Below, piece after piece: positions 1 through 33,730 of a DNA stretch of 33,730 nt (within the stretch, counting starts at the first letter, position 1; each line of letters starts with the position of its first letter). The DNA comes from Acidobacteria bacterium Ga0077522 (GTDB taxonomy: Bacteria > Acidobacteriota > Vicinamibacteria > Vicinamibacterales > Vicinamibacteraceae): contig LNDN01000062.1 of NCBI GenBank assembly GCA_001464065.1, positions 1 to 33,730 of the forward strand, read 5' to 3'. Below the pieces are notes generated by a model. The model was not told the DNA's origin. It ran no database searches and saw only the letters and a list, made by a program, of their open reading frames with translations. The translations under genes were made by a program, and so were the position numbers.

Positions 1-242
1 TCGCCCCAGTCGGCGACGATCGCGGCGGCGTGGAAGACCACGTCGCACTCGGCCATCCCGGCCTGCAGCGCCGCCACGTCGTGCAACTCTCCGGTCACGA
101 CCTCCGCGCCGGCCCGGCCCACGGTGCGTGCCGCGTCCGGTGAGCGCGCCAGTGCGCGCACGGCCACGCCCTGCCGTCTCAACTCCGCAACCAGATGGCG
201 ACCGACGAAGCCGGAACCGCCCGTCACGAATGCTCCCTGCAT
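1..242 (-). CDS. NAD(P)-dependent epimerase / 3-beta-HSD-type SDR, N-terminal part only
   Basis: The minus strand from 242 to the left edge reads as an 80-residue N-terminus of an extended short-chain dehydrogenase. It begins MQGAFVTGGSGFVG, with the glycine-rich TGxxGxxG nucleotide-binding motif at residues 7-14 on the first Rossmann strand, and continues through a second strand ending in an arginine (about residues 27-33) to DVVFHAAAIVADWG, the usual D-V-V-F-H-x-A-A segment. These are the marks of the nucleoside-sugar epimerase and 3-beta-hydroxysteroid dehydrogenase family. The catalytic YxxxK lies beyond the window, so the substrate cannot be read. The start is 7 bases after the stop of the aldehyde dehydrogenase, so the two are probably one operon. 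Family assignment is firm; function within it is open. Confidence 0.85.
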   Translation of the reverse strand, partial: MQGAFVTGGSGFVGRHLVAELRRQGVAVRALARSPDAARTVGRAGAEVVTGELHDVAALQAGMAECDVVFHAAAIVADWG

Positions 243-249
243 CGGCGCC

Positions 250-1737
250 TCAGTCGCGCATGCGGCGTGCGAACGCCAGCGCCCGGCCCAGCCAGCCCTC
301 CTTGAGGCGGGCGTAGGGCGGGTACACGAAGTGCGACAGGCGCGGCCGTCGCTGCATGAGGACAGCCCGCGCGTGCGAAAACGTCTCGAACCCGAACCGA
401 CCGTGATAGCGGCCGAAGCCGCTCTCGCCGACGCCGCCGAACGGCAGGTGTGGGTTTGTCAGGTGGATGAGGCAGTTGTTGACCACCGTGCCGCCGGCGT
501 TCGTGCGGGCGAGGTACTCCCGCACGTTCCGTTCGCTCTCGCTGAACAGGTACAACGCCAGGGGCGTGGGGCGGCCCTGCAGGTACTCGAGGAGGTCGTC
601 CTCGGAGTCGTACGCGAGCACGGGCAACACGGGACCGAAGATCTCGTCCTGCATGATCGCGGCGTCGCGGGCGACCCCTGACAGGATCGTCGGCGCCACG
701 TAGCGCTCCGCGACGTCGACGATGCCCCCCGCTTCGACCTTCGCGCCCCCCCGCACCGCATCGTCGAGCAGGGTTGCCAGGCGCGCGCAACTCGTGTCGT
801 CGATCATCCGGCAGTAGTCGCCGCTCGCTCGACGCTGCGCTTCCGAGGCGCCGTAGAAGTGCTCGAGCACGCCGCGCGCGGCCTCGCAGAACTCACTGAC
901 GCGCGAGGCATGCACGAGGGCGAAGTCGGGCGCCACGCAGGTCTGGCCGGCGTTGACGAACTTGCCCCACATGATGCAGCGGGCCGCATGCGCCACGTCG
1001 GCCGTCTGGTCGACGACGACCGGCGACTTGCCTCCGAGTTCGAGCGTGAGCGACGTGAGTCGGCCTGCTGCGGCGGCCATCACCTTCCTGCCCACGGGCG
1101 TGCTGCCCGTGAAGAAGACGTGGTCGAACGGCAGCGTCAGCAGGTACTCGGCCATGCTGGTGTCGCCGCGGACCAGCGCCACCTCCTCCGGCGGGAAGAC
1201 CTCGGACACGATGCGCTCGGCGATCGCCGACGTGTGGGGCACCTTCTCGGACGGTCTCAGGATCGCGCAGTTGCCCGCGGCCACGGCGGCGACGAGCGGC
1301 GCGAAGAGCAGGGCGAACGGGTAGTTCCAGGCCGCCACGATCAGCACGACCCCGCGAGGCTGGGGCTCGATGCGGCTGCGCGTGCCGAGCAGGTGCAGCG
1401 GCGTGGGCACGGCGACCGGTGCCATCCACGACGGCGTCGACGCGATGGCCTCGTTCAGCTCGTTGAGCACCAGCTGCATCTCCGACAGTTCCGCCTCGCT
1501 CCGGTTCTTCCGGAAGTCGGCGTGCATGGCGTCGAGGATGCGCTCGCGGTTGGCGACGATGGCGCGCTTGAGCCGCGTGAGGGTCGCGACCCGCTCGGCC
1601 GCGGAGCGCCGCCGGACCACCCATTGGTGCGCCCGCTGCAGTTCGAACAGCGCGTCGATCGCGGCGGTCGTGGAAGGGGCGTCGGCAGCCGCCGGGTCGA
1701 CTCCACTCGCTGGGGCCGCGTACGCGGGCTGGGGCAT
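250..1737 (-). CDS. Class 3 aldehyde dehydrogenase (coniferyl/fatty aldehyde dehydrogenase type)
   Basis: A 495-residue NAD(P)-dependent aldehyde dehydrogenase that oxidises an aldehyde to the acid through a cysteine thiohemiacetal. The catalytic set is complete: Asn138 in WNYP, Glu233 in LELGGKSP, nucleophile Cys267 in FVNAGQTC, and the DEIFGP segment further on. The C-terminal YPPYARLKEGW is typical of the ALDH3 class, which covers coniferyl-aldehyde and fatty-aldehyde dehydrogenases. The first 20 residues are Ala/Pro-rich and show no signal peptide. An AGGAG lies about 13 bases before the ATG, so ribosome binding is weak but present. The gene heads a minus-strand pair with the epimerase. 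Next to a GMC alcohol oxidase and an alpha/beta hydrolase, it would suit the second step of an alcohol-to-acid oxidation; that role is inference. Confidence 0.93.
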   Translation of the reverse strand: MPQPAYAAPASGVDPAAADAPSTTAAIDALFELQRAHQWVVRRRSAAERVATLTRLKRAIVANRERILDAMHADFRKNRSEAELSEMQLVLNELNEAIASTPSWMAPVAVPTPLHLLGTRSRIEPQPRGVVLIVAAWNYPFALLFAPLVAAVAAGNCAILRPSEKVPHTSAIAERIVSEVFPPEEVALVRGDTSMAEYLLTLPFDHVFFTGSTPVGRKVMAAAAGRLTSLTLELGGKSPVVVDQTADVAHAARCIMWGKFVNAGQTCVAPDFALVHASRVSEFCEAARGVLEHFYGASEAQRRASGDYCRMIDDTSCARLATLLDDAVRGGAKVEAGGIVDVAERYVAPTILSGVARDAAIMQDEIFGPVLPVLAYDSEDDLLEYLQGRPTPLALYLFSESERNVREYLARTNAGGTVVNNCLIHLTNPHLPFGGVGESGFGRYHGRFGFETFSHARAVLMQRRPRLSHFVYPPYARLKEGWLGRALAFARRMRD

Positions 1738-1837
1738 GACGTGTCCTGTCCTCCTGTCGCCGGCAGCCGGCGATCCATGAGCGACCGATGATCTGGAATG
1801 CCCAGAGTCTACCGCACCCCACCACGTGCCGCTGGAC

Positions 1838-1843
1838 TACAAT
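1838..1843 (+). promoter_or_regulatory. -10 box (TACAAT) close to the start of the following gene
   Basis: TACAAT matches five of six -10 consensus bases and ends 11 bases before the ATG at 1855, which would give a leader of about 5 bases. No convincing -35 is seen. It supports the ATG at 1855 over the earlier in-frame ATG at 1798, which lies upstream of this box. Confidence 0.5.
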
Positions 1844-1854
1844 CCGCGCATCCC

Positions 1855-2466
1855 ATGGCAGCGAGGGCCGCGGTCTCGTTCAGCGAGACGATGTGTGGAG
1901 GTTTCGGGTGGGGCGCCACCGATCCGATCGTCGGGGCCCGTGAGGGCCACGCCGCGGCCAGCTCGCTCACGCTGCACGCGCATGCCGAGATCGCGGACGT
2001 CCGGGCGTTCGTGCGCGACCCCGGGCACGGTGGCCGCCTCCGTGGCAGCGTGACGTTCGCGCCGATCGGGGCAGCGGACGCGACGGCAGAGGGCACGTTC
2101 GGCCTGTTCGTGCCGACCGCCGAGCCCGGCGTCAGGCTGATGACGTATCGCGTCGCATTCAGGGTCGACGACCGTGACTACTGCCTCGACGGCGCCAAGT
2201 ACGTGGGACGCCGCTCGCTGTTGCACGGGTGGTCCGAGACGACCACGCTCCACTGCCGTTTGCACGCCGGCGCGGACACGACCGGAGCCGTGGTCGCCGC
2301 GGGCGTGTTGCACCTGGGCCCCATGGCCTTCGCCCGGCAACTGACCTCGTTCCGGACGCCTGCCGCAGGCAGCCTGGGCGATGGCGTCGGGGCGTTGGCG
2401 GGGTTCCTGTGGTTCTTCAGCGGCGAACTCATCGCCGCGTACCTGCCGCTGGCGGCGAGGCGGTAG
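1855..2466 (+). CDS. Stand-alone linker domain of fused GMC oxidoreductase/hydrolase proteins
   Basis: A 203-residue, beta-rich soluble protein. Its order of motifs, FSETMCG near the N-terminus, GTFGLF and MTYRVAF in the middle, then ETTTLHCRL, GVLHLGPMAFARQLTSF and a hydrophobic tail, matches what I recall of the domain between the GMC flavoenzyme and the alpha/beta hydrolase in large fused cholesterol-oxidase-like bacterial proteins. Here it is a separate gene, and both partner domains are encoded within 4.4 kb (3502-5079 and 5093-6181). What the domain does is not known to me. The start at 1855 is chosen because TACAAT sits 11 bases before it. The match is from memory of the family and needs a profile search; the reading frame itself is secure. 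Confidence 0.7.
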   Translation: MAARAAVSFSETMCGGFGWGATDPIVGAREGHAAASSLTLHAHAEIADVRAFVRDPGHGGRLRGSVTFAPIGAADATAEGTFGLFVPTAEPGVRLMTYRVAFRVDDRDYCLDGAKYVGRRSLLHGWSETTTLHCRLHAGADTTGAVVAAGVLHLGPMAFARQLTSFRTPAAGSLGDGVGALAGFLWFFSGELIAAYLPLAARR

Positions 2467-2496
2467 CCGACCGGCGGAGCAGCGGCCTCGACGTCT

Positions 2497-3459
2497 TCAG
2501 CGCATGCGGGTGAGCACGTACCGCAGCGTCACCTGCGACGACCCCGCGCGCGTGCGTCGGCCGAGCAGCGTCTCGTCGTCGAGTCTCCTGAGGTGGTCGC
2601 GTCGGCCGGATCGATGCTCGAGGATGACCTCGTCGGCGTCGAACGTGGCGCGCGTCCGCGACGACAGGAGACCGGTGCGCATGCGGGTCTCGACGGTTTC
2701 GCCGACGCGACTGGCGTCGAGGCGAAGCAGCGGTGGATTGAACTGGTGGTGCAGGGCGCGCTCGGGGTGCGAGAAGAGCACGAGGTGCCCTCGCCAGCGC
2801 CCCTCGAGTTCGGCCGGCAGCGGTGCACGTGCGTGGTTGGACGCGAAGATGGCGTCGTGGTCGGGGATGGCCATCTTCTCGAACGGATGGTTGCTGCGCG
2901 ACATCACGAACGTCGCAAACACGCGTCCGCGGGGATAGCTGCCCAGGTGCATGACGCCGATGCAGTTGTCGGGGTCCACCGCCTTGATGAGGTCGTGGAC
3001 GACGCGGTAGGGCTGATTGAGGTACGTCAACAGGAAGACGGTGTCGCCCGTGCGCAGGTACGGCCGCGTGTCGGACGCAAACACCTCGGGCCTCACCACG
3101 GCGCGGCCCGGCAGCAGCCCGACGCCGTAGTTGACGATGTAGGCGCGCGCTTCATCGCCGTGCAACTCGAAGCGTTTCCAGAAGCGCCCCCCGGTGTACT
3201 GCGCACCGGCGTCGTGAATGGGCGTCAGCAGGCGCTCCTCCCAGCCGAGGAGCGTGTCCTTGGCAAACGATCCCTTCCAGAAGCAGTCGCGCCACACGCG
3301 GCGGTTGTCGTAATCGACCGAGAAGCCGCCCTGGTTGCGCAGGACGGCCAGCGGCAGGGTGGGGCTCTCGTGCATGATGCGCTGGAGCTCGCGCGAGGGC
3401 AGCGTACTGAGGTAATCCGGCGGGTAGCCGGCTGCACCGGAATCGGGATGCGGGGTCAC
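2497..3459 (-). CDS. Conserved hypothetical protein, 320 residues
   Basis: I do not recognise this family. With the GTG at 3459 the product is 320 residues, soluble, with no signal peptide or membrane segment. It is rich in aromatic residues (FWKGSF, GRFWKRFELHG) and has a long beta-like stretch with a GVGLLPGRAVVRPEVF segment and a C-terminal region of short charged strands that could be a lipocalin-like barrel. An earlier in-frame ATG at 3495 overlaps the divergent -10 box and would be cut off by it, so GTG 3459, about 3 bases after the predicted transcription start, is preferred. It is transcribed away from the GMC oxidoreductase gene and converges on the gene at 1855. Its conserved placement among oxidation genes suggests a part in the same process, which is inference only. 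Confidence 0.72.
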   Translation of the reverse strand: MTPHPDSGAAGYPPDYLSTLPSRELQRIMHESPTLPLAVLRNQGGFSVDYDNRRVWRDCFWKGSFAKDTLLGWEERLLTPIHDAGAQYTGGRFWKRFELHGDEARAYIVNYGVGLLPGRAVVRPEVFASDTRPYLRTGDTVFLLTYLNQPYRVVHDLIKAVDPDNCIGVMHLGSYPRGRVFATFVMSRSNHPFEKMAIPDHDAIFASNHARAPLPAELEGRWRGHLVLFSHPERALHHQFNPPLLRLDASRVGETVETRMRTGLLSSRTRATFDADEVILEHRSGRRDHLRRLDDETLLGRRTRAGSSQVTLRYVLTRMR

Positions 3460-3468
3460 GGCGGGGAC

Positions 3469-3476
3469 TGTATACT
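3469..3476. promoter_or_regulatory. Shared divergent -10 boxes (TGTATACT)
   Basis: On the plus strand TATACT (3471-3476) is a good -10 for the GMC gene, 25 bases before its ATG. On the minus strand the same bases read TATACA (3474-3469), a -10 for the 320-residue gene whose GTG follows 9 bases later. The two boxes share a GTATAC palindrome, so one site could fire in both directions. Confidence 0.5.
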
Positions 3477-3501
3477 CGCCGGCACAGCGGAGCAAAGGAG
3501 C

Positions 3502-5079
3502 ATGTCCGAACGCTTTGACGCGGTCGTGATCGGCAGCGGCTTCGGCGGGGCCGTCACGAGTTGCCGGCTCGCGGACGCCGGCCTGCGCGTGCTCGTGCTC
3601 GAGCGTGGCCGCCGATGGTCACCGGAGACGTTCCCGCGCAAGCCGGGCGATCCGTGGGTCTGGGACCAGGCGCGCCCCGAGAAGCGCAACGGCTGGCTCG
3701 ACTTCCGGCTGCAGCGCGGCGTGTCGGTGGCGCAGGGAGCCGGGGTCGGCGGCGGCTCGCTGATCTACGCCAACGTGCAGGTCGACGCGCCTCCCGAGGT
3801 GTTCTCGAGCGACTGGCCCGCGGCGATCACGTACGAGGCACTGCGGCCCTACTATGCGCGGGTGGAGCGGATGCTGCGACCGCAGCCGGTGCCCGAGGCG
3901 CAGGCGCCCCGCACGTATCAGGTCCTGCGACAGGCGGCCGAGGCGCTCGGGCACGGGGCGCGGTTCCGGCCCATGCCGCTGGCGGTGACGTTCGACGACG
4001 GCTGGCGCGCCGACCGCGAGGCGCCTTTCGACGCCGGGCACTCGCGCCCCTGGGTCAACGAGCACGGCCGGCAGCAGGGCACCTGCGTGCACTGCGGCGA
4101 TTGCTACCTCGGGTGTCGCGTCGGGGCGCGCAACACGCTCGACCTGAACTACCTGGCGCGGGCGGAGAATCTCGGCGCGGACGTGCGACCGCTCCACCTG
4201 GCGCGCGTGGTGACACCGGTAGGCCATCACTATCGCGTCGACTTCGACCGGATCCACGACGGCCGGTTGCACCGGGGCACGGTCATGGCCGATCGCGTCG
4301 TACTGGCGGCCGGATCGCTCGGGTCGACCGAGCTCCTGCTGCGATGCCGGGATCAGTTCCGCACGCTGCCGCAGGTCAGTGGCGCGCTGGGGACCAGATG
4401 GAGCGGCAACGGCGACTTCCTCACGCTGTCGATCCAGCAGGCGGCCGTCGATCCGACGCAGGGGCCCACCATCACGAGCGGGGTGGACTTCCTCGATCGC
4501 CAGGTGCGCGGTACCCGCTTCCTCGTGCAGGATGGCGGCTTTCCGGACTACTTCCGCACGATCATGGAGGCCCGCCAACCCTTCGCCTGGAAGGATCTGC
4601 AGTTCAACGCGATGGTCTTCGGCCTGGCCTGGGTCCTGCGTCGGCAAGGCGAGTTGCCGATGATGATGCCGTGGTTCGGCCAGTGTGCCGACGCCGCCGA
4701 CGGCCGGCTCTACCTGGGGCGCAGCCTGCTCGCCCCCTGGCGCCGCAAGCTGAAGCTGCAGTGGTCGTGCAAGGCGTCGCGCCAGGCCATCGACGCCATC
4801 TTCGAGACCCACTGCGAGTTCGCCCGCGCGTCGCAGGGTCGGCCGCTGGCGCCGTGGTTGTGGTCGATCCTGCGATCGCTCGTGACGCCGCATCCGCTGG
4901 GCGGATGCCGCATGGCCGACACGCCGACGACGGGTGTCGTCGACGACCGGGGCGAGGTGTTCGGGCACCCGCGGCTGTTCGTCGCCGATGGCGCGGTGGT
5001 GCCCGTCGCGCTGGGCCTCAATCCTTCCAAGACGATCGCCGCGCTGTCGGAGCGGATCGCGGAACGCATGCTCGACTGA
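3502..5079 (+). CDS. GMC oxidoreductase, cholesterol-oxidase-like flavoenzyme
   Basis: A 525-residue cytoplasmic FAD enzyme that oxidises an alcohol, probably of a lipid or sterol-like substrate. The FAD-binding GSGFGG is at residues 11-16, followed by the acidic end of the second strand in LVLERG (31-36) and GAGVGGGSLIYANV (79-92), where FAD is held. The C-terminal HPLGGCRM (His464) and GLNPSKT (Asn507) supply the His-Asn pair of the active site. A cysteine cluster CVHCGDCYLGC (Cys195, 198, 201, 205) is typical of the cholesterol-oxidase branch. The start has a strong AAAGGAG (3494-3500) directly upstream; any longer reading in this frame runs into the neighbouring gene. It converges on the alpha/beta hydrolase. 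Family certain, substrate unknown. Confidence 0.93.
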   Translation: MSERFDAVVIGSGFGGAVTSCRLADAGLRVLVLERGRRWSPETFPRKPGDPWVWDQARPEKRNGWLDFRLQRGVSVAQGAGVGGGSLIYANVQVDAPPEVFSSDWPAAITYEALRPYYARVERMLRPQPVPEAQAPRTYQVLRQAAEALGHGARFRPMPLAVTFDDGWRADREAPFDAGHSRPWVNEHGRQQGTCVHCGDCYLGCRVGARNTLDLNYLARAENLGADVRPLHLARVVTPVGHHYRVDFDRIHDGRLHRGTVMADRVVLAAGSLGSTELLLRCRDQFRTLPQVSGALGTRWSGNGDFLTLSIQQAAVDPTQGPTITSGVDFLDRQVRGTRFLVQDGGFPDYFRTIMEARQPFAWKDLQFNAMVFGLAWVLRRQGELPMMMPWFGQCADAADGRLYLGRSLLAPWRRKLKLQWSCKASRQAIDAIFETHCEFARASQGRPLAPWLWSILRSLVTPHPLGGCRMADTPTTGVVDDRGEVFGHPRLFVADGAVVPVALGLNPSKTIAALSERIAERMLD

Positions 5080-5098
5080 CGGGCCGCGTCCGTCAGTC
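5074..5098. terminator. Bidirectional stem-loop between convergent genes
   Basis: A perfect 9-bp inverted repeat (arms 5074-5082 and 5090-5098, arm sequence GACTGACGG) with a 7-base loop. The left arm contains the TGA of the GMC gene (5077-5079) and the right arm the TGA of the hydrolase gene (5093-5095 on the minus strand), so both genes end in the same GAC-TGA. There is no U-tract on either side, so intrinsic termination is uncertain; it may simply protect both 3' ends. Confidence 0.5.
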
Positions 5099-6181
5099 GG
5101 GCCCGTCGAGCGCCTCGAGCACCTGCGGGAACACGTCGCGTGCCGCGTGCCGGCCAAGGAAGACGTCGAGGTGGCCGTACCCCGGCACGAGCAGCAGGGC
5201 GTGGTGGCCGGGCCGGAGGGCGTCGAAGTACCGGAAGCTGCGGATCTGGCTCTCGGCCAGGTAGCACTTGTTGTCCTGGCCGGCCATGAACACGATGCGC
5301 GCGTCGGTGCGTGGCGGGTGCTGGAGCACGTCGCGCGGGAGCTCCGCATGTCCCTCGACGCACACGAGCCGCCCGGCCCGCACCGACCGTGCCATCTGGT
5401 GGAAGAACGCCATGGAACAGGGGCCGAACTCGCCGCTGATCCAGGCGTGCGTGGCCGCGTCGAGGTTCTCGTGACTCCACAGCGTGGGGAACCCCGCGCC
5501 GTACGTGAAGCTGACGTGGCGGCAGACCGCGTTGTCGCACTCGTGGTGAGTCAGCCTGACGATCCCGTCGAGGATCCGGGGGATGCCTGCCGGGGCGTGG
5601 CGTCCCCACTGCGGATTCATGTAGTCGATCAGGTGCCGGACGCACAGCGCGGCCAGCGCCAGCTTCGCCCTCGCGAGACCGGGAATGACCGGGTGCAGCG
5701 ACACGGCATTGCTGACGATGGTCGTGACCTGCGGCACGAGGCCGGCGACCGCGGCCATCATGAAGCTCGTGGAGCCCTGGCAGTGCGCGAGGACCTTCAG
5801 GTGGTCGGCCCCGGTCTCCTCCAGCACGCGTCGCACGGCGACCGGGTGGTCGTACACGGCCGCCTGATCGAGCGTCCACGGGTGCGGCGGCAAGTCGATG
5901 CTGGCCCGCCAGTTCTCGAGCCAGACGTCGTAGCCGGCGTCGAGCAACACATCGACCATGGTCCTGCCGGTGGGAGGCAGGAAGATGTCGGCGCGCACGC
6001 CGGCGCCGTGGATGAGGAGTACGGGACCCCTCGACGGTGGCGTCGGCCCGGTCACGTGCACGAGCGTGCCGGGGTGACCGTCGCCGGCCGTGAACGGGAC
6101 AGATCGTCGGCGCGGCGCCGGGGCGCCGGTCGACGCACGCTCGGAGGCAGGTCGGTCGTCGGGAGCGGCAGGGTAGGTCAT
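5093..6181 (-). CDS. Alpha/beta hydrolase with cysteine in the nucleophile elbow
   Basis: A 362-residue alpha/beta-fold hydrolase without signal peptide; residues 1-30 are a Pro/Arg-rich disordered lead. The oxyanion-hole motif LIHGAG ends at residue 61 and the nucleophile elbow reads LAHCQGS, placing Cys134 where most relatives have serine. His337 in PGYGHLDVF fits the catalytic histidine. WLENWRAS around residue 88 and the GYGHLDVFLGR ending resemble the C-terminal hydrolase half of fused GMC-hydrolase proteins and PHA-depolymerase/synthase-like hydrolases. The ATG overlaps the stop of the cyclic-nucleotide-binding gene by four bases, so the two are translationally coupled. Likely acts on an ester or lactone related to the substrate of the neighbouring oxidase; that is inference. 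Confidence 0.88.
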   Translation of the reverse strand: MTYPAAPDDRPASERASTGAPAPRRRSVPFTAGDGHPGTLVHVTGPTPPSRGPVLLIHGAGVRADIFLPPTGRTMVDVLLDAGYDVWLENWRASIDLPPHPWTLDQAAVYDHPVAVRRVLEETGADHLKVLAHCQGSTSFMMAAVAGLVPQVTTIVSNAVSLHPVIPGLARAKLALAALCVRHLIDYMNPQWGRHAPAGIPRILDGIVRLTHHECDNAVCRHVSFTYGAGFPTLWSHENLDAATHAWISGEFGPCSMAFFHQMARSVRAGRLVCVEGHAELPRDVLQHPPRTDARIVFMAGQDNKCYLAESQIRSFRYFDALRPGHHALLLVPGYGHLDVFLGRHAARDVFPQVLEALDGPD

Positions 6182-6618
6182 CGCTCGCGATCGGCGGCGT
6201 ACTCACCCTTGGCGATCAGCTTGTCGAGCGTGGCCTTGGACGGAACATCCTCGCGCACGAACTCGGCGAGCATCGTGTCGAGGTAGCGGATACGCCGGCT
6301 CAACGCCTGCAGCATCTCCAGCGCGAACGTGGGATCGCGTCGCAGCTTGATCAGCAGTTCCCCGCTCCTGATGACGGCCACGCGCGTGGGCACCAGCGCG
6401 GAGCAGGTGGCGTTGCGCGGCTGTGAGTCGAGCAGCGCCATCTCGCCGAAGAAGTCACCGCGCTCGAGCAGCGCGAGGAAGACATCATGCCCGTCGATGT
6501 CCTTGGTGACGACGACCTTGCCTTCCTGCAGGATGAACATCTCGTTGCCGGTGTCGCCCTCGCGGACGATCACGTCGCCGGGCGAATAGGTGCGTTCATC
6601 GAGGTACGTGGATGCCAT
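6178..6618 (-). CDS. Cyclic-nucleotide-binding (CAP_ED) domain protein
   Basis: A 146-residue single-domain protein of the Crp/cNMP-binding fold with no DNA-binding helix-turn-helix after it. The beta roll reads SPGDVIVREGD, then EMFILQEGKVVV, and the phosphate-binding cassette is FFGEMALLDSQPRNATC with Glu59 and Arg68 in the positions that contact the cyclic nucleotide phosphate. The C-terminal helix (ALEMLQALSRRIRYLD) is long and amphipathic. ATG 6618 is preferred because GAGAGGG lies 7 bases upstream; ATG 6624 is too close to it, and 6684 lacks a site. The stop overlaps the alpha/beta hydrolase start (ATGA), so it may tie hydrolase activity to a second messenger. It is a signalling adaptor rather than a transcription factor. 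Confidence 0.9.
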   Translation of the reverse strand: MASTYLDERTYSPGDVIVREGDTGNEMFILQEGKVVVTKDIDGHDVFLALLERGDFFGEMALLDSQPRNATCSALVPTRVAVIRSGELLIKLRRDPTFALEMLQALSRRIRYLDTMLAEFVREDVPSKATLDKLIAKGEYAADRER

Positions 6619-6742
6619 CTGCATGCCCTCTCGGCGGGGCACCCAGTCCCCACGGAGTACTGCTGGCGCACCTGGAACCGACACGTGCCCGGTGCTGCCA
6701 CGACTGCGTCGACGTGAAGTCTCGATGATAGTGCATGCGACG

Positions 6743-6809
6743 CCGCTTCGATGGCGATGCCACGACCGAGCCCACGGCTCGCACCGGTGAGCAGGACGAC
6801 AGGAATCAC
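6743..6809 (-). pseudogene. Remnant of a short-chain dehydrogenase 5' end
   Basis: From GTG 6809 the minus strand encodes MIPVVLLTGASRGLGRGIA, a textbook SDR N-terminus with the TGxxxGxG cofactor motif. After about 22 residues the similarity ends abruptly and the frame runs into sequence that belongs to the leader of the cyclic-nucleotide-binding gene. Nothing of the Asn-Ser-Tyr-Lys catalytic core follows. A TAAAGT box remains exactly 6 bases before the GTG. I read it as the promoter and first exon-length stub of a deleted dehydrogenase. Confidence 0.6.
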
Positions 6810-6815
6810 GGCAGC

Positions 6816-6821
6816 ACTTTA
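6816..6821 (-). promoter_or_regulatory. -10 box (TAAAGT) of the truncated dehydrogenase
   Basis: TAAAGT on the minus strand ends 6 bases before GTG 6809, which puts the expected transcription start on the G of the start codon: a leaderless arrangement kept although the gene behind it is gone. Confidence 0.4.
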
Positions 6822-6830
6822 CCGCAACAG

Positions 6831-6910
6831 CGAAGAGTGGAAGGGTAGAAGAGCAGAAAGAAAGAGGGCAGGGCGGGAAGGACGAAGGACAGAGAGCGGG
6901 ACGAAGAAGT
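6831..6910 (+). repeat. Degenerate purine-rich intergenic tract
   Basis: Of these 80 bases, 69 are purines on the plus strand. It is built from imperfect units such as GAAGGGTAGAAG and GAAGGACGAAGGAC. The same style of sequence occurs on the opposite strand at 8778-8870 and on the plus strand at 27058-27116, so it is one dispersed family. It encodes nothing I can support. Confidence 0.6.
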
Positions 6911-6942
6911 CAAGCATGCAAGGTGCAAGGCGGAGCAGACGG

Positions 6943-7121
6943 TCAGACGACCCGTGACGACCCGTCCGGGGCGAGCCGGCGCAGGCGCTGCGCGTTGGTC
7001 GATGAGGCCTCGAGGTGCGGCCCGTGTCGAGCACGACACTCACGGCAGGATGACCGAACACTGGCGCCGCCGCGACGGACAACGGCAGGCAGGCGAGGAA
7101 GATCCGAGCGAATCGCGTCAT
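6943..7121 (-). pseudogene. Frameshifted remnant of a secreted NHL/gluconolactonase-like gene
   Basis: ATG 7121 opens a clear signal peptide (MTRFARIFLACLPLSVAAA, then PVFGHPAVSVVLDTG), where the G-H-P-A-x-x-V-V-x-D pattern is how an NHL beta-propeller repeat begins. That frame then turns to nonsense. The next frame continues the same repeat with STNAQRLRRLAPDGSS and RVV, matching D-T-N-x-x-R-I-R-K-I-x-P-D-G, and stops at 6943. A shift of frame near 7030-7050 and loss of the rest of the propeller explain both halves. The gap 6810-7210 holds only this remnant, the purine tract and the upstream end of the esterase gene. Confidence 0.5.
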
Positions 7122-7210
7122 GCCTCGAGTCCGGAGGGACTTGCGTCGGATTGGGATCGACGCGCACACTCTGCGCCACGCGGACGGTGTTGCGCAACCG
7201 GAGGATGCAC

Positions 7211-8368
7211 GTGAGGAACATGCGACAGGCGATGGCCGGCACGGCCGCATCCGTGACGATGCTGGTGTGCGGGGCGGGTGGGCTCCAGGCGCAGGCGCCC
7301 GTGTCGCCTCAGGCGCCGCCGTCCCCCCCGCCCGTCGAGACGCCCCGCCCGCGCCCGACGCCGCCGACGCGCCAGGCACTGCGCCTCGTGCAGGCCACCG
7401 AACTCCCCGACGGGACGCTGCCGCGTCCCACCCAGCACGGCAACTTCATCGTCGGCCCGACACACGCGCCGGCGCCGGACACCGTTGCCCGCGAGGACGT
7501 GCCCAAGGGGACCGTGTACAGCTTCACGCTGACGTCGGCAGACAGCACGGTCTATCCGACAGGCATCGCGCGCGACGCGGGCACCTTCGGCACGCCCGAC
7601 CCGACCAATCCGGCACGGCTCGACGTGCCCACCAGTCGACCCGCGTCCTGGACGCGCACCGTGTCCGTCTTCGTGCCGGCGCAGTACGTCGCCGGCACGT
7701 CGGCCCCCTTCATCGTCGGCGCCGACGGCCCCGACCCCCTGCTGTTCACGACACTCGAGAACCTCATCGCGCAGAAGCGCATCCCGGTGATGATCGGCAT
7801 CGCGGTCGGCAACGGCGGCGGCGACGCGCAGGGAAGCCAGCGGGGGCTCGAGTACGACACGTTGTCGGGCCGCTACGCCGAGTTCATCGAAAAGGACGTG
7901 CTGCCGCGTGTCGCGCAGATCGCCAAGGTCCGCCTGACGACGGACCCCGACCAGCGCGCGACGATGGGCTGCAGTTCGGGCGCGTCAGCAGCGCTGTCGA
8001 TGGCGTGGTATCGCACCGACCTCTACCACCGCGTCCTCTCGTACTCGGGCACGTACGTCAACCAGCAGTGGCCGTGGAATCCCGCGACGCCCGGCGGCGC
8101 CTGGGGCTATCACGAGACGCTCATTCCCACGACGGCGAAGAAGCCCCTGCGCCTCTGGCTGCACGTCGGCGACCGCGACCTGTTCAACCCCAACGTCATG
8201 CGCGACGACATGCACGACTGGGTCGACGCCAACGAGCGCATGGCCAAGGTGCTGGCCGCGAAAGGCTACCCGTACCAGTTCGTCTTCGTCCGCAACGCCG
8301 GCCACTGCGACAGGGGCGTCAAGGCGCAGACGCTCCCACTCGCGCTCGAATACGTCTGGGGAAAGTAG
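7211..8368 (+). CDS. Secreted esterase, IroE/feruloyl-esterase (esterase D) type
   Basis: A 385-residue alpha/beta hydrolase exported by a signal peptide (hydrophobic stretch ending GGLQAQA) and followed by a proline-rich linker of about 40 residues. After an N-terminal beta region, VSVFVPAQYVAG and PFIVGADGP lead into the hydrolase fold of the putative-esterase family. The nucleophile elbow is MGCSSGA with Ser255, LWLHVGDRDLF supplies the acid and NAGHCD the histidine. Relatives cleave feruloyl, enterobactin or simple acyl esters. GGAGG at 7200-7204 abuts the ATG at 7205 but is ideally spaced (6 bases) from GTG 7211, which I therefore use; ATG 7220 is possible. Acts in the periplasm or outside. 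Alone on the plus strand, no operon partner except perhaps the small gene 43 bases downstream. Confidence 0.88.
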   Translation: MRNMRQAMAGTAASVTMLVCGAGGLQAQAPVSPQAPPSPPPVETPRPRPTPPTRQALRLVQATELPDGTLPRPTQHGNFIVGPTHAPAPDTVAREDVPKGTVYSFTLTSADSTVYPTGIARDAGTFGTPDPTNPARLDVPTSRPASWTRTVSVFVPAQYVAGTSAPFIVGADGPDPLLFTTLENLIAQKRIPVMIGIAVGNGGGDAQGSQRGLEYDTLSGRYAEFIEKDVLPRVAQIAKVRLTTDPDQRATMGCSSGASAALSMAWYRTDLYHRVLSYSGTYVNQQWPWNPATPGGAWGYHETLIPTTAKKPLRLWLHVGDRDLFNPNVMRDDMHDWVDANERMAKVLAAKGYPYQFVFVRNAGHCDRGVKAQTLPLALEYVWGK

Positions 8369-8411
8369 AAGTACAGGATGAAGTGGCATGGCGTGTGCTC
8401 TGGGAGACGCC

Positions 8412-8777
8412 ATGCCTACACAGCGAAGGGACTTGCTGGAGCGATCGGCGGCGTTTGCTACGCGTTTGTTGAGGTGTTTCGTCGCAGAACGGAAGCGAGG
8501 CCTGATCCCGCAGACGTTGCTGCAGCAGGCCCTGCGTGCAGGAACTGCGATCGGCGCTCACAACGCAGAGGCACAATCTGCCACCACGAGGCGTCACCTG
8601 CTGGCGCTGCGGTCCGGTGCCCTGCGCGAAGCGCGTGAGGCGCAGTACTGGCTGAATCTGATCGAGCAGTCCGGTCTGTGCGCCGACCCCGCCGAGATCG
8701 GCTGGCTCCTCGCCGAATCCGGCGAACTCGTCGCCATCCTCTCGACCTCCGTCAAACGCCTCCGCACCTCACCGTAG
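8412..8777 (+). CDS. Four-helix-bundle protein (23S rRNA intervening-sequence protein family)
   Basis: A 121-residue, all-helical protein of the S23/IVP family. Recognisable are FATRLLRCFVAER in helix 1, QTLLQQALRAGTAIGAHNAEAQ, the most conserved stretch (R-A/S-G-T-S-I-G-A-N-x-x-E-A), LRSGALREAREAQYWLNLI and a C-terminal ELVAILSTSVKRL. The family forms barrel-like pentamers; its members sit in rRNA intervening sequences, beside diversity-generating retroelements (as Avd) or, as here, alone. No reverse transcriptase or rRNA is near. GGGAG at 8402-8406 is 5 bases before ATG 8412, better than the earlier ATG at 8388. Role unknown; nucleic-acid binding is a reasonable guess from family knowledge. 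Confidence 0.85.
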   Translation: MPTQRRDLLERSAAFATRLLRCFVAERKRGLIPQTLLQQALRAGTAIGAHNAEAQSATTRRHLLALRSGALREAREAQYWLNLIEQSGLCADPAEIGWLLAESGELVAILSTSVKRLRTSP

Positions 8778-8870
8778 CCTTCACGCCTTCACTCCTTCCA
8801 CCCTTCCAGTCTTCGACCTTCGGTTCTGTCGTCTTGCCCTGTTCGCCCTTTTTGCCCTTTTGTCCTTTGA
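8778..8870 (-). repeat. Degenerate purine-rich tract (pyrimidine-rich on plus strand)
   Basis: Fills the gap between two convergent genes. On the minus strand it reads as short imperfect units such as AAAAGGGCAAAAAGGGCGAA and GAAGGGTGGAAGGAGTGAAGG. It belongs to the same family as 6831-6910 and 27058-27116 but in the opposite orientation. No hairpin terminator is evident in the gap. Confidence 0.6.
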
Positions 8871-8878
8871 CGATGGCG

Positions 8879-10417
8879 CTACCCATGCCCGATCCCCGTC
8901 TCTCGCGCCAACACATCGAGCGTTCGCCCATAGAGGTCCGCGACCTCCTCGGGGCTGCTGGCGATGACGGTGAGTCCCAGCTTGCCGTACTCCGACAGCG
9001 CGCCGATCAGGTGGAACAGCACGCCTGACTCCGTGCGGTGCGAGTAGTGCAGGCCGTTGTCGGTGACGATGTCGATGAGGTCTTCGGGGAGCACGCCGCG
9101 ATACGTGGCGGCGCGGAGGTTGTCGGTCGCCATGTAGAACTTCGGGCGCCCGCTCAGCGAGACGAACTCGCCCGTGTCCGGATCCAGCGTGCCGCCCGTG
9201 AGGAACTGCAGCGCCAGGAACGGATGGGTGGTGCCGAGCACGCGCAGGTTGATCTCGAGCGCCGTCAGCTTCCAGGGATCCTCCGGAGCGTCCTTGTAGG
9301 CGAGGAAGTCGACGCCGAAGCGGCTGACGACGTCCTGCTTCGCGAGCACCTCGCCGACGAGGATGCTGCGCGTCTGGATCGCCATGCGGTAGTCCTCGTG
9401 CGCCGGGAAGCTGCACCCCTGGTACACCTGGCCCGACGGCCCGCCGAGGATCTGATCGTGCGTCGACGTCGGCAGCACCTCGCCCGCCGGACTGGTGCGC
9501 AACTGCGCCGACGGCGACACCTTGATCGCGGCGTCGATGAACTCCTCGACGATGCCCCCCATGCGCGTGAACTTCTGGAAGTAGTTCTGGTGCGTCTCCC
9601 ACGGCACGGCGAACTCGAGCGACCGCAGCGCCTTGCGCACGGCCAGGCGATCGTCGGGCTGATCGGGGAAGCGGAAGATCGCGTTGCCTTCGCCCGAGAA
9701 GCTGTCGTTCAGTTTTACGACAGCCTTGCGCAGGCCGGGCCGCCGGTGTGCGAGTTCGACCAGCGCGTCCTCGACGTCGGCCTCGCCGGTGAGGTCCTCG
9801 AAGCCTTCCGGCAGCTCGATGCCGGCCTGGCGGAACACCTTGCGGCTGCCCGACTTGGTGCCCAGATGGTTCAGCGTCGGGTCCAGGCCGTTGAGCGGGA
9901 TGCCGAGCAGCACGGCCAGCTTCCGCTCGAGCGGCGTCGAGTTGAAGATCGTGAGATACGCGCGTGACGGGTCCGGGATGGCCGCGCGGATACGTTCGAT
10001 CAGGCGCGGGCGCTCGAGGATCTTCTGCGTCAGCGGTCGCGGCGACGTGTCGTACGTGCACAGCATCGTCAGCCGGGCACGGGCGTGGCTCGCGGGCACG
10101 CCGGCCAGCAGGTGCAGGTAGTAATCGAGGATCAGCGGATGCACCGGCTGCGACGTCACGTAGACGACGTGGGCGCGCGGGTTGCGCAGGCGGATCAGCA
10201 GGAACAGCAGGCGTTCCTCGTAGAACGTCGCGCCATCGAGCTTGCGCAGTTCATCCTGGTCGAGGGTGAGTGACGGGACGACCACCGACGTGCCCGGCTG
10301 GTCGGCCGTCCGCATCAGGACGTCCCAGACCTGGTTGAGGCGCGGCTTCAGTTCCTCGAAGCGGCGCAACTCTTCTTCGGTGGTCAGGGTGGCGGCAAAA
10401 GGCGGCTGCGGAATCAC
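8879..10417 (-). CDS. ATP-grasp ligase related to peptide ligase PGM1
   Basis: A 512-residue cytoplasmic protein of the ATP-grasp superfamily, in the group annotated as related to PGM1, the peptide ligase of pheganomycin synthesis that joins a carboxylate to a peptide amine through an acyl phosphate. The N-terminal pre-ATP-grasp half contains YVTSQPVHPLILDYY (85-99) and CTYDTSPRPLTQKILERP (120-137). The ATP-grasp half shows VVKLNDSFSGEGNAIF (233-248) as the nucleotide-holding loop, VEEFID (290-295) and ALEINLRVLGTTHPF (386-400) with the Mg-binding Glu-x-Asn. Its ATG overlaps the stop of the amidotransferase-like gene by four bases, so the two products are made together and probably act together. 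Substrates cannot be read from sequence. Confidence 0.85.
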   Translation of the reverse strand: MIPQPPFAATLTTEEELRRFEELKPRLNQVWDVLMRTADQPGTSVVVPSLTLDQDELRKLDGATFYEERLLFLLIRLRNPRAHVVYVTSQPVHPLILDYYLHLLAGVPASHARARLTMLCTYDTSPRPLTQKILERPRLIERIRAAIPDPSRAYLTIFNSTPLERKLAVLLGIPLNGLDPTLNHLGTKSGSRKVFRQAGIELPEGFEDLTGEADVEDALVELAHRRPGLRKAVVKLNDSFSGEGNAIFRFPDQPDDRLAVRKALRSLEFAVPWETHQNYFQKFTRMGGIVEEFIDAAIKVSPSAQLRTSPAGEVLPTSTHDQILGGPSGQVYQGCSFPAHEDYRMAIQTRSILVGEVLAKQDVVSRFGVDFLAYKDAPEDPWKLTALEINLRVLGTTHPFLALQFLTGGTLDPDTGEFVSLSGRPKFYMATDNLRAATYRGVLPEDLIDIVTDNGLHYSHRTESGVLFHLIGALSEYGKLGLTVIASSPEEVADLYGRTLDVLARETGIGHG

Positions 10418-11580
10418 AGCGCGGCTCCGAGTTCGTCGAGGGACAACACTTCACCGGTCGCGAGCATCGCGAGCGGCGACGTCCGTTCGTGCAGGGGCCA
10501 CGCGCGCCCGAGCGACTCGGCAGTCTGTCGCAGGCGGCGCAGCAGGTGGTAGCGCAGCGGCCCGTGCAGCGAGAAGCTGGAGGTGAGGGCCAGTTGCTGC
10601 TCGCCGGCGCGATCGTCCAGCGCTTCCATCAGCGTGCGCCGACGTTCCTCGTACCAGCGGTCGTCGATCTTCCCCGCGGCGTGGCGGCGACGCAGCAGGG
10701 CGAGCTGCCGCGGCCGATTGACGATCTCGGGGTGGTGGTTGACGCCGAGGATGCGTGGCATGCCGTCGGCGGCACTGCGCTCCACTTCCAGCATCGTCAG
10801 TGCCGGGCCGACAGGGCCACCGACACCAAGCGTCTCGTAGCCGATCGCCTGCATCGTGTCGGGGAGTGGCCCCTCGGGCAGCAGGTCGTACAGGCGGCTG
10901 TCGAGGACGGCGATGCGCTGCGAGGCGCCGGCCTGCTGACTGAGGAAGCGGAACCATGGATGGGTGCGGGCGGCCGGCGTCAGGGCGTTCTCCATGATGC
11001 CGGCGCTCTTGCCGCCCTTCTCGGGGCCGCGCAGGTGCGCATCCGCCACGCCGAGCCAGCGGCACATGATGCCGAAGCTGTGACAGATGGCGAGCAGGGT
11101 GCCCTCGGGGTGCGCGCGCAGGTCGTCGAACAGGCCGAAGACCTCGGGCTCCCACGACGGATCCTCTGCGATGCCCTGGCTGCCCGGATCGAGACCGTCG
11201 TTGCGCCGGGGATCGAGGTGGCCCGGGCCGCCGGTGCCGATGCAGAGCAGGCCCGAGGCGGCGTCCACCGCGGGCCGTCCGCCGTGGCGGCGCACGTCGT
11301 ACGACGACACGCGGACGCGCAGGCCAGCGTCAGCCATCGCCGCCCGCAGGTCGCAGACCACCTGGCGCAGCGACCGCACGACGGCGGCGTGACCGAGATT
11401 CGGCCAGCCATGGTTCATGTCCAGCACGGCGACATCCACGGTGCCGGCCTCTGGTGCCGGCGCGGCATCGCGGGTGCTCACGCGCTGATACACGAAGCCG
11501 CTCGTCGGGTGCCGCGTCGGACAGTCGGCGACACACGCGTCGTGCCCGTACGTGTACTGGTGGCGGCAATCGAAGGGCAA
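10414..11580 (-). CDS. Class I glutamine-amidotransferase-like protein
   Basis: A 388-residue protein with a GATase1 core: DVAVLDMNHG (49-58), GTGGPGHLD (115-123), the nucleophile elbow LLAICHSFGIM with Cys166, and GVNHHPE with His283 and Glu285, the complete Cys-His-Glu triad of enzymes that release ammonia from glutamine. An N-terminal extension carries Cys5, His7, Cys16, Cys20 and His24, possibly a metal site, and a C-terminal helical region of about 90 residues (from 295) is outside the usual domain. The start is TTG: a TGA lies in frame just upstream with no ATG or GTG between, and a TACGAT box ends 9 bases before the TTG. It overlaps the ATP-grasp ligase gene (ATGA). Ammonia donation to the ligase, or hydrolysis of a gamma-glutamyl bond, are both possible. 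Confidence 0.82.
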   Translation of the reverse strand: MPFDCRHQYTYGHDACVADCPTRHPTSGFVYQRVSTRDAAPAPEAGTVDVAVLDMNHGWPNLGHAAVVRSLRQVVCDLRAAMADAGLRVRVSSYDVRRHGGRPAVDAASGLLCIGTGGPGHLDPRRNDGLDPGSQGIAEDPSWEPEVFGLFDDLRAHPEGTLLAICHSFGIMCRWLGVADAHLRGPEKGGKSAGIMENALTPAARTHPWFRFLSQQAGASQRIAVLDSRLYDLLPEGPLPDTMQAIGYETLGVGGPVGPALTMLEVERSAADGMPRILGVNHHPEIVNRPRQLALLRRRHAAGKIDDRWYEERRRTLMEALDDRAGEQQLALTSSFSLHGPLRYHLLRRLRQTAESLGRAWPLHERTSPLAMLATGEVLSLDELGAAL

Positions 11581-11589
11581 GATGCCGCG

Positions 11590-11595
11590 ATCGTA
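11590..11595 (-). promoter_or_regulatory. -10-like box (TACGAT) before the amidotransferase-like gene
   Basis: TACGAT on the minus strand matches four of six -10 bases, is preceded by TG, and ends 9 bases before TTG 11580. It overlaps the 3' end of the TVP38 gene, so it would be an internal operon promoter giving a leader of about 3 bases. Confidence 0.35.
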
Positions 11596-12339
11596 TCAGG
11601 CCAGCGGCGGGGGCGTCTCGCCGGCGTCCGGCGTCGGTTCGGCGAGCGCCGAATCCAGCGCGCGGCGGGCGAACCAGCCGAGAATCCCGAGCACCGCCAT
11701 CGACAGCCCCAGCGTGACCGCGGCCGATCCGAAGGCGTCACGCTGACTGAAGTCCAGCGTGGACAGGTGCGACCCGGCCTTCACGGCCACGGTGGTCCGG
11801 GGGGCCAGGCCGAGCAGGGTCCCGACCAGATAGGCGCCGATGGGCACGCGCGCGGCCGCCATCGCGCCGTTGCTCAACGCGAATGGCGAGTTGGGCGGCA
11901 CCCGGACCAGCGTCACGACGAGCAGGGTCTTGAGCCACGAGCGCCCGACCAGGGCGTTGCGCACGGCCAGCCACCGGGGACGTTCGGCCAGCAGCGCGGC
12001 CGCGTGCGTCACCGACAGGCGCTGGGCCCAGGCGTAGTTGATGCCGGAGGCCACGACGAACCCGGCCAGGGCAGCCGGGATGCCGATGCGGTCGCCGAAC
12101 GCCCAGCCGCCGAGGATGGCCGGGGCATAGGTGGGCAGCAGCGCGAAGCCGCCGAGGAGTCCGAATCCCGTGATGTAGAGGGCCACGCCCCGCGGGCCCA
12201 TGGCCTGCAGCCAGGGGCCGATGCTGGACAGGTAGCCAATCAGCAGGGCCGCGCCGATGGGCGGCAGCACCAGCGAGAGGAGGGCCAGCGGCGCCAGCCG
12301 CCGCGCCGCCGTCCGTCCGGCCTCGCTCGGGCCGGTCAC
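11596..12339 (-). CDS. TVP38/TMEM64 (VTT-domain) family membrane protein
   Basis: A 247-residue polytopic inner-membrane protein with about six hydrophobic segments (around residues 15-36, 52-80, 85-105, 135-150, 165-185 and 205-228). The family motif is visible in LVRVPPNSPFALSNGA, followed by PIGAYLVGTLLGLAPRT, where the re-entrant VTT/DedA fold carries its conserved arginine and proline. Members belong to the DedA superfamily, some of which move undecaprenyl phosphate or phospholipids between leaflets. The C-terminus is short, acidic and proline-rich. It lies 16 bases after the DedA gene and 15 before the amidotransferase-like gene, all on the minus strand, so an operon is likely. Confidence 0.88.
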   Translation of the reverse strand: MTGPSEAGRTAARRLAPLALLSLVLPPIGAALLIGYLSSIGPWLQAMGPRGVALYITGFGLLGGFALLPTYAPAILGGWAFGDRIGIPAALAGFVVASGINYAWAQRLSVTHAAALLAERPRWLAVRNALVGRSWLKTLLVVTLVRVPPNSPFALSNGAMAAARVPIGAYLVGTLLGLAPRTTVAVKAGSHLSTLDFSQRDAFGSAAVTLGLSMAVLGILGWFARRALDSALAEPTPDAGETPPPLA

Positions 12340-12355
12340 CGGTGCGCGCTCCGCG

Positions 12356-13015
12356 TCACGCCCGGCCTGTCGAGTGCTTCCATCGCTTGTAGACCTCCCA
12401 CAGCAACGGGAGCACCGACACCACGATCACCACCAGGATGACGCGATGCGCCTGCTCGGCCAGCGGGCTCAGTCCGAGCAGGTAGCCGACCCACAGGAGG
12501 CTGGTCACCCACAGCACGCCCCCGGCGACGTTGTAGGCCACGAAGCTCCGGTAGGGCATCTTCGCCACGCCGGCGATGAACGGCACGAACGTGCGCATCA
12601 CCGGGACGAAGCGGGCGACGATCAGCGAGGACCCACCCCGGGTCGCATAGAGCTCCTGCGCCTCGTACAGGTACTTCTTCTTGAAGAACCGCGTGTCTGG
12701 CCTGTTGTAGATGGCCCGGCCGGCGCGGTTGCCGAGCCCGTACCCGACCTGGTCGCCGATGACGGCGGCCAGCACCAGCAGCAGGTTGGTCAGCCAGATG
12801 TTCAGGGGCGGCAACCCGGGGAACGCCCCGGCGCAGACGACACCCGCGGTCACCAGCAGGGAGTCACCCGGCAGGAAGAAGCCGGCCAGCAGGCCGGTCT
12901 CGGCAAAGACGATGGCGATGAGGATGCTGAGCCCGCCCCAGGCGATCAGGGCGCGCACGCCCTCGTCGCTGTGAAGGGTGCGCAGCCAGGTGAGGAGATC
13001 GACGATGAATTCCAT
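12356..13015 (-). CDS. DedA-family membrane protein
   Basis: A 219-residue DedA protein of normal length. It shows the family signatures: ETGLLAGFFLPGDSLL (residues 39-54), GDQVGYGLGNRAGR (87-100), then FFKKKYLYEAQELYATRGG and the second conserved block ARFVPVMRTFVPFIAGVAKM, with the arginines and prolines of the re-entrant loops, and two or three membrane helices after it. DedA proteins recycle undecaprenyl phosphate to the inner leaflet or act as phospholipid transporters, depending on the member. It heads the four-gene minus-strand operon. The intergenic region to the divergent plus-strand gene is only 75 bases. Confidence 0.94.
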   Translation of the reverse strand: MEFIVDLLTWLRTLHSDEGVRALIAWGGLSILIAIVFAETGLLAGFFLPGDSLLVTAGVVCAGAFPGLPPLNIWLTNLLLVLAAVIGDQVGYGLGNRAGRAIYNRPDTRFFKKKYLYEAQELYATRGGSSLIVARFVPVMRTFVPFIAGVAKMPYRSFVAYNVAGGVLWVTSLLWVGYLLGLSPLAEQAHRVILVVIVVSVLPLLWEVYKRWKHSTGRA

Positions 13016-13075
13016 GCGGGGGTTCGGCCGCCCTGCAGCGCGCCTGGCGGAACGTCAAGGATACAGGGCGTGGGG

Positions 13076-13081
13076 TAAACT
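13076..13081 (+). promoter_or_regulatory. -10 box (TAAACT)
   Basis: TAAACT ends 9 bases before ATG 13091, giving an expected leader of about 3 bases. No clear -35. It would drive the plus-strand train beginning with the 163-residue protein. Confidence 0.4.
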
Positions 13082-13090
13082 CCCCCAACC

Positions 13091-13582
13091 ATGGCCGACC
13101 GCCCGTGGATTGCCACCGAGGACGTCATGGCCGAGGTGCGCGCCCGGGTCCGCGCCGAGGTGCGCGCCCGTCTGGCCCGCAGCGGGGTGCGCGAGTTCGA
13201 GGACGAAGCGGTGTTCCTGGCGGCCGAGGACCTGCTCGCCCGCGCCCTCGAGCGCCGCGACCGCCAGCTCCTGCTGCTGCCCGAGTTGCTCGACGATGAG
13301 GACGACTGGCGGGTCAACCCGTCGCTGCGCCTGTCGAGCCATCGCCCCATTGCCGGCGGCGCCATCATCTGGCTGAAGCAGAAGCTCCTGTTGCCCATCA
13401 CCCGCTGGCTGTACGACTACAGCCGCGAGAACTTCGCGCGTCAGGAACGCCTGAACTTCGTCCTGATGGCCTGCCTGCAGCAACTCGCGATCGAGAACGT
13501 GCGGCTGGCCACGCGGGTCGAGGCCCTCGAGCAGGGTCGCCCCACGCCCGGCGCGCCTGCCGACACGACGGGGCCCGCGTGA
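13091..13582 (+). CDS. Small coiled protein preceding a glycosyltransferase
   Basis: A 163-residue soluble protein I cannot name. Residues 10-65 are strongly charged helix (MAEVRARVRAEVRARLARS), consistent with a coiled coil. A conserved-looking centre reads LRLSSHRPIAGGAIIWLKQ followed by an amphipathic, possibly membrane-touching helix (LLLPITRWLYDYSRENF), then a second helix with LNFVLMACLQQLAIENVRL. I recall similar small proteins, SSHRP followed by a Leu/Arg-rich helix, directly in front of glycosyltransferase genes in surface-polysaccharide loci. Its TGA overlaps the GTG of the glycosyltransferase (GTGA), so they are coupled. Partner or membrane anchor of that enzyme is a reasonable guess. 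Confidence 0.78.
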   Translation: MADRPWIATEDVMAEVRARVRAEVRARLARSGVREFEDEAVFLAAEDLLARALERRDRQLLLLPELLDDEDDWRVNPSLRLSSHRPIAGGAIIWLKQKLLLPITRWLYDYSRENFARQERLNFVLMACLQQLAIENVRLATRVEALEQGRPTPGAPADTTGPA

Positions 13583-14757
13583 AGCTCGCGTGCGTGGTGC
13601 AGCGCTATGGCGCCGAGGTCACCGGGGGAGCCGAGGCGCATTGCCGGGCCATCGCCGAGCGCCTCGCCGAGTCGCACGACGTCACGGTGCTGACCAGCTG
13701 CGCCAGGGACTACCTGACGTGGCGCAACGTCTACCCACCCGGCGTCAGCCAGCTCGGGCGGGTCACGGTGCGGCGCTTCCCGGTCACGCACCCACGGCAC
13801 CTGCACCGCTTCGCCGACCTGAGCCACGACGTGTTCGGGCGACGTTCGACCACCGAGCAGCAGCAGGCGTGGTTCGAGGAGAACGGGCCGACGGTGCCGT
13901 CGCTGCTCGAGCACCTGCGCACCGAGGGCACGCAGTACGACCTCGTCCTGTTCTGGTCGTATCGCTACTATCCGAGCTTCTTCGGCCTGCCCCTCGTCCG
14001 CGATCGGGCCATCCTCGTGCCCACGGCCGAAGAGGACCCGACGATCTGGCTCGATGTCCTCGGTGACTACTTCGCGTTGCCTGCCGGTTACGTGTTCCTC
14101 ACCGAGGAGGAGCGCGATCTGGTGGCGTCGCGGGCGCGCGGGCCCCTGCCGCCCTCGTGCGTCATCGGCTCGGGGCTGGCTCCGGCGGCACTGCCGCATC
14201 CCGAGCTGCGCGGTGAGCTCGAGGACTTGGGCGTCAGCTTTCCGTATGCGCTCTATCTCGGGCGCCTCGAGAAGAACAAGGGCTGCGAGACGCTGTTCCG
14301 CCACTACCTGCAGTACGTCGAGCAGGGGCGGCCAGCCCTGCCGCTGGTGCTCGCCGGCCCCGAGTTCATGGAGGTGCCGAGCCATCCGCAGATTCGGCCG
14401 CTCGGTTTCGTGCCGGAGCACCTGCGCGAGACGCTGCTCGGCAGTGCGCGGACGCTGATCATGCCGTCGCCCTACGAAAGCCTCAGTCTCGTGCTGCTCG
14501 AGGCGTGGAATCACGGGGTGCCGGCCCTCGTGAACGGCGGCTGCAAGGTCCTGAAGGGCCAGACGCTGCGCGCCAACGGCGGGCTCTACTACCACCACGC
14601 CAACGAGTTCGTCGAGGGGCTCACGCTGCTGGCGACCGACGAGTCGCTCGCCCTGCGCCTCGGCGCGCAGGGGCGCGCCCACGTGGAGACCTGGTATCGC
14701 TGGCCGCGGGTGATGGCCACGCTGGAGCCGTTCCTGCGCATGGTGGCCGACGCGTGA
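13579..14757 (+). CDS. Glycosyltransferase family 4
   Basis: A 392-residue retaining GT-B glycosyltransferase, likely making a surface polysaccharide or glycolipid from a nucleotide sugar. The N-terminal domain starts with CVVQRYGAEVTGGAEAHCR, the usual GT4 glycine-rich opening with the acceptor-side His. The C-terminal domain has ALYLGRLEKNKGCETL (donor-binding Arg and Lys), LVLAGPEF, and the E-x7-E motif in PSPYESLSLVLLEAWNHG. The start is GTG, overlapping the previous stop, and the stop TGA overlaps the ATG of the permease by one base. No other polysaccharide genes are in the window, so the acceptor is unknown. Confidence 0.92.
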   Translation: MKLACVVQRYGAEVTGGAEAHCRAIAERLAESHDVTVLTSCARDYLTWRNVYPPGVSQLGRVTVRRFPVTHPRHLHRFADLSHDVFGRRSTTEQQQAWFEENGPTVPSLLEHLRTEGTQYDLVLFWSYRYYPSFFGLPLVRDRAILVPTAEEDPTIWLDVLGDYFALPAGYVFLTEEERDLVASRARGPLPPSCVIGSGLAPAALPHPELRGELEDLGVSFPYALYLGRLEKNKGCETLFRHYLQYVEQGRPALPLVLAGPEFMEVPSHPQIRPLGFVPEHLRETLLGSARTLIMPSPYESLSLVLLEAWNHGVPALVNGGCKVLKGQTLRANGGLYYHHANEFVEGLTLLATDESLALRLGAQGRAHVETWYRWPRVMATLEPFLRMVADA

Positions 14758-16043
14758 TGCCGGAGACGGCGCCGGCCGTGCCTGCGACGTCCACGCGCAC
14801 CGAGGTCGTCGCCGGGCTCACCACCTTCCTCGCCACCGCCTACATCGTCGTCGTCAACCCCGCGATCCTGAGTGACGGCACGGGCATGCCGTTCGCGGGC
14901 GCCCTCACGGCGACCGTGCTGCTGAGCGGGCTGCTCACCATCCTGATGGGGCTCTACGCCCGGCTGCCGTTCGCGGTGGCGCCGGGCATGGGCCTGAACG
15001 CGTTCTTTGCCTACACCCTCGTGGTCGGTCAGCAGATTCCGTGGCCGACGGCGCTCGGGATGGTCTTCTGGGCGGGCGTCCTCTTCCTGGTCATCTCGGT
15101 CACGCCGGTGCGCGAGCGCGTGGCCGCGGCCATCCCGGCCTCGCTGCGGACCGCCATGGCCTGCGGCATCGGCCTGCTGATCACGCTGGTCGGCCTGCGG
15201 GGGGCCGGCATCGTCGTCGGCGATCCGGTCACGCTGGTCAAGCCGGGGCCGTTCACGCCCTCGGTGTTGCTGGCCGTGCTGGGGCTCGTCATCGCCGTGG
15301 GCCTCATGGTGCGCGGCAAGACGATCGCCTTCCTCGTGAGCATCGGCGCCGTGACGGCCGTGGCGTGGATGGCGGGCCTGGTCACGCCCCCGCAGACATG
15401 GGTGAGCCGACCGGACTTCACGTCGGTGACGCTGCGGCTCGATCTCTGGGGCGCCCTCGCGCCGGCGCTCTGGCCCTCGATCGTCGCGGTGCTGTTCACC
15501 GACCTGTTCGACTCGCTCAGCACGTTCATCGGCGTCGCCGAGGCCACCGGGTTCACGGACGACGAGGGCCGGCCGGTCCGCCTCCGACAGGGGTTGATCG
15601 TGGATGCGTGGGCGACGCTCGGGGCCGGGCTGCTCGGCACGTCGTCTGGCACCGCCTACGTCGAGAGCGCGGCCGGCATCAATGCCGGCGGCCGCACCGG
15701 GCTGACCGCCATCGTCGCCGGGCTCTGCTTCCTGCCGTGCCTGTTCCTGGCGCCGATCGCCGCCGCGGTGCCGCCATTCGCCACCACGCCGGTGCTGATC
15801 ATCGTCGGCGTCCTGATGTTCCGCACCAGTCGGGCGCTGCCGTTCGGCGCGCTCGAAGAGATGGTGCCGGCCTTTCTCACCCTGGTGCTCATCCCGCTGA
15901 CGCTGTCGATCACGCAGGGCCTGCTGTGGGGGCTCGTGGCCCACGTGGTCGCCTTCGTCGTCGCCGGGCGGTCCCGGGACCTCGCGCCCTGGAGCTGGGG
16001 ACTCGGCGGGCTCGCGGTGGGCCTGCTGTACCTCCACGGGTGA
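14757..16043 (+). CDS. NCS2 purine permease, AzgA/PbuG type (guanine/hypoxanthine)
   Basis: A 428-residue inner-membrane proton symporter with 12 to 14 membrane segments. N-terminal TRTEVVAGLTTFLATAYIVV and NPAILSDGTGMPF, then PFAVAPGMGLNAFFAYTLV, are hallmark AzgA-like sequences; the substrate-site region is FTDLFDSLSTFIGVA, and GTSSGTAYVESAAGINAGG is the classic signature. Members take up guanine, hypoxanthine or adenine. The N-terminus is short. ATG 14757 overlaps the glycosyltransferase stop (TGATG); earlier in-frame starts would lie inside that gene. There is no room for a purine riboswitch directly upstream. Confidence 0.93.
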   Translation: MPETAPAVPATSTRTEVVAGLTTFLATAYIVVVNPAILSDGTGMPFAGALTATVLLSGLLTILMGLYARLPFAVAPGMGLNAFFAYTLVVGQQIPWPTALGMVFWAGVLFLVISVTPVRERVAAAIPASLRTAMACGIGLLITLVGLRGAGIVVGDPVTLVKPGPFTPSVLLAVLGLVIAVGLMVRGKTIAFLVSIGAVTAVAWMAGLVTPPQTWVSRPDFTSVTLRLDLWGALAPALWPSIVAVLFTDLFDSLSTFIGVAEATGFTDDEGRPVRLRQGLIVDAWATLGAGLLGTSSGTAYVESAAGINAGGRTGLTAIVAGLCFLPCLFLAPIAAAVPPFATTPVLIIVGVLMFRTSRALPFGALEEMVPAFLTLVLIPLTLSITQGLLWGLVAHVVAFVVAGRSRDLAPWSWGLGGLAVGLLYLHG

Positions 16044-16081
16044 ACGCACACGGTCGGCAGCAATCCGGCCGGACCGTGAAA

Positions 16082-16087
16082 TACTTT
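16082..16087 (+). promoter_or_regulatory. -10 box (TACTTT) of the lyase-symporter genes
   Basis: TACTTT ends 6 bases before ATG 16094, which places the expected transcription start on the A of the start codon, a leaderless arrangement. It sits in the 50-base gap after the permease gene, the only gap of any size in this plus-strand train. Confidence 0.45.
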
Positions 16088-16093
16088 TCGGCA

Positions 16094-17551
16094 ATGCCTG
16101 CGTTTGCGCCCGAGTACGTCCACCTCGTCCTCAACGACATCTTCGAGGACGCCAAGCGGCTCTTCCTCGTCCAGCTCCGCGCCATCGACTACGCCCACCT
16201 CGTCATGCTCACCGAGCAGGGCATCGTGGCGCCGGATGCCGCCCGACTCATCCGTACCGGTCTCGATCGCATCGACGAGGACCAGGTGCGCACCGTCACC
16301 TACGACGGCACGTACGAGGACCTGTTCTTCTACCTGGAACAGACGCTGATCGATGTCTGCGGCCACGAGATCGCCGGCCGGCTCCACACGGCACGCAGCC
16401 GCAACGACATCGACATGACGATGTACCGCATGCGCCTGCGGGAGGCGTTGCTGGACACGACGGCGGCGGTGGAGGAGTTGCGTGCCGCCCTCATCACGCT
16501 TGCCGGCCGACACATCCACACGGTCTACGCCGCGCACACGCACACGCAGCCGGCGCAACCCAGCACGGTGGCGCACTACCTGCTGGCGATGATCGAACAG
16601 CTCGAACGCGACCACCAGCGGCTCCGCGCGGCCTACGCGAGCGTCAACCGGAACCCGCTCGGCGCCTGCGCGATCACCGGCACGGGCTTCCCGATCGATC
16701 GCGACCGGACCAGCGCGCTGCTCGGGTTCGATGGCCCGACCGGCAACACCTACGGCAGCATCGCGACGGTGGATTACCTGCTCGAGTCGACGAGCACGCT
16801 GTCGGTGCTGCTCGTGGGACTCGGCCGCTTCGTGCAGGATCTGATGCTGTGGTGCACCGCGGAGTTCGGCTATCTGCGGCTCTCGGACGGCTACGTGCAG
16901 TGCAGCAGCATCATGCCGCAGAAGCGCAACCCGGTCGCTCTCGAGCACGCCAGGGCGCTCGGCAGCAAGGCGCTCGGGCAGGCGCAGGGCGTGTCGATCG
17001 CCGTGCACAACACGCCGTTCGGCGACATCGTGGACACCGAGGACGATCTCCAGCCGCTCGTCGCCAACGCTTTCCGTGATGCCATCCGGGCGATTCGCCT
17101 CGTCGCTGGCGCGATGTCGCAGGCGACCTTCGACATCGACAAGATGGCGTCGCGTGCCGCCGAGGGCGGCACCACGGTGACCGAACTGGCCGACACGCTG
17201 GCGCGGACGCATGCGCTGCCCTTTCGCATCAGCCACGAGATCGCCGCCCACTTCGTCGCCGAACGACGCCGCGTGCCGGCCGGACCGCTGGTCGACGCGC
17301 TCGCCAGCGCCACCACCGCCGTGATTGGGCGCACGCTGCCGTACACGGAGACGGAACTGCAGCACGTGCTCAGCGCCGCTCACTTCGTCGAGGTGCGGCA
17401 GACGCTCGGCGGGCCATCGCCGGTCCGGACCACTGCGGCGCTCGCGGTGGCCGAGCAGCAGTTGCGCACCGACCGCGCCTGGACTACAGCGACGCAGACC
17501 CTGCTCGGTGACGCCGCACGCGGCCTGCGCGCCGCTGTCGAGGCCCTCTGA
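16094..17551 (+). CDS. Argininosuccinate-lyase-like enzyme (fumarase/aspartase superfamily)
   Basis: A 485-residue homotetramer-forming lyase of the ArgH branch, which eliminates fumarate from an amine-linked succinate. Conserved pieces are RLHTARSRND (96-105), HTHTQPAQPST (148-158) with Thr149-His150, and the flexible loop SSIMPQKRNP (271-280) with the catalytic serine. However, the ArgH loop that binds arginine and succinate, normally YNxDxQEDKE, reads FGDIVDTEDD here (309-318): the Tyr, Gln and Lys positions are Gly, Thr and Asp. NPLGACAITGTGFPIDR also departs from the usual SPLGxGALAGT. So it may cleave a different substrate. The start follows TACTTT by 6 bases; a GTG at 16076 is less likely. 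It is followed by a coupled microprotein and a symporter, suggesting catabolism of an imported compound. Confidence 0.85.
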   Translation: MPAFAPEYVHLVLNDIFEDAKRLFLVQLRAIDYAHLVMLTEQGIVAPDAARLIRTGLDRIDEDQVRTVTYDGTYEDLFFYLEQTLIDVCGHEIAGRLHTARSRNDIDMTMYRMRLREALLDTTAAVEELRAALITLAGRHIHTVYAAHTHTQPAQPSTVAHYLLAMIEQLERDHQRLRAAYASVNRNPLGACAITGTGFPIDRDRTSALLGFDGPTGNTYGSIATVDYLLESTSTLSVLLVGLGRFVQDLMLWCTAEFGYLRLSDGYVQCSSIMPQKRNPVALEHARALGSKALGQAQGVSIAVHNTPFGDIVDTEDDLQPLVANAFRDAIRAIRLVAGAMSQATFDIDKMASRAAEGGTTVTELADTLARTHALPFRISHEIAAHFVAERRRVPAGPLVDALASATTAVIGRTLPYTETELQHVLSAAHFVEVRQTLGGPSPVRTTAALAVAEQQLRTDRAWTTATQTLLGDAARGLRAAVEAL

Positions 17552-17661
17552 TGACGCACGTGCCCCACACCAAGACCCTCGGGTCTGCGGCCAAGGTGAT
17601 CGCCGTCGAGATCGTCACGCTGCTGCTGCTGTTCGCCCTGCAGCAGGCGTTCACGCGCTGA
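17551..17661 (+). CDS. 36-residue single-pass membrane microprotein
   Basis: ATG 17551 overlaps the lyase stop by one base (TGATG) and the product ends at TGA 17659-17661, three bases before the symporter ATG. The protein is MTHVPHTKTLGSAAK followed by one hydrophobic helix (VIAVEIVTLLLLFALQQAF) and TR. Basic residues before the helix favour an N-in orientation, and a single glutamate lies inside the helix. The exact fit between two genes with overlapping or abutting signals argues that it is translated. Position suggests a small accessory subunit of the symporter; that is inference. It is too short for routine gene callers. Confidence 0.65.
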   Translation: MTHVPHTKTLGSAAKVIAVEIVTLLLLFALQQAFTR

Positions 17662-17664
17662 GCC

Positions 17665-19368
17665 ATGCATCCGATCGACTGGTTCATCATCGCGCTCTAC
17701 CTGGCCTGGATCATCTGGACGGGGGTCGGCCATACCCGCGGCAGCAAGGAGATCGAGGGCTACTTCCTCGGCAACCGCAGCAATCCCTGGTGGGCCGTCG
17801 GCCTGTCGGTGATGGCGACGCAGCTCAGTGCGATCACCATGGTCGGCACCACCGGGCAGGGCTACACCGACGGACTGCGCTTCGTGCAGTTCTACTTCGG
17901 CCTGCCGCTGGCGATGGTGATCCTGGCGGTCACTGCGGTGCCGTTCTTCCACCGGGCGCGCGTCTACACGGCCTACGAGTACCTCGAGCGTCGCTTCGAC
18001 GTGAAGACGCGCACGCTGACCAGCGCGCTCTTCCTGCTGTCGCGCGGCTTGTCGTGCGGCACGATCATCTCGGCACCGGCCGTGATCCTCTCGATCATCA
18101 TGGGCTGGAACCTGACGCTGACGGTGCTGCTCATCGGCATCCCGACGGCCATCTACACCATGCTCGGCGGTGTGCAGGCCGTGACCTGGACCGACGTCAA
18201 GCAGATGTACGTCATCGTCTTCGGCCTCGTGGCGGTGGCCATCGCCCTCGTCGTCGGCCTGCCCGGTGACGTCAGCATGGGCGACGCGCTGCGCGTGGCC
18301 GGTGCGACCGGCCGCATGCAGGCGTTCGACTTCCGGTTCACGCTGAACGAGACGTACACCTTCTGGTCGGGCCTCATCGGCGGCCTGTTCCTGATGCTGT
18401 CGTACTTCGGCTGCGACCAGAGCCAGGTGCAGCGATACCTCACCGCGCGCTCCGAGCAGGAAGCGACGTCGTCGCTGTACATGAGCGCCTACTGGAAGAT
18501 CCCGCTGCAGGTGCTGGTGCTGATGATCGGCATCCTGGTGTTCGTCTTCTATCTCTTCACCCAGCCGCCGATGCTGTTCAATCCCGTGCACGAGTCGCGG
18601 GTCAAGCAGAGCGCGCTGGCGGGGAAGTACGCCGAGACCGAGCAGCGCTTCACCGAGGCGTTCAACTCGCGTCGTGACGCCGCGAAGGCGCTGGCCACCA
18701 CCGACGATGCCAGCGCGCGAGCCGCCGCCGAGGCCACCTTCCTCGCGTCCGACGCCGCGCTGAAGGCCGTGCGCCGGGACGCCACCACGCTCGTCCAGGA
18801 CGTCACGGGCGACCGCACCTACCGCGACGTCAACTACGTGTTCCCGACCTTCGTCACCACGCACCTGCCCATCGGTCTCATCGGCATCGTCCTGGCCGCG
18901 ATCATGGCCGCGGCGATGTCCAGCATCGCCTCCGAGCTCAATGCCCTGGCAACGACCACGGTGATCGATTTCTATCGGCGGCTGGTCAAGCCGGACGCAC
19001 CCGATGCGCACTACCTGCTGGTGTCGCGCGTGGCCACGGGCTTCTGGGGCATCTTCGCCTGTGTCGTCGCGCTCTTCGCCACCAACCTCGGGTCGCTCAT
19101 CGAGGTCGTCAACCGCTTCGGGTCGTTCTTCTACGGGTCGATCCTCGGTGTGTTCATGCTGGCGATGGCGACGCGACGGGCCTCGGGTACGGGTGCCTTC
19201 GTCGGCCTGATGGGCGGCATGGCGCTCGTGGCCTCGGTGGCCGTCTTCCGCCCGGACATCTCCTTCCTCTGGCACAACGTCATCGGCGCGCTGGGCGTCG
19301 TGATCGTCGGCCTGCTGGTGAGTGTCGTCGTGCCGGCGACGTCGACCGGGACGGACGCGGCCGCGTGA
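17665..19368 (+). CDS. Sodium:solute symporter (SSS family) with coiled insertion
   Basis: A 567-residue inner-membrane Na+-coupled transporter of the LeuT fold. Membrane helices are clear from residue 5; SKEIEGYFLGNRS and WWAVGLSVMATQLSAITMVG (42-61) form the sodium-site region in helix 1, YTAYEYLERRF (101-111) is the family motif, and YFGCDQSQVQRYL (247-259) marks the middle. Between two helices there is an insertion of about 85 residues (306-392), alanine-rich and charged, predicted to be helical, ending at DRTYRDVNYVFPTFV. The remaining helices follow, with AAAMSSIASELNALATTTV carrying the second sodium-site serines. Operon context with the lyase and microprotein suggests uptake of the lyase substrate. 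Confidence 0.93.
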   Translation: MHPIDWFIIALYLAWIIWTGVGHTRGSKEIEGYFLGNRSNPWWAVGLSVMATQLSAITMVGTTGQGYTDGLRFVQFYFGLPLAMVILAVTAVPFFHRARVYTAYEYLERRFDVKTRTLTSALFLLSRGLSCGTIISAPAVILSIIMGWNLTLTVLLIGIPTAIYTMLGGVQAVTWTDVKQMYVIVFGLVAVAIALVVGLPGDVSMGDALRVAGATGRMQAFDFRFTLNETYTFWSGLIGGLFLMLSYFGCDQSQVQRYLTARSEQEATSSLYMSAYWKIPLQVLVLMIGILVFVFYLFTQPPMLFNPVHESRVKQSALAGKYAETEQRFTEAFNSRRDAAKALATTDDASARAAAEATFLASDAALKAVRRDATTLVQDVTGDRTYRDVNYVFPTFVTTHLPIGLIGIVLAAIMAAAMSSIASELNALATTTVIDFYRRLVKPDAPDAHYLLVSRVATGFWGIFACVVALFATNLGSLIEVVNRFGSFFYGSILGVFMLAMATRRASGTGAFVGLMGGMALVASVAVFRPDISFLWHNVIGALGVVIVGLLVSVVVPATSTGTDAAA

Positions 19369-20075
19369 GGCCGCGTCTGCCGGCCCGTCACTGGAACATG
19401 CTGGGCACGGCCGCCTGCCTGGCCTTGCTGAGCGCGTCGCCGGCCCGCGCGCAGGACACGCCGCCCGATCCGCCGCCGCAGGAGGCGCCGCCGATTTCGT
19501 CCGTGCAGCGGCAGCGTCCGTGGACGGGCCTCAGCATCGGCGCCGGGTGGGAGAAGGTGATGACCACCAGCGGGCACGCGTCCAACCCCTTGCCGTTTCG
19601 CTTCCTGTTTCGTACGCCCTCGAAGAGTGGCTGGGCCGTGACGCCGATGTTCGGCTGGTTCAGCAGCGACGTCGACGCGGTGCCGCTCGGTAGCCCGACC
19701 ACGCCGATGGGGACGCTCACCGTGCGGCCGGTGCTCGGCGGCGTCCGCCGGACGTGGGTGCGGCATCCACTGAGCTTCGACCTGGCGGCAGCCGCGGGGC
19801 CTTCCTTCAACAGCTTCAAGGTCGCCGACGAGGCGCGCCCCCTGCTGGGCCTGGGCTCCGGCGCGGCGTCGTCCAGTGCCAACGTCTCGTTCGCCTGGCG
19901 CGTGCAGGTCAGCACCTGGCACGACTTCACGGACCGCTTCGCCCTCCGCGGGTCGATCGCCTACGCCGCCAACCAGGCCGAGATCACCTTCACGTCGGGG
20001 GCCGCGGGCCGCCGCCTGTCGCAGAACGCCAACTCGTTCCAGATCGGGTTCGGGGCCGCCTACCGCTTGTTCTGA
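19365..20075 (+). CDS. Outer-membrane beta-barrel-type protein, unknown function
   Basis: A 236-residue exported protein. A signal peptide (NMLGTAACLALLSASPARA) is followed by a Pro-rich stretch (DPPPQEAPP) and then alternating beta strands such as GLSIGAGWEKVM, GWAVTPMFGWFSS, LTVRPVLGGVRRTW, FAWRVQVSTWHDF, ending in NSFQIGFGAAYRLF. The terminal phenylalanine preceded by alternating hydrophobics is the outer-membrane barrel signature recognised by the BAM complex. It could be an 8-stranded barrel. GTG 19365 overlaps the symporter stop (GTGA), so it is the last gene of this operon and may help the symporter substrate across the outer membrane; that link is inference. Confidence 0.78.
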   Translation: MRPRLPARHWNMLGTAACLALLSASPARAQDTPPDPPPQEAPPISSVQRQRPWTGLSIGAGWEKVMTTSGHASNPLPFRFLFRTPSKSGWAVTPMFGWFSSDVDAVPLGSPTTPMGTLTVRPVLGGVRRTWVRHPLSFDLAAAAGPSFNSFKVADEARPLLGLGSGAASSSANVSFAWRVQVSTWHDFTDRFALRGSIAYAANQAEITFTSGAAGRRLSQNANSFQIGFGAAYRLF

Positions 20076-20078
20076 CAC

Positions 20079-20153
20079 GCACCGGAATCCGGGCACCGGA
20101 AATCGGGCACCGGGCACCGGGCACTGGCCACCGGGCACCGGGCACCGGGAACC
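20079..20153 (+). repeat. Tandem array of the 7-base unit GGGCACC
   Basis: About ten imperfect copies of GGGCACC (variants GGAAATC, GGCACTGG) in 75 bases right after the stop of the outer-membrane protein. Copies diverge more at the edges, as in old slippage arrays. It lies between the operon end and a GTAG palindrome. Confidence 0.7.
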
Positions 20154-20163
20154 GTCTGGACGG

Positions 20164-20188
20164 GTAGGGCCCGTTTTCCAAACGGGCC
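20164..20188 (+). repeat. REP-like palindrome with 5' GTAG
   Basis: GTAG (20164-20167) is followed immediately by a perfect 9-bp inverted repeat with a 3-base loop (arms 20168-20176 and 20180-20188, GGCCCGTTT and its complement). No U-tract follows, so it is not a standard terminator. A GTAG directly 5' of an extragenic palindrome is how REP elements recognised by TnpA-REP (RAYT) enzymes look. The bases 20189-20322 up to the next gene hold nothing else I can support. Confidence 0.55.
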
Positions 20189-20322
20189 GTCACCGTCAGC
20201 CCAGCAGGTTCGTCACCGCACCGGCACGCGCCGTCCCATCCGGCGCCCCAGTCACGTCAAAGCCCTGAACACCCCGTTCGCTTCGCCGTCTTCCGCCACA
20301 TCGACACTCGATGGAGGGCGCG

Positions 20323-21957
20323 ATGCGACAGGTGGGCCTGCGGCGATTCGGTGGTCTCGTGTTCTCGGCGTGTCTCCTCTCGGCGACTCCCGTCCTGGCG
20401 GCCGATGGCGTGCTCCAGGGGCGGTGGATTGGCGGGTTCGCCAATCGCAACACGGTCGTCGTGGTGAACGCCACGTTCTCCGGCAGCGCACCGATTGCCG
20501 GCAGCATCGACCTGCCCCAGCGCGGCGAGGCAGGCATCCCGCTCAGCCACGTCTCCCACCGCGGCCGCGCGATGTCCTTCGAGGTGCCGGGCCAGGATGG
20601 CAACCTGCTCTTCGAGGGCAAGTTCGCCACGCCCACGCGCCTGGTCGGCAGCGTGCGGCAGGGGCTCGGCCACACGCAGTTCGAGATGATCAAGCTGGCA
20701 GACGTGACCAGCGACGACCTGGCGGGCCTGTATGGCACCTACGAGTGGGCGCCCGGGAAGGTCCTGCTCCTCGCGCCGGGGCAGGACCAGCCCGTGTACG
20801 TGGACTACGACACCGGCCGCACCGGTGCCCTGTTCGCCCTCGGGCGTGACGAGTACGTCGCCGGGCCCTCGATGTCGACCGGCTTTCCCGTCGTCGTGCG
20901 CCTGCAGACGCATCGCGATGCCGCCGGCCGCGTCGACCGCATCGCCTTCGAGCGGCGGGGCAAGACGACGCAGGCCATCAGGAAGGTGTTCTACAGCGAG
21001 ATTCCGGTGCGCTACTCGCACAGCGACGTCAGCATCGCCGGCAGCCTCCTGTTGCCGTCCGGCCCCGGCCCGCACCCGGCGATCGTGATGATTCACGGAT
21101 CCGGTGGCGTCACGCGCGATGCCCTCCGCCCGTTTGCCGATCACTTCGCACGCCATGGCGTGGCGGTGCTCATCACGGACAAGCGCGGCACCGGTCTCTC
21201 GACCGGGCGCTGGGTGCGCGCCACCTTCGACGATCTCGCCGAGGACGCGCTGGCCGGCGTGCGCTACCTGCGGTCGCGACCCGAGATCCAGGCCTCGGCG
21301 ATCGGGGTGCACGGCATGAGTCTCGGCGGCTGGGTGGCCCCCCTGGCCGCAATCAAGTCGCGCGACGTCAGCTTCGTCGTCGTCGAATCGGCCCCGGTGA
21401 TGACCCCGCTCGAGCACGAGCGCCTGCGCGTGGAGACGACGATGCGCGCCGACGGGCACAAGGGCGAGACCATCGCCCAGGCCGTGGCGTTCATGGACCA
21501 GAAGTTCGAGGTCGCACGTACGGGACAGGGCTGGGAGCGGCTGGAGGCGGCCATGGCGTCAGGGGCGAGGGCCGGGTGGATCTCGTACGTGAACGCCCCG
21601 ACGACCCTCGATTCGCTGCGCTGGAACTGGGAGCACATCTTCTCCTACGACCCGCTGCCGGTGTTGGCGCAGCTCTCGGTGCCGATGCTGGTGCTGTACG
21701 GCGAACTCGACACCATCGTCCCGCCGAAGGTCCACAAGGCCCGCATGGAGCAGGCGGTGCGCGAGGCCGGCACGCACGACGTGACCATTCGCGAGTTCGC
21801 CCGAGCCAATCACGGCTTCTTCGAGGCCATCACCGGGGGGCGCCTCGAGCAGCCCACCCTCGGGACCTTCGTCACCGGCTACTTCGAAGCGAGGACGGCC
21901 TGGGTGCGCGCGCGGTCGCAGGAGGCCCATCTGGCCTCGACCGAGTCGCAGGACTGA
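20323..21957 (+). CDS. Secreted two-domain alpha/beta hydrolase
   Basis: A 544-residue exported hydrolase. The signal peptide ends at ATPVLAADG. Residues 25-225 are a beta-rich domain (GRWIGGF, VVVVNATFSGSAPIAGSIDLP, RLVGSVRQG) of the kind often found before this hydrolase class. The catalytic domain begins at SHSDVSIAGSLLLPSGPGPH; the oxyanion region is VMIHGSGGVTRD, the nucleophile elbow GVHGMSLGG with Ser333, the acid Asp463 in YGELDTIVPP and the base His497 in RANHGFF. It resembles acyl-peptide-hydrolase-like/dienelactone-hydrolase-like S9/S15-related enzymes; esterase or peptidase cannot be decided. GGAGGG is 4 bases before ATG 20323; the ATG at 20311 overlaps that site. It stands alone. 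Confidence 0.9.
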   Translation: MRQVGLRRFGGLVFSACLLSATPVLAADGVLQGRWIGGFANRNTVVVVNATFSGSAPIAGSIDLPQRGEAGIPLSHVSHRGRAMSFEVPGQDGNLLFEGKFATPTRLVGSVRQGLGHTQFEMIKLADVTSDDLAGLYGTYEWAPGKVLLLAPGQDQPVYVDYDTGRTGALFALGRDEYVAGPSMSTGFPVVVRLQTHRDAAGRVDRIAFERRGKTTQAIRKVFYSEIPVRYSHSDVSIAGSLLLPSGPGPHPAIVMIHGSGGVTRDALRPFADHFARHGVAVLITDKRGTGLSTGRWVRATFDDLAEDALAGVRYLRSRPEIQASAIGVHGMSLGGWVAPLAAIKSRDVSFVVVESAPVMTPLEHERLRVETTMRADGHKGETIAQAVAFMDQKFEVARTGQGWERLEAAMASGARAGWISYVNAPTTLDSLRWNWEHIFSYDPLPVLAQLSVPMLVLYGELDTIVPPKVHKARMEQAVREAGTHDVTIREFARANHGFFEAITGGRLEQPTLGTFVTGYFEARTAWVRARSQEAHLASTESQD

Positions 21958-22048
21958 GCCAGCGGTCCCGGACCGACGCTCGTCCGACCCCCGAGGTCGT
22001 CAGAGCGATTACGGTTCTGTCGGTCCCCCCACGATAGTGAGCGTCGAC

Positions 22049-22077
22049 GCGAGCGCAGGGAGTGTTCCTGCGCTCGC
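22049..22077. other. 11-bp perfect inverted repeat upstream of the sigma-54-type promoter
   Basis: Arms GCGAGCGCAGG (22049-22059) and its complement (22067-22077) enclose a 7-base loop. It lies about 8 bases before the predicted -24 element, so it is not in the pilin mRNA. It may end transcripts of the hydrolase gene, though no T-run follows, or be a regulator-binding dyad for the pilin promoter. Confidence 0.5.
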
Positions 22078-22084
22078 CGTGTCG

Positions 22085-22100
22085 TGGAACACGATTTGCA
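22085..22100 (+). promoter_or_regulatory. Sigma-54 (-24/-12) promoter of the minor-pilin operon
   Basis: TGGAACACGATTTGCA fits the sigma-54 consensus TGGCACRNNNNTTGCW at every specified position but one (C to A at the fourth). The invariant GG is at 22086-22087 and GC at 22098-22099 with correct spacing. The expected start of transcription is near 22111, 18 bases before ATG 22129. Type IV pilus genes in other bacteria are often RpoN-dependent through PilSR. Confidence 0.6.
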
Positions 22101-22128
22101 CAACCCCGGCAGGAAGTCTCTTTCTGCC

Positions 22129-22707
22129 ATGACACGCCATCGCCTCACCTCCGCCGCCGGCTTCACGCTGATCGAAGTCCTCATCACGGTCACCATCGTC
22201 GGCGTGCTGCTGTCGATGAGCCTGCTGGTGCTGCCAGGGGCCATTGCGGCGGCCAAGGCCGACAGCGGCAGTTCACAGCTGTCCGCCCTGCTGCGCACGG
22301 CCCGCGAGCAGGCTGTGACCGAGCGGCGCAACGTCGAAGTCCGCTTCCAGGCCCCTGATGCCATCGAGGCCTGGCGCGAGGACATCGACGCCAATGGCGC
22401 CCAGATCGGCCAGACGCTGGTGCAGCAGGTCTTCATCGGCGAGCGCATGGAACTGCGCCGCTTCATCGAGTTGCCCGATACGCCCGACGGCTTCTCGGCT
22501 GGCGCCACGGCGGTCGAGTTCACCGGCGCCGCCCCCTGGAGCTTCACGAGCGAGGGCACCCTGGTCGATGCCAATGGCGATGTGGTCAACGGCACCGTCT
22601 TCCTGGGGCGGCCGTTCGAGCCGCTGTCTGCCCGCGCGGTGACCCTCTTCGGCCCGACCGCCCTGCTCCGCGAGTGGCAGTGGAACGGCCGCGCCTGGAC
22701 GGAGTGA
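22129..22707 (+). CDS. Type IV minor pilin / pseudopilin, FimT-GspH type
   Basis: A 192-residue prepilin. The leader MTRHRLTSAAG ends in the glycine cut by prepilin peptidase, and the mature protein begins FTLIEVLITVTIVGVLLSMS with Glu5, the hydrophobic assembly helix. The rest is the FimT/GspH beta domain: SQLSALLRTAREQAVTERRNV is typical, followed by strands and a disordered-looking loop. It acts at the inner membrane and in the pilus tip, helping to start assembly. ATG 22129 is used because the upstream in-frame GTG at 22084 overlaps the sigma-54 promoter. First gene of a four-gene operon, 4 bases before the PilV-like gene. Confidence 0.92.
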   Translation: MTRHRLTSAAGFTLIEVLITVTIVGVLLSMSLLVLPGAIAAAKADSGSSQLSALLRTAREQAVTERRNVEVRFQAPDAIEAWREDIDANGAQIGQTLVQQVFIGERMELRRFIELPDTPDGFSAGATAVEFTGAAPWSFTSEGTLVDANGDVVNGTVFLGRPFEPLSARAVTLFGPTALLREWQWNGRAWTE

Positions 22708-22711
22708 CGAC

Positions 22712-23326
22712 ATGACACGCACCAGCCACACCCCTGCCCCTGCCAGTCGTGGCGGCCTCGGGGGCGACGCGGGATTCAGCCTCATGGAAGTGCTGGTCTC
22801 GATGCTGCTCATGACGACCTCGCTGATGGCCGTGGCGCAGATCTTCATGCTCGGCATGACCCACACCGCGGCCTCGTCGCCCAACCTGACCGCCCGCGAG
22901 AAGGCTCGCGAGGCGATCGAGAGCGTGCACACGGCTCGTGACACCCGCGTGCTGACCTGGGCCCAGATTCGCAACCAGACCGCGCGCCTCTGCCCCGGCG
23001 TCGCCCAGCCGGCCGGCTGGAACAACGCGGCCGGTGTGTTCATCGATGGCGTCCAGCCGGGCGGCCTGCACGGCGCCGGTCCGGACGGCCTGATCAACAC
23101 GGCCAACGACGACGACGAGCCGCTCGAGACCATCCGGCATCTCGGCAACGACGGCGTCGCCGGCAGCGCCGACGACTGGGTCCAGCAGCTGGAGCAGTTC
23201 ACCAGGGAGGTCTGGATCTGCGACCAGAGCAATTCCCTGCGTGAAGTGCGCGTCATCGTCAGGTACCGCGTCGGCGGCATCGACCGGACCTACCGGCTGA
23301 CGACCTTCGTGTCCAACTACTCGTAG
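22712..23326 (+). CDS. pilV: Type IV minor pilin, PilV type
   Basis: A 204-residue prepilin with a 21-residue leader (glycine-rich, ending GGDAG) and a mature start FSLMEVLVSMLLMTTSLMA with Glu5. The following helix FMLGMTHTAASSPNLTAREKAREAIESV and the later REVRVIVRYRVGG strand fit the PilV/GspI-like minor pilins. An Asp-rich loop (INTANDDDEPLE) could bind calcium. It would join FimT, PilW and PilX in the priming complex. The four-gene order FimT-PilV-PilW-PilX supports the name more than the sequence does. Confidence 0.88.
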   Translation: MTRTSHTPAPASRGGLGGDAGFSLMEVLVSMLLMTTSLMAVAQIFMLGMTHTAASSPNLTAREKAREAIESVHTARDTRVLTWAQIRNQTARLCPGVAQPAGWNNAAGVFIDGVQPGGLHGAGPDGLINTANDDDEPLETIRHLGNDGVAGSADDWVQQLEQFTREVWICDQSNSLREVRVIVRYRVGGIDRTYRLTTFVSNYS

Positions 23327-23341
23327 GCGACAGGACTCGAC

Positions 23342-24411
23342 ATGGACTTCGATCGACACGATCGGCGCGGCTTCTCGCTGGTCGAACTCCTCGTCAGCAT
23401 GGCGGTGACGTCGCTGGTGATGGGCGGGGTGTTCTCGGTGATGACGAGCGCGACGCGGGCGCAGAACAGCGTCAGGCACGTCACCAACATGAACAACAAC
23501 CTGCGCGTGGCGATGGATCTGCTGGTGCGGGACATGATTCAGGCCGGGCAGGGCCTGCCGTCGGGGATGGTCGTCTCGGTGCCGTCGGGCGCCGGGGCGC
23601 TCCCGATTTCGATCCGAACCTGTCGACCATCGGTGCCGTCACGGTGGGGCCGGGGCTCGGGCCGGCCATCAACGGGCAGGCCACCGACATGATCACGGTG
23701 CTCGCGGCCGACAACGCCTTCGACGAAGTCACCCTGACGGCCATCAGCGACATCTCGATGACCGTGCATCCGTCCACCGACATCGACGACGTGCCGGACA
23801 TCCTCGGGGACAACATCCGGGTCGGCGACCTGATCCTGTTCGAGAAGGGGTCGGCCAGCACGCTGCGGTTCGTCACCGCCGTCAACGGCCAGATCGTCCA
23901 GTTCCAGGAAGGCGACCCGCTCAACCTCAATCAGGCGGGCGCTCCTGACGGCACCATGGCGCAGTACCTGGCCGAAGCCCCGGCGGAGGTGCTCGCTGCC
24001 GGCATCCTGCCGAGCCGGGCAACGCGCATGCGGATGATCAGCTACTACCTCGAGACGCCAGGCGATCCGCAGCGGGACCTGCGGCTGATTCGTCGCATCA
24101 ACGACAACCCGCCGACCACCGTCGCGTTCTTCATCGAGAGCTTCCTCATCACCTACGACATCGTCGATGGCGTGACCAACCCGGTGAACGTCCAGATGAA
24201 CGCCGCGGATCTCGACGGTACAGGCGATTGCGACCCGGATCCGGCCACCCCGCCCGTGCTGACGTGCTCGCCGAACCAGGTGCGCAAGGTGAACGTGCGG
24301 CTGACGGGACGGTCGGCCGAGCCCAATCACGAGACGCGCCTGTTCTATCGCAACACGCTCAACACCCAGGTCAGCCTGCGCAGTCTGGCTCTGGTCAATC
24401 GGTACATGTGA
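23342..24411 (+). pseudogene. pilW: Type IV minor pilin, PilW type, split by a frameshift
   Basis: The first frame (from ATG 23342) gives leader MDFDRHDRRG, mature FSLVELLVSMAVTSLVMGGV with Glu5, and NNNLRVAMDLLVRDMIQAGQG, a characteristic PilW opening. Near 23594-23597 the meaningful sequence moves to another frame: VVSVPSGAG is in the first, and APDFDPNLSTIGAVTVGPGL onwards in the second, which then runs open to 24411 as a normal PilW body (about 250 residues). One missing G in the GGGG run at 23594-23597 would restore a single reading frame of about 356 residues. The rest shows no decay, so a sequencing error or a recent mutation are equally likely. Read literally, the first frame stops at 23692. 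Confidence 0.82.
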
Positions 24412-24419
24412 GACGAGCC

Positions 24420-27056
24420 ATGGACAACACTCAGATGAGCGCACGCGGACTGCGGCGCGAGGACGGCATGACGCTCCTGGCCACCGTGATGGTCATGATG
24501 CTCATGTCGGCGCTGCTCGTCGGCTTCGTGTCGCTGGTGGTGGCGGACCAGCAGGCCAATGGGCTGAACCGCGACCAGACGCAGGCCTATGCGGCGGCGC
24601 ACGCCGGACTGGAGAAGCTGACGGCCGACCTGGGCGACCTGTTCGTCGGCGGCAACTTCAGCCCGACGCGCGCGCAGCTCGACGTCATCGAGACGACCCC
24701 TCCGGTGCTCGACGGCTTCGTCTACACCGCGCCTGGGGGCGGGTCCGGCTATCGCATCACCGCGGGAGCCTCCGCCGCGCGGCCGGTGCCGTCCGGGCCG
24801 TACCAGGGCCTGGTCGGATTGATCACGCCCTACGAAGTGACCGTGACGGCGCGATCGACCACCGGCGGTGAAGTGCGCATGCGTCGGGAGATGCAGACGG
24901 TCGGCATCCCGGTGTTCCAGTTCGGCATCTTCTCGGAGAACGACCTGTCGTTCTTCGCCGGTCCGAACTTCGCGTTCGGCGGTCGTGTGCACACCAACCG
25001 CAACCTGTTCCTCAAGCAGGATGGCACCGCCACGCTGACCCTCGCGGACCGGGTCACGACGGTGGGCGAGGTCATCCGCACCCACCTGCAGAACGGCGTC
25101 ACCGGCACGCACCAGGGCAACGTCCGCATGACGCTGAACCCGGGCACCGGTGCTTTCAGGAATCTCGGTCCCCTCAACTGCGGCGGCGCGGCCTGCGAGG
25201 GCTCGCTGGTCGGCAACGTCGGGTCGGCGCAGAACGAGCCGGCGTGGACCAACCTGTCGGTCGGGGTCTACAACCGCACCATCACCAATGGCCGCACCGG
25301 CGCGCGCCGCCTCGACCTGCCGCTCGTGAGCGACGGTGCCCAGCCCATCGACATCATCCGGCGCCCCGTCGCCGCGGCGCCGGACACGCCGGCGGTGGCC
25401 GACCAGCGCTTCTTCCACATGGCCAGCCTGCGCATCCTGCTGTCGGACGCGCGCGACGACATCATGAATCTGCCGTCCGTGGACACCGCCGTCGAGCCCA
25501 TCCAGCTCAACTCCCTGGCCTCGCTGACCGGGGCCGGCTATGCCTACGTCAACACCCAGGCCAACATCCTGGCGACAGGGTTGACGCCCCTGGCACTGGC
25601 GGGCCCGGCGAGTGCCTTCTACGTGCAGGCCAACAACACCAGCCTCATCGGCGGCTACCTCAAGATCGAACGGCAGGACAACAGTGGTGTGTTCCACGAC
25701 GTGACGGCGGAGATCCTCAACCTCGGCTTCTCCGGCCGCAACCTGTCGACTGGCGCGTTGCTGACCAAGGACAACGGCAACTGCCGCGCGCTGGGCGAGG
25801 CCAGCCCGAACGCGGTCATCCGTCTGCAGCGTCTGAAGGACACGCCGACGTCGGCAACGGGACTCAACGGGGCCAACGGGCTGCGCTGCGGCAACGGCAG
25901 CACCCTGGCCACCGACTACTGGCCCAACGTGCTGTACGACCCGCGCGAAGGCGCGCCGCGAGACGACGAGGCCTTCTTCCGCGAGCTCGACGTCAACAAC
26001 CTGCGCCGCTGGCTCACGGGGGCCATTGGCGCGACGGGTGACGACGACACGATGAACGAGACCGGCTTCGTGGTCTATTTCTCGGACCGGCGGACCAATC
26101 GCGACCTCGGCCTGGATGGCGTGGCCACGGTGGCCAGTCCCTTCGGCGACGACCGCGAAACGGCCGAGTTCGGCTGGGAGGACTTCCTCAACTCGGGATC
26201 GGCCCGGAGCGACGTCGGCGGCACCTTCGACCTCGGCGAGGACATGAACGGCAATGGGCTCCAGGAGATCTACGGCCAGACGCCGCGCTGGGTGACCAAC
26301 ACCGCACCGTTCGGCGACACCGCCCGTCCCTGGACGACGGTGACCTGGCAGCAGGCGCGGGCCAATCGTCCGGTCTTCTTCCGTCGGGCCCTCAAGCTGG
26401 TCAACGGCGCCCGCACCCAACTGCCGGCCAATGGCAGCCAGGGGCTCATGGTGGCGAGCGAGAACCCGGTCTACATCCAGGGCAACTACAACGCCTGCAC
26501 GCCGGGCGACGCCGCAGGCGCGTGCAACGAACCCGGTGGCGCCTTCGGGCCGACCGGGAACGGACACGTCTCGGCCGCCGTCATCGCCGATGCGGTCACG
26601 CTGCTGAGCAGCGCATGGAACGACATCGGGTCGTTCATCAACCCGCACTCACTCAGCCGCACGACGGGCAATGTCGTCAATGCCCAGCGGAACTCCGCCA
26701 CGACCTGGTACCGCGTGGCGGTCATCGCCGGCAAGGGCATTGCGTTCACGCGACCCACCAACAACGCGGCCGACCACACCGACTACGGCACCGACGGCGG
26801 CGCGCACAACTTCCTGCGCTTCATCGAAGACTGGTCGGGCACGGCGCTGAACTACCGCGGCTCGATCATCAGCTTCTTCACGAGCCGACAGGCCATCGGC
26901 AGCTACAAGTGCTGCGACATCGTCTACGGCGCGCCATCGCGCGGGTACAACTTCGACACCGAGTTCCTGTCGCCGCCGCTGCTGCCGCCCCGCACGCCGA
27001 TGTTCCGCGACATCAACACCCTGACGTTCCGCCAGCTGCTGCGACCGACGCAGTAA
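24420..27056 (+). CDS. Giant PilX-like pilus protein, 878 residues
   Basis: The N-terminus (leader MDNTQMSARGLRREDG, then MTLLATVMVMMLMSALLVGF) is a prepilin-like signal of the PilX/GspK class; position 5 of the mature protein is alanine rather than glutamate, as expected for a tip subunit. The next helix (QTQAYAAAHAGLEKLTADL) is typical of PilX. Ordinary PilX is about 200 residues; here some 780 more residues follow, beta-rich and Asn/Gly-rich, with FSENDLSFFAGPNFAFGGRV, several Cys pairs (around GGAACEG, NACTPG, GACNEP, YKCCD) and a C-terminal FLSPPLLPPRTPMFRDINT. There is no PilY1 in the operon, so this protein may do the tip-adhesin work itself. ATG 24420 is 6 bases after the PilW stop. 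Confidence 0.85.
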   Translation: MDNTQMSARGLRREDGMTLLATVMVMMLMSALLVGFVSLVVADQQANGLNRDQTQAYAAAHAGLEKLTADLGDLFVGGNFSPTRAQLDVIETTPPVLDGFVYTAPGGGSGYRITAGASAARPVPSGPYQGLVGLITPYEVTVTARSTTGGEVRMRREMQTVGIPVFQFGIFSENDLSFFAGPNFAFGGRVHTNRNLFLKQDGTATLTLADRVTTVGEVIRTHLQNGVTGTHQGNVRMTLNPGTGAFRNLGPLNCGGAACEGSLVGNVGSAQNEPAWTNLSVGVYNRTITNGRTGARRLDLPLVSDGAQPIDIIRRPVAAAPDTPAVADQRFFHMASLRILLSDARDDIMNLPSVDTAVEPIQLNSLASLTGAGYAYVNTQANILATGLTPLALAGPASAFYVQANNTSLIGGYLKIERQDNSGVFHDVTAEILNLGFSGRNLSTGALLTKDNGNCRALGEASPNAVIRLQRLKDTPTSATGLNGANGLRCGNGSTLATDYWPNVLYDPREGAPRDDEAFFRELDVNNLRRWLTGAIGATGDDDTMNETGFVVYFSDRRTNRDLGLDGVATVASPFGDDRETAEFGWEDFLNSGSARSDVGGTFDLGEDMNGNGLQEIYGQTPRWVTNTAPFGDTARPWTTVTWQQARANRPVFFRRALKLVNGARTQLPANGSQGLMVASENPVYIQGNYNACTPGDAAGACNEPGGAFGPTGNGHVSAAVIADAVTLLSSAWNDIGSFINPHSLSRTTGNVVNAQRNSATTWYRVAVIAGKGIAFTRPTNNAADHTDYGTDGGAHNFLRFIEDWSGTALNYRGSIISFFTSRQAIGSYKCCDIVYGAPSRGYNFDTEFLSPPLLPPRTPMFRDINTLTFRQLLRPTQ

Positions 27057-27057
27057 C

Positions 27058-27116
27058 TCGAATGCCGAAGGCCGGATGCCGAATGCCGAAGGGCAAGAGG
27101 TAGAAGGGAGAAGGTG
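27058..27116 (+). repeat. Degenerate intergenic repeat (GATGCCGAAT / GAAGGG units)
   Basis: Starts with repeats of GCCGAATGCCGAAGGCCG type and passes into GAAGGGCAAGAGGTAGAAGGG, closely like the tract at 6831-6910. It follows the stop of the PilX-like gene directly and ends where the GTAG palindrome begins. Confidence 0.6.
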
Positions 27117-27117
27117 C

Positions 27118-27163
27118 GTAGCCGCCGGACTTGTCCGGCGGTCGCGTCCGGGCGGTTGCCGCC
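27118..27163 (+). repeat. REP-like double palindrome with 5' GTAG
   Basis: GTAG (27118-27121) is followed at once by a perfect palindrome with arms CCGCCGGAC (27122-27130) and its complement (27133-27141) around two bases. A second hairpin, GGCGG-TTG-CCGCC, occupies 27151-27163. The layout is the same as at 20164-20188 though the stem differs. A weaker GTAG-headed stem may begin at 27181. Confidence 0.55.
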
Positions 27164-27203
27164 TAGGGACGTCGCATGAGGTAGGGCGCCCGTCGGCCCC
27201 ACG

Positions 27204-27209
27204 TACAAT
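27204..27209 (+). promoter_or_regulatory. -10 box (TACAAT), leaderless gene
   Basis: TACAAT ends exactly 6 bases before ATG 27216, so transcription should begin on the start codon. No ribosome-binding site is present between them. Confidence 0.5.
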
Positions 27210-27215
27210 CGACGC

Positions 27216-28535
27216 ATGCGCCGATGGACCGCGTGGGTCACGCTCCTGGGCCTGGTCGTGCTTGGCACGCCAGGTGGGGGCCTGCGTGGCAGCGAGGCGG
27301 TCGAGCCGGCGGCGTGGCCACGCCTCTACGACGCGGCCCTGCTCGCCCTCGGCGCCGGCGACGCGGCCGCTGCGGTCGAGGCCGTCGAGCGCGCGTCGCG
27401 GCGTGCGCCACCCAATCACCCGTACCTCCTGTATGCGAAGGTGCGCGCCTACGCGAAGGCCGATCGACCTGGCGAGGCCTTCGAGGCGCTCGGGCTGCTG
27501 GCCGAGAAGGGCATCGCTGCCGACGTGCTGGTGTCGCCGTCCTTCGAGACGCTGCGGGACCACGAGCACTGGCCCGAGTGGCAGGACCGCCTGCAGGCAC
27601 TGGTCGCGCCTGTCCAGCACAGCACGGTGGCCTTCCGCCTGAACGAGCCCGACTTCTTCCCGGAGGCCATGACCTACGACCGCGGCTCGCGGCGCTTCCT
27701 CATCGGCAGCCTCCACAAGCGCAAGGTCGTGGTGGTCGACGAGATCACCGGCCGCGCCTCCGACTACGCGACATTCCGCGAGGCCGGCTTCCTCGGGGTG
27801 CGCGGCCTCGAGGCCGACAACCAGCGCGGTGCCCTGTACGTGCTCAGCGCGGGCGGACCCGAGATGCAGGGCTACGCCACCGAGGCCGACGGCCAGTCGT
27901 TCCTTCACCGCCTGCAGTTGTCGTCCGGCCGCCAGGTCACGAAGACGCCGCCGCCGCCGCCGACGGGCGACCATCTGCTCGACGAACTCGTGCAGGCGCC
28001 AGACGGCACTCTCTACATGACCGACGCACGCGCCGGCGTGCTCTATCGCTGGCGTCCCGGGGCTCGGGCCCTCGATCCCTTCGTGACCATCGGGGCCGAC
28101 CTGCGGCCGAGTGGACTCGCCTGGAGCGCCGACGGCCGCGCGCTGTACGTCGCCCATCTCGAGGGCCTGTCGCGCGTGACGCTGGCGTCACGCGAGGTCA
28201 CGCCGGTCGGGCATCCCGCGGCCCTCACGCTCGTCGGCATCGATGGCCTGGCCACCTACCAGGGCGATCTGGTCGCCGTGCAGAACGGCCTGCCCGGCCT
28301 GTCGCGCGTCGTGCGGCTTCGTCTCACCGCCGACGGACTCAACGTCCGCGCGCTCGATGTCCTCGACGCCAACCTGACCGATCACGACCGGCCCAGCGCC
28401 GGGGTCGTCGTCGGCGATGGCTTCTACTACATCGCCAACAGCCAGTTGCACCGCTTCACGTCGCCCGGCGTGCCCGCCCCCGCGGCGACCTTGCAGAAGC
28501 CCGTCATCCGTCGCGTCAACCTGCTCGCGCCGTAG
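27216..28535 (+). CDS. Secreted TPR plus six-bladed beta-propeller protein (SMP-30/NHL-like)
   Basis: A 439-residue exported protein: signal peptide (TLLGLVVLGTPGGG), then a helical TPR-like region (LYDAALLALGAGDAAAAVEAV to about residue 120), then a beta-propeller from about 135. Repeated strands such as PEAMTYDRGSRRFLIGSLHKR, GVRGLEADNQRGALYVLS, DELVQAPDGTLYMTDARAGV and PSGLAWSADGRALYVAH are SMP-30/gluconolactonase-type blades with D-x-x-G turns. A run of six prolines (PPPPPP, residues 245-251 region, encoded by repeated CCG) lies between blades. Lactonase or sugar binding is possible but the metal ligands are not clear. It is 30 bases before the PQQ-dependent dehydrogenase and probably co-transcribed, so the two may handle the same sugar in the periplasm. 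Confidence 0.82.
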   Translation: MRRWTAWVTLLGLVVLGTPGGGLRGSEAVEPAAWPRLYDAALLALGAGDAAAAVEAVERASRRAPPNHPYLLYAKVRAYAKADRPGEAFEALGLLAEKGIAADVLVSPSFETLRDHEHWPEWQDRLQALVAPVQHSTVAFRLNEPDFFPEAMTYDRGSRRFLIGSLHKRKVVVVDEITGRASDYATFREAGFLGVRGLEADNQRGALYVLSAGGPEMQGYATEADGQSFLHRLQLSSGRQVTKTPPPPPTGDHLLDELVQAPDGTLYMTDARAGVLYRWRPGARALDPFVTIGADLRPSGLAWSADGRALYVAHLEGLSRVTLASREVTPVGHPAALTLVGIDGLATYQGDLVAVQNGLPGLSRVVRLRLTADGLNVRALDVLDANLTDHDRPSAGVVVGDGFYYIANSQLHRFTSPGVPAPAATLQKPVIRRVNLLAP

Positions 28536-28564
28536 CGTCGCCAACGCCGGCAAGGAGTGCTCTC

Positions 28565-31294
28565 ATGCGATTGCGCCTCGGCTCGTGCCTCCTGCTGGCG
28601 CTGATCGCGACGGGCCGCTCGCCCGTCGCGGCCCAGACCCTCCGCCTTGCGCCTTACGTCAGCGGACTGTCTCAGCCGGTCGGCCTCGTCGCCGACCCGT
28701 CCGACACGCGTCGGCACTTCGTCGTCGAGAAGGGCGGCCGCCTCCGCGTCGTCGAGAGCGGCGTCCTTCTGCCCGACGCCGCCCTGGACCTCACGACGCA
28801 GATCGTCTCGGCCGGAGAGCAGGGGCTGCTGGGCCTGGCGGTGGATCCCGCGTTCGCGACCACCGGTCGCATCTGGGTCAACTTCACCCGCGCGCCGGAT
28901 GGCGCGACGGTCATCGCCCGGTTCACCCGGGCGGCCGGGGATCCGCTCCGCTTCGATCCTGCCTCGCGTCTCGACCTGGCGTTCTCGTCGCAGCCGCCGC
29001 AGCGGGCCATCCCCCAGCCGGCCTCCAATCACAACGGCGGCGTGCTGCTGTTCGACCGCGCCGGCTTCCTGATCGTGCCGCTCGGCGACGGCGGCGGTGG
29101 CAACGATGCCTTCCGCACGGCACAGGACCCGCAGCAACTGCTCGGCAAGATCCTGCGCCTCGACGTCCACGTGCCGGATGTGGCCACGGCCACGCCGACG
29201 GAACGCCCCGATGCCGAGCGCGGCTATCGCATCCCGCCCGACAACCCCTTCGTCGATGGCATTCCCCTGGCGGCGCGACCGGAGATCTGGGCCTTCGGCG
29301 TGCGCAATCCCTGGCGCGTGTCGATGGATGCGCCGGCACTCGACGGCACCGGCGCCCTGCTCATCGCCGACGTCGGGCAGAGCGCCCGCGAGGAGATCGA
29401 CTACGAACCGGCGGGCGACGGCGGGCGCAACTACGGATGGCCGCTGCGCGAGGGCACCATCGCAAACCCCTCGGCACCCGGTGGCGTCGCTGCCGCCTAC
29501 CTGCCGCTGACGGGCCCCATGCACGACTACCCGCGCAGTCAGGGCATCTCCGTCACCGGTGGACACGTCTACCGCGGCCGCCTGCTCGGCAGCAACAGAC
29601 TCCGCAGTCTGCGTCTGGCGCCGACCGCCGGCAGCGCCGTCGCAGACGACGTGCGCGAACACACCGGGGAGGTGGGCGGACTGTCGGGCGGCCTGGTGTC
29701 GATCGACGCCGACCTGCAGGGCGAGTTGTACCTGGTGCTGATCTCCGGCGCCATCCTGCGACTGACGACGACCGCCGATGCCGATGGGAATGGCGTCGAT
29801 GACGCGTGGGCCGCCACGTTCGGTCTCGCCGGCGTGGCACCAGCCGACCGCGGCCCCTTCGGCGATCCGGATGGCGACGGGTTCACCAACGCGCAGGAGT
29901 ACCGTCGCGGATCGCATCCCCTGGGCGGCCCGGTGGCCCTGTTCGGCGAGGGAGCGGACGGCTTCTTCGCCACCCGGTTCGGCCTCATGAACGTGCGCGA
30001 CGTCGCCGAGCCCGTCGCGCTGCGCTTCGTCCGCGCCGACGGACGCGTGGTCACCCGCGACGTCGTCGTGCCGGCGCGACGCAGCCTGGCCGTGGATGCG
30101 CGCGCGGTGCCAGGACTCGCGAACCAGGAGTTCGCCACGGCCATCGAGGCGGCCCGACCGATGGCCACCGCGCGCACGATGACGTGGCCAGCCACCGGCG
30201 CCGCGTATGGCAGCCACAGCGAGCGCGGCACGCCCCAGCCGCGCACCACGTGGTACTTCGCCGAGGGCGCGACGACGGCGTTCGAGCTCTTCCTGCTGCT
30301 CGGCAATGCGTCGGGGACGACGCCCGCCCAGGTGCGCATCGACTACCTGCGCCAGGGTGCCCCTCCCCTTTCGAGGACCTACGAGGTACCCGCGTCCTCA
30401 CGGCGCACCATCTGGGTCAACCAGGAGCCGGGCCTCGATCAGACCGAACTCGGCGCCGTCGTGACGTCGCTGGACGGGGTGCCCATCGTCGCCGAGCGGG
30501 CGATGTACACACGCGGTGGCGCCGTGACGTTTGCCGCGGGCCACGAGGCGGCGGGCGAGCCCGCGCCCGCAACGCGGTGGGTCTTTGCCGAAGGGTCGAC
30601 CAGCCCGTACTTCGAGACGTTCCTCTCCGTCATCAACCCCGGCACCGTTCCTCTGCCGGTCACGGCGGCCGTCCGTCTGCAGGATGGCACCACGGCGGGC
30701 GCGCCGCTGCACTTCACGCGCACCGTGCCCGCGCGCGGTCGCGCGACGATCTGGCTCGATCGTGAAGTGACCGACGAAGGGGTCGCGCTGGCCGGGCAGG
30801 ACGGCATCTCGGTCGATCTGACGGCCGCGACCGGCTTCGTGGCGGAGCGGGCGATGTGGTGGCCCGGGTCGTCGGCAGAGTGGCACGAGGCGCATGCCTC
30901 GGCCGGCTTCAGCGAAGCGCCGCGTGCGGCGTGGCATCTGCCCGGCGGCGAGTTCCACGCCAACCCGTCGGGCGGCGATCCGTTCGTGCAGACGTACGTG
31001 CTCGTGACCAACGTCGGCGCCGTCACCGAAGTCGTCGAGGTGGCCGTGTTCCTGACCGATCGCGAGCCCGTCCGCGTCGACGTCGCGATCCCGCCCAACA
31101 GCCGCCAGTCGCTGGCCGTGTCCGACCTGCTGGCAGGTACCGACATCGGCGTCCTCGCGCCGGCGCATGTGGCCGTGGCCGTGGCCGCACGCTCGCCAGC
31201 GGCCCAGCTCTACGCCGAGCAGGCGACCTACGGCAGCACGCCCACCGAGCGGTGGGCCCGCGGCGGCGCCAGCAAGGGCACCGCCGCTCCGTAA
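28565..31294 (+). CDS. PQQ-dependent sugar dehydrogenase with C-terminal repeat modules
   Basis: A 909-residue exported protein. After the signal peptide (ending SPVAAQT) comes a six-bladed propeller of the soluble glucose/aldose dehydrogenase family (to about residue 395): LSQPVGLVADP, EQGLLGLAVDPAF, ASNHNGGVLLFD, GDGGGGNDAFRTAQDPQQLL, GKILRLDV, and EIWAFGVRNPWRVSMD are the standard blade motifs. Residues 403-450 hold two Asp-rich loops (DADGNGVDD, GDPDGDGFTNAQEY) of the EF-hand/thrombospondin-3 type, likely calcium sites. Then four modules of roughly 100-115 residues start near 467, 562, 671 and 789, each with F-x-x-(F/Y)-x-x-(L/V) N, a basic-proline strand (VPARRS, VPASSR, VPARGR, IPPNSR) and AERAM-like ends. 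These are probably surface adhesion modules. AAGGAG is 7 bases before ATG 28565. Confidence 0.87.
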   Translation: MRLRLGSCLLLALIATGRSPVAAQTLRLAPYVSGLSQPVGLVADPSDTRRHFVVEKGGRLRVVESGVLLPDAALDLTTQIVSAGEQGLLGLAVDPAFATTGRIWVNFTRAPDGATVIARFTRAAGDPLRFDPASRLDLAFSSQPPQRAIPQPASNHNGGVLLFDRAGFLIVPLGDGGGGNDAFRTAQDPQQLLGKILRLDVHVPDVATATPTERPDAERGYRIPPDNPFVDGIPLAARPEIWAFGVRNPWRVSMDAPALDGTGALLIADVGQSAREEIDYEPAGDGGRNYGWPLREGTIANPSAPGGVAAAYLPLTGPMHDYPRSQGISVTGGHVYRGRLLGSNRLRSLRLAPTAGSAVADDVREHTGEVGGLSGGLVSIDADLQGELYLVLISGAILRLTTTADADGNGVDDAWAATFGLAGVAPADRGPFGDPDGDGFTNAQEYRRGSHPLGGPVALFGEGADGFFATRFGLMNVRDVAEPVALRFVRADGRVVTRDVVVPARRSLAVDARAVPGLANQEFATAIEAARPMATARTMTWPATGAAYGSHSERGTPQPRTTWYFAEGATTAFELFLLLGNASGTTPAQVRIDYLRQGAPPLSRTYEVPASSRRTIWVNQEPGLDQTELGAVVTSLDGVPIVAERAMYTRGGAVTFAAGHEAAGEPAPATRWVFAEGSTSPYFETFLSVINPGTVPLPVTAAVRLQDGTTAGAPLHFTRTVPARGRATIWLDREVTDEGVALAGQDGISVDLTAATGFVAERAMWWPGSSAEWHEAHASAGFSEAPRAAWHLPGGEFHANPSGGDPFVQTYVLVTNVGAVTEVVEVAVFLTDREPVRVDVAIPPNSRQSLAVSDLLAGTDIGVLAPAHVAVAVAARSPAAQLYAEQATYGSTPTERWARGGASKGTAAP

Positions 31295-31295
31295 G

Positions 31296-33730
31296 TTAGG
31301 GCTGACCGATGGGATCGCCGGCCGGCACCGGCAGCGGCTTCTGGGGGGTGTACGGCGAGTACGGCCGCTGCGCGTAGCGCTCGACGTCGCGCAGCAGCGC
31401 CACCCGGTGGGCCGTCCACTCCGGGGTGATCGATGCCGTCGCTGCGGGATCCGCCAACAGCGCAGGCAGACGGGCCACCGCACTCTGTGCGATGGCCCGT
31501 ACGTCCGCGGCCGCGGCCTCGTTGGCCCCGAGTTCCATCAGGCGCATCGCGAACACCGACTGGGCCGCCCGCTGGACCAGCGCGGCGGGGGTCTCGGCGT
31601 TGGTCGACGCGCGCAGCTTCCTGGCGATCGCCGTCACCACCTCGCCAAGGCCCGGCTGCTTCGGGTCGCGCGCGTGGAACTCGACGAGCCTCGCGGCGCG
31701 TTCGTGGTTGAGCAGCAGCGAAATCGGCAGGTCGGTGGCGATGGTGGCCGCGGCGACCGGGTCGAAGGTCAGCCCCGTGCGGCGCGGGAACATCTCGGTG
31801 TTGAATCCGCCGAAGATCTCCGTCTGCGGCTGCAGCAGCGCCAGGATGCGCTCGGGGATCACCAGCACATCCGGCGAGACCGTGGCGAGCACGGCGTCGA
31901 GTGCGGCGCGCTGCACCTCGGGCGCCACGATCGTCGCCGTGGCCGGCGACGCCGACGTGCCCTTGCGCACCGCGTAGGTGTAGAACTGGCCCCCCACCGA
32001 CTTCACCGTCGCCTGCACCTGGTAGCGATGATGGAAGTAGAGCGGCAGGAACTGCTGTTCGAGGAAGCTCACCGACGCGCCCTCGGGAATGCGCGTCAGG
32101 TCGAAGGTGCGCATCGCGAGCGCGCGCACGGCCAGTTCGTGCGTCAGGTTGGCCACGGGATCGCTGCCGTTGTCCCACAGACTCGCCAGCGGATGGGCCG
32201 CGCCCGCCGGCCGTGCGTCCGTATCGGCGATGAAGAGCAGGCCCTTCGCCGTCGCGTCATCGACGAGGCGCGACAGCTCCGCAGGCTCGTTGGCGCCGGG
32301 CGCGAACTGGCTGTAGGCGTACTTCACCGCGAAGTCGTCGAAGGCGCCGACACCGACGCCGTAGGCCTCGGAGAGGTCGACCTTGCCGGCGGTGATCTTC
32401 GCCATCGGCGCCGGATAGTCCATCACCGAGGCGCGCCCGTAGGTGCTGGCCGCGAAGTTGTGCGTGAAGCCGAGCGTGTGACCCACTTCGTGCGCCGAGA
32501 GCTGCCGGATGCGCGCGAGCGCCATGGCCGTCGCGTCGGTGGAGGAATCGAGGGCCGCGAGATACTCTGCCTCCGGCGCGTCACCGGCGGTGCACCGGAG
32601 TGCTTCGTCGCCACTCGCGACCGACGCCAGTCCGGTGCCGAGCATGATGTCCTGGCGCACGCGCAGCGATCCGAGGCTGACGTTGCCCTTGAGAATCTGC
32701 CCGGTGCGCGGATCGACGACGGCGGCGCCGTACGACCAACCGCGCGTCGATCGATGGACCCAGTTGATCATGTTGTAGCGCAGGTCCATCGGGTCGGCAT
32801 CGGCCGGCAGCACCTTGACCTGGTAGCCGTTGCGGAAGCCGGCGGCCTCGAAGGCCGTCGCCCACCAGCGCGCGCCATCGAGCAGCGCACTGCGGATCGG
32901 CTCGGGTGTGCCGTTGTCGACGTAGTAGACGATGGGCTCGACCACGTCGCTGACGGCGGCCGAGGGATCCTTCTTCTGCAGGTGGTGCCGGATCGCCCAG
33001 TGTTTCTCGATGGGCTCGGTGATCGGCGACGCGTAGTCGTGGAAGGTCAGGTCGATGCCGCCTGCGCGCGGGTCGGCCTGGCGCGGCCGGAATGTGTGCG
33101 TGGCGAGGTCGGGCAACTGCACGAAGGAGTGGTGCTGTCGCACGGTAAGTGCGGTGGCCGTCGGGGCCACCTGGCGCACGAGTGGGCCGGGCGCGCCATC
33201 GGTGACCAGCGTGATGCTGGCCTCGATCTCCGAGTTCTTCGGGAACGCCTTCGTGCGCGGCAGGTGGAGCGCCGTGCGCGTCGCGTCGACCCGATAGGTC
33301 CCCTGATTGGCCGTGCGCAGCCGATCGATCACCCCGTGGGCGTCGCGCAGCACGAAGTCGGTCGCGTCGACGATCACGCGATCGCCCTCGCTGGCCTCGA
33401 CCTTGAAGCCCCACAACACCGACCGCGCGAACGAGTCCGCCACGGCCTGGCGCTCCGCGGCGTCATCGCTGATCGCGCGGAACTTGTAGTTGGCCTGCGT
33501 CAGCAGGACCTTGGGGCCGACGCGCTGGAAGGTGACGACCGCCGTCGACCCGAGCTGGCCGCGATCGAGGCCAATGGGATTCGAGCCGAGTCCGGCAGGC
33601 AGCGACGTCTGGTAGAGCAGTTCCTGATCGAAGCGGCCGATCTCGAGATAGAGCTTGCCGCTCGCCTCGTCCCAGTACATCGGCACGAAACCGTCCATGC
33701 GCGTCCACTGGCGGGTGCGCTCGGCGAGTG
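31296..33730 (-). CDS. Zinc metalloprotease of the DUF5117/DUF4953 type, 5' end outside the window
   Basis: At least 811 residues of a large secreted-type metalloprotease. The zinc site is HEVGHTLGFTHNF (HExxHxxGFxHNF; the HEVGH codons are 32492-32478), typical of the DUF4953 domain with its extended histidine set. Upstream, FVPMYWDEASGKLYLEIGRF and LPAGLGSNPIGLDRGQLGS are the characteristic DUF5118/5117 segment. The C-terminal part (PERILALLQPQTEIFGGF and on) is the helical tail of the family. The frame stays open through LAERTRQWTR to the right edge, so ATG 33698 is not the start; the signal peptide and prodomain lie outside. The stop TAA is one base from the convergent dehydrogenase stop. 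Extracellular or periplasmic peptidase by family. Confidence 0.9.
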   Translation of the reverse strand, partial: LAERTRQWTRMDGFVPMYWDEASGKLYLEIGRFDQELLYQTSLPAGLGSNPIGLDRGQLGSTAVVTFQRVGPKVLLTQANYKFRAISDDAAERQAVADSFARSVLWGFKVEASEGDRVIVDATDFVLRDAHGVIDRLRTANQGTYRVDATRTALHLPRTKAFPKNSEIEASITLVTDGAPGPLVRQVAPTATALTVRQHHSFVQLPDLATHTFRPRQADPRAGGIDLTFHDYASPITEPIEKHWAIRHHLQKKDPSAAVSDVVEPIVYYVDNGTPEPIRSALLDGARWWATAFEAAGFRNGYQVKVLPADADPMDLRYNMINWVHRSTRGWSYGAAVVDPRTGQILKGNVSLGSLRVRQDIMLGTGLASVASGDEALRCTAGDAPEAEYLAALDSSTDATAMALARIRQLSAHEVGHTLGFTHNFAASTYGRASVMDYPAPMAKITAGKVDLSEAYGVGVGAFDDFAVKYAYSQFAPGANEPAELSRLVDDATAKGLLFIADTDARPAGAAHPLASLWDNGSDPVANLTHELAVRALAMRTFDLTRIPEGASVSFLEQQFLPLYFHHRYQVQATVKSVGGQFYTYAVRKGTSASPATATIVAPEVQRAALDAVLATVSPDVLVIPERILALLQPQTEIFGGFNTEMFPRRTGLTFDPVAAATIATDLPISLLLNHERAARLVEFHARDPKQPGLGEVVTAIARKLRASTNAETPAALVQRAAQSVFAMRLMELGANEAAAADVRAIAQSAVARLPALLADPAATASITPEWTAHRVALLRDVERYAQRPYSPYTPQKPLPVPAGDPIGQP

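Follow-up and report, generated by a model that had tools for sequence, protein, structure and literature searches.

The window, by which is meant the whole 33,730-nt stretch of DNA analysed (contig LNDN01000062.1 of Acidobacteria bacterium Ga0077522, whose genome amounts to 5.4 Mb), contains four consecutive genes on the minus strand (Table 1). The first two encode membrane proteins of the DedA and TVP38/TMEM64 types, and these are followed by a class I glutamine amidotransferase (GATase)-fold protein and an ATP-grasp ligase. Gaps of 16 nt (DedA-TVP38) and 15 nt (TVP38-GATase) separate the first three genes, and the GATase and ligase genes overlap by 4 nt. The same four ORFs were recovered by a codon-usage gene caller. 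They are regarded as real genes because the three further members of the genus in which the locus is complete keep all four in the same order. The gene layout given in the initial annotation is thus confirmed, and its family assignments (DedA, TVP38/VTT, class I GATase-like and PGM1-related ATP-grasp) are supported by Pfam analysis, motifs and fold models.

Table 1. Predicted genes of the four-gene locus, with positions in the window
Predicted product	Position	Strand	Size, start codon and basis
DedA family membrane protein	12356-13015	minus	219 aa; PF09335 70.2 bits
TVP38/TMEM64-type VTT membrane protein	11596-12339	minus	247 aa, GTG start; PF09335 43.6 bits
Class I GATase-fold protein, gamma-glutamyl peptidase-like	10414-11580	minus	388 aa, TTG start; triad and fold model
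BesA/PGM1-like ATP-grasp amide ligase	8879-10417	minus	512 aa, GTG start; BesA model and structure

The ligase is of the BesA/PGM1 type, as judged by Pfam and by structure, possessing both an ATP-grasp domain (PF24923, ATP-grasp_IQCH, 67.2 bits) and a PGM1_C domain (PF18105, 53.7 bits) above cut-off. A match to PreAtp-grasp (PF18604) stayed below it (16.6 against 27.5 bits). Comparison with the NCBIfam BesA model gave 153.1 bits (E 9.9e-45), which does not reach the equivalog cut-off of 750, and a sequence search of the PDB returned BesA (PDB accession no. 8yi6, E 9.4e-46) as the only significant relative of known structure. In its predicted structure (mean pLDDT 88.7), 448 residues of the ligase could be superposed on BesA (Z 43.3, 2.3 A, 30% identity); next came the ATP-grasp peptide ligases 3wvq (Z 31.6) and 8ynd (Z 30.2), and ordinary ATP-grasp enzymes did not exceed Z 22. 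We take 3wvq to be the PGM1 peptide ligase. The residues expected to bind ATP and Mg are present, namely the basic residues, the GEGN loop and an E-x-N-x-R motif which is common to the ligase and BesA; K188, K235, G242, G244, N245, E388, N390 and R392 are invariant or nearly so among 20 homologues. When contigs were scanned with the ligase sequence alone, a single close relative (89%) turned up, in an Acidobacteria bacterium record. Distant ligases were seen in plasmid records of Gemmatirosa, Nonomuraea, Robbsia and Streptantibioticus/Streptomyces, and in the four such regions examined no GATase, DedA or TVP38 gene was found within 5-6 kb of the ligase.

The GATase-like protein showed no match above threshold in Pfam, NCBIfam or the PDB, the last searched with both the single sequence and a profile. 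Its class I signature is nevertheless intact, consisting of a GGPGHLDP loop of the GGPG oxyanion type and a Cys-His-Glu triad (Cys166 in AICHSFG; His283 and Glu285 in NHHPEI). The three triad residues and the GGPG loop, which in its wider context reads GTGGPGHLDP, are invariant across ten aligned homologues. The predicted structure is a confident model (mean pLDDT 83.8) whose matches are enzymes of the class I GATase fold, the best being gamma-glutamyl peptidase GGP1 (Z 16.3) and TM1158, with DnfC also among the top matches and PuuD, SpuA and human gamma-glutamyl hydrolase close behind. Glutaminase-type enzymes were also matched, these being the carbamoyl phosphate synthetase (CPS) small subunit (Z 14.4) and anthranilate synthase (Z 13.8). 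The modelled fold fits both a hydrolase and an amidotransferase, and by itself chooses neither.

Across 396 genomes of the phylum, the ligase was identified in 26 and the GATase in 27, with both present in 17; two of these 17 (G281 and G359) are included through distant GATase matches of about 28% identity. This co-occurrence corresponds to an odds ratio of 68 (Fisher p 7e-17), a value that is inflated by relatedness among the genomes. Counted by family, out of a total of 92 taken from the highest label seen, both genes occur in nine families, the ligase in 16 and the GATase in 14 (p 2e-5). Five genomes or records from the genus show the identical 4-nt overlap. The two genes also lie adjacent on the same strand, 5-150 nt apart, in six other genomes (G054, G066, G107, G221, G354 and G390); in the remaining genomes they are apart or one is absent. 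The view that the overlap couples the GATase with the ligase, put forward when the locus was annotated, is supported by its constancy, the six adjacent pairs and the odds ratio.

The DedA protein carries the canonical acidic and arginine motifs of its family (E39 and D51 in ETGLLAGFFLPGDSLL; also RFVPVMRTFVPFIAG), and because of these it looks like an ordinary DedA protein. Both membrane proteins exceed the cut-off of 33.9 bits for the VTT domain. DedA best fits the general DedA model (PRK10847, 172 bits); its scores against UptA undecaprenyl-phosphate transporter models are below cut-off (47.6 against 250 and 36.9 against 300 bits), and its function may be similar to that of UptA despite this. 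VTT genes were searched for in 22 genomes, 18 of them outside the genus and with the sister genus (G250 and G251) left out. They adjoin the pair only in the genome of the window (G000) and its genus mates G125, G247 and G248. In the 18 other genomes, some of whose contigs are short, no VTT gene occurs within 20 kb of a GATase or ligase gene on the same contig, the nearest being at about 20 kb (G269), 32 kb (G098) and 63 kb (G107). Among members of the genus, TVP38 is separated from the GATase by variable distances (15, 108, 179 and 61 nt), while the GATase-ligase overlap is constant at 4 nt. The initial annotation had proposed, from gene order, a functional link of DedA and TVP38 to the pair, which in its own terms would be refuted by a pair occurring widely without them; within the phylum, the adjacent pair does occur without such neighbours, in the six genomes outside the genus. 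On the strength of these neighbourhoods and of the variable spacing the link was rejected, and DedA and TVP38 are probably local, genus-restricted neighbours.

Reading of the neighbourhoods around GATase and ligase loci showed four recurring partners: a RimK-like ATP-grasp protein, a YbdK/GCS2 carboxylate-amine ligase, a circularly permuted ATP-grasp protein (CP-ATP-grasp) and a small esterase. By profile, the RimK-like protein (about 310 aa) matches structures of biotin carboxylase, D-Ala ligase and the RimK type, and strong matches to it were found in 108 of the 396 genomes, including 25 of the 27 with the GATase. The nearest solved relative of CP-ATP-grasp is a putative glutathionylspermidine synthase, and the esterase is an alpha/beta-hydrolase. 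G054 has the genes arranged as ATP-grasp, CP-ATP-grasp, GATase and ligase, with the esterase 1.6 kb on; the pair adjoins CP-ATP-grasp in G354 and G390, and lies beside or near the YbdK/GCS2 gene in G066, G221 and G107. The genome of the window encodes ATP-grasp, CP-ATP-grasp and esterase together on another contig (G000:C191:6422-9789), its CP-ATP-grasp being 62% identical to that of G054. In the single-contig relatives G125 (7,480,314 bases) and G247 this cluster is located about 35 kb from the pair.

Ten genomes encode the GCS2 ligase next to the GATase or not far from it. A search for GCS2 in G054, G354, G390 and the members of the window's genus found none; all of these possess the BesA-like ligase, and for this reason the ligase may replace GCS2 in these few lineages. 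In the sister genus, genome G251 encodes GCS2, ATP-grasp, CP-ATP-grasp and esterase, accompanied by an M29 peptidase and one more ATP-grasp protein, and neither GATase nor ligase was found in it. Since the set occurs there without them, the pair resembles a module added to a broader set of amide ligases. The ligase also has roles outside this set, given that eight ligase-bearing genomes have no strong RimK-like homologue and that many ligases stand alone. A 400-aa protein with a KPLFSFAGGG motif adjoins the GATase mostly in GCS2-type clusters without the ligase. A comparison made to see whether it is a divergent copy of the ligase showed no profile similarity (probability 0.5%), and no credible solved relative of it was found. 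A role in anti-phage defence was rejected, as PADLOC matched none of nine proteins of the set.

Taken together, we hold with moderate confidence that the GATase and ligase form a gamma-glutamyl-type ligase and hydrolase pair, acting as one module in a small-molecule pathway to which several amide-bond ligases contribute; that the functional unit is this pair and not the four-gene set is part of the same explanation and may well be correct. The ligase would phosphorylate a carboxylate, which homology to BesA suggests is the gamma-carboxylate of glutamate, and couple it with an amine, so that an amide of the gamma-glutamyl type results. Glutamate is probably the substrate, on the analogy of an enzyme with 30% identity whose equivalog cut-off is not reached. 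In the GATase, Cys166, His283 and Glu285 would then give rise to a gamma-glutamyl thioester, to be either hydrolysed or transferred in the manner of gamma-glutamyl peptidase and PuuD; glutamate would in this way serve as a removable handle. The chemistry proposed for both enzymes is inferred from family and fold, with hydrolysis taken to be more probable than ammonia transfer. Together with the other ligases the pair could yield a small glutathione-like peptide or amide. It would cooperate with these distant ligases, the partnership being supported by neighbourhood and co-occurrence. DedA and TVP38 would be ordinary VTT proteins that lie upstream by chance in this genus. Two observations run against this explanation: in the window's genus the pair is not adjoined by the other ligases, and the ligase has roles outside the set. 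A more specific proposal, which is offered tentatively, is that three to four unrelated amide ligases make an undescribed glutathione-like metabolite of Acidobacteriota, a small peptide or an amide, the BesA-like ligase and GATase adding and removing a temporary glutamate, with the ligase replacing YbdK/GCS2 in some lineages.

The main rival to a gamma-glutamyl ligase and hydrolase is that the GATase releases ammonia from glutamine and the ligase uses it to amidate the carboxylate of a small molecule, the two forming a two-subunit synthetase which follows the logic of CPS and GatD-MurT with different families. This is considered rather unlikely. The GGPGHLDP loop does recall ammonia-feeding glutaminases, which speaks against hydrolysis, and the complete triad with its GGPG loop, the structural matches to the CPS small subunit and to anthranilate synthase, the constant overlap and the co-occurrence of the two genes are all in keeping with ammonia transfer. 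Against this, the closest matches of the ligase are BesA and PGM1, whose substrates are amino acids or peptides (in part from PMC8939145) and which join these and not ammonia; moreover, the GATase family is also found beside GCS2 in clusters without the ligase, and ligases are found without the GATase. It is more doubtful still that the pair makes a secondary metabolite resembling pheganomycin, in which a non-proteinogenic amino acid would be joined to a ribosomal peptide and trimmed by the GATase. The PGM1_C domain of the ligase and its structural matches to 3wvq and 8ynd (Z 31.6 and 30.2) suggest such a product, but BesA is much closer (Z 43.3), no gene for a precursor peptide came to notice in passing, and the recurrent YbdK/GCS2 and RimK-like partners are more typical of small gamma-glutamyl or amino-acid amides.

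The least likely reading, and a highly improbable one, is that all four genes constitute an envelope pathway, with the pair making an amidated or peptidyl lipid-linked precursor and DedA and TVP38 flipping this precursor or its carrier. Strand and order are the same in all four genus members whose locus is complete, and DedA proteins of other bacteria act as undecaprenyl-phosphate flippases (PMC12893004). However, VTT genes lie near the pair only in the window's genus among the 22 genomes searched, the 15-179 nt spacing of TVP38 and GATase differs from genome to genome there, DedA scores far below the UptA cut-offs, and in other lineages the partners of the pair are other amide ligases. The initial annotation had envisaged a flipped lipid-linked product, and this idea too lacks support, no recurrent lipid or cell wall gene having been seen in the conserved neighbourhoods. 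The finding is redirected from an envelope-lipid hypothesis to a testable small-molecule pathway. The amide-ligase set, whose RimK-like member is present in about a quarter of the Acidobacteriota surveyed, probably makes a peptide-like compound, no description of which was found in the literature searched, and the GATase-ligase pair provides a defined entry point toward it.

Each kind of enzyme at these loci is known, and mixed clusters of amide ligases with hydrolases have been predicted before. Iyer and co-workers reportedly predicted, in 2009, amidoligase neighbourhoods with YbdK/GCS2, ATP-grasp and CP-ATP-grasp proteins, which likewise bring several amide ligases and hydrolases into one conserved set; the combination of a BesA-like ligase with a GGP-like GATase was, in contrast, not found described in the literature searched. 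That search, which lay outside the main earlier amidoligase survey, also found no description of the present set. In the GatD-MurT system, as in the pair, a class I GATase-fold protein and an ATP-dependent ligase are encoded together. MurT belongs to the Mur ligases, whereas the ligase here is an ATP-grasp enzyme, and Pfam gave no Mur ligase or GATase_3 match for either member of the pair; membership of the GatD-MurT system was rejected on these grounds. The analogy drawn with it in the initial annotation accordingly fails at the level of family, the pair consisting of a BesA/PGM1 ATP-grasp ligase and a GATase that has no GatD-type Pfam match.

Closer comparisons can be made for each protein separately. 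Gamma-glutamyl peptidase GGP1 and the gamma-glutamyl hydrolases PuuD/SpuA have the class I GATase fold and Cys-His-Glu triad in common with the GATase, which differs from them in its low identity (about 11-15%), an extra N-terminal stretch with invariant Cys5, Cys16 and Cys20, and an extra C-terminal helical part. PGM1 of pheganomycin biosynthesis and related peptide ligases (3wvq, 8ynd) share the PGM1_C domain and fold with the ligase, although identity to these two structures is only about 16-17%. BesA, an L-propargylglycine--L-glutamate ligase, is like the ligase in near whole-length fold, ATP-grasp motifs and C-terminal domain; the ligase differs in scoring far below the BesA equivalog cut-off, no bes-like cluster was noticed, and its partner here is a GATase-fold protein.

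Three cysteines (Cys5, Cys16 and Cys20) are invariant in the N-terminal extension of the class I glutamine amidotransferase-fold protein (GATase; alignment A1, of GATase homologues) and form a possible metal site. GATases carrying this extension are mostly those found with a BesA-like ligase. Judging by their matches, which begin at residue 16-38, GATases associated with a GCS2 carboxylate-amine ligase seem to lack it. In these GCS2-type clusters the position of the BesA-like ligase is held by a conserved protein of approximately 400 aa (alignment A3), for which no family was identified; it possesses an ATP-grasp-like motif, KPLFSFAGGG.

At L091, a locus of genome G354, the ligase lies in two frames beside an intact GATase, reflecting either a frameshift or a sequencing error. 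Single in-frame TGA codons occur in GATase matches at G191:C16, G387:C26 and G042:C2 (genome:contig); these may be decayed copies, assembly errors or matches whose ends run past the stop.

Locations of features
Feature	Location	Remarks
GATase	window 10414-11580	Cysteine-bearing extension
Four-helix-bundle protein	window 8388-8777	Convergent with ligase; TIGR02436, 23S rRNA intervening-sequence type
Pseudopilin-like genes, then large protein	window 22129-27056	N-methylation motif and GspH domain (pseudopilin-like genes)
~400-aa protein	L095:6849-8048	And relatives
Two-frame ligase	G354:C130:50955-52476	L091
RimK-like ATP-grasp, circularly permuted ATP-grasp, esterase	G000:C191:6422-9789	L122; same genome as window

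Elsewhere in the window, the large protein following the pseudopilin-like genes has no Pfam match, and two further genomes from the genus keep the four-helix-bundle gene at the same position. The cluster encoding two ATP-grasp proteins and an esterase is likely the partner set of the GATase-ligase pair.
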